Notes under the pieces: model-generated | The model's database searches: none | What the model was told of the DNA's origin: nothing | Seen by the model: the letters and a program-made list of their open reading frames with translations, nothing else | Shown: positions 1-64,000 of the stretch, piece after piece | How the letters are laid out: each line of letters begins with the position of its first letter | How positions within the stretch are numbered: the stretch's first letter is position 1 | DNA from: an uncultured Ruminococcus sp. | GTDB lineage: Bacteria; Bacillota; Clostridia; Oscillospirales; Ruminococcaceae | Assembly: GCA_902787825.1 (NCBI GenBank) | Contig: CADAHS010000004.1 | Location: 107,953 to 171,952, forward strand | Length of the DNA stretch: 64,000 bases | Direction of reading: 5' to 3' | Translations under genes and position numbers: made by a program

Positions 1-277
1 AATTCAGAGTACGGTCGGAGTTGGCAATATTAATTGTCACCTGTGCAAACTGGGATTTTGGGCGTGTCTGCGTGCCGTGAAATATAACTCCGGACATTTT
101 TTCATCCCGCATTGCTTTTGTAGACTGTTCGCCCATTACCCAACGCATGGCATCACTGATATTACTTTTTCCTGAACCGTTGGGTCCAACAACAGCCGTA
201 ATGCCCTTATTGAATTTTAATTCTGTCTTATCCGGGAATGACTTGAAGCCCTGGATCTCCAGTGATTTTAAATACAT
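1..277 (-). CDS. smc: SMC chromosome condensation ATPase, N-terminal part (cut by window edge)
   Basis: The first 92 codons of the Structural Maintenance of Chromosomes protein are present; the rest lies beyond base 1. The ABC-type ATPase head begins [14 protein letters not shown], followed by the Walker A loop GPNGSGKS at residues 31-38 and the head segment ending FHGT. SMC works as a dimer with ScpA/ScpB to compact and segregate the chromosome. The ATG is at 275-277, and the first 50 bases overlap the 3' end of the radical SAM gene, so the two are probably translationally coupled. An rnc, radical SAM, smc order is common in Clostridia; ftsY would be expected next outside the window. Confidence 0.95.
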
Positions 278-1277
278 CTAAATAATCTCCGTTTATTTTT
301 ATCTCAAATCTGTTAAGAGTGTTATCTGACAGGATATTACACTTCAGCCCTGCTTTTTCAATGGCGTTTAGATTACTTCTTTTATGACCGGTAACTATAC
401 TGTGGTCACGATTGCAAATACTGATATCAAGCATCTTCAGCTTATTATCAACAGCATATTTCAGTATGCTTGTCAGAATGATCCTGCTGTACACCAATTC
501 GCTGAATGCAGGATGATAATAACCTGCAACAACATTGTTTTGTACAAGCTCAGATGAATGCAGACCAAGCTTGATCACATCTATTTCTGCGTTTTTAAAC
601 TTACAGACCATTTCTGCACAAAGATCAACTACAGTTTCAAATGGCATAAGCTTGTACTCGTTATTATTATAAAGCTGTGCAAGCTTTGTTCCCTCAAGCA
701 CCACAACAGGATAGATGCGAACGGTTCTGGGCGAAAGAGCAATGATTTTCCTCATTGTTTCAAGTTCACGTTCATAGCTGCTTTTATACAGACCGACCAT
801 CATTTGCAGTCCAAGCTCAAAACCGTAATTCTTTATAAGCTTACACGCATTATTAACATCATTTTCACTATGACCACGTTCGTTAGCTTCAAGCACTTCA
901 TCACATAATGACTGAGCACCAAGCTCAATAGAGGTGACATTGTATTTATTCAGGATATCAAGCACATCTTCGTTGATGTAATCGGGTCGTGTTGAGATCC
1001 TGATACCTTTGAATTTGTCTTTGCCTATAAACTCATTGGCAGCTTCAAGCAGCTCAAGCATATAATCTTTCGGAACTGCTGTAAAGCTTCCGCCAAAAAA
1101 TGCGATCTCAGTTTGTGATTTATCGGCTATCTGCGAATAAGCTTGACAACAGATACGTCTTACATCATCGGCGTGCGGTATTTCAGCTGTTCCTGTTATG
1201 GTTCTCTGATTGCAGAATGCACACAAATGCGGACAGCCGACGTGAGTAACAAAAATCGAAACGTTACTGTGCTTCAT
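228..1277 (-). CDS. ELP3-type radical SAM protein
   Basis: This 349-residue protein has a radical SAM 4Fe-4S motif CX3CX2C at C15, C19 and C22, followed by a GGSF motif (about residues 62-65) typical of SAM binding. The layout resembles the radical SAM domain of the Elp3/oxygen-independent coproporphyrinogen oxidase-like family, without an acetyltransferase domain. The substrate is unknown. It sits between rnc (14-base overlap at the 5' end) and smc (50-base overlap at the 3' end), so it is co-transcribed with RNA-processing and chromosome genes. That position is widely conserved in Clostridia and suggests an RNA- or translation-related job, which is inference only. Confidence 0.85.
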
Positions 1278-1965
1278 AGCCCATTAATGAAAGCGCTTCT
1301 TTGGCAGCGTTTTGTTCAGCAGATTTTTTTGAACGTCCGCTTCCCTCTCCGATAACGTTGCTGTTGAGCATTACTTGGACAGTAAATTTCTTATCATGAT
1401 CTGGTCCTGATTCTCCTGTAAGAACGTACTCAACTTTTTCCTCTGGATTTTTCTGAATTACCTCCTGCAATGCGGTCTTATAATCGACAAAGCTTACAAC
1501 ACTGTGTGGTTTAATATCATCAGGAATAAATGAAAGGACGTATTTTGAGGCAGCTTTTAACCCTCCGTCGAGATAAATGGCAGCAATGACAGCTTCAAAT
1601 GCATCAGATACTATCGAAGGTCTTTCTCGTCCTCCTGTAAGTTCTTCACCCTTGCCAAGAAAAATGAAATCTCCAAGGTCGATTTTTTTAGAGAAATCAT
1701 ATAAAGCCTTTTCACAGACAAGAGATGCTCTCATTTTGGTAAGCTCGCCTTCCGGAAGATGTTTGAAATGCTCAAAAATGTAATCTGAAATTACAACTGA
1801 AAGCACGGAGTCTCCGAGAAATTCAAGCCTTTCGTTGCTGTTTCTTTGTCTTTTGCTCTCATTTGCAAACGACGAATGCGAAAGTGCCTCATAAAGCAGC
1901 CTTTCATTATTGAATTTATAATTGATCTTTTGTTGAAATTGTTTAAGAGTTTCCTTCTCGTTCAA
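1264..1965 (-). CDS. rnc: Ribonuclease III
   Basis: RNase III cleaves double-stranded RNA in rRNA and mRNA processing. The 233-residue length is normal. The catalytic signature NERLEFLGDSV lies at residues 44-54, with E48 and D52 as metal-binding residues, and a second acidic cluster DAFEAVIAAIYLDGG follows near residue 120. A double-stranded RNA-binding domain fills about residues 155-230. The start codon is TTG (1963-1965), placed nine bases after an AAGGAG ribosome site; no ATG fits. The gene follows plsX directly, without the acpP gene that often separates them in Firmicutes, and overlaps the radical SAM gene downstream. Confidence 0.96.
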   Translation of the reverse strand: MNEKETLKQFQQKINYKFNNERLLYEALSHSSFANESKRQRNSNERLEFLGDSVLSVVISDYIFEHFKHLPEGELTKMRASLVCEKALYDFSKKIDLGDFIFLGKGEELTGGRERPSIVSDAFEAVIAAIYLDGGLKAASKYVLSFIPDDIKPHSVVSFVDYKTALQEVIQKNPEEKVEYVLTGESGPDHDKKFTVQVMLNSNVIGEGSGRSKKSAEQNAAKEALSLMGYEAQ

Positions 1966-2028
1966 ATGTTATCACTCCTTTATTGGAGTCAGCATACGTT
2001 TACATATATGCTGAACTATGTAGCGGGG

Positions 2029-3039
2029 TCATTCGTCCGAATCGGTATCATCAAGTTCGGAAAGAGCCTGTGCTATCGTATCTATAACTTTAGTTTCAGT
2101 AAACAGCTTAGCTTGTCTGATGGCATTGTAAAATGCTTTTTCATCAGAGCTTCCATGTGCTTTGATGACAGGTTTTGCTGTGCCAAGCAGAGGCGCTCCG
2201 CCGTACTCTGAATAATCTACCTTTTTCTTGAAATCCTTGATATTCTTCATTACCATTGCGGCTGCAAGCTTTGTCTTGACATTCTTTTTGAAGATACCTT
2301 TAAGCTCATTAGAGAAGAATTTTCCCATTCCCTCGTAAAGTTTGAGCATAAGATTACCACAGAATCCATCTGCAACGCAAACATCACAATCTCCAAGTGG
2401 AAGCTGACGTGCTTCGATATTTCCTATAAAATTTACAGGAGCATTTTCAAAGAGCTGATAAGCTTCTTTGTCAACATCTCTGCCTTTAGATTCCTCTGCA
2501 CCAATGTTTGCAAGTGCAACTCTTGGCTTATCGATCTTCATGATCTTGTTCATATACGCTGAACCCATTATTCCGAATTCTATCAGCATTTTAGCGGTGC
2601 ATACGGTATTAGCGCCGCTGTCAAGCAGCATCGTTGGTGCACCTGCCGTTGGAAGGATAGTAGCAAGCGCAGGCTTCTTAACTTTTTTGATACGCTTTAC
2701 AATGAACGATCCACCGGCAACAAGTGCGCCTGTCGATCCGGCTGAAACAAAAGCGTCGCCCTCACCCTGTGCAAGCATTCTCATACCAACAGCCATTGAG
2801 CTGTCCTTTTTGCTGGTTCGGATAAACATAGGATTATCGCATATTTCTATAACACTATCGGCATGCTTTATTTTAAGCTGCGAAATATCAAGCTCGTTTT
2901 TCTGAGCGCACTGTCTGATCTTATTCTCATCACCAACAAGTGTAACATCTACGCTAAAATCATTATGTGCTTTTATTGAGCCTTTTATTACTTCAAGCGG
3001 TGCATTATCTCCGCCGAAAGCATCTATTACAATATTCAT
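2029..3039 (-). CDS. plsX: Phosphate acyltransferase PlsX
   Basis: PlsX makes acyl-phosphate from acyl-ACP and phosphate, the first step of phospholipid synthesis in most Gram-positive bacteria; the acyl-phosphate is used by PlsY. The 336-residue protein starts MNIVIDAFGGDNAP, the family's N-terminal nucleotide-like signature, and contains GSTGALVAGG and a conserved DGFCGN segment. The ATG at 3037-3039 follows a GAGGAGGT ribosome site. It lies 11 bases after trmFO and is presumably part of the long topA-trmFO-plsX-rnc transcript. It has no FapR-like operator that I can see. Confidence 0.96.
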   Translation of the reverse strand: MNIVIDAFGGDNAPLEVIKGSIKAHNDFSVDVTLVGDENKIRQCAQKNELDISQLKIKHADSVIEICDNPMFIRTSKKDSSMAVGMRMLAQGEGDAFVSAGSTGALVAGGSFIVKRIKKVKKPALATILPTAGAPTMLLDSGANTVCTAKMLIEFGIMGSAYMNKIMKIDKPRVALANIGAEESKGRDVDKEAYQLFENAPVNFIGNIEARQLPLGDCDVCVADGFCGNLMLKLYEGMGKFFSNELKGIFKKNVKTKLAAAMVMKNIKDFKKKVDYSEYGGAPLLGTAKPVIKAHGSSDEKAFYNAIRQAKLFTETKVIDTIAQALSELDDTDSDE

Positions 3040-3050
3040 TGCTTACCTCC

Positions 3051-4370
3051 TCATTTAATAAGCTTCAGGATTTCATCAAGATCATCAAGACCTCTCTGGG
3101 CGATCATTTTATATTTAAGCTTTTTATCCCTGATCCTTTCGGGCAATTCGGGCAGTATTCCCATATTACACCCCATCGGCTGGAATTTGTCCACCGACTC
3201 ATCGGAAATGTAATTTGCCAGAGCACCAAGCATCGTCGTTTGCGGGAGATCGATCGCTTCAAGTCCACGCAAGCTTCTTGACATACTTAACCCGGCAAAG
3301 ATCCCGCTCGCTGCTGATTCAATATATCCTTCAACTCCGGTTATCTGTCCAGCAAAGTAGATATGCTCATTGTTACGCATACAAAACTGTTTTGTGAGTA
3401 GTTTCGGTGAATTAATGAATGTATTTCTGTGCATGACCCCGTACCTCATAAACTCAGCATTATCAAGTCCTGGGATCATTGAAAAAACACGTTTTTGCTC
3501 TCCGAATTTAAGATTGGTCTGAAATCCTACTAAATTATACAAACTGCCTGCTGAATTTTCTGCACGAAGCTGCACGACAGCGTATGGTCTGTTCCCTGTT
3601 CGTGGATCCGTCAGACCTACGGGCTTCAGAGGACCAAATCGCATTGTGTCCTCGCCACGTTTGGCAAGAACTTCTATCGGCATACAGCCTTCGTAGACTT
3701 TAAAACCGTCCTTGCTGAAATGTTCTTTGTCAAATTCCTTCAGCTCGGCACTTTCAGCGTTTACAAGTTCATTATAAAACGAAAGATACTCTTGCTTGTT
3801 CATCGGACAGTTGATATAGTCAGCCTCTCCCTTGCCATACCTTGATGCAAAAAACACTTTTTGTTTATCAAGACTGTCAAATGTAACTATCGGTGCAGCT
3901 GCATCGTGAAAGTAAAGATACTCGCCGCAAAGCTCTTTAATGCTTTTTGCAAGCGTATCGCTTGTGAGCGGACCGGTTGCAATAATAACATCACCGTCAG
4001 GGATTTGAGTGACCTCATGATTTATAACAGTAATGCTTTCATCGTTCATGATCTTTTCAGTGATATAGTCAGAAAACTTAGTTCTGTCAACAGCAAGCGC
4101 ACCGCCGGCAGATACTCTTGAAGCTTGTGCAGCCTGCATAGTCAGCGAACCAAGCTTTCTCATTTCTTCTTTTAACATTCCTGCGGCTGAATCGATCCTG
4201 TCTGCTTTAAGGGAATTTGAGCATACAAGTTCAGCAAATCCTTTGTATTTGTGTGCCGGACTATATTTTTCGGGTTTCATCTCATAAAGTTCAGTATGAA
4301 TCCCATTTTTAGAAAGCTGCCAGGCTGCTTCAACACCTGCAAGTCCAGCTCCAATGACCTTAACCTTCAT
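3051..4370 (-). CDS. trmFO: Folate/FAD-dependent tRNA (uracil-54-C5)-methyltransferase TrmFO
   Basis: TrmFO uses methylenetetrahydrofolate and FADH2 to make ribothymidine at position 54 of tRNA. The 439-residue product begins with the FAD-binding Rossmann motif GAGLAG (residues 7-12), carries the family block VCSNSLKAD and a second nucleotide-binding segment FAGQITGVEGY near residue 345. Length and motifs match the family. Its start overlaps the last 11 bases of topA, as in many Firmicutes, where topA and trmFO are adjacent. Confidence 0.96.
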   Translation of the reverse strand: MKVKVIGAGLAGVEAAWQLSKNGIHTELYEMKPEKYSPAHKYKGFAELVCSNSLKADRIDSAAGMLKEEMRKLGSLTMQAAQASRVSAGGALAVDRTKFSDYITEKIMNDESITVINHEVTQIPDGDVIIATGPLTSDTLAKSIKELCGEYLYFHDAAAPIVTFDSLDKQKVFFASRYGKGEADYINCPMNKQEYLSFYNELVNAESAELKEFDKEHFSKDGFKVYEGCMPIEVLAKRGEDTMRFGPLKPVGLTDPRTGNRPYAVVQLRAENSAGSLYNLVGFQTNLKFGEQKRVFSMIPGLDNAEFMRYGVMHRNTFINSPKLLTKQFCMRNNEHIYFAGQITGVEGYIESAASGIFAGLSMSRSLRGLEAIDLPQTTMLGALANYISDESVDKFQPMGCNMGILPELPERIRDKKLKYKMIAQRGLDDLDEILKLIK

Positions 4371-6450
4371 TGCTCAGATCCTTTTCGTAGCCGCAATCGG
4401 GCTTATGACAAAGAAGCAATCCGTGCTTTCCACCCTTTTGAAACAGCGTAGAACCGCACTTTGGACAGGTCTCTTCGGTCGGAAGATCCCATGTCATGAA
4501 CTCACAGTTCGGGTTGTCCTCACAGCCGTAATACTTCTTTCCCTTCTTGGATTTTTTCAGTAGTATTTTTTTACCACAGAATGGACATTTTCCGTTCATT
4601 TCCTGAACGATCCTTTTGGTGTTGGTGCACTCCGGGAATCCTGAGCACGCAAGGAACTTGCCATATCTGCCTATTTTTATGACCATAGGCTTTCCGCACT
4701 TTTCACATACCTGATCTGTCTGCTCGCTTGGTATCTTGACACGTTTTCCGTCCATTGCTTTTTCAGCATCATTCAGCTCACGATCAAATTCTCCATAAAA
4801 ATCCTGGAGAGTTTTAATCCAGCTCTTTTTGCCGTTTTCGACCTGGTCAAGACTATTTTCCATATTAGCAGTGAATTTTACGTCAACTATTTTCTTGAAA
4901 TGCTCGCTCATAAGTTCATTGGTTACTTCGCCAAGAGTAGTTGGCTTCAGCTGCTTTCCGTCACGCTCGACGTAATTCCTTGCAAGAATAGTAGTGATCG
5001 TGGGAACGTAGGTTGAAGGTCTGCCTATACCTGTTTCTTCAAACGCTTTGACAAGTGTAGCCTCTGTGTATCTCGGAGGAGGCTGAGTGAAATGTTGGTT
5101 GCCTTCAAGTGATTTAACGTTGACAGTGTCACCCTTTTTTATTGGCGGAAGAACATTTTTCTTTTCGCCATCTTCGTCTTTGCTCTCTTCATATAGCACA
5201 GTAAATCCGTCAAATTTTACGGAGTAGCCTGTTGCTTTGAAAATACAGTTATCTGCAATGATGTCAACAGAAACAGTATCCATCAGACAATTAGCCATTT
5301 GCGAAGCGATAAATCTTTCCCAGATGAGCTTATAAAGCTTATACTGGTCGTTGGTCACGCCACTTGCTTTTACCTCATCGGGGGTAAGCTCAGGGTGAGT
5401 AGGTCTTATTGCTTCATGAGCATCCTGCGAATTTCCTTTTGACTTATACACTCGTGGAGATTCCGGAAGATAGCTATCTCCGTATTTTGCTCTGATGAAA
5501 TCAGTTGCGGCATTTCTTGCTTCGTCAGATATACGAAGGCTGTCAGTTCTCATGTATGTTATAAGACCTGTTTGTCCCATTGACTTTATTTCGACACCTT
5601 CATAAAGCTCTTGTGCAGTTTTCATTGTTCTTCTGCCTTGAAAACCAAGCTTTCTTGATGCTTCCTGCTGTAATGTCGATGTTGTAAATGGTGCAGCCGG
5701 TGTTTTTTTGTGAACGCTCTTTTTAACCTTATCGACACTGAATTGTGCATTTTCAAGTCTTTTAAGAATAATATCGGTCTGTTCTTTGCTGACAAGCTCG
5801 ACTTTTTCTCCATCAACTGTATTAAGCTTTGCGGAAAATGACTTTCTGCTGCCGTTGGCAATAAACTTTCCGTCTATTGACCAGTATTCCTGCGACTGAA
5901 AATTTCTGATCTCATTTTCCCTGTCGCAGATCATTTTTACTGCTACCGATTGCACTCTTCCTGCGGAGAGACCTCTTCTTATTTTTCTCCAGAGAAACGG
6001 AGATAGTTTATAACCAACGATACGATCGAGTATTCTTCTTGCCTGCTGTGCATTGACAAGATTAAGATCAATAGTTCTTGGATTAGCCATGCCGGCTTTA
6101 ATACCGCTTTGTGTTATCTCATTGAAAGTCACTCTGTTTTTATCTGAAAGATCAAGTCCGAGGAGCTGTGCGAGATGCCATGAAATTGCTTCTCCTTCTC
6201 GATCAGGGTCTCCTGCGAGATAAACATTGTCACAGGCTTTGGCTTTCTTTTTTATTTCTTTGATAAGAGATTCCTTCTCTTTGATATTGACATACATAGG
6301 TTCAAAGTTATTATCTATGTCAACAGCGAGTTTCGATTTTGGCAGGTCACGCAGATGTCCCATTGATGCAACGACCTCATAATCACCGCTGAGGTATCTC
6401 TTAATTGTTTTCACCTTGGTTGGTGACTCAACTATAATTAGATTAGACAA
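4360..6450 (-). CDS. topA: DNA topoisomerase I (type IA)
   Basis: This enzyme relaxes negatively supercoiled DNA through a transient 5'-phosphotyrosine. The 696-residue protein has an N-terminal Toprim domain (IVESPTK, later DPDREGEAI), the active-site block GLITYMRTDS near residue 295, and three C-terminal four-cysteine zinc ribbons from about residue 580. The start codon is TTG (6448-6450), preceded by a GGAGAA ribosome site; the first residues MSNLIIVESPTK match the family, so the non-ATG start is well placed. dprA ends 22 bases upstream and trmFO overlaps downstream, giving the frequent dprA-topA-trmFO order. Confidence 0.97.
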   Translation of the reverse strand: MSNLIIVESPTKVKTIKRYLSGDYEVVASMGHLRDLPKSKLAVDIDNNFEPMYVNIKEKESLIKEIKKKAKACDNVYLAGDPDREGEAISWHLAQLLGLDLSDKNRVTFNEITQSGIKAGMANPRTIDLNLVNAQQARRILDRIVGYKLSPFLWRKIRRGLSAGRVQSVAVKMICDRENEIRNFQSQEYWSIDGKFIANGSRKSFSAKLNTVDGEKVELVSKEQTDIILKRLENAQFSVDKVKKSVHKKTPAAPFTTSTLQQEASRKLGFQGRRTMKTAQELYEGVEIKSMGQTGLITYMRTDSLRISDEARNAATDFIRAKYGDSYLPESPRVYKSKGNSQDAHEAIRPTHPELTPDEVKASGVTNDQYKLYKLIWERFIASQMANCLMDTVSVDIIADNCIFKATGYSVKFDGFTVLYEESKDEDGEKKNVLPPIKKGDTVNVKSLEGNQHFTQPPPRYTEATLVKAFEETGIGRPSTYVPTITTILARNYVERDGKQLKPTTLGEVTNELMSEHFKKIVDVKFTANMENSLDQVENGKKSWIKTLQDFYGEFDRELNDAEKAMDGKRVKIPSEQTDQVCEKCGKPMVIKIGRYGKFLACSGFPECTNTKRIVQEMNGKCPFCGKKILLKKSKKGKKYYGCEDNPNCEFMTWDLPTEETCPKCGSTLFQKGGKHGLLLCHKPDCGYEKDLSNEG

Positions 6451-6471
6451 GATTATTCTCCATTCTTTGTG

Positions 6472-7689
6472 TTAATTTGCAAGTTCAAACTGATTTCCCG
6501 GTAAACTTCTGACAACACCATCAAGCTCAAGCATTGTCAATGTTGAGAGTACAGTTGAGATATCAAGACCTGTTTTCAGACTTATACCGTCAGCAAGTGT
6601 CCTTCCTTGTTCGAGGACTTTGCATATTGAAGCTTCATTTTCATCAAGTTCAGAATAATCGATTTCCGGTTTATTCTCGGGTGCTTCGTTTTTTGTATCA
6701 GGCTTTATTTCTGTCTTTGCTTGTTTTACTTCTTTGTCCTCCCTGCTGTAAAGATCCGAATCATCAGCAGGCAGACTGAATTCACCAAGATCTTTAGTGA
6801 AAGGAAAACTATCGAAGTTATCAAGTGCAAGTCTGTATACAACATCCTCGGCATTAAAAAGAGGAATGCATTCGTTCCTTAAAAGATACCTCTGTCCAAA
6901 GTATCTTTTATCCTCCAGATCTGACGGCGGAACTACAAAAACAGGTTTGCCCTGTGAAGTAGCGTGTTTATAGTTATTTAATCCATGACTTGTGATACTT
7001 GCTTCGATGAAGACAACACCTCTTGAGATACCAACGAGTATTCTGTTTCTGAGCTGGAATGCACCGCCAAACGGTTTTTCGCCTGGCAGAAATTCAGATA
7101 TTACTGCCCCGTTCTGAGCGATCTTCTTTTTCACATCAAGAGTTCCTTCCGGATAATCGTGATCAAGAGCAGTACCGCAGACAGCGATAGTCGGTTTGTT
7201 GTTTTCAAGAGAAACATCATTTGCGATGCGGTCGATTCCGTTTGCAAAGCCCGATGCAAGAACAATATCCTTGCTTATCAGATCATTACAAATAAATCTG
7301 CATATGTTCATAGAATAATCAGACGGCTTTCTTGTTCCGACAACTGAGATTATACATGAATGGTTTAAAAAGTCAAGGTTACCGTAACTGAATAGTACAG
7401 CAGGAGGATCCGCTATATATTTCAGTATCTGAGGATAGCCCTCACTTTCATAACAATACACGTTAATATTCTTGTCAATGCAATCATCAAGAATTTTCTG
7501 AGCATCATTTTGCGTCAGCTTATCTGCGAGTTTATACTCTTTATCTGTAACGCCGCTTACCTCATGATCCATAACTGCTTTATAAAACTCTTGTGGATCG
7601 TCGTAGTTTGCCGAAAGTTCCCATATGCGGGCGTTACCTGTACCGAATATCATTCTCAGCAAAAGCCAGACTATTCGTTTATCATTCAA
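6472..7689 (-). CDS. dprA: DNA processing protein DprA
   Basis: DprA protects incoming single-stranded DNA and loads RecA during natural transformation. The 405-residue protein has the Rossmann-like core with GTRKPSDYS and SGFANGIDRIA around residues 120-170, an RNRI block near residue 215, and a C-terminal winged-helix region after a charged linker. The start is TTG at 7687-7689 with an AGAGGTGA ribosome site seven bases upstream, overlapping the end of the methyltransferase gene by four bases. With comEC elsewhere in the window it suggests at least a partial DNA-uptake apparatus. Confidence 0.93.
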   Translation of the reverse strand: MNDKRIVWLLLRMIFGTGNARIWELSANYDDPQEFYKAVMDHEVSGVTDKEYKLADKLTQNDAQKILDDCIDKNINVYCYESEGYPQILKYIADPPAVLFSYGNLDFLNHSCIISVVGTRKPSDYSMNICRFICNDLISKDIVLASGFANGIDRIANDVSLENNKPTIAVCGTALDHDYPEGTLDVKKKIAQNGAVISEFLPGEKPFGGAFQLRNRILVGISRGVVFIEASITSHGLNNYKHATSQGKPVFVVPPSDLEDKRYFGQRYLLRNECIPLFNAEDVVYRLALDNFDSFPFTKDLGEFSLPADDSDLYSREDKEVKQAKTEIKPDTKNEAPENKPEIDYSELDENEASICKVLEQGRTLADGISLKTGLDISTVLSTLTMLELDGVVRSLPGNQFELAN

Positions 7690-8498
7690 AGATCATCACC
7701 TCTGCACATCTCCCAAAGTATGATCGAACCGGCAGTAGCAACATTGAGCGAGTTAATATTGCCGTGCATTCTGATAGTTATTCTTTCGTCGCAAAGTGAA
7801 ATATCATCAGCACAGAGCCCATTACCCTCATTGCCAAGTACAACACCGCAGCCTTTTCCAAGCCCGGCATTCGTTACTGAAACAGCATCTTTATCAATCA
7901 CTGAGGCATAGAGCCTGATACGACGTTCTTTAAATGCTTTGGCAACAATATTCAGATTCTCGGCTGAGTAGATGTTTAATCTGAATATCGAACCGACTGC
8001 CGATCTGAGAACTTTTGGATTATAAAGCTCACAGCAGTTTTTACACATGATAACTGCATCAACGCCAACAGCGTCGGCTGTTCTCAGAAGTGTCCCGACA
8101 TTTCCCGGATCCTGAAGATCATCAAGTATAAGATATTTCCCATTAGCGTCAAGTAAATCCCCAGAAAGAACTGTTTCAGAATATTCAGCGATAACAAATA
8201 TACCCTGCGGATACTGTGAATCGGAGATCTTTTGTGAGATCTCCTCATCTATCGTGTAAAACTGATCGAAGCTTTCGAACCAGGAGCTGTCGATATAATC
8301 ACTATATTTTTCAAGTGCTTTATTTGTAGCAAAGCAGGCGTTGATTACAAGATCGTTTTGCAGCCAGCTATCAAAAGCGTCCTTGCATGACCTTGCTCCT
8401 TCAAGCACGAACTGACCTGCTTCACGCCTGTACTTCTTGCTTGTTGCAAGCTTAACAAAGTGTTTGATTTTAGGATTGTCCCTGCTTGTTATATGCAT
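7686..8498 (-). CDS. TrmH/SpoU-family RNA 2'-O-methyltransferase
   Basis: A 270-residue SpoU-class (trefoil-knot) methyltransferase, probably acting on 23S rRNA. The N-terminal part (ITSRDNPKIKHFVKL) is the substrate-binding domain of this class; the C-terminal knot carries DDLQDPGNVGTLLRTADAVG near residue 130, GNEGNGL near residue 225 and a SLNVATAGSIILWE block. The exact nucleotide modified cannot be told from sequence. It follows the terminator of the infC operon and overlaps dprA by four bases, so the two are co-translated. The region before it (8499-8545) shows no convincing promoter. Confidence 0.9.
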   Translation of the reverse strand: MHITSRDNPKIKHFVKLATSKKYRREAGQFVLEGARSCKDAFDSWLQNDLVINACFATNKALEKYSDYIDSSWFESFDQFYTIDEEISQKISDSQYPQGIFVIAEYSETVLSGDLLDANGKYLILDDLQDPGNVGTLLRTADAVGVDAVIMCKNCCELYNPKVLRSAVGSIFRLNIYSAENLNIVAKAFKERRIRLYASVIDKDAVSVTNAGLGKGCGVVLGNEGNGLCADDISLCDERITIRMHGNINSLNVATAGSIILWEMCRGDDL

Positions 8499-8545
8499 CG
8501 ATACCGCCGCCTTTTCCCTGATTTTGGCACCTTAATATATAACAA

Positions 8546-8575
8546 AACACGCATATCCGTTAAAACATGCGTGTT
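8546..8575 (-). terminator. Terminator after rplT
   Basis: Nine-base inverted arms (AACACGCAT and its complement) lie eight bases after the rplT stop. Read on the minus strand, the hairpin is followed by TTGTTATATATT, a weak T-tract. It likely ends most infC-rpmI-rplT transcripts. Confidence 0.75.
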
Positions 8576-8583
8576 AGTATTTA

Positions 8584-8937
8584 TTAAAGAGCAGCCTTTG
8601 CCTTTTCAACGATCGCAGTAAAACCTGCGGGGTCATTGATAGCTATTTCTGACAGCATTTTTCTATTCAAGCTGATGCCTGCCTTGTTAAGACCGTTCAT
8701 CAAAGTTGAATAGTTCATGCCGTTGAGCTTTGCAGCAGCTGAGATTCTTGTGATCCACAGCTTTCTGAAATCTCTCTTTCTTGCTTTTCTTCCGATATAT
8801 GCATACTGTCCTGACTTCATTACGGCTTCTTTAGCCATCTTGAAGTGCTTGCTCTTGGCACCGAAATATCCCTTAGCAAGCTTCAGAGTTTTGTTTCTTC
8901 TCTTACGAGTCATCATTGCTCCCTTAACACGAGCCAT
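8584..8937 (-). CDS. rplT: Ribosomal protein L20
   Basis: The 117-residue L20 binds 23S rRNA early in 50S assembly and, in Firmicutes, represses its own operon by binding the leader mRNA. It has the usual basic N-terminus ([25 protein letters not shown]) and the block [14 protein letters not shown] strong AGGAGGT ribosome site precedes the ATG. It is the last gene of the infC-rpmI-rplT operon. Confidence 0.98.
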
Positions 8938-8986
8938 AGTTATTACCTCCTGAAATTGTTTTAGTTTGTTTCCCTACAACTCGTTA

Positions 8987-9184
8987 TTACTTGTAAGGTA
9001 CAAGGATCTTGATGTTTGCGAGATTTGATTTGTCTGCTACTGCAGCGCCACGAAGAATTCTCTTGCGCTTGTGATCCTTCTGTGTAAGTCTGTGTCTCTT
9101 ATTTACATGCTGGAACTTTACCTTGCCACTGCCTGTAACCTTGAAACGCTTTTTTGCACCGGAATGTGTTTTGATCTTTGGCAT
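8987..9184 (-). CDS. rpmI: Ribosomal protein L35
   Basis: A 65-residue, very basic protein starting MPKIKTHSGAKKRFKVTGSGK, the L35 signature. It is a structural protein of the 50S subunit. It lies between infC (25 bases upstream) and rplT (49 bases downstream), the usual order, with a GGGAGGA ribosome site before its ATG. Confidence 0.98.
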   Translation of the reverse strand: MPKIKTHSGAKKRFKVTGSGKVKFQHVNKRHRLTQKDHKRKRILRGAAVADKSNLANIKILVPYK

Positions 9185-9209
9185 TTTGATTTATCCTCCC
9201 TTAATTAAT

Positions 9210-9728
9210 TTACTTTGAACCCTTCGGAGAAACGAACATCACAAGACTGCGTCCCTCCATTTTTGCTGGCTTGTCAACAACACCGACTTCAGATATGGCT
9301 TCCTTAAACTTTGCAAGCAGTTCCTCTCCAAACTGTGGATGAGCAACTGTACGCTTTCTGAATCTTACAGAAACTTTAAGCTTATCTCCGCCGTTAAGAA
9401 ATTTTACAGCCTGATTAACTTTAGTGTTAAAATCATGAGTATCGATCGTTGAAGACATTCTTATTTCTTTGATGTCTATGATCTTCTGATTCTTCTTAGC
9501 TTCTTTCTCACGTTTGGTCTGTTCAAAACAGAACTTGCCGTAATCCATGATCCTGCACACAGGCGGCTGAGCCTGAGGAGCGATCTTTACAAGGTCAAGA
9601 TCCTGCTGAAACGCAAGTTCCAAAGCCTCACTTGCACTTACTATTCCAAGCTGACTTCCGTCAACGTCGATCAAACGGACTTCCTTATCCTTGATCTCTT
9701 CGTTGATCTGATGTTCCCTGTTGCTAAT
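9210..9728 (-). CDS. infC: Translation initiation factor IF-3 (ATT start)
   Basis: IF-3 keeps 30S subunits free and checks the start codon. The 172-residue product reads (M)SNREHQINEEI, has the N-domain, a lysine-rich linker (QTKREKEAKKNQK) and the C-domain with EIRMS and VRFRKR. The start chosen is the rare ATT codon at 9726-9728, seven bases after a perfect GGAGGTG ribosome site. An ATT/ATA/ATC start is a known hallmark of infC, because IF-3 discriminates against it and so limits its own synthesis. A longer in-frame reading from an upstream ATG would translate through the leader terminator and is not credible. Confidence 0.96.
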   Translation of the reverse strand: MSNREHQINEEIKDKEVRLIDVDGSQLGIVSASEALELAFQQDLDLVKIAPQAQPPVCRIMDYGKFCFEQTKREKEAKKNQKIIDIKEIRMSSTIDTHDFNTKVNQAVKFLNGGDKLKVSVRFRKRTVAHPQFGEELLAKFKEAISEVGVVDKPAKMEGRSLVMFVSPKGSK

Positions 9729-9871
9729 GACGCAGCACCTCCAAAAACAAAATGAAAAACGGGTACAGAAAACAGATCCGTACCCGCATAAATACCACAT
9801 AAATGTGATCTGAATGTTGACCTCTTTGCGTTAGCTGGAGGTGAGAACGGATCAGGTTCTGCTTTGTTTAC
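9729..9871 (-). ncRNA. infC leader with attenuator, probable L20-responsive leader
   Basis: About 140 bases separate the promoter from the infC start. The leader contains a rho-independent terminator: arms CGGGTAC and GTACCCG at 9760-9786, followed on the minus strand by five Ts (9755-9759). A terminator inside the 5' leader of infC-rpmI-rplT is the arrangement of the Firmicutes L20 leader, where L20 binding favours termination. The L20 binding site itself cannot be verified by eye. Confidence 0.75.
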
Positions 9872-9877
9872 CAGTAA

Positions 9878-9906
9878 ATTATACTACACATAAATACTTT
9901 TGTCAA
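9878..9906 (-). promoter_or_regulatory. infC operon promoter
   Basis: A consensus sigma-A promoter: TTGACA at 9901-9906 and TATAAT at 9878-9883, separated by 17 bases, both perfect. Transcription would begin near 9871. The -35 box is 29 bases after the addA stop codon; no terminator is visible between them. Confidence 0.92.
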
Positions 9907-9934
9907 GGCGTTCATACATTTTTTACATTTGTAT

Positions 9935-12900
9935 TCATTCATTAAAAACGAACTCCTTGCCAATACCGAGCTTGAAAGAGTAAATATAACAGCTTTTGAT
10001 AACAGCTTTTTTTATAGTTCCGTCAGGAAGTTCCTCACCAAGAATCAATTCAAGTGCGGCTTTATAAAAAGCAAGCTGTGTACTGTATTTCTCCATATCT
10101 GATTCGCTTTGGAAGTTGTCTGTTTTATAGTCGACAATAACATATCCATCCGGCTCTTTAAAAACGCAGTCGGCGATACCCTGTATTATTCCTTCATTTC
10201 CGGTGATACTGCGGTATTTGTCATCTATGCATATGTCTTTCATTGCGACCATGAATTGTTTTTCACGAATGATCTCTGATGCACTATGCATACGTTTATA
10301 AAAGCGGCTTGCAAAAAATAAATCAAGTTTGTCAACATATACACCCTTCGCCTCAGCTTCGGTGAAGAATCCATGCGTTACTAGTCTATTAAGTTCATCA
10401 CTAACGCTTCTGACAGCATTGTTATAATCTGCAAGTTCCATAAACTTATGAGTAAATGTTCCTCTTTGTGCGGCAGTAAAACGGCTGCTGGATTCATCGA
10501 GCTTTGGAAGACTCGGGAAAAAATCAGGGTTGATGTTTACGGCGTATTCACCATTTTGATTTTCGCTTTTCACAGCGATCTTTTCATTCTCGTTGCTCAC
10601 TATCTCTGTAACTGTAAGCTTCGACGGGAGCATAGCAATGTTCAGGGTATCTTTAATGGCATTTTCACGCTTTAAATATTCGATTTTGAGCTTGTTTGCG
10701 AGAACCGGGTCAGGCGTTGCCATTACAGTCTGTGCATGAGCCTTATCATTATTTTCAGGTTTATCAAGCTCGATTATCTTGATATCGGCTTTGAGCTCAG
10801 TTTTTCTGGGATTGCAGAAAAGATCAGTGAGCTTGTCTTTCATAAGGTCGGTATCAAAGCTTTTGCTCTCGCTTTCAGTATTCTCTGGATCGACAAGCCA
10901 GTTGACAATACTGCTTCCGCAATTTGCAAACGTAAGGCCGCAAAAGATCCATTCGAGCATACTGTTACATTTGGTGATAAAGCTATGTACATTTTGTTCA
11001 GTGCTGTCTGCATAAAGCTCCAGCATCAGACCAGCAAGCTTTCTTTTTGCAGATACGACATTTGTAACTCTGTTGTGATTGGGTGAGCAAGAAATAAAAA
11101 GCTTTTCTTTTGCTCTTGTGCAGCCGACATACAGCAGCCGCATTTTTTCACTTTTTTCTTCAATAACATTCTGATCATGCAACAGTTTGAAATATGGATT
11201 GGTTTTTTTGATATGAAGCTTTTCATCGGATATTTCAAAAGCAAAGCTGTTGAGATCATCTTCGCTTTCACTGATCTTGTAATGCATTACGATTTCTTCA
11301 TCATTTTTGTGTGTAATGCTTTTAGTAAGCTCACACAGGAAAACATACGGATACTCCAAGCCCTTGGATTTGTGATAGGTCTGAATATTTATACAGTCGC
11401 CAGAAGATGTGATCTTTGCAGCTTGTTTGAAAGCTTTTTCATTTTTGAAAACAGAGTCAATGAACCTGAGAAACCCTGAAACCCCTTCGTTGCCTGAACC
11501 TTCATAAGCTTTTGCGTATTGCATGAACAAGAGCAGATTTGCACGTTTCTTATCACTGTCAAGATATATTGATGTCAGAGCGATCAGATCAGTAGCTTCA
11601 AAGATGTATCTAATGAGTCTTTCAAGATCTGTACTCATTGAACGGTATGCAAAATTATCAAGCATAACAAATGCTTCGCTGCATTTTTTTTGTAGTACAG
11701 GATCATCATCAAATACTCTGTCGTAGGTTATATCCTCAGTTTTTTTATCAATAAAAGACAGATGTGCATTTGATAAGACCGAGTATATACTCGACGGGAA
11801 ATTTCTGTTCTTTCTTATGCGCTGCGAATGGATAGTCAGCATCTGCGTCGCATCAAAGCTAAAAACCGGTGACATCAGAACAGATGTCATTGCTATATCG
11901 TTCATCGGGTTATCAATAACTCTGAGTATATTGAGCACAAGTGTGATCTCGCTTGCCTTCAGGTAACCCTCAACATCCTGAGAAAACGCTTTTAATCCGA
12001 CAGCTTCAAGTGCTTTTGACATTCGTCTTATCTCATCGTTTTTCTGCATCAGGATACAAATATCACTCGGACGGCATTGACGCATTTGCTTTGAATCCTT
12101 ATCCATAACCGTATAGCCTGATGATGGTTCAAGGATCTCCTTTATCTTTTTTGCAACTAACAGGTTTTCTTCGCTGAAATTTTCGGAGTTGAAATCATCG
12201 TGCTCGTTCATCAACAATATTTCAACATTACTGTTTTTATCGCTGTCAGAAACCTGAGGATAGCTTTTAGCCCCGAAGTGAAGCTCCTGTGACTCGTCGT
12301 ATTTCACTCCGCCGATCTGTTCAAACAAAATATTTGAGAACAGAAAATTAGCAAAATCAATTACCCCTTTCCTGCTTCTGAAATTCTCCTGAAGGTCGAT
12401 CAATTCAAGTCCTCCGCACTTGTTCTGTGCGTCTTTGACAGTTTTAACAAAAAGGTATGGATTTGTTAATCTGAAGCGGTAGATAGCCTGCTTTATATCT
12501 CCAACAATAAAAGCATTTTTTCCCATGTATTCAAGATCATCAGAGTCTGACAATGCACGAAAAATAAGCTCCTGAAGATTGTTTACGTCCTGAAACTCAT
12601 CAATGGTGATTATCCTGTAAATCTTGTTTTTGCGTATCTCCTCGCACAAGGGCGTGCGGACTATACTACCCTGCTTATACTCAACGAGTAGTTGTTTCGT
12701 CATAAGCTCTACATCAGCGAATTCAACACTGTTGCTTTCAAGCTTCATTTCGTGACAATGATATTCTATATTGTATACGACTTCAACGAGTATATCAAAT
12801 ACATTTAATATATCTGCAAGGTTATCTCTTATTGTATGATCTGACAACAAGCCGTTTGTTTCAAGATTATTAAATATTTTTTTGGTGCTTTCAAAAATAT

Positions 12901-13873
12901 CTTCTGCCTGTTTACAAACATCAGTAAGAATGGAAAGCTTATATGGATCAGCTCCGTCAAGATACTTAACACTACCAAGAGATGGTTTTTTCAATTTATT
13001 CTTGGTGTTTACACTTTCAAGGTATCTTTTCAGTTCACCTGAGGCAAAAGCTTTTCTGACATCTCCGAGCATATCACCTAATGCAAAACAAGCTTTTGTC
13101 AGAGAGTTTCTTAACGTATTAGCCTGCTTGATATCGGGGATTTTTCCTATAAGAAGATTCATCTGTTCGATATTTTTTTCGATCAAATCAAGATCAGAAA
13201 CGATGTTTTCTTTATAGGTTCTGATCAGATTATTTATCATGTTTTCATCCTTGTAAGCAAGACGAGCCTGCTCTACCCATACCTCACGGAACGGAAGAGT
13301 GCGCATGAATTTATAAAGGCTGTACAGTACTGATTCAAGCTTGTTTTTTACTGAATCAAAGGCATTTCTGAGAATTTCGTACTTTGGTTCATCGTTTTCA
13401 CATAGCTCTGCAAGTGCGATGTCTCTTGCTTTTTCAAAATACATCTGACCGGTTGTTTCATCAAGAATACGAAGTCCGCTTTGAAAATCAAATTTTGATA
13501 TGTGATCCTTAACAAAACTAAAACAGAACGAATTTATTGTTGATATAACTGCGAACTGAAGGTTGCTTTTTTGTTCGAGAAGCCATTTCGCCTTTGGAGT
13601 TTCCAAACTTCCTATTTCACCAAAGCACTTGTTTATTTCCTTATCAAATGCATCGTTGAGCTTGTCTTTCATCTGTGCAGCAGCATCAGTTGTAAATGTT
13701 ACCGCAACAAGGTTTTCAGCTGGGATCTTATTCTTTTCATCAAGAAGCATCTGAGTCAGACGCTCTATCAGCACTGCTGTTTTTCCGCTTCCGGCAGCAG
13801 CAGAAACGACTACACCACTGTCTCGATAGTCGATCGCACGTTTTTGTGCCGATGTCCATTCAATGTTGCTCAT
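9935..13873 (-). CDS. addA: ATP-dependent helicase/nuclease subunit A
   Basis: AddA is the UvrD-like helicase plus nuclease of the AddAB double-strand-break resection complex, the Gram-positive counterpart of RecBCD. The 1312-residue protein shows Walker A AAAGSGKT near residues 25-32, helicase motifs DEFQDV (near 425) and later QTYHKSKGLEYP, and the C-terminal RecB-like nuclease motif VDYKTDN near residue 1255. ATG at 13871-13873. It follows addB by one base, in the usual addB-addA order, and shares its promoter. Confidence 0.96.
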   Translation of the reverse strand: MSNIEWTSAQKRAIDYRDSGVVVSAAAGSGKTAVLIERLTQMLLDEKNKIPAENLVAVTFTTDAAAQMKDKLNDAFDKEINKCFGEIGSLETPKAKWLLEQKSNLQFAVISTINSFCFSFVKDHISKFDFQSGLRILDETTGQMYFEKARDIALAELCENDEPKYEILRNAFDSVKNKLESVLYSLYKFMRTLPFREVWVEQARLAYKDENMINNLIRTYKENIVSDLDLIEKNIEQMNLLIGKIPDIKQANTLRNSLTKACFALGDMLGDVRKAFASGELKRYLESVNTKNKLKKPSLGSVKYLDGADPYKLSILTDVCKQAEDIFESTKKIFNNLETNGLLSDHTIRDNLADILNVFDILVEVVYNIEYHCHEMKLESNSVEFADVELMTKQLLVEYKQGSIVRTPLCEEIRKNKIYRIITIDEFQDVNNLQELIFRALSDSDDLEYMGKNAFIVGDIKQAIYRFRLTNPYLFVKTVKDAQNKCGGLELIDLQENFRSRKGVIDFANFLFSNILFEQIGGVKYDESQELHFGAKSYPQVSDSDKNSNVEILLMNEHDDFNSENFSEENLLVAKKIKEILEPSSGYTVMDKDSKQMRQCRPSDICILMQKNDEIRRMSKALEAVGLKAFSQDVEGYLKASEITLVLNILRVIDNPMNDIAMTSVLMSPVFSFDATQMLTIHSQRIRKNRNFPSSIYSVLSNAHLSFIDKKTEDITYDRVFDDDPVLQKKCSEAFVMLDNFAYRSMSTDLERLIRYIFEATDLIALTSIYLDSDKKRANLLLFMQYAKAYEGSGNEGVSGFLRFIDSVFKNEKAFKQAAKITSSGDCINIQTYHKSKGLEYPYVFLCELTKSITHKNDEEIVMHYKISESEDDLNSFAFEISDEKLHIKKTNPYFKLLHDQNVIEEKSEKMRLLYVGCTRAKEKLFISCSPNHNRVTNVVSAKRKLAGLMLELYADSTEQNVHSFITKCNSMLEWIFCGLTFANCGSSIVNWLVDPENTESESKSFDTDLMKDKLTDLFCNPRKTELKADIKIIELDKPENNDKAHAQTVMATPDPVLANKLKIEYLKRENAIKDTLNIAMLPSKLTVTEIVSNENEKIAVKSENQNGEYAVNINPDFFPSLPKLDESSSRFTAAQRGTFTHKFMELADYNNAVRSVSDELNRLVTHGFFTEAEAKGVYVDKLDLFFASRFYKRMHSASEIIREKQFMVAMKDICIDDKYRSITGNEGIIQGIADCVFKEPDGYVIVDYKTDNFQSESDMEKYSTQLAFYKAALELILGEELPDGTIKKAVIKSCYIYSFKLGIGKEFVFNE

Positions 13874-13874
13874 A

Positions 13875-16800
13875 TCAGCTGTTCTCCTCCTTGTCGGTTT
13901 CTTCCATTATCCTTGCAAGAGTATCTTTAAGATCCTGCGCAAGCTCTTTGCCATGTCTTTGTGTATCAATGAAATCATCGTACTTTTCCTTACAGCATAC
14001 TGTTTTATAGTCACAATAAGTGCACTGGTTATTTACAGGCTTCATCGGAAATTGTCCGTTTTCAACCGAAGTGGCAAATTCGATGACTTTTTCACAAGCG
14101 TACTGCCTTAATGCCTGCAGTTCCTCATAGGGGATCCTTCCTGATTTTTCCTTGAAAGGTGTGTAAACATAAGGGTCTTTATGCTCTGTTTTTTCAAAAG
14201 CATTCACAACCTCTGAAAGATCGGCAACATAACCTTTTGGCTTGTATTTTTCAAGCAGATCATCTTTTATGATACGCTCCTGTTCAGTCGATAGGGTGTT
14301 TTTGTCAAGTGGATATGAAGCTTTTTCACCGAATGAAAAATACTCAACAGCAGCCGGTTTAATATCGGTTTTCTCTTTTACGCTCTTCATGTAGGAATCA
14401 AGATAAATGAGCATCTGAAGATCAAGACCGCACTGGAGCAACGCATAATTGATCTCGATCTTTCCGGATTTATAATCAATGATGCGTACATATTTTTTGT
14501 TGTTTTCTGTTAAGATGTCCAGTCTGTCGATATATCCGGTGATGCTAAGCTTTTTACCACTGTCAAGTGTAAATTTGATACTGGTATCCTGATCATCTTT
14601 GCCAAATTTATATTCAGCAGCGACCGGTCTGAAACCTGAATGTAAAAGTTCGTCACGGACATACTTTACGATTGTTTCGGCGTATGCCATCAACCTTTTG
14701 AGATCAAACATGAAAATGCTTGTTTTTCCAAAATCACCTTTCAGCTCCTCTGTCATATATTCATCAAAGCTTTGTTGTACAATATTGCTGATAAACTCGT
14801 CAGATCGTTTTGTATCAAGAATAATTAATTTGTTCTCATCATCTTTGATCGAAAAAGCATTTTCAAGAACTTTATGAATCAGCTTTCCTCTTTGGATACC
14901 ATTGAGTTCCATCTTCTGAGGTGCACGCAGTTTTAAACCGTAGCTGCAAAAGTATCCAAAAGGACATTTGAAAAAAGTATCCAGCTGAGATGCGGATATC
15001 TCCATTTCATTGTTTTTGAAAAATAAAGACGCAGAAACAGTTTTATCAGCTTTTGTTTTATTGCTTACAAGAACTTTATCTGCATTAACTAATGAGGTAA
15101 GCTTTTTGTAGTACGATGTCTGGTCAAGTGACATTTTGATCGACTCAATGGTACTTGTTTTGTCCCTGAAATGTTCGATCGCAGCGTGATAAGCTGACTT
15201 GTATGAAGTGCAGAAATAATCTGGAGATATTTCAGAGATATTTTTTATTTTAAGGTCATCAAAGCAGTTAAGTATCTCTTTGATCAACACAGAAGGCCTT
15301 TTTTCTTCTCCTGAAAGATCCGCTGTGACATAAGTAACAAAAAGCTTTTGCGATGGAAGAGACACGGCGTTATAGCAGGCAAGATCCTCACGCATAAAGG
15401 CATTTCTGGCATCACCGCTGAAATTGCGTACAAGGTCTTTCTCAAGGTCATTCAACGCATTCTGAATGCTGCTAACATCAATATGAGATAGCAGTCCGTT
15501 GTTTGAAAACGTTTTTGGAAAAACACCATCGTTTGCTTGACAGATAAAAGCTATTTTTACATTATCAAGTCTTGAATGCGATGCATCAACTAATCTTACA
15601 CAATCAATTTTCTGCGGCGGTGAAGAAACGCTGAGCTGAGAAAGCATAACACGGTAAAGTTCATAGAACTGATGCAGTGATATGGGGTCACTGCCAAGGC
15701 AGTCGTAGATCGACTTTACTGCGCTTAGCACGGAGTTCCATAGCTGGCGCAGCTCTCTTGATAGCTCAAGTTGTGTTTCGTTTTCATTGAGTGTAGCCTG
15801 TCTGACAACCGAATATGTCCTGTCAGAAACGTTAAGGTCAGCAAGAAGCTCAAAAAAAGCTTCACAAATTTCGTTAGCAGGAAGTTCTCCCCTTGCGCAG
15901 CGTGCTCTCATCTTTTCAATAGGACTGATTATGCCGAGCCTTGCGTTTTCGATCATATCTATGTATCTCGGCGTTTGTTTCCCGTCGTTGATCTCCTGCT
16001 TTTCTTTGCTGTAGATCAGTGATTCATCAAGTCCAAAGAACTTTTTAGTCCACATTTCTCCATCAATATTCCATTTGAGACAATACTGTTCGATCTCGTT
16101 TACAAGGTATTTTTTGGGAGAATAAAATGGCGACTTTATCATTCGGAGTATGTTTTCTGTTTTGTATTCACGAGAAGTAAGGCATTTGAAAACGGAGTTG
16201 AAATACTGTACGATCGCCGATGAGCTGATACGTTCCTGCTGATCGATAAAAAACGGGATATCGTATCTTTGCATCATTCCTTCAAATACGCTCGCACATT
16301 CATCTATATTTCTGACAACAACTGCAATATCGGAATATGTGGTTTCATTCTGGACCAGATGTGAAATGCAGGCACATACATATGAAGCCTCAGAATAAAT
16401 ATCATCAGCGCAAAGAATGTTGATATTCCCGCATTCTTCATCATAGCTGTGTTTACCGATGCTGAGAAGGTTTTTACCGAGATATGCAATATCCTTGCTC
16501 TGAGAACCCTGTTCACTGGTTTGTACGACAGTATATCCCTTATTCTGTGCAGCATTTTTAAGCAAACCAAAGGTCTGTTCCGGAAGACGGAAAGGGTGTA
16601 TTGTGTTTTTGACAGAATCATTATCAATTACAAAGGAGAAAGTTACATTCTCAGCGTTAGCAATGCACAGTTCAAGCATTTTCATTTCATCATATGTAAA
16701 GCTTGAAAAGGCATCAACAAAGACATCTTTACCGCAGAAAAATTCGTTTTCACGAGCGATCTTTACGGCGGTTGAAAGAGCTGATATCGAATCGTGCAGC

Positions 16801-17330
16801 CCTGCATTTTCAAGCTGATTCATATATTCGGAATAGATCTTAGAGATGTCGTTCATTTTTTGCGATAGAGTACTATTAAGCTTCAATATCACATTATTGA
16901 GCATTTCACAGGTGATACCGCTTTCACGCAGCTGCTGAACGATCTCTATAAGCTGAGTTATGAAATTACCCTTTTCTACACCACTTTTATCTGCAAGTGT
17001 TGTGTAATAACCAAGCTGTTTTTTGCTTCTCAGTTCTCTGACTGCTTTGTACATAAGTATAAATTTGGAATTATCATCAGCATTGCCTGAACTGCTTAGA
17101 CTACCGTATTTTTTTTCAAGTATATCAGCAAGCCTGTTGAAACCAACAGTAGTCAGTTTGTTGAATTTGATCGCCCCAAGCCTGTTATACAGCTTTTTGT
17201 CATATTCAAAGGAGTACTGATCCGGTATTATAACTATAACTTCCCTGTTTTTACTCACAGAAACGTTTATCAGATCAAGAATTTGTTCCTCACGGTCGCT
17301 GTTTACGCCGCCGTTTATAAATCTGATCAT
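13875..17330 (-). CDS. addB: ATP-dependent helicase/nuclease subunit B
   Basis: AddB is the partner of AddA: an inactivated helicase core that reads Chi-like sites and a second nuclease. The protein (1151 residues) ends with the RecB-type nuclease motif RIIDYKSGK and the 4Fe-4S cysteines (one in FFKCPFGYFC, then CTYCDYKTVC near the C-terminus) that staple the nuclease domain. The start MIRFINGG at 17328-17330 has an AAAGGGG ribosome site; an ATG 24 bases upstream would sit only about eight bases from the predicted transcription start and has no ribosome site. Unusual: the family's N-terminal Walker A (GXXGSGKT) is replaced by NGGVNSDREEQ, so ATP binding there is probably lost. Confidence 0.93.
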   Translation of the reverse strand: MIRFINGGVNSDREEQILDLINVSVSKNREVIVIIPDQYSFEYDKKLYNRLGAIKFNKLTTVGFNRLADILEKKYGSLSSSGNADDNSKFILMYKAVRELRSKKQLGYYTTLADKSGVEKGNFITQLIEIVQQLRESGITCEMLNNVILKLNSTLSQKMNDISKIYSEYMNQLENAGLHDSISALSTAVKIARENEFFCGKDVFVDAFSSFTYDEMKMLELCIANAENVTFSFVIDNDSVKNTIHPFRLPEQTFGLLKNAAQNKGYTVVQTSEQGSQSKDIAYLGKNLLSIGKHSYDEECGNINILCADDIYSEASYVCACISHLVQNETTYSDIAVVVRNIDECASVFEGMMQRYDIPFFIDQQERISSSAIVQYFNSVFKCLTSREYKTENILRMIKSPFYSPKKYLVNEIEQYCLKWNIDGEMWTKKFFGLDESLIYSKEKQEINDGKQTPRYIDMIENARLGIISPIEKMRARCARGELPANEICEAFFELLADLNVSDRTYSVVRQATLNENETQLELSRELRQLWNSVLSAVKSIYDCLGSDPISLHQFYELYRVMLSQLSVSSPPQKIDCVRLVDASHSRLDNVKIAFICQANDGVFPKTFSNNGLLSHIDVSSIQNALNDLEKDLVRNFSGDARNAFMREDLACYNAVSLPSQKLFVTYVTADLSGEEKRPSVLIKEILNCFDDLKIKNISEISPDYFCTSYKSAYHAAIEHFRDKTSTIESIKMSLDQTSYYKKLTSLVNADKVLVSNKTKADKTVSASLFFKNNEMEISASQLDTFFKCPFGYFCSYGLKLRAPQKMELNGIQRGKLIHKVLENAFSIKDDENKLIILDTKRSDEFISNIVQQSFDEYMTEELKGDFGKTSIFMFDLKRLMAYAETIVKYVRDELLHSGFRPVAAEYKFGKDDQDTSIKFTLDSGKKLSITGYIDRLDILTENNKKYVRIIDYKSGKIEINYALLQCGLDLQMLIYLDSYMKSVKEKTDIKPAAVEYFSFGEKASYPLDKNTLSTEQERIIKDDLLEKYKPKGYVADLSEVVNAFEKTEHKDPYVYTPFKEKSGRIPYEELQALRQYACEKVIEFATSVENGQFPMKPVNNQCTYCDYKTVCCKEKYDDFIDTQRHGKELAQDLKDTLARIMEETDKEENS

Positions 17331-17368
17331 ATGAAATGCGCCCCTTTCAGACATTTTTCGCCAATAAC

Positions 17369-17397
17369 AGTATACAACTTATAGGCAGATTTGTCAA
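17369..17397 (-). promoter_or_regulatory. addBA promoter
   Basis: TTGACA at 17392-17397 and TATACT at 17369-17374 with a 17-base spacer; predicted start near 17362. It supports the internal ATG of addB as the true start. Confidence 0.85.
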
Positions 17398-17433
17398 CAA
17401 AAACAGAAATATAACAGTACAATAAAATGTACT

Positions 17434-17676
17434 CTAATTGAAAAGATCTTTTAGAAATTCGAAAAGTCCGAAATGGATCTCTACATCGTATTCATTATCA
17501 GAAATAATATTGAAGTTTTCATCTTTTTCATCAGATTCAAAAATAGGTTTTGCAGTTATGAACCAGCTTTGCAGATCGCCATTTTTGCTTTGTTGTGGTG
17601 CTATCATCATAAGAGAAAGTACACTCACAAAACCGATGATAACAGATCTTTTTACTCTTGATAGATTTCTTGACAT
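17434..17676 (-). CDS. Small secreted or membrane-anchored protein, unknown
   Basis: An 80-residue product with a basic N-terminus (MSRNLSRVKRS), a hydrophobic segment at about residues 12-26 (VIIGFVSVLSLMMIA), and an acidic C-terminal half. This suggests either an uncleaved anchor or a signal peptide with a short exported tail. A GGAGGA ribosome site sits six bases before the ATG, so translation is likely. It stands alone between the metH terminator and addB; a short weak hairpin (17416-17433) touches its stop codon. No family recognised. Confidence 0.6.
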   Translation of the reverse strand: MSRNLSRVKRSVIIGFVSVLSLMMIAPQQSKNGDLQSWFITAKPIFESDEKDENFNIISDNEYDVEIHFGLFEFLKDLFN

Positions 17677-17738
17677 ATTAATTCCTCCGGAATTGAATTT
17701 GATATGATTATTGACAGCTGTGTGGAATAATATACAAA

Positions 17739-17763
17739 AAATCCCCGGTCGACCCGGGGATTT
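17739..17763 (-). terminator. Terminator after metH
   Basis: Ten-base perfect arms (AAATCCCCGG and complement) with a five-base loop, starting three bases after the metH stop; on the minus strand it is followed by a run of Ts. Strong rho-independent terminator. Confidence 0.93.
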
Positions 17764-17766
17764 GAT

Positions 17767-20133
17767 CTATCCAAGAACTCTTTTTGCTATATCTACTGAT
17801 TCTTTAGCGTCTTTAGCGTAGTAGTCCGCTCCGATCTGCATTGCATAATCATCGGTCACAACTGCACCTCCGACCATTATCTTGCAGTCAACGTTATTCT
17901 GTCTGAGCAGTTTGATGGTGTTTTCCATACTGACAAGAGTTGTGGTCATCAGTGCCGAAAGACCCACGAGGTGAACATCATTGCGGATCGTTTCGTCAAC
18001 AATGAGCTGACAATCAACATCCCTGCCAAGGTCTATTACCTCATATCCGTAATTTTCGAGGAGAACTTTTACTATATTCTTTCCAATGTCGTGAATATCT
18101 CCTTTGACCGTTGCAAGAATGATTTTTCCTTTTGATACAGTCTTTTCACCGGTGGAGAGTATCTTTTTCTTTATTTCCTCAAAGCAAACCTGAGCGACAC
18201 CGGCCGTCTGTATCAGCTGCGGAAGAAATATCTTTCCAGCTTCAAATTCCGCACCTGCTTTATCAAGCGACGGGATCAGCATTTCATTTACAACATACAT
18301 CGGTTCGTGTTCTTCAAGCAATTTTGCAGTAAGGCTCGCTGCTTCATCTTTAAGTCCGTTCTCAAGAGCATACGGAAGATCAACGGCTGAGTTTGAACCA
18401 CTTGTTGCGGCTGTATTTTGCACACCGTTATAGTTAGAAATAAATTCAACGGAGTTGACATCAATGTTTGACAGAAGTTTATAAGCTCTGACCGCACCCG
18501 TCATCGAAGCCACATTGGGGTTTATTATTGGAAGATCCAGACCTTTGGTCAAAGCCATGGTCAGAAATGTGCTGTTTACAAGCTCTCTGTTTGGCAGACC
18601 GAAACTTATATTGGAAACACCAAGAACTGTTCTCAGACCGAGCTTGGTTTTGACCATTTCAACAGCTTTCAGTGTTTCAAGAACACCTTCCTGCTCTGCT
18701 GAAGCTGTAAGTGTCAGGCAGTCTATGAACACATTTTCTTTTTTTATTCCTATTTTCAAAGCTCTGTCAAGGATACGCTGAGCGATCGCAAAACGCTCCT
18801 CAGCTTTTTTAGGTATACCGTTTTCATCAAGAGTAAGACCAACAACACAGGCGCCGTAATTCTTTACAAGCGGCAAAACAGTGGAAAGGGATTTTTCTTC
18901 ACCATTTACTGAATTAACTATTGGTTTTCCATTATATACACGCAATGCTGCTTCAAGCACTTCGGGCATCGTTGTATCGATCTGAAGCGGAACGTTTACA
19001 ACTCCCTGGATCTGCTTCAGAACCTTTATCATCATAGCTTTCTCGTCAATACCGGGCATACCGACATTGACATCAAGAAGTTCTGCACCGGCGTGTACCT
19101 GTTCTATTGCCTGACCAAGTATATAACCGATATCATTGGAAGCAAGTGCTTCCTTGAAACGCTTTTTACCTGTTGGATTTATCCGTTCGCCTATTATTCT
19201 AGGACGGTCTATAACAACCGTGGCTGTCGGGCTGCAAACTGCGCAGTGTATTGTCTTATCAACTTTGATATGCGTTTTATTTTCAAGCATTGAGCAAAGA
19301 GCTCGTATATAATCCGGGTCTGTTCCGCAGCAGCCGCCAAGTATCTTTACACCGAGCGGCAGAAGCTTTTCTGCATATTGAGCAAATTCTTCGGGTGAAC
19401 AGTTATATTCGTTGGTGACAGGGTCAGGAAGACCTGCATTTGGCTTTACAACAACCGGCAAATTTGTCCATTTGCACATTTCCTCGACCACAGGGTAAAG
19501 TTCTTTGGGTCCAAGTGAACAGTTTACACCGATAGCATCGATTCCGAGTCCTTCAAGAGTTAACGCCATTGAGCTTACACTGACGCCTGTGAATGTACGC
19601 ATATTCTCTTCAAATGTCATAGTACATATTATAGGCAGATCAGTGTTTTCCCTTGCCGCAAGCACTGCAGCCTTTAGCTCATACAGATCAGTCATTGTTT
19701 CAAAAACGATCAGGTCGGCATTTTTTCCTGCGATGACCTGCTGTTTGAAAACATCGTAGGCTTCTTCAAAAGTAAGCGTTCCTGTAGGTTCAAGAAGCTG
19801 ACCAATAGGTCCTATATCAAGTGCAACAAGTGTTTTGGTGCCCTCACAAGCCTTGCGTGCATTTGTAATAGCAGCAGGGATTATTTCTTCAACTTTGTAA
19901 CCGCATTTTTGCAGCTTGAATCTGTTTGCTCCAAATGTATTGGCATATACAATGTCAGAACCAGCTTCTATGTATTTTTTATGGATATCCACAAGTAACT
20001 GTGGATTTTGTATATTCAATGCTTCGGGAGTTTCACCCATCTTCAGACCGCTTGCCTGCAGCATAGTTCCCATAGCACCATCGAGTACAATATATTCTTT
20101 TTTTAGTATTTCCTTAAAATCCACAATGCTCAC
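17767..20133 (-). CDS. metH: Cobalamin-dependent methionine synthase lacking the activation domain
   Basis: The enzyme transfers the methyl group of methyltetrahydrofolate to homocysteine through cobalamin. In 788 residues it has the homocysteine-binding barrel (zinc cysteines in VNCSLG and GGCCGT), the pterin-binding domain (RINPTGKKRF), the helical cap and the B12 domain with the axial-histidine motif DIHDIGKN near residue 670. The C-terminal S-adenosylmethionine reactivation domain of E. coli MetH (about 1227 residues) is absent; it is supplied by the gene immediately upstream, which overlaps by 20 bases. No S-box or B12 riboswitch is visible: the predicted leader of the unit is only about 20 bases. 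Confidence 0.95.
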   Translation of the reverse strand: MSIVDFKEILKKEYIVLDGAMGTMLQASGLKMGETPEALNIQNPQLLVDIHKKYIEAGSDIVYANTFGANRFKLQKCGYKVEEIIPAAITNARKACEGTKTLVALDIGPIGQLLEPTGTLTFEEAYDVFKQQVIAGKNADLIVFETMTDLYELKAAVLAARENTDLPIICTMTFEENMRTFTGVSVSSMALTLEGLGIDAIGVNCSLGPKELYPVVEEMCKWTNLPVVVKPNAGLPDPVTNEYNCSPEEFAQYAEKLLPLGVKILGGCCGTDPDYIRALCSMLENKTHIKVDKTIHCAVCSPTATVVIDRPRIIGERINPTGKKRFKEALASNDIGYILGQAIEQVHAGAELLDVNVGMPGIDEKAMMIKVLKQIQGVVNVPLQIDTTMPEVLEAALRVYNGKPIVNSVNGEEKSLSTVLPLVKNYGACVVGLTLDENGIPKKAEERFAIAQRILDRALKIGIKKENVFIDCLTLTASAEQEGVLETLKAVEMVKTKLGLRTVLGVSNISFGLPNRELVNSTFLTMALTKGLDLPIINPNVASMTGAVRAYKLLSNIDVNSVEFISNYNGVQNTAATSGSNSAVDLPYALENGLKDEAASLTAKLLEEHEPMYVVNEMLIPSLDKAGAEFEAGKIFLPQLIQTAGVAQVCFEEIKKKILSTGEKTVSKGKIILATVKGDIHDIGKNIVKVLLENYGYEVIDLGRDVDCQLIVDETIRNDVHLVGLSALMTTTLVSMENTIKLLRQNNVDCKIMVGGAVVTDDYAMQIGADYYAKDAKESVDIAKRVLG

Positions 20134-20791
20134 CTCTTATTCTGTATGCACATCTATCACGCATATTACAGCATACACAACCTCGCATACCCTTACTAAT
20201 CTCATTATTTGAAAGACCGATGACTGCAGTGACAGACTTTGTCGGTACCATCATGCAATTTTCAAGTGCACTTAAACCGATGCGCTTTCCGGCATTGAGT
20301 ACTTCAAGAAAATCTTTTTGGACCTCCACAGGGAGATCACCATACCCCGGAGAGAACCGCCAAGTCTGATATTTATATCCTGAATTAAGCTTTATTATTT
20401 TGTCGACCTCATTACAGACCTGTTCAACAGCTGCACTTGCAAGGCAATCAGCAATTACAGATTTCGCCATATCGCAGGCTGAATAGTATCTTATGAGCCT
20501 GTCAGCACCGCCTGAAACCGTTACAGCCAGAAGAGCAGCCTTATCACAGCCTTTAAGATGCTTGCAGATGTCTTTTCCCGTCAGTTCAAGAGATGTGCCA
20601 AGTATTTTAACGCTGTTTTCGGCATGGCTGATATTAAAAACACGGTAGACATATTCAGGCTTTATTGCTTCAAGCAAAGCCTTTTCACACTCATTTATAT
20701 TTCTGAGTGTGACCTCATCGGGCTTGCTTTTGCCATAGCCCATAAATCTTATAGCCTCAGATTTATTGATCTCGGTTAGAGTAATACTCAT
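20114..20791 (-). CDS. Stand-alone methionine synthase activation-domain protein
   Basis: A 225-residue protein matching the S-adenosylmethionine-binding reactivation domain of cobalamin methionine synthase. The signature RFSPGYGDLP is present in the centre, followed by LGLS-like residues and the C-terminal cysteine cluster (CVCCNMRDRCAYR). It presumably reductively methylates oxidised cob(II)alamin on the MetH encoded directly downstream. Start ATG at 20789-20791 with a GAGGGTGA ribosome site; a longer in-frame reading would start inside the promoter. Split metH of this kind is known in Firmicutes and Thermotogae. Confidence 0.92.
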   Translation of the reverse strand: MSITLTEINKSEAIRFMGYGKSKPDEVTLRNINECEKALLEAIKPEYVYRVFNISHAENSVKILGTSLELTGKDICKHLKGCDKAALLAVTVSGGADRLIRYYSACDMAKSVIADCLASAAVEQVCNEVDKIIKLNSGYKYQTWRFSPGYGDLPVEVQKDFLEVLNAGKRIGLSALENCMMVPTKSVTAVIGLSNNEISKGMRGCVCCNMRDRCAYRIRGEHCGF

Positions 20792-20812
20792 ACAATCACC
20801 CTCTAAAAGATG

Positions 20813-20841
20813 AGTATAGCATATAATCATACTATTATCAA
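20813..20841 (-). promoter_or_regulatory. Promoter of the metH unit
   Basis: TTGATA at 20836-20841 and TATACT at 20813-20818, spacer 17. The predicted start (about 20806) leaves a leader of about 15 bases, too short for a riboswitch. Confidence 0.82.
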
Positions 20842-20869
20842 GTATTTAATTCATATTTGAAAAAGAAAA

Positions 20870-20889
20870 AGGACGACATATGCCGTCCT
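20870..20889 (-). terminator. Terminator of the nrdG transcript
   Basis: Near-perfect palindrome (AGGACG arms around GCATATGT) followed on the minus strand by TTTTTCTTTTTC. It lies about 190 bases after the nrdG stop, so the nrdG mRNA has an unusually long 3' end. Confidence 0.88.
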
Positions 20890-21077
20890 AAACACGATAA
20901 AATAGTAAGTATATCTCAGAATACATACCGACACCTCCATTGAAATCATCTATATGAATGCTTATACAAGCATTATGTCATTCATAAAAACAGGTCGCAC
21001 ATGAGCCTTGATTATCTCGCAGGACGAAGGACACATAAATGACAAGAGGCTATTGCTAATGCAACAACCTCCATTTT
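20890..21077 (-). other. nrdG 3' region with two micro-ORFs and a stem-loop
   Basis: The interval between the nrdG stop and the terminator holds two GGAGG-bearing segments. One gives a possible 20-residue peptide MEVVALAIASCHLCVLRPAR (21012-21074) starting three bases after the nrdG stop; but the GGAGG is inside its own first codons, so a ribosome site for it must lie in nrdG. The other gives a 12-residue peptide MYSEIYLLFYRV (20888-20926) with a well-spaced GGAGGTG site, ending inside the terminator. Between them is a nested inverted repeat (ATGAATG arms around AATGCTT/AAGCATT, about 20951-20985). Expression of either peptide is unproven. Confidence 0.3.
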
Positions 21078-21599
21078 TTAATATGGTTCAATAACAACTG
21101 CTTTTCCTTGTTCCAGTGATTGCCTGACATCAATAAATCTCTGGTTGGAACTTCCCATAAATTTAAGCTCAAGACTTCTTTTAGCGAGCACGAATGGTCC
21201 ATCTACAAGATAATCAAGCTCTTTCAAAAGCTCCATATAACCGTTTTCTTCATCAGCATTAGCCACAAGGTATTCATATGTGTAACCGGTGTATGAGATT
21301 ATGTTGAGTGGAGTGATGAATCCGTCATAAGCACGGATCTTTCTGGCAAGCTCAGTAAGCGGCTTGCATTGGCAAAAAGGGTCTCCCCCACTGAATGTAA
21401 CGCCGTCAAGCAGTTTATCCTTTATTATTTCATTGAAAAGGTCATCTGTATCGACTTCTTTACCGCCGTTAAAATCATGTGTCTGAGGATTGTGACAGCC
21501 TTCACAGTGATGAGGACAGCCCTGTGTAAATATCGTATATCTGAAACCGGGGCCGTCAACGATAGATTCGTTTACAGTGCCTGCTATCCTTATTTTCAT
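21078..21599 (-). CDS. nrdG: Anaerobic ribonucleotide reductase activating protein
   Basis: NrdG is the radical SAM activase that generates the glycyl radical on NrdD. The 173-residue product has the CX3CX2C motif at C28, C32 and C35, the N-terminal SIVDGPGFR typical of glycyl-radical activases, and FSGGDPF. ATG at 21597-21599 follows a GGAGGG site seven bases upstream; a possible ATG 15 bases earlier overlaps that site. It is the second gene after nrdD, with a terminator hairpin between them that would lower its expression. Confidence 0.95.
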   Translation of the reverse strand: MKIRIAGTVNESIVDGPGFRYTIFTQGCPHHCEGCHNPQTHDFNGGKEVDTDDLFNEIIKDKLLDGVTFSGGDPFCQCKPLTELARKIRAYDGFITPLNIISYTGYTYEYLVANADEENGYMELLKELDYLVDGPFVLAKRSLELKFMGSSNQRFIDVRQSLEQGKAVVIEPY

Positions 21600-21632
21600 T
21601 AGGTATCCCTCCATATCTAAAAGAAAAAAATC

Positions 21633-21667
21633 GGGCTTCGTTTCACCTGACAGCAGAAACGAAGCCC
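21633..21667 (-). terminator. Intergenic terminator between nrdD and nrdG
   Basis: Twelve-base perfect arms (GGGCTTCGTTTC and complement) with an 11-base loop, followed on the minus strand by GATTTTTTTC. No promoter is evident between it and nrdG, so nrdG is probably transcribed by partial read-through. Confidence 0.92.
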
Positions 21668-21688
21668 CTAAAAAGAGAGCATACTTGA

Positions 21689-23929
21689 CTATGCTTTGAG
21701 GCGTGGGATTCTTTCATGGCAGACCCGTTTGTGCTCAGCTTCGGTCCTGCCGCATTTAGGACATTTGTCTCCGATTATTCCCGTGTAACCACAAACCGGG
21801 TCACGATCTACGGGGTGGTTGATAGAACCATAACCGATACCGACTTCCTTCATATATCTTACGACCTTTTCAAATGCCGTAAGATTGTTAAGCGGATCTC
21901 CGTCAAGCTCAATATAGCTGATATGACCTGCATTGGTCAGAGCATGATACGGAGCCTCTATTTTAAGCTTATCAAATGCATTGATATTATAATAAACCGG
22001 AACATGGAAAGAGTTGGTATAATACTCCCTGTCCGTTACGCCCTTGATCTCGCCGTAACGTTTCTTATCCATCTTGACGAAACGACCGGAAAGTCCCTCG
22101 GCTGGAGTTGCAAGAAGTGAGAAATTAAGACCTGTCCGTTTAGTTTCCTCGTCCATTCTGGCTCTCATTCTAGTGATTATCTCAAGGCCAAGCTTTCTTG
22201 CCTCCTCATCTTCACCGTGATGCTTGCCTGTAAGGGCTACAAGGCACTCTGCAAGTCCGATAAAGCCAACAGAAAGAGTACCATGTTTAAGGACCTCTTC
22301 AACAGTATCGTCCTCGTTGAGTTTTTCTGAATCTATCCAGACACCTTGTCCCATAAGGAACGGGTAATTCTTGACTTTCTTCATGCACTGGATCTTGAAT
22401 CTGTGTTTGAGCTGATCTATACATAGCTGCATCATGTCATCAAGACTATCAAAGAATTCACCGATATTTTTATTTGCCTTTATACCAAGGCGAGGAAGAT
22501 TTATAGATGTAAATGATAGATTTCCTCTTCCGGTAACGATCTCTCTTGAGGGATCATGCGCATTTGAGATAACTCTTGTACGGCAGCCCATATAAGCGAT
22601 CTCAGTGTTTGGATCTCCTTCTTTATAGTACTGAAGATTGTATGGGGCATCTATGAACGAGAAATTCGGGAAAAGACGTTTTGCCGATACTCTGCAGGCA
22701 AGCTTGAATAGGTCGTAGTTAGGATCAGTAGGATTGAAATTTACACCCTCCTTGACCTTAAAGATATGTATCGGGAAAATAGGTGTTTCACCATTGCCAA
22801 GACCTGCTTCTTCAGCAAGAAGAACATTCTTGATTACCATTCTGCCCTCAATGGAGGTATCTGTACCATAGTTTATTGAACTGAATGGTGTCTGAGCGCC
22901 TGCACGAGAATTCATGGTGTTAAGGTTATGTATAAGAGCCTCCATAGCCTGATAAGTTGCTCTGTCAGTCTCTTTTACAGAAGTCTTATATGCAAAACTC
23001 TGTATTTTCTTTACAGTCGGCGCATCAACGATCTGAACAAGAAGCTTAGCCTCAGCGTCCTGATACCCATTGTCGTTGGCAAGAGTTGGAACGTAGCCTT
23101 TTTCTTCAAGCTGATCGACAAGCTTTTTTGCTATAGCTTGTGAATTATCAAATCCGCCAAGCAGGTTAAGTGCCCTATGGACATTGTCACGATATCTGTG
23201 TCTGAATGTCTTTGCAACACCCTCAGACATATCATAATCAAACTTAGGCAGTGACTGACCGCCATGCTGATCGTTCTGGTTTGACTGGATAGCAATACAA
23301 GCCAACGCAGCATAGCTGGATATATCATTTGGAGTTCTCAGATGACCATGTCCTGTGGAAAAACCATTCTTAAAAAGCTTTGTAAGATCTATCTGAGTGC
23401 AGGTAGTAGTAAGAGTGTAAAAATCCATATCATGGATATGAATATCTCCCTCTGCATGCGCTTTAGCGTGCACTGGATCTAAAACATACATTTCGTAAAA
23501 TTCTTTGGCACCGACAGAACCGTATTTAAGCATAGTACCCATAGCGGTATCGCCGTCTATATTAGCATTTTCACGCTTCAGATCAGAATCTTTAGCAGAC
23601 TTGAAAGTAAGATCCTCGTATACTTTCATCAGTCTTGTGTTCATTTCTCTTGCACGAGTTCTTTCTGATCTGTAAAGAATATAAGCCTTTGCAGTAGCAG
23701 CGTGACCTTCATTTATAAGGACCTTCTCAACGCAGTCCTGGATCTGTTCAACAGTAGGAGAAGTAAGATTCTTTTCCATAAGCATATCAACGACTTTACC
23801 GGAAAGTATAAGAGCTTCCTCCTGGTCAGAGCCGCCAACAGACTGTGCTGCTTTATAAATAGCATTAGCGATTTTTTCTATATTAAAAGTAACTGTTCTA
23901 CCGTCACGCTTTTTTATCTTAATGATCAT
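21689..23929 (-). CDS. nrdD: Anaerobic (class III) ribonucleoside-triphosphate reductase
   Basis: NrdD reduces ribonucleotides to deoxyribonucleotides without oxygen, using a glycyl radical. The 746-residue protein starts MIIKIKKRDGRTVTF, an ATP-cone allosteric domain (about residues 1-95), followed by the catalytic barrel. The ATG at 23927-23929 has a GGAGGAA site; a longer in-frame reading lacks one. The C-terminus is odd: it reads DPVCGYTGIIGDKCPKCGR and ends 20 residues later. The usual order, a four-cysteine zinc site followed by an R-V-[T/S/C]-G-Y radical loop, is not seen; G714 in VCGY is the only candidate radical glycine and C713, C723, C726, C737 the only cysteines near it. Identity is sure; the radical site is not. 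Confidence 0.92.
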   Translation of the reverse strand: MIIKIKKRDGRTVTFNIEKIANAIYKAAQSVGGSDQEEALILSGKVVDMLMEKNLTSPTVEQIQDCVEKVLINEGHAATAKAYILYRSERTRAREMNTRLMKVYEDLTFKSAKDSDLKRENANIDGDTAMGTMLKYGSVGAKEFYEMYVLDPVHAKAHAEGDIHIHDMDFYTLTTTCTQIDLTKLFKNGFSTGHGHLRTPNDISSYAALACIAIQSNQNDQHGGQSLPKFDYDMSEGVAKTFRHRYRDNVHRALNLLGGFDNSQAIAKKLVDQLEEKGYVPTLANDNGYQDAEAKLLVQIVDAPTVKKIQSFAYKTSVKETDRATYQAMEALIHNLNTMNSRAGAQTPFSSINYGTDTSIEGRMVIKNVLLAEEAGLGNGETPIFPIHIFKVKEGVNFNPTDPNYDLFKLACRVSAKRLFPNFSFIDAPYNLQYYKEGDPNTEIAYMGCRTRVISNAHDPSREIVTGRGNLSFTSINLPRLGIKANKNIGEFFDSLDDMMQLCIDQLKHRFKIQCMKKVKNYPFLMGQGVWIDSEKLNEDDTVEEVLKHGTLSVGFIGLAECLVALTGKHHGEDEEARKLGLEIITRMRARMDEETKRTGLNFSLLATPAEGLSGRFVKMDKKRYGEIKGVTDREYYTNSFHVPVYYNINAFDKLKIEAPYHALTNAGHISYIELDGDPLNNLTAFEKVVRYMKEVGIGYGSINHPVDRDPVCGYTGIIGDKCPKCGRTEAEHKRVCHERIPRLKA

Positions 23930-24011
23930 AAATTCTTCCTCCGAAGTCTTCATATTTTTATAAAAACGATTTACTTTATCGCTGTAAGCTAATAATAGCA
24001 GTCGAATACCG

Positions 24012-24076
24012 ACCACAATATGTTGTGGTTCGGATTGAACAATTCAAAGTATATAGTATTTATCCGATACTGTCAA
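24012..24076 (-). promoter_or_regulatory. nrdD promoter with paired NrdR-box-like sites
   Basis: The promoter is TTGACA (24071-24076), 17-base spacer, TATACT (24048-24053). A near-palindrome with arms ACCACAA/TTGTGGT at 24012-24029 contains CAATATGTTG, which matches the NrdR box core CWATATATWG at nine of ten positions. A weaker copy (AAGTATATAG, 24047-24056) overlaps the -10 box. Their centres are 31 bases apart, three helical turns, as is usual for NrdR pairs. NrdR would repress nrdDG when dATP is plentiful; nrdR itself is not in the window. Confidence 0.85.
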
Positions 24077-24178
24077 TGTGCTTTTTGCCAAATAAGAATC
24101 AACATATTTGTACAGCTTGCACAATTTACAGTTTTAACCATTTTTAACGGACTTTCATTTTCTTTTTTGCTGTTTTTC

Positions 24179-24388
24179 GTAAAGTAAATATACATTACAC
24201 AGACAATATCCGCTTTGGTATATAAAGCAAATTACTTTACAGGCAAAATAGCGATTTTACGCTTGTTTATACTGAAAACTAATTCAAAAACAGACTCTTG
24301 TGAACGGAATATTTACAAAACAATCATCCACAAAAGAAAAAACATTTGAATTTTATTTTCATTTGAGTCGTAAAGCAAATTGCTTTAC
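24179..24388. repeat. Three copies of a palindromic element in the 470-base gap upstream of nrdD
   Basis: The AT-rich gap 24077-24466 has no gene. It contains three related near-palindromes: 24179-24198 (GTAAAGTAAATATACATTAC), 24221-24240 (TATAAAGCAAATTACTTTAC) and 24370-24388 (GTAAAGCAAATTGCTTTAC). The last is almost perfectly symmetric. They look like operators for one regulator and lie 100-320 bases upstream of the nrdD promoter; the regulator is unknown. Confidence 0.6.
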
Positions 24389-24466
24389 ACGGCTATTTTT
24401 CTTATTTTTCTTTCCGATTTTATAAATATGCTTGAAATTATCTTTTTTTCTTTAAAACATAAAAAT

Positions 24467-24509
24467 TCGCACACGAATCGTGACCTGTTATATCACGTTT
24501 CGTGTGCGA
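24467..24509 (-). terminator. Terminator of the aldo-keto reductase/FMN reductase unit
   Basis: Seventeen-base nearly perfect arms (TCGCACACGAA...) with a nine-base loop, followed on the minus strand by ATTTTTATGTTTT. It begins 37 bases after the FMN reductase stop. Confidence 0.92.
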
Positions 24510-24545
24510 GCAGAGGATACTATATAATGATCTGATATGTGATTA

Positions 24546-25181
24546 TTATTGTTCTGAAAGATCTTTTCTGATAAAATGTGTAGGCAGCCAAGGCTCGTTT
24601 TTGGGCATTGCATATTTTTCCTTCCCAAGTGCAATGCATTTTATCAGAAAACTCATATTTCTTGCAAGCTTTCTCATGGTCTGTAATCCCTCTGCATCAT
24701 ATGCAGCTTCTCCAATCTCTCTGCCATGAACACTATTCCAGTAACTACTTGATGCAACAGGCATTCCACTTATAGTAAAATACTTGTTAAGCTCGTCAAA
24801 GGTTGCTGAACAGCCTCCCCTTCTTGCAACGACTACGCAGGCACCAACTTTCATAGTTTTATCAAATGGTGTGCTGAAAAACAATCTGTCAAGACAGGCT
24901 ATTAATGTAGCATTTGCAGATGCATAATAGACAGGAGATGCAACTATCAGCCCGTCTGCTGCTTCAAATTTTGGGGCAAGCTCATTTACAGTATCGTTGA
25001 AAACACAATGTCCAAGTTCAGCACATTTACCACAGGCAATGCAGCCCCTGATGTCCTTATTGCCGATCTGGCATACCTCTGTTTCGACACCTTCTTCTTT
25101 GAATGTTTTCAAAAGCTCATCTACTGCTGTGGCTGTATTTCCGTTCACCCTCGGACTTGCGTTGATTATCAGTACTTTCAT
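24546..25181 (-). CDS. Flavodoxin-like NADPH-dependent FMN reductase family protein
   Basis: A 211-residue flavodoxin-fold protein: N-terminal MKVLIINASPRVNGNT is the FMN phosphate-binding loop, SPVYYASANA the second flavin-contacting loop. A Cys cluster GCIACGKCAELGHC at residues 45-58 is common in iron-sulfur flavoproteins and the NAD(P)H-dependent FMN reductases of Clostridia. No signal peptide: cytoplasmic. Start ATG at 25179-25181 with an AAAGGAGA site. It follows the aldo-keto reductase gene by 13 bases and shares its divergent promoter. Confidence 0.85.
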   Translation of the reverse strand: MKVLIINASPRVNGNTATAVDELLKTFKEEGVETEVCQIGNKDIRGCIACGKCAELGHCVFNDTVNELAPKFEAADGLIVASPVYYASANATLIACLDRLFFSTPFDKTMKVGACVVVARRGGCSATFDELNKYFTISGMPVASSSYWNSVHGREIGEAAYDAEGLQTMRKLARNMSFLIKCIALGKEKYAMPKNEPWLPTHFIRKDLSEQ

Positions 25182-25194
25182 ATTATCTTCTCCT

Positions 25195-26241
25195 TTACCA
25201 GTTTTCATATCTTTGACCTGTATGCAGGTTTTTCATTCTTTCCATCTCATCGTCAGTTAGTTCAAAATCAAATATGCTGTAATTCTCAAGTATATGATCC
25301 GGGTTCTGGGAACCGGGGATCGTTATATACCCTGCTTGTAAATGCCATCGCAGGATTATTTGTGCAGGAGTTTTCCCGTGATCATCTGCTATTGCTTTAA
25401 TTGTTTGATTTCCGAACAGATCCTGTGTATGTCCTCTTCCACCAAATGGATACCAGGATTCGACAACAGTACCATACTGTGATACATATTGTTGCAATTC
25501 ATTGTTCTGGAAGAACGGGTGATTTTCATTTTGTACGACAGCTGGCATTATATCTCCGCCCGAGACTACTCTGTCATATTCTTCGGCGGTATAGTAATTG
25601 GAAATTCCTATTGATCGCAGCTTTCCATCTTTTACTCCTTTGCACAAAGCCTTGTAGACCTCCACATCACCACTTCCCGACTGGTGTATAAGCATAAGAT
25701 CTATATAGTCTACCCCGAGCTTTCTGAGAGAGTCATCTATTGAACTATAAGCCCTGTTAAAATTTGAAGGCATTACCTTGGTCGTTATAAAAACGTCCTC
25801 ACGTTTGACTATACCTTCATTCACTGCTCTTTTTAAGCCGTTTCCCACGCCTTTTTCATTTCCGTAGTATTGTGCTGTGTCTATGAGCCGATATCCGTCT
25901 TTAAGCGCTGAGTACACTGAGCTTTCTGCTGTGCGATCATCAAGTGTCCATGTTCCAAGCCCTATTATTGGCATTTCGTATCCACTGTTAAGTTTGACTG
26001 TTTTTTTATCAAAATCAAATTCAGGCATATTTTTCTCCTTTGTATCCGAGCGTGAACTATCATCGGATACATCAGCTTTGTTTTGTGATTTGTTTTGCTC
26101 TGCATTTGTATCAATTTCACTATTGTTGCTCATTGCTTCATGCTGCTTCTCGATTATGGCTTTGTTTTTACCATCTGAACTGCAAGATACAAAGCAGACC
26201 GCCATTAGAACGAAAAATGTAATCTTAATAATCTGATTCAA
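25195..26241 (-). CDS. Aldo-keto reductase with a lipoprotein signal
   Basis: This 348-residue protein has a lipoprotein signal (lipobox FVSC, C20), a polar linker to about residue 70, then a complete aldo-keto reductase barrel. The catalytic tetrad is present: D121, Y126, K155 and H186 (in RLIDTAQYYGN, ITTKVM and MLIHQ), with the C-terminal IPGS cofactor-phosphate loop. Reductases of this family use NADPH and are normally cytoplasmic, so an exported form is unusual. The start is TTG (26239-26241) after AGGGGG. It may act with the lipid-anchored flavodoxin across the divergent promoter, but the electron donor and substrate are unknown. Confidence 0.85.
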   Translation of the reverse strand: MNQIIKITFFVLMAVCFVSCSSDGKNKAIIEKQHEAMSNNSEIDTNAEQNKSQNKADVSDDSSRSDTKEKNMPEFDFDKKTVKLNSGYEMPIIGLGTWTLDDRTAESSVYSALKDGYRLIDTAQYYGNEKGVGNGLKRAVNEGIVKREDVFITTKVMPSNFNRAYSSIDDSLRKLGVDYIDLMLIHQSGSGDVEVYKALCKGVKDGKLRSIGISNYYTAEEYDRVVSGGDIMPAVVQNENHPFFQNNELQQYVSQYGTVVESWYPFGGRGHTQDLFGNQTIKAIADDHGKTPAQIILRWHLQAGYITIPGSQNPDHILENYSIFDFELTDDEMERMKNLHTGQRYENW

Positions 26242-26282
26242 ATAGTTTCCCCCTTTTATTATTACTATTATATTTTTTTATT

Positions 26283-26435
26283 ATTATAACATATAAAAAA
26301 TAGAATTACAAATACTTATACCTAATATTCAACTATGCCTAATAAGTATATATTCAGCAATTTTGTCTATAACATATTTGCATATCAAGTTATTTGATAT
26401 AAGTATTTGTAATTCGATAAGCTGTGTGATATAAT
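26283..26435. promoter_or_regulatory. Divergent promoters inside an 18-bp perfect inverted repeat
   Basis: Two mirror-image promoters: minus strand TTGTAA (26306-26311), 17 bases, TATAAT (26283-26288); plus strand TTGTAA (26407-26412), 17 bases, TATAAT (26430-26435). Each -35 box lies in one arm of a perfect inverted repeat, GAATTACAAATACTTATA at 26303-26320 and its complement at 26398-26415. The motif ATAAGTAT occurs again at 26342-26349 between them. The symmetry suggests one regulator controlling both units; no regulator gene adjoins. Confidence 0.85.
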
Positions 26436-26474
26436 TAAAAAAACAAAAATAAACAATAATTGGAGGTTGTAAAA

Positions 26475-27038
26475 ATGAAAAAAATCAGAGCAGTATTGAT
26501 CATGTTGATGATCTCGGCGATGCTTCTGTCATCGTGCGGTAGTTCTTCTTCAAGTTCAAAGGAAGATAATGCAAGTCAGTCTCAGTCGTCAGCGAGCGAG
26601 AAAAAATCTGTTGCAAAAGATGGTGCAGATATGCAAACAAAAGACAAAAAGATGCCTACACGAAATGTTCCTAAAAATGGAACGAAGATCAATATGTATT
26701 TTGGCGATACGGTGATACCCGGTGTTCTTAACGATTCAGAAACCGCAAAAGCACTGATAGCTAAACTTCCTTACACACAAAAGGTAAGCAGATATTCGCA
26801 CGATTTCTGCGGTGTTACACAGGAACTACCATATGATAAGGATAGTGTTCATTATGGTTGGCTTAACGGGGATATAGACTATGCGACAGATGCACCGTAT
26901 TTTACGATACTCTTTGAAGATGAGGAATCCTCTGAGCAGTATGGCAATCAGGTGAATATCGGCGTTATAACCTGTGAGCTTGAAAAGATCAGCTCACTTC
27001 AGGGTGAATATGACGTAAGGATCGAGCTTGCAGAATAA
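26475..27038 (+). CDS. Cyclophilin-like-fold lipoprotein
   Basis: A 187-residue protein with a lipoprotein signal (lipobox LSSC, C21), a Ser-rich and charged linker to about residue 70, and a C-terminal domain (INMYFGDTVIPGVLNDSETAKALIAKLPYT...) typical of the small bacterial cyclophilin-like proteins. These share the fold of peptidyl-prolyl isomerases but their activity is not established. The domain is often found beside flavodoxins and reductases in gut Clostridia, as here. ATG at 26475 after GGAGG; a TTG upstream overlaps the ribosome site. Confidence 0.82.
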   Translation: MKKIRAVLIMLMISAMLLSSCGSSSSSSKEDNASQSQSSASEKKSVAKDGADMQTKDKKMPTRNVPKNGTKINMYFGDTVIPGVLNDSETAKALIAKLPYTQKVSRYSHDFCGVTQELPYDKDSVHYGWLNGDIDYATDAPYFTILFEDEESSEQYGNQVNIGVITCELEKISSLQGEYDVRIELAE

Positions 27039-27050
27039 GGAGAGAAAACT

Positions 27051-27704
27051 ATGAAACGATATGGTACTGCAATTATAACTACTTTCGCTCTTTTATCAGC
27101 TATTCTAACCGGCTGCGGCGACAAAAGCAATAACGACAGTATACAGCCAAAACCAGTGAACAATTCAGCTGTTGTCTACTTCAGCAGAGTTGGCAATACG
27201 GATTTTGCTGATGATGTTGATGTAACTACAAGTGCAAGTCTGAATCGTGAGAATGGTGAATTAAAAGGCAATGCACAGCTAATTGCTGAATGGATCGCAG
27301 ATGAGGTAAATACTGAAACGGTTGAGATCGTTACTGAGGAAAAATATCCTGAAAATTACGATTCAACTGTAGATCAGGCGAAGAACGAACAGGGTGATAA
27401 GGCACGGCCAAAACTGAAAAACAGTATTGATGTTAAAGATTTGGACACGATCTGGCTTGTTACTCCGAACTGGTGGTACGATCTGCCGATGCCTGTATAT
27501 ACATTCTTTGACGAATATGATCTTTCAGGAAAGAACATATTTGTGTATGTGACCCATGAAGGCAGTGGATTCTCAAAAATAATTGATACGATAAAGGATC
27601 TTGAACCTGATGCGCAGGTCGTTGAGGTATTATCTGTCAAAGGAGGCTCAGTTAAAGATGAGGAGCAGAAAATTCGTGATAAAACCAAAGAAATGATAAA
27701 GTAA
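27051..27704 (+). CDS. Flavodoxin-like lipoprotein
   Basis: A 217-residue flavodoxin-fold protein with a lipoprotein signal (lipobox ILTGC, C22). After the linker, AVVYFSRVGNTD is the phosphate-binding loop region, TPNWWYDLPMPVYTF the W-containing flavin loop of the flavodoxin_4 type, and YVTHEGSGFSK the C-terminal flavin segment. Lipid anchoring would put this FMN carrier outside the membrane. It follows the cyclophilin-like gene by 12 bases with an AGGAGA site and is the last gene before a terminator. Confidence 0.85.
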   Translation: MKRYGTAIITTFALLSAILTGCGDKSNNDSIQPKPVNNSAVVYFSRVGNTDFADDVDVTTSASLNRENGELKGNAQLIAEWIADEVNTETVEIVTEEKYPENYDSTVDQAKNEQGDKARPKLKNSIDVKDLDTIWLVTPNWWYDLPMPVYTFFDEYDLSGKNIFVYVTHEGSGFSKIIDTIKDLEPDAQVVEVLSVKGGSVKDEEQKIRDKTKEMIK

Positions 27705-27727
27705 TAAACGATCCTATATAATTATTT

Positions 27728-27759
27728 GATGCCCGTACAGAATAGTTCTCACGGGCATC
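27728..27759 (+). terminator. Terminator after the flavodoxin lipoprotein gene
   Basis: Nine-base arms (GATGCCCGT and complement) followed by TTTCTTTATTTATTT on the plus strand. Confidence 0.88.
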
Positions 27760-27783
27760 TTTCTTTATTTATTTCAGGTTATG

Positions 27784-28425
27784 TTAAAAGAATAGTTTTC
27801 TGCAAACAGGAATGTTTTTGTAAACAAGCTTTTCAAACGTGTCAGCATCTGATGGTTTTCCGACAACAGCTCCATAGTGTACAGGAACAGCGATCCTTGG
27901 TCTTATAGAGTTTACAAATGAAGCAGCTTCTCTTGCGTCCATTGTATATGTTCCGCCAATAGGTACACAGACAATATCACATTTCACAGCTCTTGCTTCA
28001 GTCGTGTCATCGGTGTCACCGCACACATATAATTTGCTGCCTTCGACTTCTGTAACATACCCTAACCATCCGTTGCTTCTGGGGTGAAATGGTTTGTTAA
28101 TATTATATGCTGCAACTGCCTGTATAGGCAAGCCTGCTATAAGTGCTGTTTGTCCGCCGACCATGGGATAAACACGTTCCATAGGGACATCACACTTTTT
28201 GCATATAGTGTGTTTCATGCTTTGAGGGACAACAAATATCGTCTTTTCATTAGACGCTTTCAGAATATCTTTTGGAGAAAAGTGGTCGTAGTGCTCATGT
28301 GTAATAAACACAATGTCAGCATTTTGTGGTTCGTCAGGAAGATTGAAAGGGTCAAAATACAGTTTATTCTGTGCATCTACCCTGATACTGCTCTGCTCAT
28401 TAACAATGACCTTGGCTATATTCAT
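27784..28425 (-). CDS. MBL-fold metal-dependent hydrolase
   Basis: A 213-residue compact metallo-beta-lactamase-fold enzyme with the metal motif HEHYDH at residues 43-48, a GDTDD segment near residue 138 and a C-terminal VHYG. It resembles the UlaG-like/YtnP small hydrolases; the substrate is unknown. It is the last gene of the GlpA-like/GlpB-like/DUF1667 run, 30 bases after DUF1667, with a strong GGGGAGGA ribosome site. Confidence 0.85.
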   Translation of the reverse strand: MNIAKVIVNEQSSIRVDAQNKLYFDPFNLPDEPQNADIVFITHEHYDHFSPKDILKASNEKTIFVVPQSMKHTICKKCDVPMERVYPMVGGQTALIAGLPIQAVAAYNINKPFHPRSNGWLGYVTEVEGSKLYVCGDTDDTTEARAVKCDIVCVPIGGTYTMDAREAASFVNSIRPRIAVPVHYGAVVGKPSDADTFEKLVYKNIPVCRKLFF

Positions 28426-28455
28426 ATTATCCTCCCCCTCTTGTTTTCAGACTTT

Positions 28456-28806
28456 TCATTTTACAGATCTTGTCGCAACTATATCAACACCTGTATCTGC
28501 AACATTTTTAATTACAATCTCCCCCATTTTTATTGGAAGATGGACGCTTGTTTCTTTGATCTGACTAACTGTTTCAAAAATTTTTCCTTTGGCAACCGGA
28601 TCCTTGGTTTTAACCGGTACAGGGATACCCGAATCTGACATAATTGTTGTTGTTACCGTTCTTACCGGAGCAATAATCTCACTTTTTGCGTAATTTTCAC
28701 CTCTTATACAGTTATTTCCCGATACAGATATGACTTCGTCGTTTTCTACCTCAGCTTTTAGTGAACAGCCCATAGGACAACAGATACAAGTAAGTTCCTT
28801 TATCAT
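28456..28806 (-). CDS. DUF1667 protein
   Basis: A 116-residue protein with an N-terminal cysteine set CICCPMGCSL plus a later C (NNCIRGE), a likely iron-sulfur or metal site. DUF1667 proteins are regularly encoded with GlpA/GlpB-like flavoproteins, as here (four-base ATGA overlap with the preceding gene), and probably carry electrons or form a third subunit of that oxidoreductase. The C-terminal half lacks recognisable motifs. Confidence 0.88.
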   Translation of the reverse strand: MIKELTCICCPMGCSLKAEVENDEVISVSGNNCIRGENYAKSEIIAPVRTVTTTIMSDSGIPVPVKTKDPVAKGKIFETVSQIKETSVHLPIKMGEIVIKNVADTGVDIVATRSVK

Positions 28807-30077
28807 TTCTGCACCTCCTCAACGAATACTTCTATTGTATCGTCAATATCAGAAAGCTTATTCTTTTGGATTATCAGATCTACCATTTCGCTGGGAACAA
28901 GTATCTGAGATCTTTTTCTCATCAGCTCTGTATCACCGCTTTTGAGTATAATAGAAACATTTTTATACACACCTGTTACTCTGAAACGTATATGAGTTAG
29001 TTCAGGTGCATTGTCAATATTGATCCTACATGGTACTGTATATCTGACACCGTTGCCTGCTTTCACTTCTATGGTTTTTCCACTTTCAGATCCGCCATTA
29101 AGAATAAACCTTGCAGCATTCTCGCCAGCTCTTTGTGATTCTTCAGATACAAAGTCAACAAGATCATGAACATGAAGTACATTTCCGCAGGCAAACACAC
29201 CGTTAACATTAGTTTGCAGACTCTCGTTAACATAAGCTCCATTGGTTCTTGGGTCGATCATTACTCCAGCGCCAACGGTAAGTTCATTTTCCGGAATAAG
29301 TCCACAGGAAAGCAGCAGTGTATCACATGGATAATATACTTCGGTTCCGGGGATCGGCTGGCATTTTTCATCGACCTTTGCTATATAGACACCTTCAAGC
29401 TTTTCTTTGCCTTTGATATCAACCACAGTATGACTAAGCAAAAGCGGGATCCCATAGTCATCAAGACACTGAACGATATTGCGTTTCAAACCGCTTGAAT
29501 AAGGCATAAGCTCTGCAACAGCAGAGACCTTTGCTCCCTCAAGCGTCATTCGCCTTGCCATTATCAGTCCAATATCTCCGGAACCTAAGATCACAACCTG
29601 TTTACCTATCTTCACGCCCTGTAGATTGACAAGTTTCTGCGCTGTACCTGCTGTATAAACGCCCTGTGGTCTGAAACCGGGGATATTTAATGCACCTCTT
29701 GGTCTTTCACGGCAGCCCATAGCAAGTATAACAGCTTTAGCGTACAAAGTCTGTACACCTCGCTTTGAGCTGATTACTGTCACCGCTTTCATTGCGTCAG
29801 TGGTCGTTTCAAGTGAAAGCACCATAGTTTCAAGTTCAAAAGGTATATTCTGCTGAATTACCATATCTGCGTATCTTTCGGCATATTCAGGACCGGTAAG
29901 CTCCTCTTTAAAAGTATGCAGACCAAATCCGTTGTGTATACACTGGTTAAGGATACCGCCGAAAACATTGTCACGCTCAATGATCAGCAGATCATCAATA
30001 CCTGCCTTCTTTGCGGCAAGTGCAGCAGCCATTCCCGCAGGACCACCGCCGATCACAATAAGATCGTATTTATTCAT
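28803..30077 (-). CDS. NAD(P)/FAD-dependent oxidoreductase, GlpB-like partner
   Basis: A 424-residue flavoprotein with an N-terminal FAD motif GGGPAGMAAALAA, a central second Rossmann motif GSGDIGLIMARR near residue 170, and a C-terminal FAD-contacting FACGNVLHVHDLVD. This is the disulfide-reductase-like subunit that accompanies GlpA-like dehydrogenases. Start ATG at 30075-30077 with GGAGGCAGG; it overlaps the preceding gene by eight bases. Likely role: passing electrons from a hydroxy-acid or glycerol-3-phosphate-type substrate; substrate not provable. Confidence 0.87.
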   Translation of the reverse strand: MNKYDLIVIGGGPAGMAAALAAKKAGIDDLLIIERDNVFGGILNQCIHNGFGLHTFKEELTGPEYAERYADMVIQQNIPFELETMVLSLETTTDAMKAVTVISSKRGVQTLYAKAVILAMGCRERPRGALNIPGFRPQGVYTAGTAQKLVNLQGVKIGKQVVILGSGDIGLIMARRMTLEGAKVSAVAELMPYSSGLKRNIVQCLDDYGIPLLLSHTVVDIKGKEKLEGVYIAKVDEKCQPIPGTEVYYPCDTLLLSCGLIPENELTVGAGVMIDPRTNGAYVNESLQTNVNGVFACGNVLHVHDLVDFVSEESQRAGENAARFILNGGSESGKTIEVKAGNGVRYTVPCRINIDNAPELTHIRFRVTGVYKNVSIILKSGDTELMRKRSQILVPSEMVDLIIQKNKLSDIDDTIEVFVEEVQK

Positions 30078-31494
30078 CGTCCTGCCTCCTGTCTGTATCA
30101 AATGCACCTGTTTTCTTTACATCAGCTAAACTGATCCCAAGCTTTGATGCTATCAAAGCCATTGTAGTCGGTAAACAGAATCCAGCCTGACATCTGCCCA
30201 TACCAGCTCTGGTACGTCTTTTAACTCCATCGAGAGTAGTTGCTCCCAGCGGTCTGTTTATCGCATCAAGGATCTCGCCTTCGGTGACATATTCACATCT
30301 GCAAACTATTCTTCCGTATGAAGGATCTTTGCTGATTAGTTCATTCTGCTGATCATTTGAAAGATCAAAGAAATGAACTAACCCTTTCCTTGTATCAATA
30401 AAGTTATCTTTTTGCACAAGTTCGATAATACCGGAAATGATCTTGCACACATATTCACCTATTGCAGGGGCAGAACTAAGCCCCGGAGACTCGATGCCTG
30501 CAACATCAATAAAGCCTTTGATATCACTTTGTTCGATAATAAAGTCTCCTGTATCTCCAACTGCACGAAGTCCCGAAAACCCTGTAATGACCTTGTTGAA
30601 CGGAATGTTCTTTACTGAAAGCGAACCTTTGGCTTTGACCTCGTCAAGACCGTGCTTGGTGGTTGATACATCCTGTTTATCATCAAGATCTTCTGCCGTC
30701 GGTCCAGCAAGGAGATTTCCGTGTACAGTCGGTGTAACAAGAATACCCTTGCCCATTTTAGTCGGAAGCTGGAATATCGTCCTGCTAATAAGCCCGCCTG
30801 CTGCTTTATCCATAAGCATATACTCGCCTCGTCTTGGGACTATCTTCATAGGCTGTGAGCTTATCATTGAATGTACCTCATCAGCAAAGACGCCTGCTGC
30901 ATTTACAACTATTTTGCATTGGATATTGCCTTTATCGGTCTTAACATTAAAAGTATCTCCATTCTTGCTGATGCCGGTTACTTTGGTGGACAGCCTGAAC
31001 TCAGCGCCATTTGCAAATGCATTTTCAGCAAAAGCGAGTGTCATTTCAAATGGACAGACTATTGCTGAGGTTTGTGCCCAAAGAGCTGCCTTAACGTTAT
31101 CTGAAAGTGAGGGCTCAAGTTTTCTGGCTTCTTCACCTGAGATTACACTGACCCCATCAACGCCATTGATAACTGCTCTTTGCTTGAGTTCTTCGAGCTT
31201 TCCAACATCAGCCTCATCAAAGCAAAGCACCATAGCGCCGTTTTGCTTATAAGCAAAATCAAGCTTACTTGAAAGCTCTTTTATCATTTTACTTCCACGG
31301 ACATTTAATTCCGCCTTCAGTGTGCCTGGTTTAGCATCAAATCCGGCGTGGACGATCGCACTATTAGCTTTTGAAGTCCCTTCGCAAACGTCGCTTTCCT
31401 TTTCGACTACACAAACAGAAAGCTTATATTTAGAAAGCTCTCTTGCCACTGCACAGCCGACTGCACCTGCTCCAATAACGAGAATATCGTACAC
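30070..31494 (-). CDS. FAD-dependent dehydrogenase with BFD-like 2Fe-2S domain, GlpA-like
   Basis: A 474-residue protein: D-amino-acid-oxidase-fold FAD domain (GAGAVGCAVARELS, residues 7-20; TSKANSAIVHAGFD), then a C-terminal BFD-like 2Fe-2S-binding domain with cysteines in CRCE and MGRCQAGFC. This is the architecture of anaerobic glycerol-3-phosphate dehydrogenase subunit A and related 2-hydroxyglutarate-type oxidases. Neither glpK nor a glycerol transporter is nearby, so the substrate is uncertain. The start is GTG (31492-31494) five bases after GAGGTG. First gene of a four-gene operon. Confidence 0.87.
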   Translation of the reverse strand: MYDILVIGAGAVGCAVARELSKYKLSVCVVEKESDVCEGTSKANSAIVHAGFDAKPGTLKAELNVRGSKMIKELSSKLDFAYKQNGAMVLCFDEADVGKLEELKQRAVINGVDGVSVISGEEARKLEPSLSDNVKAALWAQTSAIVCPFEMTLAFAENAFANGAEFRLSTKVTGISKNGDTFNVKTDKGNIQCKIVVNAAGVFADEVHSMISSQPMKIVPRRGEYMLMDKAAGGLISRTIFQLPTKMGKGILVTPTVHGNLLAGPTAEDLDDKQDVSTTKHGLDEVKAKGSLSVKNIPFNKVITGFSGLRAVGDTGDFIIEQSDIKGFIDVAGIESPGLSSAPAIGEYVCKIISGIIELVQKDNFIDTRKGLVHFFDLSNDQQNELISKDPSYGRIVCRCEYVTEGEILDAINRPLGATTLDGVKRRTRAGMGRCQAGFCLPTTMALIASKLGISLADVKKTGAFDTDRRQDDE

Positions 31495-31545
31495 ATCATC
31501 ACCTCATTTGGTATAATATCTAAAAATGTGACATCTATTTGATTA

Positions 31546-31574
31546 ATTATATCACATTTAACTGAAAAAATCAA
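31546..31574 (-). promoter_or_regulatory. Promoter of the GlpA-like operon
   Basis: TTGATT (31569-31574), 17-base spacer, TATAAT (31546-31551). An eight-base inverted repeat (AAATGTGA at 31524-31531, TCACATTT at 31552-31559) brackets the -10 box and start region, a candidate operator. Confidence 0.75.
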
Positions 31575-31580
31575 TAGAAA

Positions 31581-31603
31581 AAGGACTGTTTAAAACAGTC
31601 CTT
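31581..31603 (-). terminator. Terminator after the small membrane protein gene
   Basis: Perfect arms AAGGACTGTTT and complement, followed on the minus strand by TTTTTC; it lies 24 bases after the stop of the 63-residue gene. Confidence 0.9.
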
Positions 31604-31626
31604 GAAAACTTGATTTCATCATAATA

Positions 31627-31818
31627 TCAGCTGCTCTGGTTTTGAGCGTAATCATCCTGGTGAACGACGATATTATTGTCATATTTATCGTTCAGCACAT
31701 CTTCAAGAGTAGTATTATTCATATATGCTACAAATGATACTATAAGTATAAACAGGCTGACTATTATAACGATACCTAATCTGTATCTGTTCTTTTTTTT
31801 CTTTGTTTTTGTGGTCAT
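31627..31818 (-). CDS. Small single-pass membrane protein, unknown
   Basis: A 63-residue product: very basic N-terminus (MTTKTKKKKNRYR), one hydrophobic helix at about residues 14-33 (LGIVIIVSLFILIVSFVAYM), and an acidic exported tail. The positive-inside rule puts the tail outside. The ATG at 31816-31818 follows GGAGG, and the gene has its own promoter and terminator, so it is a genuine monocistronic small gene. Function unknown. Confidence 0.75.
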   Translation of the reverse strand: MTTKTKKKKNRYRLGIVIIVSLFILIVSFVAYMNNTTLEDVLNDKYDNNIVVHQDDYAQNQSS

Positions 31819-31850
31819 CTGACTTCCTCCATTCAATATTACACTATAAT

Positions 31851-31879
31851 ATTATACACCATATACTGACGAATTTCAA
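31851..31879 (-). promoter_or_regulatory. Promoter of the small membrane protein gene
   Basis: TTGAAA (31874-31879), 17-base spacer, TATAAT (31851-31856). Confidence 0.8.
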
Positions 31880-31910
31880 GTGGTGTTAAGTCTTATTTTT
31901 GGAAAACAAA

Positions 31911-31932
31911 AAGGCAGCCTTTTGGCTACCTT
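31911..31932 (-). terminator. Terminator of the short unit downstream of pyrE
   Basis: Arms AAGGTAGCC/GGCTGCCTT with a four-base loop, followed by TTTG on the minus strand. It is 180 bases from the pyrE stop and serves both pyrE read-through and the short unit described next. Confidence 0.85.
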
Positions 31933-32017
31933 TTGCTTGTGTAAAAATTTTGGAGAGGATGAAACGAGCTAAGAGTATTAGTCTTAGTGTTCATTCTTTT
32001 TCCTTTCTTGTCCTACA
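31911..32017 (-). ncRNA. Candidate small RNA or micro-protein gene
   Basis: A promoter at 32024-32052 and a terminator at 31911-31932 enclose about 105 bases with no ordinary gene. The RNA could be a small regulatory RNA. It also contains a 22-residue reading frame, [20 protein letters not shown] plus KR (31926-31994), with an AAAGGA site six bases before its ATG and a stop inside the terminator stem. Either reading is possible; neither is proven. Confidence 0.5.
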
Positions 32018-32023
32018 TTTATC

Positions 32024-32052
32024 ATTATACACATATGTTCCGTAAAGTTCAA
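32024..32052 (-). promoter_or_regulatory. Promoter of the short unit downstream of pyrE
   Basis: TTGAAC (32047-32052), 17-base spacer, TATAAT (32024-32029), in the 3' untranslated region of pyrE. Confidence 0.7.
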
Positions 32053-32112
32053 CAACAGACAAGTTACATATTCCTACAAAAGAATTACAAATGTTTTCAT
32101 TCTGTAACTAAA

Positions 32113-32775
32113 TCAATCATTATTTACACCGTAGGTATTTCTATACTCAAGCATCTTATCAAGATACTGCTTTCCATCAACGATCCCATCTCTGATCGCC
32201 TGAATGATATCGTTGATATTAACTATTGAATATACCTTTACGCCAAAGTCCTTATAAGCCTGCTCGACTGCTGAAAGTTCAGAATCAAGCGCTTTTTCCA
32301 TTCTGTCAACTGTGATGACCATGCCTGTAACATTAACATTTGCTGACTCTGTAAGCTTGGGCATTACTTCTCTGAGAGCCTTGCCTGAAGTCATTACGTC
32401 CTCGATGATAACGACCTTCTCGTTGTCTTCAAGCTTTTTGCCGACAAACATACCACCTTCGCCATGATCTTTGACTTCCTTTCTGTCAAAGCAATAGCTT
32501 ACCTTGATACCAAATTTGTTGTACAGCGCAACAGCGGCGGAAACTGCAAGCGGTATGCCTTTGTAGGCAGGTCCGAACAGAGTCTGGACATCTATATTGT
32601 TCTGTTTTATACACTCTGCATAAAATTCGCCAAGCTTTGCAAGCTGTTCACCGGTCTTATAGTTTCCGGTATTTACGAAATAAGGTGCTTTTCTTCCGCT
32701 TTTAAGAGTAAAATCTCCAAAAGTGAGGACACCGCAGTCAACCATAAATTTGATAAAGCTTTCCTTGTAAGTCAT
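32113..32775 (-). CDS. pyrE: Orotate phosphoribosyltransferase
   Basis: PyrE joins orotate to PRPP to make OMP in pyrimidine synthesis. The 220-residue protein has FTLKSGRKAPYF near residue 22, the loop FDRKEVKDHGEGG and the PRPP-binding motif VVIIEDVMTSGKAL near residue 125. ATG at 32773-32775 with AAAGGA. It is monocistronic here, with its own promoter; pyrB lies 3.5 kb away in the same direction. Confidence 0.96.
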   Translation of the reverse strand: MTYKESFIKFMVDCGVLTFGDFTLKSGRKAPYFVNTGNYKTGEQLAKLGEFYAECIKQNNIDVQTLFGPAYKGIPLAVSAAVALYNKFGIKVSYCFDRKEVKDHGEGGMFVGKKLEDNEKVVIIEDVMTSGKALREVMPKLTESANVNVTGMVITVDRMEKALDSELSAVEQAYKDFGVKVYSIVNINDIIQAIRDGIVDGKQYLDKMLEYRNTYGVNND

Positions 32776-32812
32776 TTTAATCGTTCCTTTCCGATAAACT
32801 TTTACAATTATG

Positions 32813-32841
32813 ATTGTATCATATTAAAGTGCATATTTCAA
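32813..32841 (-). promoter_or_regulatory. pyrE promoter
   Basis: TTGAAA (32836-32841), 17-base spacer, TACAAT (32813-32818). No pyrimidine-responsive attenuator is seen in the short leader. Confidence 0.8.
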
Positions 32842-32874
32842 GAGCTTTTTATGAATTTGACATTTATAGTATTA

Positions 32875-32903
32875 TTGACAGTGAGTTTTATTGATGTTAT
32901 ACT
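32875..32903 (+). promoter_or_regulatory. Promoter of the HAD phosphatase gene
   Basis: TTGACA (32875-32880), 17-base spacer, TATACT (32898-32903). The predicted start near 32910 leaves a leader of about 10 bases and rules out the much longer upstream reading frame. Confidence 0.85.
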
Positions 32904-32919
32904 TTTGTGGGGTGATGAT

Positions 32920-33738
32920 ATGAAAACGCTTTATGTTTCCGATCTTGACGGTACTTTACTAAGAACTGACCAGAAAACATCTGAGTTTACTAACAAGACT
33001 ATAAATAGTCTTGTAAACAAGGGTATGATGTTTTCTTATGCAACTGCACGCTCGTTTAATACATCTCACAAGGTCACGCAAGGTCTGACGGCGGAATTTC
33101 CCCTTATTATCTACAATGGTACTATGATCAGGGATAATGCCACAGGAAAGCTGCTTCACAAATGTTTTTTTGAAAAAGACTCTGCGGTAAAGCTTGCACA
33201 GGATATGGTTAAAAACGATGTGTACCCGATCATTTATTCATTTGTTGATGGTGAGGAAAAGTTTTCTTATATTGAAGCAATGATAAGTAAAGCTGAACAC
33301 GAGTTTGTATTAACAAGGTCAGGTGATCCACGGGACAGACCGGTAAAAAGCTTTGAAGAGATGACCGAGGGCGAGATCTTTTATTTTACCTGCATTGACG
33401 AACCGCAAAAGCATGAAGAGCTGTATGATAAATACAAGGATAAATTCCATTGTTTTTATCAGAGCGATATTTATTCAGGTGAACAATGGCTTGAGATCAT
33501 ACCAAAGGATGCTTCAAAGGCGAATGCGGTCAGAAAGCTTGCACAAATTACCGACTGTGACAGAATTGTTGTATTTGGTGACGGTGTGAATGATATAGAT
33601 ATGTTTGAAATCGCTGATGAAGCATATGCGGTGAAAAATGCAGATCAACAGCTGAAAGCTGTTGCTTGCGGGGTTATAGCTTCAAACAACGATGATGCTG
33701 TGGCAAAATTTCTGCTTGAACACTTTGATCGGGAATAA
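32920..33738 (+). CDS. Cof-type HAD-IIB family phosphatase
   Basis: A 272-residue haloacid-dehalogenase phosphatase. Motif I is DLDGT (D8, D10), motif II YNGT region near residue 66, motif III lysine in KDASKANAV and motif IV GDGVNDIDMFE near residue 220, as in the Cof/YidA subfamily with a C2B cap. Substrates are typically small sugar or nucleotide phosphates and cannot be specified. ATG at 32920 with a GGGGTGAT site. It converges on the acetyltransferase gene through a shared terminator. Confidence 0.92.
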   Translation: MKTLYVSDLDGTLLRTDQKTSEFTNKTINSLVNKGMMFSYATARSFNTSHKVTQGLTAEFPLIIYNGTMIRDNATGKLLHKCFFEKDSAVKLAQDMVKNDVYPIIYSFVDGEEKFSYIEAMISKAEHEFVLTRSGDPRDRPVKSFEEMTEGEIFYFTCIDEPQKHEELYDKYKDKFHCFYQSDIYSGEQWLEIIPKDASKANAVRKLAQITDCDRIVVFGDGVNDIDMFEIADEAYAVKNADQQLKAVACGVIASNNDDAVAKFLLEHFDRE

Positions 33739-33740
33739 CA

Positions 33741-33775
33741 AAAGCCTTGCTTTCATTTAAGGTAAGCAAGGCTTT
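33741..33775. terminator. Shared terminator of convergent genes
   Basis: Perfect 12-base arms AAAGCCTTGCTT and complement with an 11-base loop. T-rich on both sides (TTTATCATTATT plus strand; TTTTGTTATT minus strand), so it can serve both directions. Confidence 0.88.
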
Positions 33776-33779
33776 ATCA

Positions 33780-34322
33780 TTATTTATTTTTGAGCCATTC
33801 CTGCTTAGTGAGGAGGCTTACATGACCAGTACGTTTTTCGTTCATCTGTAAAACATCTACATCGTGGCTTGTGAACTGATATACAAAGCCGCATTTGTGC
33901 TGGACACGCTTTGACTTTTCGTTGCCGTCGTAATATCCGCACCAGACAGCAGTCATATCCAGATCTTCAAAAGCGTAACGAAGCACTTCACGCACGGCTT
34001 CGGGGATAATTCCCTGCCCCCAGAAAGGTTTTCCCAGCCAATAGCCAAGTTCACACTCGTTGTCTCGTTCAGTCAGATCGGTATCATCTCCAAGCTTCAG
34101 ACCTATACAACCGATAGCTTTATTATCTGATCTGAAACAAACCGCAAATGTATGAGGCTTGCTCAGGACGCTTTTAATTATCTGCCGGCTGTCTTCAACG
34201 CTTTTATGCGGCTGCCATCCTGTGATAGGACCGATATCCGGGTCTTTTGCATATTCATACAGGCTTTCGCTGTCACTTTCTATCCACGGGCGCAGAAGAA
34301 GTCTTTGAGTTTCAAGCTGCAT
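33780..34322 (-). CDS. GNAT N-acetyltransferase, RimJ/RimL type
   Basis: A 180-residue acetyltransferase starting QLETQRLLLRPWIESD, the usual opening of the RimJ/RimL group. ELGYWLGKPFWGQGIIPEAV near residue 90 is the acetyl-CoA-binding pyrophosphate loop. Targets in this group range from ribosomal protein N-termini to small amines; none can be assigned. ATG at 34320-34322 with AAGGAG. It follows the symporter gene by two bases and is likely co-transcribed with it. Confidence 0.88.
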   Translation of the reverse strand: MQLETQRLLLRPWIESDSESLYEYAKDPDIGPITGWQPHKSVEDSRQIIKSVLSKPHTFAVCFRSDNKAIGCIGLKLGDDTDLTERDNECELGYWLGKPFWGQGIIPEAVREVLRYAFEDLDMTAVWCGYYDGNEKSKRVQHKCGFVYQFTSHDVDVLQMNEKRTGHVSLLTKQEWLKNK

Positions 34323-34324
34323 AA

Positions 34325-35794
34325 TTATGTTCTCCTTGCTCTTAACTTTTTTAAGATCTGTGCTCTTTTCAGTTTTAAAATATATGCATCTGTATCATTA
34401 GCGACGACTTTATTCAGTGAAAGCAATGCGATAAGGTTCGGAATTGCCATCAGACCGTTGAAAATATCAGCGATAGTCCAGACTGCCGAGACTGTCATAT
34501 AGGGACCGAAGGCTATTGCAACGATATAGAGGTATCTGTACAGTGAAACCGCTTTTTTCTTGCCGCCAAACAGATATTCCATACAGCGTTCGCCGTAATA
34601 ATTCCAGCCGAGAATAGTTGTGAATGCAAAGAAAACAAGACACAGCATCATTACGAATGCAGGAATACTTGAAGGTAAAAATGAAAAACCGTTTTTAAAT
34701 GCGTGGGTCGTAACCTCAACGCCTTCATAAGGCGCATTTGTTACAGGGTTGATGGCTTCATAGCTTCCCATCATTATTATTGCCAAGCCTGTCATTGTGC
34801 AGATTATGATCGTATCAATAAACGTGCCCATCATTGAAACAAGCCCCTGCCGTACAGGTTCCTTGGTTTTTGCAGCTGCTGCGGCGATCGGAGCAGATCC
34901 GAGTCCCGCTTCATTGGAAAAAATACCTCTTGCAACTCCTTTTTGCATTGCAACAAACATCATAGGGATAGTGCCGCCTGCGACAGCTTTCATATTAAAG
35001 GCGCTTGAGAATATTGCAGATATAGCATTCGGAAGTTTCTGCGCATTGATAACGATAAGGCTAACAGCAGCAAATGCATAAAGGATAGCCATAAACGGTA
35101 CGATGATCTGTGCAACGCCTGAAATACGCTTGATCCCGCCGATTATTACAAGTGCAGCACAGATCGTGATGATCGCACCTGATATTACTACGGCAAGAGT
35201 GTACTCTTTTCCGAAAATAGTGATTGTTGTTCCTCTTTGTGGGTCGAAGTAGTTCTGAACAGCAGAGGTAATGCCATTTATTTGCGAAAAAGTTCCAATG
35301 CCGAAAAGCCCAACGCAAGCTCCGAAAAATGCAAATAGTTTTGCGAGCCATTTCCACCTTTTGCCCATACCGTACTCTATGTAATAAAACGGTCCGCCGA
35401 GAGAGTGTCCATCTTTATCAATTTTACGATATTTTACTGCAAGAAAGCACTCGGCATATTTGGTTGACATACCAAAAAAGGCTGCCACCCACATCCAAAA
35501 CAATGCTCCGGGTCCGCCGGCAAGAACTCCGACAGCAGTTGCTACACCGACGATATTTCCTGTTCCTATTGTAGCAGACAGTGCAGTACAGAGTGCTGCA
35601 AAGCTGGAGATCTCTCCGCCGTTTCCTCCCTTTTCTTTTTTAAACATAAAGTAAAAGCCTCTATGCAGATGAAATATCTGAAGAAACTTTACCCTGAAAG
35701 AAAGAAAAACTCCGACGCTTATCAGGGCGATTATCAGAGGCAGTCCCCATACATAATCATCAATTACTTTTAAAACTTCATTGATTTTTTCCAT
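34325..35794 (-). CDS. Alanine/glycine:cation symporter family protein
   Basis: A 489-residue multi-pass membrane protein of the AGCS family, importing alanine or glycine with sodium. Signatures include GIGTFSQ-type residues, ALSATIGTGNIVGVATA near residue 85, the conserved GPGALFWMWVAAFFGMSTKYAE, and GIFSNEAGLGSAPIAAAAAKT near residue 290. About 10-11 hydrophobic helices. Start ATG at 35792-35794 with AAAGGA; the C-terminus ends in a basic tail. The substrate assignment rests on family membership only. Confidence 0.93.
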   Translation of the reverse strand: MEKINEVLKVIDDYVWGLPLIIALISVGVFLSFRVKFLQIFHLHRGFYFMFKKEKGGNGGEISSFAALCTALSATIGTGNIVGVATAVGVLAGGPGALFWMWVAAFFGMSTKYAECFLAVKYRKIDKDGHSLGGPFYYIEYGMGKRWKWLAKLFAFFGACVGLFGIGTFSQINGITSAVQNYFDPQRGTTITIFGKEYTLAVVISGAIITICAALVIIGGIKRISGVAQIIVPFMAILYAFAAVSLIVINAQKLPNAISAIFSSAFNMKAVAGGTIPMMFVAMQKGVARGIFSNEAGLGSAPIAAAAAKTKEPVRQGLVSMMGTFIDTIIICTMTGLAIIMMGSYEAINPVTNAPYEGVEVTTHAFKNGFSFLPSSIPAFVMMLCLVFFAFTTILGWNYYGERCMEYLFGGKKKAVSLYRYLYIVAIAFGPYMTVSAVWTIADIFNGLMAIPNLIALLSLNKVVANDTDAYILKLKRAQILKKLRARRT

Positions 35795-35845
35795 ACAATG
35801 TCCTTTCAAAGTGAGTTCAATTTATAAATAATATAGTATCAGCTA

Positions 35846-35874
35846 TTGAAAAATCTTAAATAATATAGTATAAT
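35846..35874 (+). promoter_or_regulatory. Promoter of the 107-residue protein gene
   Basis: TTGAAA (35846-35851), 17-base spacer, TATAAT (35869-35874). The divergent symporter gene shows no equally clear promoter. Confidence 0.8.
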
Positions 35875-35892
35875 TCTTATGAGGTGAAATAA

Positions 35893-36216
35893 ATGCTTAA
35901 AGGATATTTTGATCTGCCCACTATCGCTTTTTTTACTCAGAAGAACATCTGGACGGGCAGTCTTTACACAGATTTCAGTTACAGGATCACTCCGGTCAAC
36001 CAAAAAGGAGACGAGAACACCCCTGCATTAAAGGAGCTTCACACTCAGGTCTGGTATGGTACTCAGTGCTATACTCTGGTAAATGAGTTTGTTTGTGAAT
36101 TTCATGAGGAGCTTACTGAACAGGGTCTTGAAAGGACTCGTGAGCAGCTTACTGAAGCTTTTGAAGATTTCAAAAAAATAAGGAAAAACGTTAATTCTGA
36201 TTTTAAACTTCACTGA
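35893..36216 (+). CDS. Uncharacterised 107-residue protein
   Basis: Soluble, no signal or membrane segment. It is rich in aromatic and acidic residues in the first half (YFDLPTIAFFTQKNIWTGSLYTDFSYR), with a probable helical C-terminal half (LTEQGLERTREQLTEAFEDFKKIRKNV). No family recognised. It has its own promoter, a GAGGTG ribosome site eight bases before ATG and a strong terminator, so it is a real monocistronic gene. Confidence 0.72.
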   Translation: MLKGYFDLPTIAFFTQKNIWTGSLYTDFSYRITPVNQKGDENTPALKELHTQVWYGTQCYTLVNEFVCEFHEELTEQGLERTREQLTEAFEDFKKIRKNVNSDFKLH

Positions 36217-36224
36217 AAACAGTC

Positions 36225-36258
36225 CTGCACCTTGCTAATAGCTCGGTGCAGTTTTTTT
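36225..36258 (+). terminator. Terminator after the 107-residue protein gene
   Basis: CTGCACC and GGTGCAG arms followed by TTTTTTT. It abuts the stop codon of convergent pyrB. Confidence 0.92.
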
Positions 36259-37339
36259 ACTTTACAAGAGTTCTTTCATCACAATATTCACATTCAAGTG
36301 TTGTACCTTCTCCTCTGAAATAGTGAGGAAGATAAGCTTCCTGGTGCGTTATACACTTTGGATTAGAGCACTGCTGATGGATATGCTCACTGCCGGTAAT
36401 AAGTGCAGCAGGTTTATCAGAGTTTTTAAGAACGGTAAGTATAAGCGCCATACGGATATACATTCCGTATTTTGCCTGTTTAAAATACATTGCTCTGGGA
36501 TCGTCATCGACCTCAATAGCTATCTCGTCAACTCTTGGCAGTGGATGAAGAACCACAAGATCGCCTTTTGCGTGAGCCATTTTTGAACAGTCCAGGATAT
36601 AGCTTCCCTTTTGTTTTTCGTATTCTTCTGCACTTGAAAACCTCTCACGCTGGATCCTTGTCATATAAAGCACATCAAGGTCGGTTATTGCACTGTCAAG
36701 ATCGGTAACTTCAGTAAATGTGTGTCCGCCTGCGGAGAGAACATCTTTGATATATGTAGGCAGACAAAGCTCCGGCGTTGATATGAGCACAAATTTATTA
36801 TTTTTATAGCAAGTCATTGCTTTGATGAGCGAATGAACAGTGCGTCCGTTTTTGAGATCTCCGCAAAAGCCTATGGTCATATTATCAAGATGACCTTTCT
36901 CTTCTTTGAGAGTAAGCAGATCGGTAAGGGTCTGTGTCGGGTGAAGATGTCCGCCATCGCCTGCATTGATAACGGGACAGTCCGCAGTCAAAGCAGCTGC
37001 TTTAACAGAACCTGCGGTAGGGTGACGCATTACGACAACATCAGCATATCCTGATACTATTTTTGTCGTATCCTTGAGGTTTTCTCCTTTTGCAACAGAA
37101 GATGTTGCAGGATTATCAAAACCAATTATGGTTCCGCCGAGTCTGAGCATTGCAGTCTGAAAGGACATCTGAGTTCTTGTTGAAGGTTCATAAAAAAGAG
37201 TACCCATTATTTTGCCCTCGCAGGCTTTGGAATACTTTGAGGGGTCGCTTATTATCTCGTGAGCCAATGTGAGAAGCTTTTCCCACCATGAAACGGGATA
37301 ATCATTAAGGTCTATCAGATTCAGATTATTGTAGATCAT
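36257..37339 (-). CDS. pyrB: Aspartate carbamoyltransferase with a PyrI-like zinc tail
   Basis: PyrB condenses carbamoyl phosphate and aspartate, the committed step of pyrimidine synthesis. The catalytic domain is complete: STRT at residues 53-56, HPTAGSVKAA near 120 and HPLPRVDEI near 270. Past the normal end (about residue 310) the 360-residue protein carries a tail with four cysteines, C324, C329, C350 and C353 (CSNPKCITHQE...CEYC), closely resembling the zinc-binding C-terminal domain of the regulatory chain PyrI but without its nucleotide-binding domain. No pyrI is in the window. ATG at 37337-37339 with GGAGAG. Confidence 0.94.
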   Translation of the reverse strand: MIYNNLNLIDLNDYPVSWWEKLLTLAHEIISDPSKYSKACEGKIMGTLFYEPSTRTQMSFQTAMLRLGGTIIGFDNPATSSVAKGENLKDTTKIVSGYADVVVMRHPTAGSVKAAALTADCPVINAGDGGHLHPTQTLTDLLTLKEEKGHLDNMTIGFCGDLKNGRTVHSLIKAMTCYKNNKFVLISTPELCLPTYIKDVLSAGGHTFTEVTDLDSAITDLDVLYMTRIQRERFSSAEEYEKQKGSYILDCSKMAHAKGDLVVLHPLPRVDEIAIEVDDDPRAMYFKQAKYGMYIRMALILTVLKNSDKPAALITGSEHIHQQCSNPKCITHQEAYLPHYFRGEGTTLECEYCDERTLVK

Positions 37340-37380
37340 TTCGATCTCTCCTTTCAGTATTCGGCTGTTGAAAAAAGTTA

Positions 37381-37974
37381 TCATTCATCGGTTAAACCGA
37401 TTATTAGTTCAGTAGCTTTTTCTTTTGAAAATGCAGTGTTGAGGTATTCAAGCAGGGCTTTTGCGGACAGGTTTAACGGCAGCTCGAGCTTTTGACACAG
37501 CTTTTTTCTGAGCGCAGAGCTATCATGTTTTCCGCTAAGGCCAAGCTTGTACATATCACTGCGGGTAAGAACTTCCCTGTCAGGATCTGTATTATCAAGC
37601 ACACCGGATCTTTCAAAGACTTCTCTTATAAGCTGAGCGTCGATACCTTCAACGCCGAGTTTTCCTTCTTTTGACGGCGCTGATTTGCGCTTCTCTTTTC
37701 CAAAGATCTCAGGAATATACAGATTTGTTATCCTGCCCTCACTTATAATGCTTTTGAGATGATTTCGTATCTGAAAGCCAGCAGAGTCAGAATCAGTAAG
37801 GATTATTATTCCCTTAGTTTCAGCATATTTTCTGATAAGACTGACAGTATCAAAATCATTATAGATCTGAAAGCCATTGGTGCAGATTATCACTCCGTCA
37901 ACGACTGAACTGAGCTTGATCTTATCGTACTTCCCTTCAACTATCATCACTTGTGAAACTTTGAGCTTTTGCAT
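37381..37974 (-). CDS. rnmV: Ribonuclease M5-like Toprim protein
   Basis: A 197-residue Toprim protein: the conserved glutamate lies in VEGKYDK (E13) and the DxD in LTDSDSAG (D61, D63), with a KLGVEG segment and a helical C-terminal domain, the make-up of RNase M5, which matures 5S rRNA in Firmicutes. Similar Toprim proteins of unproven activity exist, so the symbol is probable rather than certain. It lies directly after holA with overlapping signals and 41 bases before pyrB, probably one transcript. Confidence 0.8.
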   Translation of the reverse strand: MQKLKVSQVMIVEGKYDKIKLSSVVDGVIICTNGFQIYNDFDTVSLIRKYAETKGIIILTDSDSAGFQIRNHLKSIISEGRITNLYIPEIFGKEKRKSAPSKEGKLGVEGIDAQLIREVFERSGVLDNTDPDREVLTRSDMYKLGLSGKHDSSALRKKLCQKLELPLNLSAKALLEYLNTAFSKEKATELIIGLTDE

Positions 37975-37975
37975 A

Positions 37976-39034
37976 TCAGCACCTCAGAGCCATACATTTT
38001 GCAAGTCCTTGTTCAAGTGTAAGCATATCAGAAGATTTTCCTGAAGAATGGGTTTTCAAAGCAAGGTCAGTATCAGAAAGAATTGCGATAGTCTTTGTTA
38101 TTCTTTCGATCGAAAAACCTGCGCAGTCGTTGAACATATTTCTGACAGCAAACTCTCTGTTTTTGGGATAATCAAAATCATTCACGACATTTTGAACAGT
38201 AAGAGCTCCTGATCTTGCAAGTTTTGCTCTGTACATATCTGTCATTGAAAAACTGATTATTCCAAGAATCTCGAATGGTTCATAATTCTGCATCGAAAGT
38301 TCATACAAGCGGTTAAAGACAAGATCTGCTCTTGATCTGAGTACATTTACTGCAAGAGAATAACCGTCTGATTCGACGTGTCTGATACATAAAAGGTCTA
38401 TATCGTCCCTTGTTATCTCTCTTTGCTGAGCATAATCGGATAGCTTTTTTATTTCCTGCTTTACAAAGCCGGTATTACATAGACAAAGCTCGGCTATATA
38501 CTCTGCATTGTTTTTTGAGATAGTACACCCAAGCTTGCTAAGCTCAGTAGCTATAGCACGACCCATTTCCTGCGTTGTTTTAAGCGCAAAATCGCACACA
38601 ATGCCATTTTTATCACAGAACTCACAGAAACGTTTGTTTTTATCTGTAAGTGCCTTTTTATTCTTATATAACTCGGCGGCAGTAGCGTAAATAATGACCG
38701 TTGTGCCTTCTTCAAGTGATTTTAGTATCTTGCGAAGCGAATCTCCGTCGTCCTTATTGACATTGTCCATATTGAGATCGTTAACGGTTATGACCACCCT
38801 GTCAGCGAACATCGGCAATGCCTGGCAGGCATCTGCAAAAGCAGGAATATCTATCTTTTTGCCGTCAAACTTATGCAGGTTCATTGTCTGGCTTGCTTCC
38901 GGGCAAAGCTTTTTAACAAGCTTTTTGGTAAATGCTTCAAGCGTAGTTACATCATGTCCGTAAAAGTAATAAAGCTTGCTTATATTGTTTTCTCTTATCT
39001 GTTTACCAAGCAATGTCGGTGACAGTGAGCTCAT
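37976..39034 (-). CDS. holA: DNA polymerase III delta subunit
   Basis: HolA is the wrench subunit of the clamp loader that opens the beta clamp. The 352-residue protein has the expected AAA+-like layout: an N-terminal YYFYGHD segment, VVITVNDLN near residue 85, TVIIYATA, and a C-terminal collar helix region. The catalytic Walker A is absent, as in all delta subunits. ATG at 39032-39034 with GGAGG seven bases upstream; a TTG six bases earlier is too close to that site. Its first 32 bases overlap comEC, a common holA-comEC neighbourhood. Confidence 0.92.
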   Translation of the reverse strand: MSSLSPTLLGKQIRENNISKLYYFYGHDVTTLEAFTKKLVKKLCPEASQTMNLHKFDGKKIDIPAFADACQALPMFADRVVITVNDLNMDNVNKDDGDSLRKILKSLEEGTTVIIYATAAELYKNKKALTDKNKRFCEFCDKNGIVCDFALKTTQEMGRAIATELSKLGCTISKNNAEYIAELCLCNTGFVKQEIKKLSDYAQQREITRDDIDLLCIRHVESDGYSLAVNVLRSRADLVFNRLYELSMQNYEPFEILGIISFSMTDMYRAKLARSGALTVQNVVNDFDYPKNREFAVRNMFNDCAGFSIERITKTIAILSDTDLALKTHSSGKSSDMLTLEQGLAKCMALRC

Positions 39035-41006
39035 AGTCAAGCCTCCTTACGATTTTTTCGTCTGATGAGAATGCAACGCTGACACCATCGGTATCATATC
39101 TGTCATTGTCAATATAAAAACAGTCGCTGCAAAATCTGTATACATTATCATTATACTTTATTTCAAAGCAATTTTCAAGTCTTGACACGACAACTTCTCC
39201 AAGTTCCATGGTACTGTTATTATCAAATAAATAAGCATCTTTATCCGGTACTGAAAGCTCTGTTGCGCTAAGAAATACCTCAGCAGATGGATAGAGCGTA
39301 TTCTTATATCTTCCGATAGTGTAGTACGGTTCTTTTTCGATAAACACGGCATCTACAAAGCGTATACCCTTTTTGTCAAACACACGTTCAACTGCACTGA
39401 GATATTTACCGCTGCTGCCGATATCAAAGATCAATGCGTTTTCTGACTCACAAACAACAACAGTGCAGCTTTTCTTATTGGCAAAGATATAAAACTCTGA
39501 TCTTCCGAATGCAAGCAGTGTATTTATGCACGAGCATAACAGACAAGCAGCAGTTCCTATTGCAACTGCGATCGCAGATAACAGAGGCTTTTTGCGGGTA
39601 CAGGCAAAAATAAGCACGCATATACTTAAAACTGTTATGATAGCTGCTGCCCAGAATGAGTCAGCAGTGATGTAAAGGATAGATAATTCGGAGAAAACTC
39701 TGACCGCAGCGATGACTGCCTTAATTATCCATGTCGCAGCAATCAGAAGTGGTTTTGCAAGAAAAACCACACCGGCACTCATAGCAACGAAAAAGCACAG
39801 AAATAGTGCAGCTGTGCAAAGCGGGATCAGCAAAACATTGATCAATGGAGCTATAATTGAATATCCGCCAAACATTATGAGCGAAACGGGAGCTAAACAA
39901 AGGCTCACTGTTGTTGAATAGATGAAAAGTTTCAGTGGGTATACTGCTTTTTCAAGACCTGCTCTTTTAGTAAAGAAAGGAGCAACAGTTCCTGCTGCAA
40001 ACGCAGCTGTAAAGCTGAGCAGAAACGATGCTGAGAAAACACAGTAAGGCTGTGCTGCACAAAGAATTATAGCAGCTATGCCAAGAGAGTTTGCGCTGTC
40101 CGATCTGCGTGGACTCAGATCGGAGATAAAAACTATGCTCATCATAACAGCACTTCTGATAACAGAGACTGACATCCCTGAAAACACCACAAAGCCCCAG
40201 ACAAGAATCAGCATAATAACACTGCGGACTTTCTTATTCTTTACAGGTTTTTTCAGAAGCCTGAAAAGGATCGAACAGAAAACGACCAGATGAGTTCCCG
40301 AGACTGCAAAGATATGACCGATACCGTTTCGATAAAGCATATTTTTCAATGACGGATCCATTTCACTTTTATCACCGCAAAGCATTGCGGCAAGAAAGCC
40401 TTTTTCTTCATCTCCCGAAAACTCAAGAATCGTATTATATATCCTGTCGCTGTAATTTTTTATCCCACGCAGCAGAGGGTGAGAGTTTGAGCCTGTTAAT
40501 TCAGCCTTTGCTGCGCCGTTTCCTCTCAGAAAAACTCCCTGACTGAAATAGAATCTCTGACTTTGAAAGTTGTAAGTATCTTTTAATACACTGACCTTGC
40601 CTGTAACTTTTACATTATCATAGTACTCATAATCATCGTCGTTGACAAGAAATGATATCTTTGTACTATGACCGCAGACATCGCCTTTCACCGTGAGATA
40701 GCCCTGTCCGTGACCTATATAATTATAATCGCTGACATAGCCTTCGACAGTTATCACACTGTTATCGGCAGCTATGATCTTATCATACACAAAGTGAGTA
40801 TACAGTGTGCTGTATATCAAACCGATGACTGTACATATACCGCAGACGATAAAATAGCGCCGGAATTTTGAGAATGCAAAAGCTCCGATCAGCGCAAGCA
40901 AAGAAATGCTGATGGCAAATATCCACCAAAGACTTACGCTGAAAGCAGCGGCAAGTAAAAGACCTGCAACAAATGAAATACCGCACCAGAAGCCCTTTCT
41001 TACCAC
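39003..41006 (-). CDS. comEC: ComEC/Rec2 DNA-uptake channel protein
   Basis: ComEC forms the inner-membrane channel for single-stranded DNA in transformation. The 667-residue protein has two N-terminal membrane helices, an OB-like external domain (EGYVSDYNYIGHGQGYLTVKG), the competence domain with FAVSGTHLVVF near residue 235 and about nine helices. The C-terminal metallo-beta-lactamase-like domain is degenerate: the strand LIFDIGSSGKYL is present but the metal motif HXHXDH is replaced by EKEPYYTIGR. Start taken as GTG at 41004-41006, six bases after GAGGTG; a GTG nine bases upstream overlaps that site. Confidence 0.9.
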   Translation of the reverse strand: MVRKGFWCGISFVAGLLLAAAFSVSLWWIFAISISLLALIGAFAFSKFRRYFIVCGICTVIGLIYSTLYTHFVYDKIIAADNSVITVEGYVSDYNYIGHGQGYLTVKGDVCGHSTKISFLVNDDDYEYYDNVKVTGKVSVLKDTYNFQSQRFYFSQGVFLRGNGAAKAELTGSNSHPLLRGIKNYSDRIYNTILEFSGDEEKGFLAAMLCGDKSEMDPSLKNMLYRNGIGHIFAVSGTHLVVFCSILFRLLKKPVKNKKVRSVIMLILVWGFVVFSGMSVSVIRSAVMMSIVFISDLSPRRSDSANSLGIAAIILCAAQPYCVFSASFLLSFTAAFAAGTVAPFFTKRAGLEKAVYPLKLFIYSTTVSLCLAPVSLIMFGGYSIIAPLINVLLIPLCTAALFLCFFVAMSAGVVFLAKPLLIAATWIIKAVIAAVRVFSELSILYITADSFWAAAIITVLSICVLIFACTRKKPLLSAIAVAIGTAACLLCSCINTLLAFGRSEFYIFANKKSCTVVVCESENALIFDIGSSGKYLSAVERVFDKKGIRFVDAVFIEKEPYYTIGRYKNTLYPSAEVFLSATELSVPDKDAYLFDNNSTMELGEVVVSRLENCFEIKYNDNVYRFCSDCFYIDNDRYDTDGVSVAFSSDEKIVRRLDYELTVTDIAW

Positions 41007-41047
41007 AGCTGTCACCTCATTAAAGCGAGATCAGATCATACACATAA

Positions 41048-41068
41048 GGGCGGATATAATACCCGCCC
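41048..41068 (-). terminator. Weak hairpin after the HIT gene
   Basis: GGGCGG and CCGCCC arms with a nine-base loop, but only TTATGTGT follows on the minus strand, so termination may be partial. Confidence 0.5.
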
Positions 41069-41074
41069 GTTTTA

Positions 41075-41416
41075 TCAGCCGGCAGGCCACTGAAACGGTC
41101 TGCCAGCAAGAAGATGAAAATGAATATGAAATACGCTCTGTCCAGCCTGTTCACCACAGTTGGAAACTACTCTGAATCCATCTTTAAGGTCAAGATCCTT
41201 GGCAAGCTTCGCTATGACCTCATAAATATGAGCAATAACGCCGCTGTTGGATTCGTTCACCTCATTAAGCTTAGAGATATGCTGCTTGGGGATACACAGA
41301 TAATGGATCGGTGCTGTAGGCGCAATATCTTCAAATACAAAGACAGTATCGTCCTCATATATTTTTTTAGACGGGATCTCACCGGCAATTATTTTACAAA
41401 ACAGACAATCGTTCAT
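41075..41416 (-). CDS. HIT-family nucleotide hydrolase (HinT-like)
   Basis: A 113-residue protein with CLFCKIIAGEIPS at the N-terminus (C4, C7 possibly metal-binding) and the histidine triad HIHFHLLAG near residue 97. HinT proteins hydrolyse phosphoramidates such as aminoacyl-AMP, which fits its place directly after alaS (19-base gap): it may clear alanyl-AMP by-products. That link is inference. Confidence 0.93.
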   Translation of the reverse strand: MNDCLFCKIIAGEIPSKKIYEDDTVFVFEDIAPTAPIHYLCIPKQHISKLNEVNESNSGVIAHIYEVIAKLAKDLDLKDGFRVVSNCGEQAGQSVFHIHFHLLAGRPFQWPAG

Positions 41417-41435
41417 TTATGTACCTTCTTTCATA

Positions 41436-44093
41436 TCATTTTATAAACTCTGATACTACATCATTTACCTGAGCAAGCGCTTCATCGATCTTGAACCTGT
41501 CGCCGACACCAGCCATTGCACAATCCGGCTTTCCGCCGCCTTTACCGCCTGTGAGCGCAGCAACTTTTCCAACGATCTTTCCGCAATGCACACCCTTTGC
41601 AACAGCATTCTTACCAGCAGCTGCAACAAGATTTGCTTTGTCACCGCAGATGCCTGCGATAACGACTGTAACATCATCAAACTGAGATCTGATATCCTCA
41701 GCCATTTTCTTCAGAGCGTCTGGTTTTATATTTGAAAGCATCGCACTTGCGACTTTAACACCATTTATATCAACCGTGCTATCGATAATTGATTTTGATC
41801 TGATGGCGTTGATAGACGACTGAAGCTCGTCACGCTCTCTTTCGAGGTCCTTGATCTCCTGCATAACAGCAGAGCATCTGTTCACAAGTTCAAGCGGATT
41901 TGCTGTTTTAAGTATTGCAGCGGCTTTTCTTATCTCATCGGAATGTTCAGCAACGAGTTTAAGGACTCCCCTGCCTGTCACACCCTCAATTCTTCTTATA
42001 CCGCTTGCAACAGAAGCTTCAGAGATAAGCTTGAAAAGTCCGATCCTTGATGTATTATCAACGTGAGTACCGCCGCAGAATTCTCTTGAAGCGATCTCCT
42101 GCTCATCTCCCATAGTTACGACTCTTACAGTTTCGCCGTATTTCTCACCGAAAAGCGCCATTGCTCCGAGCTTCTCGGCTTCTTTGATAGGCATCTCTTT
42201 TGTTTCAACGTCAAGTCCCTTGAGGATATTGGCATTAACGATAGCTTCGACTCTCATCTTTTCCTCGTCAGTCATAGCTGAAAAATGTGAAAAGTCAAAT
42301 CTGACTCTGTGGGCATCAACAAGCTGACCAGCCTGGTGAACATGATCTCCGAGAACCTCACGCAGTGCAGCTTGCAGTAAATGTGCAACACTGTGGTTTC
42401 TCATAATATCGTTTCTGTTTTTCTTATCAACGTGAAGCTCGACCTTCTGTCCGACGCTGAGAGCGCCCTCGGTAACTTTGAGCTTATGAGCGAACTTACC
42501 GGCGACTACCTTCTGAACGTCAAGCACTTCAGCTTTACCGCTTACAGTCGAAATTACGCCTATATCACCGACCTGTCCGCCGCTTTCTGCGTAAAATGGA
42601 GTTTCAGCACAGACCATATAGACTTCGCTGCCGACACCAGCATTTTCAACAAGCTCATCATCGGTCGCAAGATACTTTATCTCACTTGCTCCGTCAAGGG
42701 TATCATATCCTGTAAAGACAGTTGAGAAAGTCTTATCCATCTTATGGAAAACCGTTTCATCGGCACCCATATATTTTGAGCCGCCTCTTGCGGTCCTTGC
42801 TGTTTTCCTTTGCTTGTCCATGCAGGCATTATATCCGTCCTCATCAACAGACAATCCCTTTTCTTCGAGTATCTCTCTTGTGAGGTCGATCGGGAAGCCA
42901 TAGGTATCAGAAAGTTTAAAGCAGCTTTCGCCGTCAAGAACCGTTTTTGAGCTTGTTTTCATTTGCTCGATATAATCATCAAGGATCTTCATTCCACGGT
43001 CAATAGTAGTGTTGAAGTTCTTTTCTTCAGTGGTGAGTACCTTAACGATGTAGTCGTATTTTTCTTCAAGCTCATTATATTCACACTTGTTGCAGTCAAC
43101 AACAGTCTTAACGATGTCTTTAAGGAACATTCCGTTTATACCCAGCAGTTTTCCGTGACGGACAGCACGTCTGAGCAGTCTTCTCATAACATAGCCTCTG
43201 CCCTCGTTTGATGGCAGAACGCCGTCTGATGCAAGAAATGTCACTGAACGGATATGGTCGGTTATAACTCTTATAGAAACGTCTTTTTTATACTCTTTGC
43301 CGTACTCACAGCCGGCAATTTCACAGACCTTATCCCTGATCGCTTTTACTGTATCAACATCAAAGATAGAATCAACGCCCTGCATAAGTGCAGCGAGTCT
43401 TTCAAGTCCCATACCGGTGTCGATGTTCTTTTGTTTAAGCGGTGTATATGTACCGTCCTCATGTCTTTCAAACTGAGTGAACACGAGGTTCCAGAACTCC
43501 ATATATCTATCACAGTCACAGCCGACTGTACAGTCCGGTTTTCCGCAGCCATACTGTTCTCCACGATCAAAATAGATCTCTGAGCACGGACCGCACGGAC
43601 CGTCTGTTCCTGCCTCCCAGAAGTTATCCTCCTTACCCATACGGAAGATATGATCCATAGGAACTCCGACTTTTTCGTGCCAGATCTTTTCAGCCTCGTC
43701 ATCGTCTTCGTATACTGAAATATACAGTCTTTCCTTCGGCAGCTTCAGTACCTCGGTCACATACTCCCAAGCCCAGGCGATAGCCTCGTCTTTAAAATAA
43801 TCACCGAACGAGAAGTTTCCGAGCATTTCAAAATATGTACCATGTCTTGCAGTCTTTCCTACGTTTTCGATATCGCCTGTTCTTATACATTTCTGACAGG
43901 TAGTCATTCTCGTTCTCGGAGGTACCTCCTGACCAGTAAAATACGGTTTCAGCGGTGCCATACCTGCAACAATGAGCAGAAGGCTATTGTCATTCTGAGG
44001 CACAAGCGGATAGCTCTTATGCCGCAGGCAATTTTTACTCTCAAAGAATTTGAGGTATGATTCTCTCAGGTCGTTAAGACTTGTCCATTCCAT
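41436..44093 (-). CDS. alaS: Alanyl-tRNA synthetase
   Basis: The 885-residue enzyme is of normal length. It has the class II motif region (NDNSLLLIVAGMAPLKPYF, then CQKCIRTGDIENVG), the editing-domain zinc ligands HSVAHLL and CGGTHVDNT, and the C-terminal C-Ala domain with AGKNAVAKG and GGKGGGKPDCAMAG. ATG at 44091-44093 is preceded by GGAGGA, which is formed by the last codons of the CPCC gene; the stop TAA and the ATG are only one base apart, so translation is coupled. Expression is controlled by the T-box upstream. Confidence 0.97.
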   Translation of the reverse strand: MEWTSLNDLRESYLKFFESKNCLRHKSYPLVPQNDNSLLLIVAGMAPLKPYFTGQEVPPRTRMTTCQKCIRTGDIENVGKTARHGTYFEMLGNFSFGDYFKDEAIAWAWEYVTEVLKLPKERLYISVYEDDDEAEKIWHEKVGVPMDHIFRMGKEDNFWEAGTDGPCGPCSEIYFDRGEQYGCGKPDCTVGCDCDRYMEFWNLVFTQFERHEDGTYTPLKQKNIDTGMGLERLAALMQGVDSIFDVDTVKAIRDKVCEIAGCEYGKEYKKDVSIRVITDHIRSVTFLASDGVLPSNEGRGYVMRRLLRRAVRHGKLLGINGMFLKDIVKTVVDCNKCEYNELEEKYDYIVKVLTTEEKNFNTTIDRGMKILDDYIEQMKTSSKTVLDGESCFKLSDTYGFPIDLTREILEEKGLSVDEDGYNACMDKQRKTARTARGGSKYMGADETVFHKMDKTFSTVFTGYDTLDGASEIKYLATDDELVENAGVGSEVYMVCAETPFYAESGGQVGDIGVISTVSGKAEVLDVQKVVAGKFAHKLKVTEGALSVGQKVELHVDKKNRNDIMRNHSVAHLLQAALREVLGDHVHQAGQLVDAHRVRFDFSHFSAMTDEEKMRVEAIVNANILKGLDVETKEMPIKEAEKLGAMALFGEKYGETVRVVTMGDEQEIASREFCGGTHVDNTSRIGLFKLISEASVASGIRRIEGVTGRGVLKLVAEHSDEIRKAAAILKTANPLELVNRCSAVMQEIKDLERERDELQSSINAIRSKSIIDSTVDINGVKVASAMLSNIKPDALKKMAEDIRSQFDDVTVVIAGICGDKANLVAAAGKNAVAKGVHCGKIVGKVAALTGGKGGGKPDCAMAGVGDRFKIDEALAQVNDVVSEFIK

Positions 44094-44094
44094 T

Positions 44095-44370
44095 TTAAAT
44101 TCCTCCATTATTATTGATAAGTTTCATATAGATATCAGTTATTTCATACCTATCAGGCTTTCTGGTACTCTTTTTGAACTGTTTGTCATAAGCACCATAT
44201 TTCAAAAAGTTAGCTCTTGCCTGTTTTATTGTTACACCGCTATTGCATTCGTTCGGGATATTCTCATCGTATTCCCCGTCGTCCTGCCAGTAGCAGACCT
44301 GACAGATATCGTTTTCGCCCCTGTTAAGCAGCGTTCGGCAGCCACAAACAGGACAGATGAATTTTCTCAT
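44095..44370 (-). CDS. CPCC-family cysteine-rich small protein
   Basis: A 91-residue protein starting MRKFICPVCGCRTLLNRGENDICQVCYWQDDG: two CXXC pairs (C6/C9 and C24/C27, plus C11) and the DGEYDENIPNECNSGVTIKQARANF block of the CPCC domain, a putative zinc ribbon of unknown function. It lies between the alaS T-box and alaS, so it responds to uncharged tRNA-Ala. ATG at 44368-44370 with GGAG; a longer reading that runs back through the T-box is not credible. Confidence 0.85.
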   Translation of the reverse strand: MRKFICPVCGCRTLLNRGENDICQVCYWQDDGEYDENIPNECNSGVTIKQARANFLKYGAYDKQFKKSTRKPDRYEITDIYMKLINNNGGI

Positions 44371-44391
44371 ATACACAGCTCCATAAATAAT

Positions 44392-44621
44392 AAAAATGCT
44401 CCGCCCCAAGCATGGGACGAAGCAGAAACTCCGTGTTACCACCCAAATTGCCTTTTCAGAATGAAAAGACCACTCAAAGCCTTTAACGCAGGCACACGGC
44501 ACTGTTTTCACAGCGCAGCTCAGGTAAGCCACCGGACTCAACGCAAAGACTTTCACCAAAACGTCTTCTCTCTGAAGCGTTAAGCACCCGGATAATTCCG
44601 TCAACGCATTAGTTTATTATC
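44392..44621 (-). promoter_or_regulatory. T-box leader, alanine type
   Basis: The leader has the marks of a T-box: the Stem I AG-bulge (AGAGAG) and GGTGAAAG loop, the T-box sequence at 44431-44444 (GGGTGGTAACACGG on the minus strand), and a terminator with ten-base arms at 44398-44423 followed by ATTTTTATT. Pairing of the T-box with Stem I-side sequence would form the antiterminator when uncharged tRNA binds. The specifier codon is probably GCT (in GGTGGCTTACC), in line with alaS downstream; the precise loop was not folded. Confidence 0.92.
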
Positions 44622-44627
44622 TTTAAT

Positions 44628-44656
44628 ATTATAATACATTTTGCAAGACTTGTCAA
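44628..44656 (-). promoter_or_regulatory. Promoter of the T-box-CPCC-alaS unit
   Basis: Perfect TTGACA (44651-44656), 17-base spacer, perfect TATAAT (44628-44633). Confidence 0.92.
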
Positions 44657-44681
44657 GCGCATTGCTTTATTGACAAAGTAC

Positions 44682-44710
44682 TTGAATTATTGTCTGATCA
44701 ATGATATAAT
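44682..44710 (+). promoter_or_regulatory. Promoter of the RlmA-like gene
   Basis: TTGAAT (44682-44687), 17-base spacer, TATAAT (44705-44710); the gene is 60 bases downstream. It diverges from the alaS T-box promoter. Confidence 0.8.
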
Positions 44711-44771
44711 AATTGCATAAACAACGTATTTTCAAGAAAAGTAAACAATAATTGATTTTGGAGATATTAAA

Positions 44772-45605
44772 ATGTATATTTGTCCTGTTTGTAAAAAAAG
44801 ACTTAAAAAGCTTGATAACGTATGGCACTGTCAGAATGGACACAGCTTTGATATTGCCAGGAAGGGTTATGTAAATTTGCTGACTACAAACAAAAGAAAT
44901 CCCAAAAACTGTGGTGATAACGCAGAAATGGTCAAGGCAAGGACTGATTTTCTTGACAAGGGTCACTATCTTTTGCTTGCACAAAAAATCGCCGGGATCG
45001 CTGCAAAGGAACTCAACAGCACTAAATGCCCAATTGTGATCGACAGTGGCTGCGGCGAAGGGTTTTACACCTGCATATACGCCCGTGAGCTTTCATATGC
45101 AAAAATATTTGGTGTTGACATCTCAAAGGCAGCTGTTTCACACTGTATGACAAGAGTACATAATCAAGGGATCAGCAACTGTGAATTTGCCGTTGCTTCG
45201 TCTTTTGAGCTTCCTTTCGGAAAAGGTATGGCTGATATGGTGATAAGCACTTTTGCACCGGTTTCAAATGATGAATATGCACGGGTATTAAAAAAAGGCG
45301 GTAAGCTTATTGTTGTATCACCTTCTCCGAGGCACTTGTTTGAGCTTAAAAGCATTGCATATGATGAGCCATATGAGAACAAGCCTAATAAATATGGTCT
45401 GAACAAATTTGATATGAAAGATGAGGAGATCTATGAATACAAATGTCATCTTGAGTCATCAAAAGATATTCTCGATCTTTTCTCAATGACTCCTTATATG
45501 TACAAGACCTCGGCAGAAGGTATTCAACGTTTGAAAGATCTGACCGAGCTTGAAGTGACCTGTGGATTCTGCATTCAGGTATACAACAAAAAATCAGGTT
45601 TTTAA
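44772..45605 (+). CDS. 23S rRNA (guanine-N1)-methyltransferase, RlmA type
   Basis: A 277-residue methyltransferase. It starts with a zinc finger, C4, C7, C20 and H24 (CPVCKK...CQNGH), followed by FDIARKGYVNLL and NAEMVKARTDFLDKGHY, the blocks conserved in RlmA. The Rossmann fold has DSGCGEGFYT (S-adenosylmethionine loop, near residue 92) and STFAPVSNDEYARVLKKGG. RlmA enzymes methylate G745 or G748 of 23S rRNA; the G748 enzyme gives tylosin resistance. Which position this one uses is not decidable here. Confidence 0.88.
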   Translation: MYICPVCKKRLKKLDNVWHCQNGHSFDIARKGYVNLLTTNKRNPKNCGDNAEMVKARTDFLDKGHYLLLAQKIAGIAAKELNSTKCPIVIDSGCGEGFYTCIYARELSYAKIFGVDISKAAVSHCMTRVHNQGISNCEFAVASSFELPFGKGMADMVISTFAPVSNDEYARVLKKGGKLIVVSPSPRHLFELKSIAYDEPYENKPNKYGLNKFDMKDEEIYEYKCHLESSKDILDLFSMTPYMYKTSAEGIQRLKDLTELEVTCGFCIQVYNKKSGF

Positions 45606-45608
45606 TTC

Positions 45609-45642
45609 AAAGGCTGTCGGAATGTGAACCGCAGCCTTTTTT
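45609..45642 (+). terminator. Terminator after the RlmA-like gene
   Basis: AAAGGCTG and CAGCCTTT arms followed by TTTTTAC, three bases after the stop. Confidence 0.88.
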
Positions 45643-45683
45643 ACTTTTATAAGCGATACCGTATGACCATTGTGCGGTGTTGC

Positions 45684-46118
45684 CTATATATATTTATGAT
45701 AACGGGCAAGTATTGGGATATGATGATTATGAAACAGTTTTGATCTGATAAATTCATCGAACAACAACCCGACGAAAGAGAGTATATACCATAGAATTGA
45801 AAACACGAGGCATATCTGACCGTCAAAATTCAGCGGAGAGCTGTTATAGCTCCAGATGTGCAGTTTCAAAGTTCTGTTAAGTATCTCTCCCGAAAACAGC
45901 TCTATCGAAACAATAAAAATCCAACCTATCGTCACAGACACTGCAAGGCCGGTTCCTTGTCTGCGTTCGTCATTAAGAAAGTGCAGTATTACCATACATA
46001 TTCCGCCTATAACGCCCATTGAGATATAAGTATGACCTCTGCAGATCACTTCAAGTCCGCCGTAAATCAGACCTCCTGTTATAAAAACAGTCAGCAATTC
46101 GCCGTATCTTCTCAACAA
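45684..46118 (-). CDS. Small four-helix membrane protein, ABC_trans_CmpB-like
   Basis: A 144-residue integral membrane protein with four hydrophobic stretches and the W-x-Y motif WSYNSSPLNFDGQICLVFSILWYI, typical of the family annotated as putative ABC transporter permease (CmpB-like); no ATPase is linked and function is unknown. Start is TTG (46116-46118, a second TTG follows) with GGAGGA eight bases upstream. Confidence 0.7.
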   Translation of the reverse strand: MLRRYGELLTVFITGGLIYGGLEVICRGHTYISMGVIGGICMVILHFLNDERRQGTGLAVSVTIGWIFIVSIELFSGEILNRTLKLHIWSYNSSPLNFDGQICLVFSILWYILSFVGLLFDEFIRSKLFHNHHIPILARYHKYI

Positions 46119-46192
46119 ACACCACTTCCTCCGAACACTTATGTATATATGATGTGCATATGATTGCGCTTTTAGTCATATAAGTACTAAAA

Positions 46193-46218
46193 AAGCTGCC
46201 GTATTTTTACGACAGCTT
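46193..46218 (-). terminator. Terminator after the PH-domain protein gene
   Basis: Eleven-base arms (AAGCTGTCGTA/TACGGCAGCTT) with a four-base loop, followed on the minus strand by TTTTAG; it begins six bases after the stop. Confidence 0.9.
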
Positions 46219-46223
46219 AAATT

Positions 46224-46868
46224 TCACATTCTGCCTCTGTACTTCGTCTGATATCCGTGATTCTCAGGCGGTCTGAGGTCGTTGGGGTACATAGTATCGG
46301 AATAGATATCAGTTTGCAGCTGCTTTACGAGCGAAAAAACCTCCTGATACTCTGAGATGTCGCAAAGAGTAAGGCTTCTTGAATACTTATTTGAGCTTCC
46401 TGCAAACTGTATAAGATTGGCGCTTGTAAGTATAACATCACCAACGCCGAACATCTGATCGAAGATACCTCTGTGGATATTGACATTGGAAAGCTCGGCA
46501 AATGATTTCATCTGACAGTTGTATGTAAAAACTCCGCCGGAAATATAGATACCTTTCTCAGTGATAATATACTCGGTGTTCTTGTATTTTCTGAAAGAGA
46601 AAAGCACGCCTCCGAGATAAATCCATACGGGCATAAGATGAAAAGCAAAGAAAACTAACATAAATCCGCCGATGCTTTCTCCGCCCTGATCGGTGGGAGT
46701 TTTGCTCGCCATTACAATAAAGAAAATATCAAAGCCCGCCCATAAAATGGCAAAGAACAGCATAGGATTAAAAATACACTCAAAAATAAAACACTTTTTT
46801 TGAGGCTTCCCTCTCCACAGTATGTTTTCGTTTGGACTTATCATAGCTTCAAGGTCTGATCTTGTCAT
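46224..46868 (-). CDS. Membrane protein with bacterial PH domain (bPH_2)
   Basis: A 214-residue protein. NENILWRGKPQKKCF at the N-terminus is the entry motif of bacterial PH proteins; two membrane helices follow (about residues 34-53 and 66-90), then a bPH_2/DUF304 domain (YIITEKGIYISGGVFTYNCQMKSFAELSNV). Such proteins sit in the inner membrane and are thought to sense or scaffold. ATG at 46866-46868 with AAAGGAG. Confidence 0.78.
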   Translation of the reverse strand: MTRSDLEAMISPNENILWRGKPQKKCFIFECIFNPMLFFAILWAGFDIFFIVMASKTPTDQGGESIGGFMLVFFAFHLMPVWIYLGGVLFSFRKYKNTEYIITEKGIYISGGVFTYNCQMKSFAELSNVNIHRGIFDQMFGVGDVILTSANLIQFAGSSNKYSRSLTLCDISEYQEVFSLVKQLQTDIYSDTMYPNDLRPPENHGYQTKYRGRM

Positions 46869-46916
46869 TATAGCAGCTCCTTTCGTTATCTATATATCTA
46901 TTATCTATATATGATA

Positions 46917-47474
46917 CTACATAACAATATACACATCGTCAACAGTCCATACACCGTTTTCTTTCTCAAGATAAACTCTGTTACAAGGCATTATCTTATA
47001 GCTATCCAGACAGAATTTTTCCGCTTCTTTAAGGTCTTTCGGAACACTTGAATAATCAAAGATAACGATAGCTTTATTCCCGCTTTCAAGTATCAAAAAC
47101 TTATTGTAACCGCAGAGTGTTTTCACAGGATCGTTAACAAGGCTGTTAGGATCAAGCGTTCTGAATTCAGATTCAGATATTTTGATCTCCAGCTCTTCTC
47201 TTTTGCCGTTTTCACCATGCATTGTACATTCAAGCAAGCTGAGAACATCGCTGCGAAGTTTTTTATCATCAGAGATATAGTCATCAGGATCAATGCTTTG
47301 AGTATCAAAATGATTCAGGTCAAACCAATAGCAAAGGTTATTGTCCTTCCAGTATTTGTTGTACAACTTCATTGCATAATTTGAAGCAAGATATATTACA
47401 AATCCTACAACAGCAGCGATCATCAAAATGAATACTGTTGTAATTATCGGATTATTCTTTTCCTTATTTTCCAA
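46917..47474 (-). CDS. Single-pass membrane protein, unknown
   Basis: A 185-residue protein with a short cytoplasmic N-terminus, one helix at about residues 10-32 (IITTVFILMIAAVVGFVIYLA), and a soluble outer domain with a DFYSS-like strand near the end (AIVIFDYSSVPKDLKEAEKFC). No family recognised. Start chosen as TTG at 47472-47474, eight bases after GGAGG; an ATG at 47487-47489 lacks a ribosome site. Longer readings begin before the predicted transcription start. Confidence 0.6.
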   Translation of the reverse strand: MENKEKNNPIITTVFILMIAAVVGFVIYLASNYAMKLYNKYWKDNNLCYWFDLNHFDTQSIDPDDYISDDKKLRSDVLSLLECTMHGENGKREELEIKISESEFRTLDPNSLVNDPVKTLCGYNKFLILESGNKAIVIFDYSSVPKDLKEAEKFCLDSYKIMPCNRVYLEKENGVWTVDDVYIVM

Positions 47475-47530
47475 ATGTTCAGCCTCCATAGCCGTAAATT
47501 GACCGGATAGTAATTTAAAACTCTTTAACA

Positions 47531-47559
47531 ATTATAAGACTTAACAGTGAAAATGTCAA
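47531..47559 (-). promoter_or_regulatory. Promoter of the single-pass membrane protein gene
   Basis: TTGACA (47554-47559), 17-base spacer, TATAAT (47531-47536), both perfect. Confidence 0.88.
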
Positions 47560-47582
47560 TACTGATCGGCTGTATATACAAA

Positions 47583-47615
47583 CAACTGCTGCCCGAAAGG
47601 AACGGACAGCAGTTG
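47583..47615 (-). terminator. Terminator after the 968-residue surface protein gene
   Basis: Thirteen-base arms (CAACTGCTG...) with one mismatch, followed by TTTGTATA on the minus strand, ten bases after the stop. Confidence 0.9.
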
Positions 47616-47624
47616 AATATCAGA

Positions 47625-50531
47625 TTATTTTACTGAACTTTTGCTGACTTTTCCGAGGATCTTGTCCGGAACAGCAACAACGCCGCCAAACAGAACGATC
47701 TTGGAAGAATTCTTATTTTTGAGATAAGATTCCTGCTTTGCGCTGAGAGTATTATCAGCGAGGAACAGCGGAGCCTTGTTGTTAGCAGCATATACGCCGC
47801 CCGCGAGTGCATCAGGGAAATCAAGTCCTTTTGCAACGCAGATGCTCTTGGAAGTGAGGGTCTTATCCTTCTTAAAATGATTATTTACAAGAACGCAGGT
47901 CTCATATCTGTTGGCACCGGCAAATCTTGTAACCTTACCTTTTGGAAGAGCTTTCTTGATGCTGGTTTCGAGTGCCTTTGGAATAGCTACTGTTCCGCCA
48001 ACGATGTAAATGTTCTTTACACTGCTCTTAACCTTTTTAAGATACGAAGTAATATTTGAGTCAAGAGTTTTCTTTGACGGGTCAACATAGAGTATCGGAG
48101 CACCCTTGAGCGCAGCTACAGGAGAAACTGAAAGTGCATCAGCAAAAGCCTTATCTGTGGTGAAGAACACACTGCTTGGAGCTGTGGTCTTATTCTTGGT
48201 GTTGGATTTTACCTTTGCCTGGAGAGCTTCAGCAACCTTCTTTGAAGTTTCAAATGAAGTATTGCCATTGATATTGGTAACAGAAAGTTTGTTATTCTTG
48301 AGTGACTTGATGACGCTTGAGTTGATAGCGTTTTTTGTATTAACAACTATAACATTTTTAGCTTTGAGTCTCTTGATCTCGGTAAGTGTATCCTTTACCA
48401 AAGCGTTCGGAGCTGTGAGCAGCAGAGGTGCGTTATAAGCCTTTGCAAGAGGAACAGCTGCAAGTGCATCATGGAAATCCATACCTGTGGTAAGGATCAC
48501 ATACTTAGATGTAGACTTGAATGACTGCTTTGAGATTGCAACAGCAGTACCGTAACGGTTGTCGCCGGCTATCCTCTGATATGGAGGAAGGGTCTTGAAA
48601 GTATGAATATTACTCTTTGCATATTTCTGTACGAGAGATTTATTATAACCGTAGATGACAGGGTTTGTCTTTGTGGTTGCATAAGATGACTTGCTGAATG
48701 CACTGTAACCGATGCTCTTTACGGTATCGGGAACAACAATGCTGTTAAGGCTATTACACTTGTAAAACGCACCATTTCCTATTGTCAGCTTAGAGTAAGG
48801 AAGATTTACGTCTGCAAGCTTTGCACATTCAGCAAATGCAAAGTTGCCGATTTTTGTAACATTGTGAGGGATCTCGATCGAAGCAAGTGATTTACATTCA
48901 GCAAAATCTTGCTCTCCGATGCTTGTAACATTTTTGCCTATCACAACATTGAGCAGAGAATCACAGCCTCCGCAGGTTAATCCCGGAAGCTTTTTGATAC
49001 CGTTACCGGTCTTGAAAGTAACAAGCTTATCGCAGCCATTGACAATACCTCTCTCGATCGAAGTTACTGTGTCAGGAATAACGAGGCTTGCAAGTTTTGA
49101 ACACCTGAAGAATGCACCCTCACGGATAGTCTTAACAGAACCCGGGATAACAACTGCTGTTATGGTAGTATTATCTGCAAAAGCATATTTGCTTATTACT
49201 TTTACTCCGCTTGGAACGACAAACGTTTTTGCTGTTGATTTACGAGCATCAATAAGAACGCCGTTTTTAACAATAGCAGGATTCTTCCTTCTGAGGGCAT
49301 TGATCCATGGTGTATTCTCAAAAGCATACGAACCAAAGCTCTTGACACTGCCGGGAATAGTGATCGAACCCAGTTTGGAACAATCAGCGCAAGCGTGATC
49401 GTCAACTGCTGTTACATACGAAGGAATGGTCAATGCTGTCTTTCCTCTTGCACAAAGAACAAGAGTTTTCTTATTCTTGCTGTAAATATCGCCGTTGATA
49501 GAACAGAATGTTTTATTCTTGGAATTTACAGAGAGATTAGTGAGCTTACTGCATCCATAAAAAGCTGTATCAGTAATGTTTTTAACGGTGCTTGGGATAG
49601 TTACCTTCTGAAGATTAGTACATCTGTTGAATAAATATGAATTAACAGATGTGATACCTTCGGGAAGTGTAACAGCTTTGAGGGAAGTACAATTATTGAA
49701 TGCCCATGATCCAATGGAAGTTAATCCAGATGGAAGTGAGATGGATTGAAGTGATGTACAATAACTGAATACGTCTGTACCGATGGTCTTAACGCCCTTA
49801 GGTACAGTAATAGACGTGAGCTTTGAGCAGCCCTCAAATGCGTATGAATTAATACTTGTAATAGTGCTTGGAATATTATAACTTCTCTTTCCTCCAGGTA
49901 CAGCGATAAGTGTTTTCTTATCAGCTGTCACAAGAGCATTGCCTGCATATGTATAGTACTTTGATCCTTTTTTTACATCTATTGCAGTAAGACTTGTGCA
50001 ATGTGTAAAAGGATTAATAGAAATTTTTTTTACCGAAGCAGGGATCGATATAGATCTAAGAGATGTGCAATGCTCAAAAGTATAACTTCCGATCGTTTCA
50101 AGTGTATTCGGAAGAGTAATGCCTGTAAGTTTTGAACAGTAGCTAAAGCTTCCCGATGCGATATTTTTGACTTTCTTCATTCCTTTTACATTTTGAAGGT
50201 TGGAGCACTTATAAAATGATCCGTCGATCTCGGTAACAGAATCGGGGATAGTAACAGAAGTAAGCGTCGTATTGTTACTAAATGCATTAAAGCCTATAGA
50301 AACAACAGCCTTTCCACCGAGTTTAGAAGGAATTGTTACTTTAGCCTGCTTACCATTATATTTGGTAATTTTGATACCGCCTGTCGTAGTCGAATATGAC
50401 CAATCGCTTGTTGCCGCACTTGCACTGACTGCTGTCTGGTCAACTATCTGACTTTCCGGAAGTGCAGCAGCTGAACCAAAGACCATACACAACGCAAGAG
50501 TCATAGACAAGATCTTCTTTTTCATTTGCAT
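47625..50531 (-). CDS. Cell-wall-anchored surface protein: BspA-type LRR plus CWB2 repeats
   Basis: A 968-residue secreted protein. The signal peptide ends near SAAALPE (about residue 30). Residues about 45-645 are some two dozen BspA-type LRR_5 repeats (pattern F-x-x-C-x-x-L-x-x-I-x-I-P-x-x-V), used elsewhere for host or substrate binding. Residues about 649-968 are three cell wall binding repeat 2 modules (RYGTAVAIS, ...SFETSKKVAEAL, RYETCVLV), which hold proteins non-covalently to the cell wall polymer. ATG at 50529-50531; a GTG 12 bases earlier overlaps the ribosome site. Paralogue of the next gene, with a nearly identical signal peptide and anchor. Confidence 0.9.
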   Translation of the reverse strand: MQMKKKILSMTLALCMVFGSAAALPESQIVDQTAVSASAATSDWSYSTTTGGIKITKYNGKQAKVTIPSKLGGKAVVSIGFNAFSNNTTLTSVTIPDSVTEIDGSFYKCSNLQNVKGMKKVKNIASGSFSYCSKLTGITLPNTLETIGSYTFEHCTSLRSISIPASVKKISINPFTHCTSLTAIDVKKGSKYYTYAGNALVTADKKTLIAVPGGKRSYNIPSTITSINSYAFEGCSKLTSITVPKGVKTIGTDVFSYCTSLQSISLPSGLTSIGSWAFNNCTSLKAVTLPEGITSVNSYLFNRCTNLQKVTIPSTVKNITDTAFYGCSKLTNLSVNSKNKTFCSINGDIYSKNKKTLVLCARGKTALTIPSYVTAVDDHACADCSKLGSITIPGSVKSFGSYAFENTPWINALRRKNPAIVKNGVLIDARKSTAKTFVVPSGVKVISKYAFADNTTITAVVIPGSVKTIREGAFFRCSKLASLVIPDTVTSIERGIVNGCDKLVTFKTGNGIKKLPGLTCGGCDSLLNVVIGKNVTSIGEQDFAECKSLASIEIPHNVTKIGNFAFAECAKLADVNLPYSKLTIGNGAFYKCNSLNSIVVPDTVKSIGYSAFSKSSYATTKTNPVIYGYNKSLVQKYAKSNIHTFKTLPPYQRIAGDNRYGTAVAISKQSFKSTSKYVILTTGMDFHDALAAVPLAKAYNAPLLLTAPNALVKDTLTEIKRLKAKNVIVVNTKNAINSSVIKSLKNNKLSVTNINGNTSFETSKKVAEALQAKVKSNTKNKTTAPSSVFFTTDKAFADALSVSPVAALKGAPILYVDPSKKTLDSNITSYLKKVKSSVKNIYIVGGTVAIPKALETSIKKALPKGKVTRFAGANRYETCVLVNNHFKKDKTLTSKSICVAKGLDFPDALAGGVYAANNKAPLFLADNTLSAKQESYLKNKNSSKIVLFGGVVAVPDKILGKVSKSSVK

Positions 50532-50590
50532 TTGATTACTCACCTTTCCCTATTTTTTATTTTTTAACGAGTTTTGCCCGTACAAAGTTT

Positions 50591-50619
50591 ATTATAATCC
50601 AATGATTAATTAAAGTCAA
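50591..50619 (-). promoter_or_regulatory. Promoter of the 968-residue surface protein gene
   Basis: TTGACT (50614-50619), 17-base spacer, TATAAT (50591-50596). Confidence 0.85.
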
Positions 50620-50650
50620 TAAAGTTGGGGGCATTTTCAACATAATAATC

Positions 50651-50677
50651 AAAGCCCACTATATAATAGTGGGCTTT
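50651..50677 (-). terminator. Terminator after the 1483-residue surface protein gene
   Basis: Twelve-base perfect arms (AAAGCCCACTAT and complement) with a three-base loop; the minus strand continues TTTGATTATT, a weak T-tract. Confidence 0.83.
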
Positions 50678-50691
50678 ATTGTGAAATCTGT

Positions 50692-53600
50692 TCAAACCGA
50701 TGCTTTTGCGACTTCTTTTGCAAGCTTGTCGGGTACGGCTACTGTGCCGCCGAAGATGTAGAGCTTGTTTGGTTTTTTGTCTTTCAGGAAGCTCTTGTGA
50801 GCATCTCTGAGTGCACTGTCTGCGAGCAGAAGCGGCGCTTTCTGATTTGCTGCAAACACGCCTCCTGCGAGTGCGTCAGGGAAATCGAGTCCCTTTGCAA
50901 CGCATACAGTTTTAGAATTAAGCAGACTTGCAAAATACTTGTTTATCATCACGCAGGTTTCGTATCTCTGAGCACCATCGAATCTCTTTACATTCTTCTT
51001 TGGCAGCGCCTTCTTGATACTATTTTCAAGTGCAGTCGGGATAGCAACTTTACCGCCTACGATGTATACATTTTTGATGCTGCCCTTGACCTTGTTGAGG
51101 TAAGCGAGAATGTTGCTGTCAAGATTTTTCTTGCTTGGGTCAACATAGAGGATAGGTGCGCCCTTGAGAGCTGCAACAGGTGAGATCGAAAGTGCGTCTG
51201 CGAACGCTTTGTTAGTCGTGAAGAAAACATCTGTCGGTGCTTTTTTGGTTTTCTTCTGGAGTTCTTCTGCGACTCTCTTTGATGTCTCAAAGCAGTTATT
51301 TCCTCTGATGATCTGAGTGCTGTACTTATTCTTCAGAGCGTTGATCGTTCCGCTCTTCAAAGCGTTGCTAGTGTTTACGATAATAACTTTCTTTGCCTTC
51401 AAGCGTGCGAGCTCTGCCTCGGTCTGCTTGGTAACGATGTTCGGGTTCGCAAGCAAAAGCGGAGCATTGTACGCCTTTGCGAGCGGCACTGCAATGAGTG
51501 CGTCCTGGAAGGTCATTGCGTCGGCGATTATTACCGTGTCAGATGTTGTCTTGTGGCTTGCCTTGGAGAGCATTGCTGCGGTGTCGTATCTGTTTGCGCC
51601 GGCATAGCGAACGACTGCATTTTTGACTGTGCGGGTCTGAACCTTGCCGCACTGTGTGCACTTGCCCGTCTGAATAGATGTGCCCTTGTCAACGTTGAAC
51701 GACTTGGTTGTCCAGTTCGTGACCTTGTGACCAGTTGCTTTGATAACTGTGCTTTCCTTGGTTATCTCGGTCTTGCCATTTTTGTCGGAGAAATACTTTT
51801 TGCAGGTCGAGCAGTACCAGTAAGCTTTGTTACCATTTGTTGTACAGGTCGCTTTCTTGGCGGTTGACCACTTACTCCATTTGTGACCGGGCGCTTTAAT
51901 TGTCACAGATTTTGTATTGGTGTAGGTCTTGTTATTGAGTTTTGCAGTTGCAGTGTAAACCGTCTTGCCATTCGTGGTGCATTTTGCAGCAGTCGTCTTA
52001 TGAGTGATAGTTGCTTTTACTGATTTTACAGTGCCGCACTGTGTGCACTTGAAGCTTGCGGTTGCAGAACTTGTACCGTTCCATTTCCAGGTCGGGTTTG
52101 CGTATGTGTGAGTGTGCGCTTTGACAGGAAGCTTTACGGTCCTGGTCTGCTTTGCAAATGCAGTATTTTTGAATGTTGCAGTGTATGTTGCAGAACCTTC
52201 AGCTGTTATTGTTGGCTCTTTCACAACCTTATACGCTGTTTTGACAGTCTCGGTCTGCTTGTGGGATTTGTCGTTAAGACAAACTCTTGTCGCTGTGCAT
52301 GACTTGTTATCACTTGACCATGAATATGTTGGTGTTCCCCACTTGTGACCTAACGCATTAAGAGTAAATGTTTTTTTATTGGTATATGTCTTTGAATTGA
52401 AGGAAACAGTTGCTGTACAAGTTTTGCTTCCTTTAGCTGTACAGGTCGCTGCGGTAGTTGAAACGGTTTTGGGTGATGAATCAGTTAGAAAATGGGTGCT
52501 GCCGCAGGAGCAGGTGAACTTTGCTGTTGCGGAGTTTGATTCGTTCCATGTCCAGGAAACGTTATAGCTATGAGTATGCGAAGTTGCAGGGATCGTTATT
52601 TTCTTTGTCTGAGCAGCGAAAGCGGAATCTGCGAATTTAGCAGTATAAGTTCCTTCTCCGGCAGATGACTGAGTCGGCTGCTTGGTAACTGAGTATGAAA
52701 CTGTTGCGTTTTCGGTTTTTTTATGGCTCGAATCATTCTGACAAGTACAGGAAGCGGTGCAGGTACTGTTATCAGAAGCCCACTTGTAGCTGACACTTCC
52801 CCATTTATGACCCTTTTTGCTGATGGTATTGGTCTTTTGGTTTGTGTAAGACTTGCCATTGATCGAAGCATTTGCGGTATAAACTGTCTTGCCGTCAGTC
52901 GTACAGGTTGCCGGAGTCGTTGTGCTTGTGATTGTCGCATTTACTGTACTTGAAGCGCCGCATCTTGAACATTTGAAGGTTGCGGTTGCAGAAGATGTTC
53001 CGTTCCATTTCCAGCTCGGTTGACCGTAGTTGTGTCCAAGTTTAGCGATGCTTACAGTTTTGGTGTTTGTTTCTGTCTTGCCGTCATAGGTAGCTTTTGC
53101 GGTGTAAACTGTCTTGCCATCAGTTGTACAGTTAGCAGGTGTCGTTGTGCTTGTAATTGTCGCATTTACTGTGCTTGAAGCGCCGCAAGTTGTACATTTG
53201 AAGGTCGCAGCCGCAGAAGATGTTCCATTCCATTTCCATGATACTGAATAGCTGTGGGTATGGTTGAGTTTTGGAATGGATACAGTTTTGGTCTGGGTGG
53301 TGAAGGCTGAGCTTGTGAACTTAGCAGTGTATGTACCAACACCATTGGCAGTCTGAGTCGGCTGCTTTGTTACGGCATATGATGCAGTGACTTTCTGAGT
53401 ATCCTTATGCGAAGAGTTGCGTGAGCAGGATCTTGTTGCAGTGCAGGTATATCCGCTTGATGTCTGTGTCCAGACGTAGCTCGGAGAACCCCACTTGTGA
53501 CCAAGTGCATCGATGGTTACTGTTTTGGTAGTGGTTGCTGTTTTTGTATTGTTGGTTATTTTAGCTGTTGCAGTGTAGACGGTCTTTCCGCTTGATGTAC

Positions 53601-55143
53601 AGGTTGCGGCTGTAGTCTTTGATGATAAAGAAGCTTTAACGCTCTGGGAAGTTCCGCATTTAGAACAAGTAAAGATAGCTGTTGCAGAAGAAGTACCATT
53701 CCAGTTCCACGTTGGAGTATTCCAGTTGTGACCTGTTTTTGCGATCGTTTCCGTCTTGGCGGTCGGTGTTGTATAGTTTTTGCCGTTGAATGTTACGGTA
53801 ACAGTGTATTTTTTATATCCAGCGGCTGTACAGGTGGCAGCTTTACTTGAGGAAACAGTGGAATTGGCTGTAACAGTCTGCTTGTCGCCGCACTTTGAGC
53901 AGGTGAATGTTGCAGTTGCAGATGTATTTCCATTCCATGTCCATGTAGGCGTGCCGTATGTATGGGTGCAGGCTACTGAACCGATAGGAATGAATTCGAT
54001 ATGCTTATTTTTAGAACAGTAAGATTCAGCAGCTGAATTTGTGTAGCCGTAAACTTTCAGACCGCTCATTTTAAGATCTGAGCCGCCTTCTGATGTACGA
54101 TAGTATCCTAAAGCCTTTTCGCTGATAGTAGTCACACTTTTGGGAATAGTTATTTCTTTAAGTGATGTGCAGGAGTTAAATGCACCGGTATAGATAGTTT
54201 TAACTGTATCTGGGAGTGTGACCTTTGCAAGCTTTGGATTCCAGGCAAAAGCATACTTGCCGATCGTCGTAATTCCGTTTTGCAGTGTAACCTCTTGAAG
54301 ATTAGGCTTATTATAAAATGCCTCGTCTGGGATAGCAGTCAGTGTTCCGGGAACTGTAACAGAAGTAACTCCGGAAGGACAGTAAAGCAGACTGGTTTTT
54401 GCTTTATTGTACAGCACTCCGCTTACAGAACAGTAATTTGGATTATTGGAATCAACATTGATGCTTTTTAGCGCTGTGCATGAAGAAAATACAGTGGGGA
54501 CATCAGGTACATATTGACCGCTGGGTATCAGACCTATAGTTGTAACACTTGCAGGAATAGAAATTGTAGTAAGACTTGTACAGTTGCTGAACATTCCTGC
54601 TATTGATGTAACTCCATTAGGGATAGCAACGCTCTGAAGTGATGAACAACCATTGAAAGTACTGTAAGAACCATTAGATTCATTTACAGTAAAGGTAATG
54701 TAATTTCCTTTGAATGTAATTGTCTTTAATCCGATGCATCTTTGGAATGCTCCCGAACAAACTTTTGTTACACTGGACGGAATTTCAAGAGATGTTATTG
54801 CTTGCATCATTATGAATGCATTATTTTCAATGGTTTTTACTGTATTTGGTATAGTTACTTTTGTCGTCACCATGTTTGGAGCTAAAGCTTTTGAAAGTTT
54901 AATGCTTGTGACATTCTTTCCATTTATCTGGGAAGGAATATCAACCTCTGCGACAATAGTTTTCAGACCTGTGATCGCTACTGTTCCGTCTGACAGAGTA
55001 GAACATTTAAAATTTTCATATTCAAAGTCTTCCGCACTTGCGGAGATAGATGTTTCGTTTACAAAATAGTTTTCGGGGAGGGCGGCTGCTGAGCCGAACA
55101 ACAGGCAAAATGCCACGGCTGCTGATACGATCTTTTTAATCAT
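50692..55143 (-). CDS. Giant cell-wall-anchored modular protein: LRR, Cys-rich module array, CWB2
   Basis: A 1483-residue secreted protein. Signal peptide to about residue 38 (FGSAAALPE); LRR_5 repeats about 45-390; a threonine- and serine-rich array of tandem modules about 391-1175; three CWB2 wall-anchoring repeats about 1176-1483. The array holds nine modules of 75-80 residues in two alternating kinds: type A (H-x-W/Y-x-x-P-x-W-x-W-N-G...F-x-C-x-x-C-G...T-A-A-T-C-T-x-x-G-K-x-Y-T-A) and type B (...C-T-A-x-x-x-C...S-H-K...Y-x-V-x-x-x-P-T...G-T-Y-T-A-x-F). Two shorter Cys modules follow. ATG at 55141-55143 with AAAGGAG. Function is unproven; adhesion or glycan binding is likely. Confidence 0.88.
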   Translation of the reverse strand: MIKKIVSAAVAFCLLFGSAAALPENYFVNETSISASAEDFEYENFKCSTLSDGTVAITGLKTIVAEVDIPSQINGKNVTSIKLSKALAPNMVTTKVTIPNTVKTIENNAFIMMQAITSLEIPSSVTKVCSGAFQRCIGLKTITFKGNYITFTVNESNGSYSTFNGCSSLQSVAIPNGVTSIAGMFSNCTSLTTISIPASVTTIGLIPSGQYVPDVPTVFSSCTALKSINVDSNNPNYCSVSGVLYNKAKTSLLYCPSGVTSVTVPGTLTAIPDEAFYNKPNLQEVTLQNGITTIGKYAFAWNPKLAKVTLPDTVKTIYTGAFNSCTSLKEITIPKSVTTISEKALGYYRTSEGGSDLKMSGLKVYGYTNSAAESYCSKNKHIEFIPIGSVACTHTYGTPTWTWNGNTSATATFTCSKCGDKQTVTANSTVSSSKAATCTAAGYKKYTVTVTFNGKNYTTPTAKTETIAKTGHNWNTPTWNWNGTSSATAIFTCSKCGTSQSVKASLSSKTTAATCTSSGKTVYTATAKITNNTKTATTTKTVTIDALGHKWGSPSYVWTQTSSGYTCTATRSCSRNSSHKDTQKVTASYAVTKQPTQTANGVGTYTAKFTSSAFTTQTKTVSIPKLNHTHSYSVSWKWNGTSSAAATFKCTTCGASSTVNATITSTTTPANCTTDGKTVYTAKATYDGKTETNTKTVSIAKLGHNYGQPSWKWNGTSSATATFKCSRCGASSTVNATITSTTTPATCTTDGKTVYTANASINGKSYTNQKTNTISKKGHKWGSVSYKWASDNSTCTASCTCQNDSSHKKTENATVSYSVTKQPTQSSAGEGTYTAKFADSAFAAQTKKITIPATSHTHSYNVSWTWNESNSATAKFTCSCGSTHFLTDSSPKTVSTTAATCTAKGSKTCTATVSFNSKTYTNKKTFTLNALGHKWGTPTYSWSSDNKSCTATRVCLNDKSHKQTETVKTAYKVVKEPTITAEGSATYTATFKNTAFAKQTRTVKLPVKAHTHTYANPTWKWNGTSSATASFKCTQCGTVKSVKATITHKTTAAKCTTNGKTVYTATAKLNNKTYTNTKSVTIKAPGHKWSKWSTAKKATCTTNGNKAYWYCSTCKKYFSDKNGKTEITKESTVIKATGHKVTNWTTKSFNVDKGTSIQTGKCTQCGKVQTRTVKNAVVRYAGANRYDTAAMLSKASHKTTSDTVIIADAMTFQDALIAVPLAKAYNAPLLLANPNIVTKQTEAELARLKAKKVIIVNTSNALKSGTINALKNKYSTQIIRGNNCFETSKRVAEELQKKTKKAPTDVFFTTNKAFADALSISPVAALKGAPILYVDPSKKNLDSNILAYLNKVKGSIKNVYIVGGKVAIPTALENSIKKALPKKNVKRFDGAQRYETCVMINKYFASLLNSKTVCVAKGLDFPDALAGGVFAANQKAPLLLADSALRDAHKSFLKDKKPNKLYIFGGTVAVPDKLAKEVAKASV
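51617..53970 (-). repeat. DNA of the tandem Cys-module array
   Basis: About 2.35 kb of imperfect protein-coding repeats with a period near 230 bases, for example two copies encoding SSTVNATITSTTTPA (near 52900 and 53150). They code for the A and B modules of the surface protein; adjacent copies are similar enough to recombine, so copy number may vary between strains. Confidence 0.85.
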
Positions 55144-55168
55144 ACAAATACTCCTTTATTAGTTGTTG

Positions 55169-56041
55169 TCAGAGATTTACAAATACAGGTTCATGATTTT
55201 TAAAATACGCCACATGATCAAATCCACAGTCTTTTGCGATCTGCGCTCCCTGAGCTATACCTCTGCCGACATCTTCGGCTCGGTGTGCATCAGAACCGAT
55301 GGATATGATCTCTCCCCCTATGTCCTTATAAAGCTTTACAAGCTGCGCATCGGGCATCGTCTTTTTCAGATCTGTATATAGTCCCGATGTGTTGATCTCT
55401 ATGCCTTTATTGTTTGAAATAAGCGTTGTGAATATTTTTTCGATCGTTTTGCGGTATCTCAGTATATCTACGCTTATTCCGTATTTTCCGCTGATATATC
55501 TCAGCGGATATGTCAGATGTCCGAGTATATCAAATTTTCCCCAAATGCACATTTCAAGCACCTGTTCAAAATACTCTTTCAGCAAAGTATCTATCTGCTG
55601 AAAAGACATCTTATCATATTCAAGATAGTAAAAATCCGGTTTTCCCGAATTATTGTGCAGCGAACCGATAATAAAATCTATTCTCTTGTCATTTACAAGC
55701 TCGTTTGCGATATTCTCAGCCTGAAGCGGCTGACCAAACTCGATACCGTGGACAAGAACAAGTTCGCCGTGATCCTGTTTTTTCAATTCATTCATCGGCT
55801 GCAAGCTGCTATCGTGGAAGCTTTTGCAGTTGTACATAACGATATCGTCCGGATCCGCCTTACTGCTGTCTATACCGTAATATTCAGGCTCAAACCAGGT
55901 GTTGCATTCACAATGATCTGTTACAGCGATAGCTTTCAAACCAAGCTGCTCAGCTTTTTCAACAAGCTTTGAAGGCTCGTCCTGACCGTCGGGCGAGAAT
56001 CTGCAATGAGTATGACAGTCGATAAGTCCTTTTAAATCCAA
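55169..56041 (-). CDS. PHP-domain phosphoesterase, histidinol-phosphatase type
   Basis: A 290-residue polymerase-and-histidinol-phosphatase-fold enzyme. Metal-binding motifs are DCHTHCRFSPDG (residues 8-19), TDHCE near 40, a central GIEFGQ (near 98), IGSLHN and the C-terminal SDAH. This matches HisK-type L-histidinol-phosphate phosphatase, although no other his gene is near, so another phosphate ester could be the substrate. TTG start (56039-56041) five bases after GGGGTG. Fifth gene of the ACT-led operon; the giant surface gene begins 25 bases later. Confidence 0.87.
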   Translation of the reverse strand: MDLKGLIDCHTHCRFSPDGQDEPSKLVEKAEQLGLKAIAVTDHCECNTWFEPEYYGIDSSKADPDDIVMYNCKSFHDSSLQPMNELKKQDHGELVLVHGIEFGQPLQAENIANELVNDKRIDFIIGSLHNNSGKPDFYYLEYDKMSFQQIDTLLKEYFEQVLEMCIWGKFDILGHLTYPLRYISGKYGISVDILRYRKTIEKIFTTLISNNKGIEINTSGLYTDLKKTMPDAQLVKLYKDIGGEIISIGSDAHRAEDVGRGIAQGAQIAKDCGFDHVAYFKNHEPVFVNL

Positions 56042-56045
56042 CCTA

Positions 56046-56819
56046 TCACCCCTGTCTCATTTCATAGAGCTTCTTTGCGGCTTCAAATGCTTTTGCGAGA
56101 AACTCTGCATCGCTTAGACCGTTATATAGTTCGCTTCTGTCACGCATGACCTCAAGAGAGATCACTCCATAATAATCCAGCTTTTTAAGCTTTTCAATAA
56201 AACTTGTGTAATCTATATTTCCGTCAAAAGGTATAGCGTGCTGGTCGGCGGTGCCGTCGTTATCGTGGATATGCAGTGTTTTGAGTCTGTCACCGTACTT
56301 TGAGAGCACATCACTGCCTTTAGAAAAACAATTTTCGTGACCGATATCGTAGCACAGCTTAACGTTGGTATCATCGCACTCGCTGAATATCGTATCAAGG
56401 TATTCGGGACGTTCAATATTCTCAAAACAAAGATCGACATTAAGATCTTTGGCATATCTCACAAGACCCTTGAAATAAGTCTTTCCGCACTCGCTGACAG
56501 GCGGTGGTGCAATGGTGTCAGTACAATGCACAACAAGGCTTTTGATTGAAAAGTTGTGGCACGAGTCAATAGCACCATGCAGTTTTATAAGACTATCCAG
56601 AGGGTCAGTGTCAGTCCAAAGATTGTTCATCATATGAAAAGGTGCATGAACACTCTCGATACGCAAGCCGTTTTCTTTTACACACAAAAGCTCGTTCTGA
56701 AAAACATCGCTGCCGTTCCAGAACATTATTACGCTTTTGAAGCCTGCGTTTTTTATAAGCTCAATGCGTTTTTCAAATGGAGTATCCTTGGTGTAATTTG
56801 TGTTAATGCTCAGGATCAT
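56046..56819 (-). CDS. Sugar phosphate isomerase/epimerase-like TIM barrel
   Basis: A 257-residue AP-endonuclease-2/xylose-isomerase-like barrel. Metal ligands are in VVHCTD (near 96), FENIER (near 137), CYDIGHENC (near 171), LHIHDNDG (near 202) and VISLEVMRD (near 235). Members isomerise sugars or act on inositol; the substrate is not assignable. It starts at an ATG with no strong ribosome site and ends five bases before the PHP gene. Confidence 0.85.
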   Translation of the reverse strand: MILSINTNYTKDTPFEKRIELIKNAGFKSVIMFWNGSDVFQNELLCVKENGLRIESVHAPFHMMNNLWTDTDPLDSLIKLHGAIDSCHNFSIKSLVVHCTDTIAPPPVSECGKTYFKGLVRYAKDLNVDLCFENIERPEYLDTIFSECDDTNVKLCYDIGHENCFSKGSDVLSKYGDRLKTLHIHDNDGTADQHAIPFDGNIDYTSFIEKLKKLDYYGVISLEVMRDRSELYNGLSDAEFLAKAFEAAKKLYEMRQG

Positions 56820-56871
56820 TTCACAGTGTCCCTTCTATTGAATGTTTCATATAAAGCAAAGATGCATTGAT

Positions 56872-57330
56872 TCAGATGTTTTTGCGCATATATACAAAAA
56901 CAAGCTCATCATCAACAGCTCTGCGGTCAAACTCTTTGTATCCGAGCTTTTCGTAAAGTCTGATATTATGCTCGCTTCGTGTGCTTGTAAAAAGCTCAAA
57001 ACGATCGTGCGGAAAACAATTCTCGATCTCAGTTAAAAGTTTGCTCCCCAAACCCCTTCTTCTATGGTCGGGGTGAACCATCAGCTTGCCGATGAAAACA
57101 GTACCGTCATGTTCATATGCACGCACAGAGCCTATGATATCATCGCTTTCATCGACCGCCTTCAGAACTATCCCCTTTTCAAACTCACAAACGACCTCAG
57201 CCAGAGTTTGCTGAAGAGGCGGAATATCACGCCTGCCGAACAGATCAGCTTCGCTCTGATATGCAAGGTATTGAAGCTGCAATATTTTGCTCAGATCATT
57301 TCTGTCAGCTCTGATAATTTGTATATCCAT
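56872..57330 (-). CDS. GNAT N-acetyltransferase
   Basis: A 152-residue acetyltransferase with the acetyl-CoA pyrophosphate loop HPDHRRRGLGSKLL near residue 90 and the C-terminal LYEKLGYKEF. Target unknown. It starts four bases after the PFL stop, so it is coupled to that gene. Confidence 0.88.
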   Translation of the reverse strand: MDIQIIRADRNDLSKILQLQYLAYQSEADLFGRRDIPPLQQTLAEVVCEFEKGIVLKAVDESDDIIGSVRAYEHDGTVFIGKLMVHPDHRRRGLGSKLLTEIENCFPHDRFELFTSTRSEHNIRLYEKLGYKEFDRRAVDDELVFVYMRKNI

Positions 57331-57334
57331 AACA

Positions 57335-58690
57335 TCAGTTTTTCAGAGAATGAAGTGGTGCAGGTATCTGACCTCCACGGTTTATAAACTTGCTTGGAGA
57401 TTCCTTTTTCAGCGGCATTACAGGTCCGCAGCCAAACAGACCGCCCCAATCGAGCTCCTCGCCGACCTGTTTTCCGATCGCAGGGATAACACGAACTGCT
57501 GTTGTTTTGTTGTTCACCATTCCAATAGCGGCTTCATCTGCGATTATAGCTGAGATAGTATCCGCAGGAGTATCGCCCGGAATACATATCATATCAAGGC
57601 CGACCGAGCAAACTGCCGTCATAGCCTCAAGCTTTTCAATACACAATGCTCCGCTCTTTGCAGCATCGATCATGCCTGCGTCCTCCGAAACCGGGATAAA
57701 CGCACCTGAAAGTCCTCCGATCCTTGAGCAAGCCATTACTCCGCCTTTTTTAACTGCATCGTTGAGCAATGCAAGGCAGGCTGTAGTTCCGTGAGTTCCA
57801 CATCTTTCAAGACCGATCTCTTCGAGAATATGAGCGACAGAATCACCCACAGCAGGAGTTGGTGCAAGAGAGAGATCAACGATGCCAAACGGTACGCCAA
57901 GTCTTTCTGAAGCAGTCGTTCCGACAAGCTGTCCTACACGGGTTATCTTATAGGATATTTCCTTAATAACATCTGATATTTTTGTGATATCCGCATCAGG
58001 GTACTTCTTCAAAGCGGCTCTGACAACGCCCGGACCCGATACTCCAACATTTATCATACAATCCGGCTCACCAACTCCGTGAAAAGCACCTGCCATGAAC
58101 GGATTATCCTCAACAGCATTACAGAACACAACAAGTTTAGCAGCGCCAAAGCAAGCATTATCAACAGTTTTTTCTGCGCACTCTCTTACTATCTGCCCCA
58201 TCATTTTGCAGGCATCAAGATTGATACCCGTCTTTGTTGATCCGATATTTACTGAAGAGCATACTCTCTCGGTACAGGCAAGAGCTTCAGGTATAGACTT
58301 GATAAGCTCTATATCACCAGCAGAAAAGCCCTTGGGAACAAGCGCTGAGTATCCGCCGATAAGGTTTACGCCCACAGCCTTAGCAGCCTCATCCATAGTT
58401 TTGGCAAATTTGACAGGTGAACATTTACATGCGGCTGAAACAATAGCGATAGGTGTGACGGAGATACGTTTATTAATAATAGGTATACCGTATTCTCTTT
58501 CGATCTGCTCGCCCACCTCAACAAGATGAGCTGCTTTTGTTGTTATCTTGTCATAGACTTTTTTGCAGGCAACATCTATATCGCTGTCGATACAGTCAAG
58601 CAGAGAGATGCCCATAGTTATCGTTCTTATATCAAGGCACTCATCCTGTATCATTCGTATGGTTTCAAGTATATCATATACGTTTATCAT
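57335..58690 (-). CDS. PFL/DUF711 (UPF0210) family protein
   Basis: A 451-residue protein starting [14 protein letters not shown], the canonical opening of the UPF0210 family, with [15 protein letters not shown] near residue 20. The fold resembles pyruvate formate-lyase-like barrels but no glycyl radical motif is present and no activity is known. It is nearly always next to an ACT-domain gene, as here, implying amino-acid-linked regulation. ATG at 58688-58690 chosen to match the family; a TTG nine bases upstream has an ill-spaced ribosome site. Confidence 0.9.
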
Positions 58691-58709
58691 TTTTGTCAAG
58701 ATCCTCTCA

Positions 58710-58979
58710 TCAGATATGGTGCATACAGTTGAATATGTTTTCGTGCATTACGGTAACTTTAAGTCCATTTTCCTCACCGAGCTTCTCAAGTGACTCTGCC
58801 ATTGCTGCAAAATCGCTGTTCAGCTTGGAGATATCTACCATCATGATCATAGCAAACATTTCCTGCATAACAGACTGTGTCACCTCGATAACGTTAGCGT
58901 TGTACTCGGCGCACTTTGTACTTACCTTTGCAAGTATACCAACTGCATCCTTACCGATGACTGTAACTACTGCTTTCAT
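58710..58979 (-). CDS. ACT-domain protein (UPF0237)
   Basis: An 89-residue stand-alone ACT domain: [32 protein letters not shown], then [14 protein letters not shown] domains bind amino acids; this type resembles the N-terminal half of GcvR. First gene of the operon, 20 bases before its usual partner, the PFL/DUF711 gene. Confidence 0.92.
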
Positions 58980-59022
58980 ATAAATACCAACCTTTCAGAT
59001 AGCTTATTATTCTTATCAAATC

Positions 59023-59051
59023 ATTATATCACACTTTAAGTCCTATTCCAA
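59023..59051 (-). promoter_or_regulatory. Promoter of the ACT-PFL-GNAT-TIM-PHP operon
   Basis: TTGGAA (59046-59051), 17-base spacer, TATAAT (59023-59028). All genes down to 55169, and perhaps the giant surface gene, may depend on it. Confidence 0.8.
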
Positions 59052-59073
59052 TAGCACTATTATAAATATTTTA

Positions 59074-61332
59074 TTAACGCTTTTTACGTTTTAATCTTAT
59101 TATAAATATTGAAACTGCGGTAAGTAAAACAACAGACAATGAAATAAAGATCACTAACGGTTTAGAACTATTTTTACCGGTTTGTGTGTCAGGATCATTG
59201 TGTCCGGCTACATACTCTAACGGTCTGACAATACTATCATTAATGAAGAAATGCTCAAAGCTTTTATTGTCACCGCCATTTGAATCAAGCATCTTTACAA
59301 GCTCTTCGCTGCTGTTCACAAGGCGAACCTGTGATAGATCGTCACTGGTATTTGAAAAACAGTTACGCACACAATACAGCTCATGAGAATTCACCACAGC
59401 AGCGATCCCACTTCCCTTTTTATCATCAATTATTGAATAACAATCGCTGATCGTGCCTTTTTTTAACTCACCGACTATGCCTGCGCAGTCTTTACCGCTT
59501 AGTTTTCCGTTAAATCCGCAGCGTGTAATGGTGCCACAGTCGCAAACACCAACAATACCACCTGATTTATCTGTACTTACATCGGCATTCACAGCCACAA
59601 GGTCGGTTATGTTGGCATAAACACCGATATACCCGAATATTCCTCGCTGATCGCAATTATTATCAATGTCGTAGCTTAGTGTAAAACTGCTGAACGTATG
59701 TCCGTTAGCATCAAAATATCCATTAAAGCATCTGTCCTCACTTATCCCGGCACAGACAAAATCTTTTCCTTTAAAATCGAGGTCAGCTTCCACCACAACT
59801 GTTTTATCTCGATACTGATTGCCGTCGTTCACACTTTTTGCAAACTCATTCCACTGCTGTACAGTAGTAATGACCGTATAGCTGCTGCATTCATTGCTTG
59901 CAGCTTCAATAAGCTTTTCGGCATAGGATATCTCCCTGTACGAAGGAGTTTGCTTTTCTAAAACGGTTTTTGCCTTGTCAATAACACGCTGCATTCCTTT
60001 GGTGCCTGCGTATTTATCAACAAGCTCTTTTAAATGATCCTCTGACGGTTTAGCGTTCACTGTGGTATATGCATTTATATAAGCATTTCTGAACTGCGTG
60101 TGCAGGCAATCCATCCACTCTCCGCTTTCGTTGCAATAATAGCTTTCTCCCTCGTGAGCATAGCACTGTGCATCCTCGCAGACAAAATAGTTATGTCCGT
60201 TTTTAGATCTCAAAGAAACGATAACAGAAAACTTTTCATCTTTTGAGAGCGACACTGCTGACGGCAGCTTGATACTGTAATACCCGTCATACACAACATT
60301 TCCTTTTATTTCAGTGCAAAGCTCATTTCCAACTGGCGAAGCGTCTTTAAGCCCCTTATAAACTTTTATAGTATAGTCAGTACCTTCTCCGCCATTGTCC
60401 GCTACAAGGAAAGAGATCTCTTCGAGTTTTTCGTCAGACCCGGCGGTAAAAACATTTGCAGCCTGTATGGTATTCTTAGCAGAGGCATACATCATATTAC
60501 TGCCGTTGTTATGGGAGTAGACTTTATCCGAACGTGGTGAGGTGACTTTATAAAAATAAAAATCCATCATCTCCGGTTCTTCATATGAGATCCAGTAAAA
60601 GCCATTTTCGTGACGTGTACCCCATACACCTTTTACCAACCATGCTCCGTTTTTATCAGGCTTAATGTCACCAAAATTATCTCTGCTGTAATCATCGTCC
60701 CAGCCAATGACAGTAACACTGTGATTTTCTTTGGTGCCTGATCTCTGAAAATAGCTTTTATGGTCGCTGCTGAAACAGCTGTCATCGTTATAATAACAAA
60801 CTGCAGCTCCACCATACTCCAATATCTTTTTTTTGATCGTATCCTTATCTGACCTGATCTTCTCCATTTTCTCAAGCTCATAAGTACAAAGACCGTTCTG
60901 AGAATAAGATACAGGGTTAAGATGTGGAGTATTCAGGTACATCGGCTCATCTCTTTCATCCTGGATGCCGCTAAGTCTTGACATGGCAAACACGGGAGAG
61001 ATTATGTAACTGTTTGAATACCGCTGTTCTGCCTCCGGCTTTAAATGCTCGGAATCGGTCGAAAACCAGACCAGTGAGGATTCCGAAAGATCAACTGAAG
61101 CATTCTCAAGTCCGCTGTATATAAGGTTTTGCTCAATACTTCCAATAGTTGCGTATGCCCAGCAAAGCCCTGAATTCATCGGTGACTGTCTGACAGGTGT
61201 AACTTTACCTGAAACAGTTGGATCCAACTTTGACACAGTAGTTCCCTGTTGTGCATAGGCGGTGAGCTCAAGTGCAAAAACAGAATACAAAAGCGCTAAC
61301 AGAAGGCTAAAAGCTATTCGAGGGGCTTTCAT
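59074..61332 (-). CDS. Surface papain-fold (C1) protease with lectin-like and GLUG-type regions
   Basis: A 752-residue exported protein. Signal peptide to about residue 27 (AYAQQ); C1A peptidase domain about 40-260 with catalytic C57 in SGLCWAYA and H204 in NHSVTVIGWDDD; a lectin-like domain about 270-420; GLUG-type repeats (GGIVGVCDCGTITRC, AGIVGELKKGTISDC) about 590-660; a C-terminal membrane helix (VIFISLSVVLLTAVSIFII) and a basic tail. The usual catalytic Asn of K-N-S-W-G is replaced: the protein reads KGVWG (G235), so activity may be reduced or lost. Starts ten bases after tmcAL; no strong ribosome site. Confidence 0.87.
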   Translation of the reverse strand: MKAPRIAFSLLLALLYSVFALELTAYAQQGTTVSKLDPTVSGKVTPVRQSPMNSGLCWAYATIGSIEQNLIYSGLENASVDLSESSLVWFSTDSEHLKPEAEQRYSNSYIISPVFAMSRLSGIQDERDEPMYLNTPHLNPVSYSQNGLCTYELEKMEKIRSDKDTIKKKILEYGGAAVCYYNDDSCFSSDHKSYFQRSGTKENHSVTVIGWDDDYSRDNFGDIKPDKNGAWLVKGVWGTRHENGFYWISYEEPEMMDFYFYKVTSPRSDKVYSHNNGSNMMYASAKNTIQAANVFTAGSDEKLEEISFLVADNGGEGTDYTIKVYKGLKDASPVGNELCTEIKGNVVYDGYYSIKLPSAVSLSKDEKFSVIVSLRSKNGHNYFVCEDAQCYAHEGESYYCNESGEWMDCLHTQFRNAYINAYTTVNAKPSEDHLKELVDKYAGTKGMQRVIDKAKTVLEKQTPSYREISYAEKLIEAASNECSSYTVITTVQQWNEFAKSVNDGNQYRDKTVVVEADLDFKGKDFVCAGISEDRCFNGYFDANGHTFSSFTLSYDIDNNCDQRGIFGYIGVYANITDLVAVNADVSTDKSGGIVGVCDCGTITRCGFNGKLSGKDCAGIVGELKKGTISDCYSIIDDKKGSGIAAVVNSHELYCVRNCFSNTSDDLSQVRLVNSSEELVKMLDSNGGDNKSFEHFFINDSIVRPLEYVAGHNDPDTQTGKNSSKPLVIFISLSVVLLTAVSIFIIRLKRKKR

Positions 61333-61342
61333 TTATCTCACG

Positions 61343-62500
61343 TCACTTTCGGATAACAAACTTTCTTGTGTATTCATTCTGCGGAAGCTGTCCTGCACAC
61401 ATTTCACGCAATCTGACAGCATTACATTCAAGCTGTGCCACACGCCTGCAATCATTATCTGTTTCAAGCTTGCTCAGCGAGGTATCATAGTTGAGGGTCC
61501 TGCTACCGGCAGCAGACAAAATATCAGTACCTTTACTGCTCATAGCAAGTATTCTTGCATACGGCACGGGTATCTGCATATCCTGAGCATTGATACCAAG
61601 AGCAAGGTGTATCACCATTCTGCGTATCCTTGCCATGGTTATATCCCTGCTCTTTACAGATTCTTCAAACTTTGCAACGCTTCTCGGTCCGCTCTGAACA
61701 GCTTTGAAAAACCTATTTTCAAGGCTTTTGGTGATAAACGGCAATTCCTCGATAAGGTCTTCATCAGCAGTGATTATCCTGAAAAGAAGAGCCTTATCCA
61801 TGTTTTCGATAAAAGCAGGTTCGCTTTGCGGAAGCTGTGGAACGACAGAAGAAAGGTCAGATCCCAGTTTGATCATCTTTCTGATCATTGTTGCGCTTGC
61901 AAAGCCGTCGCTGACCTCAAGATCATCGTGCAAAGCGCCGCTGCGCTGTATACACATAAGCTTTATCCACGGTGCAACACTTTTTGCAGCATTTATATAC
62001 TCAATACCAAGTATATTGTTTGCATCATTCAGTACATTTTTGATATCACTGCAATTCTTTTCAGCAGCAGCCTGCATTGCGGCTGGATAACTAAGTCCGC
62101 TGGAAATAAGCTCCTTGAACACTTCACTGTCGCTTAGCTTTTCACATTCGCTCTGAGCTTTTTCAAGAAGCTCTGCGCTTGCGCAGGCACAGCCAAAAGA
62201 AATAGAATTTACAACTCCTTCTCCCAATCCTGCAAAAAGTCTCATCGCATTCAGAGCAAACACCTGCGCACAAGAACATGAGTACGGTGCAGGAAGCTCG
62301 ATTACCAGGTCTGCTCCCTGATCTATCGCTATCTGCGCACGATCGTATTTGGAATAGATAGCGACATCTCCACGCTGCACTACATCACCGCTCATTACAA
62401 CGACGATACGATCCGCACCCATTTCACGAGTCTTTTCAAGATGATATCTATGTCCGTTATGGAAAGGATTATATTCAGCAACAACACCAGCGATATGCAT
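61343..62500 (-). CDS. tmcAL: tRNA(Met) cytidine acetate ligase (TmcAL)
   Basis: TmcAL acetylates C34 of elongator tRNA-Met with acetate and ATP. The 385-residue protein has the nucleotidyltransferase motif EYNPFHNGHRYHL at residues 9-21, VVMSGDVVQRGDVAIYSKYDRA near 37, and ASATMIRKMI near 195. ATG at 62498-62500 with GGAGGTGG; an earlier ATG lies before that site. It sits opposite ackA, an acetate kinase, on a divergent region; that both use acetate may be chance. Confidence 0.92.
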   Translation of the reverse strand: MHIAGVVAEYNPFHNGHRYHLEKTREMGADRIVVVMSGDVVQRGDVAIYSKYDRAQIAIDQGADLVIELPAPYSCSCAQVFALNAMRLFAGLGEGVVNSISFGCACASAELLEKAQSECEKLSDSEVFKELISSGLSYPAAMQAAAEKNCSDIKNVLNDANNILGIEYINAAKSVAPWIKLMCIQRSGALHDDLEVSDGFASATMIRKMIKLGSDLSSVVPQLPQSEPAFIENMDKALLFRIITADEDLIEELPFITKSLENRFFKAVQSGPRSVAKFEESVKSRDITMARIRRMVIHLALGINAQDMQIPVPYARILAMSSKGTDILSAAGSRTLNYDTSLSKLETDNDCRRVAQLECNAVRLREMCAGQLPQNEYTRKFVIRK

Positions 62501-62587
62501 TTCTCCACCTCCGGATGTCAGCATTGCCTAAAATATTAAAAGAATAAAAACTTTTTTTATTAAATAGCATATTTATGCAAAATACAC

Positions 62588-62615
62588 TTGAAATTTATCG
62601 CAAATATGATATACT
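62588..62615 (+). promoter_or_regulatory. ackA promoter
   Basis: TTGAAA (62588-62593), 16-base spacer, TATACT (62610-62615). The remaining leader of about 70 bases is AT-rich with no evident structure. Confidence 0.72.
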
Positions 62616-62690
62616 GATATTATATTATATTGTAGCTTTAAAGTCAAGCAACAGTATTTTTGAATAATTATTTGAGAGGAGTATTTCTTA

Positions 62691-63890
62691 ATGAAGGTAT
62701 TAGTAGTAAATGCAGGTTCGTCATCACTGAAATATCAGCTTCTTGATATGACAGACGAGTCTGTTATTGCAAAGGGCAACTGTGACAGGATCGGCATAGG
62801 CGGTCATGTAAGTGCTAAGACGGGTGACGGCAGAAAGCTTGAAGCTGACTGTGACTTCCCTACTCACACAGAGGCTTTTGAAAAGCTTGTAGAGGTTCTT
62901 ACCACAGGTGAAACAAAGGTTATAGACTCCATGAACGAGATCTCGGCAGTTGGTCACAGGATCGTGCAGGGTGCTGAGGTATTCTCAGAGGCTTGTCTTG
63001 TAACTGACGAAGTTATTGACAAGATCGACGGCCTTGCTGAGCTTGCACCGGTTCACAACCACGCTCACGCACTCGCTCTCAGAGCTTGTAAGAAGGTTAT
63101 GCCGGCAACAACTCCGCAGGTGGTCGTATTTGATACAGCTTTCCATCAGACAATGCCTCCAAAGGCTTATATGTTCGGTCTGCCTTATGAAGATTATGAG
63201 CAGCTGCACGTCAGAAAGTACGGCTTCCACGGTACATCGCACAGATTTGTATCTGCTGCCCTTGCTGATGCTATGGGCAAGGATATCAAGGATCTGAAGA
63301 TCGTTTCATGCCATCTTGGCAACGGTTCTTCCATTACAGCAGTTGACGGCGGTAAGTCTGTTGACACAACGATGGGATTCACTCCTCTTGATGGTGTTAT
63401 AATGGGAACTCGTTCCGGAAGCGTTGATCCTTCAGCTGTTGATTTTGTTGCTGAAAAGCATGGTTTTACACCGGCACAGATGAGTGAGTATCTCAACAAG
63501 AAATCCGGATTCCTTGGACTCTCAGGCATTTCATCTGACAACAGAGATATTATCGCTGAATCTAAAAAGGGAAACAAGAGAGCAGAGCTTGTTAATGAAA
63601 TGCTCACATACGAGATCAAGAAATACATTGGTGCTTTCGCTGCTGCAATGAACGGACTTGACGCTGTACTGTTCACAGGCGGTATCGGCGAGAACGAAGC
63701 GCTGGTACGTTCAATGGCTTGCTCGGATATGGATTTCCTCGGAATAAAGCTTGATGAGGAAGTTAACGCATCTGTCAGAGGCAAGCTGTGTAAGATCTCA
63801 GCTGCTGATTCAAAGGTCGAGGTATGGATCGTTCCTACAAACGAGGAGCTTCTTATCGCAAGAGATACCCTGGCACTTATCAGCAAATAA
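62691..63890 (+). CDS. ackA: Acetate kinase
   Basis: AckA interconverts acetyl phosphate and acetate, yielding ATP in fermentation. The 399-residue protein has the N-terminal signature VLVVNAGSSSLKYQL, FDTAFHQTMP near 150, RKYGFHGTSHRFVS near 178, and the C-terminal FTGGIGENEALVR near 325. ATG with a GAGAGGAG site. Codon use is more GC-rich and biased than in its neighbours, fitting high expression. pta is not adjacent in the window. Confidence 0.97.
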   Translation: MKVLVVNAGSSSLKYQLLDMTDESVIAKGNCDRIGIGGHVSAKTGDGRKLEADCDFPTHTEAFEKLVEVLTTGETKVIDSMNEISAVGHRIVQGAEVFSEACLVTDEVIDKIDGLAELAPVHNHAHALALRACKKVMPATTPQVVVFDTAFHQTMPPKAYMFGLPYEDYEQLHVRKYGFHGTSHRFVSAALADAMGKDIKDLKIVSCHLGNGSSITAVDGGKSVDTTMGFTPLDGVIMGTRSGSVDPSAVDFVAEKHGFTPAQMSEYLNKKSGFLGLSGISSDNRDIIAESKKGNKRAELVNEMLTYEIKKYIGAFAAAMNGLDAVLFTGGIGENEALVRSMACSDMDFLGIKLDEEVNASVRGKLCKISAADSKVEVWIVPTNEELLIARDTLALISK

Positions 63891-63906
63891 TCAATAATAT
63901 AAATCA

Positions 63907-63931
63907 AAACCACCCGTTAAACGGGTGGTTT
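63907..63931 (+). terminator. Hairpin after ackA
   Basis: Eleven-base perfect arms (AAACCACCCGT and complement) with a three-base loop, 17 bases after the ackA stop. The arm ends in GGTTT, so termination is possible, but no longer T-run follows. Confidence 0.6.
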
Positions 63932-63935
63932 GCGA

Positions 63936-63978
63936 AAGCCCTATAAGGGCTTAATACGGACACTACCCCTCAAGGGGT
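63936..63978. repeat. Two further hairpins at the window edge, possible element end
   Basis: AAGCCCT/AGGGCTT (63936-63952) and ACCCC/GGGGT (63965-63978) follow the ackA hairpin in quick succession. Three palindromes within 70 bases are more than a terminator needs and look like the end of an IS200/IS605-type or miniature palindromic element; the window stops before this can be decided. Confidence 0.4.
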
Positions 63979-64000
63979 CGGGAATAGTCTGCCAACCGCA

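Follow-up and report, generated by a model that had tools for sequence, protein, structure and literature searches.

An enzyme that reduces aldehydes appears to be anchored on the outer face of gut and rumen bacteria, alongside flavin proteins that could supply it with electrons across the membrane. In the explanation that we favor, four genes of an uncultured Ruminococcus sp., located in a stretch of 64,000 nucleotides (the window), would belong as one branch to a regulon for an extracytosolic redox module, in which electrons pass from a membrane cytochrome to a flavodoxin and from there to a surface carbonyl reductase, probably under LysR control. Based on sequence comparisons, we give this explanation as a whole about even odds (a probability of roughly 0.5). 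NAD(P)H is unavailable outside the cell and nicotinamide enzymes are therefore treated as cytosolic, and an aldo-keto reductase (AKR) at the cell surface is unexpected, as its kind normally depends on a cofactor confined to the cell interior. A conserved clade of exported AKRs that keep their catalytic residues, have a changed cofactor pocket and are repeatedly fused to flavodoxins suggests that membrane-run nicotinamide chemistry may exist. A preliminary description had already proposed an extracytoplasmic electron-transfer system for this locus, and export, co-regulation, the intact AKR and an extracytosolic redox role can be retained from it, whereas NADPH is unlikely and the flavin need not be free.

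Gene layout and the shared 16-bp site

The four open reading frames lie at positions 24546-27704 as previously described, and three carry lipoprotein signals (Table 1). The lipoboxes proposed at C20, C21 and C22 were recovered by manual count as FVSC, LSSC and LTGC, respectively. In the AKR, the C20 lipobox is followed by a linker of about 58 residues, and the AKR domain begins at about residue 79.

Table 1. Features of the locus, with positions in the window.
Feature	Position	Strand	Evidence
FMN_red (NADPH-dependent FMN reductase / flavodoxin-like fold), cytoplasmic	24546..25181	-	Pfam PF03358 E 2.7e-28
Lipoprotein AKR, DkgA-like	25195..26241	-	Pfam PF00248 E 2.3e-46; TTG start
AKR cofactor segment Gly310-His316, GSQNPDH (DKGR K232G + R238H)	25294..25314	-	G 79/79, H 79/79 alignment columns
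AKR clade-specific loop GGRGHT, residues 267-272	25426..25443	-	Alignment, first G and R 79/79
Operator-like 16-bp site ATTACAAATACTTATA facing AKR promoter	26305..26320	+	Exact match
Inverted second 16-bp copy facing cyclophilin-like/flavodoxin promoter	26398..26413	-	Exact match
Cyclophilin-like (TM1367-type) lipoprotein, Cyclophil_like2, C21 lipobox	26475..27038	+	Pfam PF18050 E 5.6e-15
Flavodoxin_4 lipoprotein, C22 lipobox	27051..27704	+	Pfam PF12682 E 2e-12; PDB 3klb E 1.4e-6
Putative ApbE-flavinylation-like motif D57-VTTSA-S63, flavodoxin beta1-alpha1 insert	27219..27239	+	Motif form and position as in the available text of PMC11334425

Co-regulation of the two halves had been suspected, and the evidence for it is stronger than first claimed, as an exact 16-mer is present as an inverted pair inside the divergent promoter and faces both halves. 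The genome contains four exact copies, compared with about 0.003 expected under a first-order Markov model, and the only two beyond the window's pair are associated with related genes. The third copy (C8:52093) precedes a second lipoprotein flavodoxin gene, which is followed directly by a gene for a DUF4405-FGE-flavodoxin protein, and the fourth is located between a LysR gene and a small ORF, the latter followed by a second cyclophilin-like lipoprotein gene. Near-exact copies are found in relatives beside the same gene types. The LysR protein may bind the 16-mer, and it probably controls the module. With up to three mismatches, the 16-mer is not enriched in the genome (60 copies versus 67 for the reversed control), and weight is therefore given to exact and near-exact sites only; no module gene adjoins the genome's sole one-mismatch copy (C5:93964). 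Promoter-like hexamers fit both sides of the divergent promoter: the site facing the AKR overlaps the TTGTAA of a -35-like hexamer that starts at 26311, and a promoter-like site (26407-26435) is found beside the inverted copy. Hexamers of this type do not, however, show a significant excess there (19 versus 14.6 expected, sd 3.4).

The exported reductase and its cofactor pocket

Export was judged by eye and by a script that combines a lipobox pattern with a hydrophobicity rule and is not a trained predictor. The relatives examined are the best 80 of at least 574; 78 loci were usable after L179 and L233, which lack a usable AKR ORF, had been dropped, and at least three of the 80 (L155, L156 and L164) are contigs already contained in the query profile. 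In these 78 loci from the best 80 of at least 574 relatives, the script assigned an export signal to 70 AKRs (49 lipoprotein signals and 21 other N-terminal hydrophobic signals), and the failure of signal prediction that had been named as speaking against the proposal did not occur. Among the eight relatives called cytosolic by the script, three (L160, L174 and L224) have signals by eye, and the other five are truncated or ambiguous. The script found lipoprotein signals in six of the eight AKRs of the query profile; in the other two, L006 and L008, which are fused to a cyclophilin-like domain, the start is uncertain. The FVSC lipobox of the window AKR is non-canonical, with phenylalanine at position -3, while the lipoboxes of its orthologues are mostly canonical, and in one relative a natural fusion protein consists of a signal, three SLH domains, Flavodoxin_4 and the AKR.

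We take the enzyme to belong to the AKR5-type family (2,5-diketo-D-gluconate reductase A/B, DkgA). DkgA is also its best NCBIfam match, with 219.6 bits, which is below the equivalog cut-off of 425, and its identity to most cytosolic homologues is about 35-45%. In a phylogenetic tree, the exported AKRs, labeled as such by membership of relative sets and not row by row, form a clade with a support of 100/99 that is separate from 29 cytosolic homologues. The AKR shares the fold and the catalytic tetrad with DkgA, and it differs by its export, by two exchanged pocket residues, by a lengthened loop, and by the fusion of its relatives to flavodoxin or cyclophilin-like domains. The tetrad (Asp, Tyr, Lys, His) is present in 79/79 aligned clade members, in agreement with the earlier view that the enzyme is not a relic. 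The cofactor site, believed before to be of NADPH type, has instead an NADH-type look: the Lys/Arg pair is absent from the clade, with Gly/His in 79/79 aligned members, and, as these are the two ligands of the NADPH 2'-phosphate (K232G and R238H in 2,5-DKG reductase numbering), the use of NADPH is unlikely to judge from the alignment. Other residues of the dinucleotide site are retained (Ser233 79/79, Glu 79/79, Asn 77/79). For the C-terminal segment, the best-scoring PDB chain was 1m9h, an engineered mutant that we take to be an NADH-using DKGR A made in the laboratory from the cytosolic enzyme; unlike it, the window AKR is natural, and the likeness is drawn at two positions. At both, the window AKR has residues identical to those of 1m9h, for which the available text of PMC4580623 gives K232G and R238H. 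As an export signature this pair was rejected, as it is also found in three cytosolic homologues (L014, L016 and L017). As far as the alignments indicate, the clade is marked better by the longer loop: its consensus in the clade is GGRG[H/N]T, and the GGRG is missing from the 29 cytosolic homologues, aligned separately, whose corresponding region is 1-5 residues shorter.

Flavodoxin, cytochrome and cyclophilin-like partners

Domains of the flavodoxin (FLD), cyclophilin-like (CYP) or DUF4405 families are near or fused to the AKR in 54/78 loci from the best 80 of at least 574 relatives (FLD 39/78, CYP 30/78, DUF4405 16/78; neighbors counted irrespective of export), so that the absence of co-occurrence, which the preliminary description had regarded as refuting, was not encountered. 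The 80 loci span 0.99 Mb, for which chance predicts about 0.9 FLD, 0.3 CYP and 0.2 DUF4405 copies, an approximate comparison, as the background comes from a Pfam search of a 61-genome panel and the observed counts from phmmer. Among the 78 main genes of this best-80 sample there are 14 CYP-AKR and four FLD-AKR fusions, and one neighbor gene encodes a CYP-FLD fusion; DUF4405-FLD and DUF4405-CYP fusions are present in other relatives, and a DUF4405-AKR fusion was not seen among the relatives examined. Nine genomes of the panel contain a long AKR match that is at least 50% identical; among them, Flavodoxin_4 occurs in 9/9 (40/61 overall), Cyclophil_like2 in 8/9 (30/61) and DUF4405 in 6/9 (25/61; no match in G011, G028 and G059). 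This co-occurrence is weak, and we therefore relied on neighborhoods and fusions.

The window flavodoxin is an exported Flavodoxin_4 protein whose C22 lipobox was recognized by eye and by script. Its insert DVTTSAS resembles the [S/T]GA[S/T]-like flavinylation motif with Ser in place of Gly, an exchange also seen in other exported flavodoxins (DAVSSAS, DAITSAS); the nearest orthologue has TRAS instead of TSAS, a form that the motif count admits. The motif was found in 21/78 exported versus 0/43 cytosolic flavodoxin rows and is missing from the other 57 exported rows (174 matches gave 121 distinct rows after removal of duplicates and of eight without recognizable beta1). It is also absent from this genome's second flavodoxin and from the DUF4405-FGE-flavodoxin. 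The single ApbE of the genome is encoded on contig 34 beside an Rnf-like operon, and thus not beside the window flavodoxin gene, and ApbE is present in 55/61 panel genomes, which makes co-occurrence uninformative. With the motif and without an adjoining apbE, the window flavodoxin is a likely ApbE substrate by its sequence, and not a proven member of the ApbE-flavinylated Flavodoxin_4 proteins. The earlier idea of flavin supplied outside the membrane holds as regards an extracytosolic redox role, but the flavin need not be free, as the lipoprotein flavodoxin carries an ApbE-type motif in its beta1-alpha1 insert.

DUF4405 has one family match in the genome, on contig 8, and none in the window. 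Four histidine columns are invariant in 38/38 rows, and a DUF4405-like domain in L125 is below the Pfam cut-off. According to the available text of PMC11334425, DUF4405 proteins are heme-b cytochromes, and Flavodoxin_4 proteins with a beta1-alpha1 insert of this kind are covalently flavinylated; both together form a published system (Huang, Meheust, Barquera, Light 2024). Our module resembles this system, as far as that text describes it, in the exported Flavodoxin_4 with a motif in the insert, in the four central histidines of the cytochrome, and in the grouping of apbE, DUF4405 and flavodoxin genes in some relatives (L043, L127 and L128), and it differs in that ApbE and DUF4405 are encoded on other contigs here. 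The flavodoxin and cytochrome parts are thus already known. In the main text of PMC11334425, the terms 'aldo' and 'cyclophilin' have no occurrences, the AKR and cyclophilin-like parts being absent there, and the text available to us holds no mention of the LysR regulator and its site. The AKR and cyclophilin-like parts of such a module were also not found in the literature searched.

The cyclophilin-like domain was modeled by AlphaFold with a pLDDT of 86.4 and a pTM of 0.82, and its best Foldseek match was TM1367 (1zx8, E 2e-6), with classical cyclophilins at E 4e-3 and weaker. Its nearest fold is therefore the atypical cyclophilin TM1367/AF2241 (PF18050/PF04126), and TM1367 itself has, to our knowledge, no assigned function. 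Unlike these proteins, the domain is part of a lipoprotein here and is fused to AKR, DUF4405 or flavodoxin in relatives. An identity with PplA was rejected, as the NCBIfam match covers only residues 5-62 (signal and linker) and is far below the cut-off.

Proposed electron path and competing explanations

In the module that we propose, the DUF4405 transmembrane heme-b cytochrome, encoded elsewhere in the genome, with one gene downstream of a further exact 16-mer and possibly under the same control, would bring electrons across the membrane, and lipoprotein flavodoxins, in some of which FMN is probably fixed covalently by ApbE, would carry them outside. The surface-anchored AKR would take these electrons via an NAD(H)-type site remodeled by K232G, R238H and the loop, and would use them to reduce carbonyls, among which reactive aldehydes or ketones are the likeliest, with the TM1367-type domain as a possible adaptor or chaperone of the complex. 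On the cytosolic side, the FMN reductase may handle the same stress together with a second AKR, a CMD-family protein and an alpha/beta hydrolase. The electron flow, its direction, the substrate class and a nicotinamide that is resident and not diffusing are what we infer; we are not aware of any extracellular NAD supply. A nicotinamide enzyme with resident cofactor outside the cytoplasm is the Zymomonas glucose-fructose oxidoreductase, which is exported folded with its cofactor by the Tat system; it has a different fold, and the signals in the window look Sec/lipoprotein-type. More tentatively, and rather doubtfully in this full form, a new family of surface-anchored AKRs (lipoproteins, S-layer domains, possibly cellulosomal dockerins) could extend across Clostridia, Treponema and other gut or rumen bacteria, with the nicotinamide resident in the remodeled pocket or dispensed with, recharging by DUF4405-fed flavodoxins, and a dedicated LysR switch in Ruminococcus; extracellular electron transfer would then drive an enzyme of the NAD family.

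It is rather unlikely that the exported proteins are co-regulated without exchanging electrons, with separate envelope roles and fusions that merely ease shared export: unrelated redox genes are often mixed in LysR regulons and the predicted CYP-AKR fusion has no confident domain arrangement (pTM 0.55), but the strong neighborhood enrichment and the fusions that join the DUF4405, FLD, CYP and AKR domains in several pairings argue against it. We also regard as unlikely a reverse flow, in which the surface AKR oxidizes an alcohol or sugar, flavodoxin re-oxidizes the NADH formed, and DUF4405 passes electrons into the membrane. AKR reactions are reversible, an NAD-type site suits oxidation, many sugars are met in rumen hosts, and the reductases of one relative set (R. 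flavefaciens-type) incorporate a segment resembling a dockerin, a match suggestive only (Pfam E 0.044, below cut-off, in one scanned protein; PDB 5lxv, E 0.32). Against this, the gene set, with its DkgA-like AKR and members of the CMD and alpha/beta hydrolase families, seems suited to dealing with aldehydes or electrophiles, and most of the named relatives are presumably anaerobic fermenters.

An AKR that no longer depends on nicotinamide and takes hydride or electrons straight from the flavodoxin FMN would fit the longer loop and the missing pair of 2'-phosphate ligands, both traits shared by all 79 aligned members, as well as the flavodoxin-AKR fusions and the lack of a known external NAD source; the retained dinucleotide-site residues and the presumably NADH-using best structural match make it improbable. 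That the enzyme is an ordinary cytosolic AKR with a misread or inefficient signal is very improbable: the poor FVSC lipobox, the TTG start and the simplicity of signal detection would allow it, yet the signals in the sampled relatives, the SLH fusion and the separate clade in the tree contradict it. With the favored electron path, the published DUF4405/flavodoxin path would gain a possible end enzyme in rumen and gut bacteria that is directly testable. Whether this enzyme reduces plant aldehydes or carbonyls from diet or drugs would be relevant to the chemistry of host and feed.

The cytoplasmic FMN reductase, previously thought to complete the set, is present here and frequent in relatives but not a constant partner, with FMN_red-type genes of two kinds annotated in 17/78 and 7/78 loci (best 80 of at least 574 relatives). 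No export signal was seen at its N-terminus by eye. The ORF (24546-25208, minus strand) opens at 25208, and the likelier start is the ATG at 25181, preceded by AAAGGAG as read from the sequence. This second gene of the minus-strand unit encodes a C-x2-C-x2-C-x5-C stretch, GCIACGKCAELGHC.

Exported reductases and their cofactor site

The cluster consists of two divergent units. In the leftward one, an aldo-keto reductase (AKR) that is a lipoprotein is encoded together with a cytoplasmic FMN_red protein; the rightward one encodes a cyclophilin-like and a Flavodoxin_4 lipoprotein. The three lipobox cysteines were found at C20, C21 and C22, exactly where the preliminary description had placed them. 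The draft genome (G000) amounts to 2.59 Mb in 85 contigs and is closely related to, among others, Ruminococcus flavefaciens and rumen Ruminococcus MAGs.

Coordinates of the cluster, its surroundings and related features (window positions unless a related locus, L, is named)
Feature	Position	Strand	Remark
Anaerobic ribonucleotide reductase NrdD, probable radical activase	21078-24016		adjoins cluster; activase named from sequence
FMN_red protein	24546-25181	-	leftward unit
AKR lipoprotein	25195-26241	-	leftward unit
Common region of the two units	26242-26474		
16-mer copies	26305-26320; 26398-26413		
Cyclophilin-like lipoprotein	26475-27038	+	rightward unit
Modeled cyclophilin-like domain	26661-27035		
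Flavodoxin_4 lipoprotein	27051-27704	+	rightward unit
DUF1667 protein, pyridine-nucleotide-disulphide-type oxidoreductase and a further ORF	28456-31494	-	downstream of cluster
Of these, the further ORF	30070-31494	-	FAD oxidoreductase by look of sequence
DUF4405-FGE-flavodoxin fusion	L063:6994-9168		G000 contig 8
66-residue ORF next to LysR	L064:6922-7119		G000 contig 37; cysteine-rich
ApbE gene immediately 5' of RnfC/RnfD/RnfG-like genes	L126:3469-7547		G000 contig 34; Rnf families named from sequence
SLH-flavodoxin-AKR chain	L210:4611-6644		
Two-part segment	L163:7794-7973		
Two-part segment	L159:7296-7478		

A profile from eight AKRs of the clade, run on species genomes, listed 574 relatives, and the best 80 were kept; by record title, these come from Ruminococcus, Lachnospiraceae, Erysipelotrichaceae, Selenomonas, Treponema and other taxa, and many are MAGs. 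At the 78 usable loci among these best 80 of 574, a script assigned a lipoprotein signal to 49 and another hydrophobic N-terminus to 21, and three more export signals were recognised by eye. In a tree of limited sampling, where the cytosolic side includes several long branches, the 86 rows of the exported sets are split from 29 cytosolic homologues of the same order with support 100/99. Judged by its sequence, the window AKR belongs to this exported family. A cytosolic role is hard to reconcile with the single chain of L210, which reads signal-SLH-SLH-SLH-Flavodoxin_4-AKR and carries a DAVSGAT motif in the linker preceding the flavodoxin.

The catalytic tetrad (Asp, Tyr, Lys, His), earlier described as intact, is indeed present in the window AKR and kept in all 79 aligned members (the 78 loci from the best 80 of 574, plus the window), which also share a loop of the form GGR[G/S]x[T/A], its fifth residue being H in 48/79 and N in 30/79. 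This loop, which we take to lie beside the dinucleotide in the AKR structure, exceeds its equivalent in the 29 cytosolic homologues by one to five residues. In the same 79 members, Lys232 and Arg238 of 2,5-DKG reductase A (DKGR A) are replaced by Gly and His, and the best PDB match for the cofactor segment is the engineered DKGR A structure 1m9h, which carries the same Gly and His and was reportedly engineered for NADH use. On these grounds, NADPH, the cofactor originally proposed, is unlikely, and NADH or resident NAD appears more likely. K232G and R238H are among the changes listed for the mutant (PMC4580623). The Gly/His pair is no mark of export, as three cytosolic relatives also have it.

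Linked partners and flavinylation-like motifs

Near or fused to the AKR, we found a flavodoxin at 39/78, a cyclophilin-like domain at 30/78 and the membrane cytochrome DUF4405 at 16/78 usable loci (best 80 of 574), and any of the three at 54/78. From the background density, some 0.9, 0.3 and 0.2 copies, respectively, would be expected in the same DNA, a comparison that is approximate because the counts came from different searches and partly different taxa. Among the same 78 main genes, 14 are cyclophilin-like-AKR and four flavodoxin-AKR fusions, and one cyclophilin-like-flavodoxin fusion adjoins an AKR main gene. DUF4405-type domains are joined to flavodoxin in L125 (window's genome), L035, L140 and L141, and to a cyclophilin-like domain in L143; we saw no DUF4405-AKR fusion. 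Gene neighbourhoods and fusions indicate that these four partners are linked. In L063, DUF4405 and Flavodoxin_4 are fused with a formylglycine-generating-enzyme-like (FGE) domain in one protein, and L036, L037, L135 and L136 have similar fusions.

Since the cyclophilin-like domain is fused to AKR, DUF4405 and flavodoxin, our data suggest that it is an adaptor. Its predicted model (pLDDT 86.4, pTM 0.82) has TM1367 and AF2241 as nearest folds, and classical cyclophilins match only at E 4e-3 and weaker. A weak match at rank 36 is chain J of 8s7v, the methyl-coenzyme M reductase activation complex (TM 0.53, E 0.014).

The window flavodoxin carries DVTTSAS within the insert following beta1, the same place as in an ApbE-flavinylated Flavodoxin_4 described in PMC11334425, where DUF4405 was shown by experiment to be a heme-b membrane protein and is described as co-occurring with apbE and flavinylated Flavodoxin_4; the flavodoxin/DUF4405 part, as described there, is already known. 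Four histidine columns of DUF4405 are invariant in 38/38 rows. With a pattern that admits TRAS, the flavinylation-like motif was found in 21/78 exported vs 0/43 cytosolic flavodoxins (121 distinct rows; Fisher p 3.6e-5, uncorrected for relatedness of the rows), and a DUF4405-flavodoxin fusion of the window's genome reads DAVSGAS. The genome has a single ApbE copy, adjoining Rnf-like genes; the RnfG-like protein there contains DDMTAAT. Two observations count against this picture: the motif is absent from the second flavodoxin and the DUF4405-FGE-flavodoxin fusion of the window's genome, and the orthologue of the window flavodoxin in genome G006 reads TRAS. Judging from listings of open-licence papers, nothing was found on an exported AKR with flavodoxin, cyclophilin-like or DUF4405 partners.

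A shared site and the proposed mechanism

The 16-mer ATTACAAATACTTATA has four exact copies in the whole genome vs 0.003 expected, two of which form an inverted pair in the window's divergent promoter. The contig 8 copy lies upstream of the second lipoprotein flavodoxin, after which co-directional genes encode the DUF4405-FGE-flavodoxin fusion, another FMN_red protein, another AKR and a protein of the CMD family. The contig 37 copy has a LysR regulator on one side and, on the other, a 66-residue ORF together with another cyclophilin-like lipoprotein and with an alpha/beta hydrolase. When 14 copies from six genomes were aligned, 12 faced a small ORF (two of these identified by eye), a flavodoxin, a cyclophilin-like or an AKR gene, and the remaining two (second site of G011, first of L166) an unassigned ORF adjoining an AKR gene. 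Scanning the related loci (best 80 of 574; 0.99 Mb) gave six sites at ≤1 mismatch, all in three loci of this system; the G006 and G012 contigs recur here as two of the three loci. No site turned up in three mononucleotide shuffles. The 16-mer overlaps the TTGTAA within a -35-like hexamer, which is followed by a -10-like one about 17 bases further. This distribution of sites indicates that the cluster genes are part of a regulon reaching beyond one cluster, and from the position of its gene we infer that LysR is the protein binding the 16-mer. The 66-residue ORF has relatives in 11/78 related loci (best 80 of 574) and no Pfam match above cut-off; its product is a possible partner of LysR.

In the mechanism we propose, LysR would sense carbonyl or electrophile stress, and the regulon would supply a cytochrome in the membrane as well as flavodoxins and a reductase outside, while cytosolic AKR, CMD-family and FMN_red proteins would deal with the same insult inside. 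Electrons would pass from cytochrome to FMN, to the AKR-bound cofactor and to the carbonyl. The nicotinamide is the weakest step: Sec-type export delivers proteins unfolded, so that the AKR would emerge unfolded and must therefore acquire NAD outside or no longer need it. We hold the module itself more firmly than the electron direction or the substrate.

A dockerin-like segment in relatives

Within the reductase lipoprotein of L157-L165, L167 and L168 (R. flavefaciens and kin) lies a two-part segment, YTVQDVRNLNDFLL...DLRGKPYDLDNDGVWSVFDLCLLKRK, that resembles a dockerin, with weak Pfam and PDB support. The window AKR is without it. Cohesin matches number 5, 10 and 10 in the genomes of L159, L163 and L168, respectively, and none was obtained in the genome of the window.
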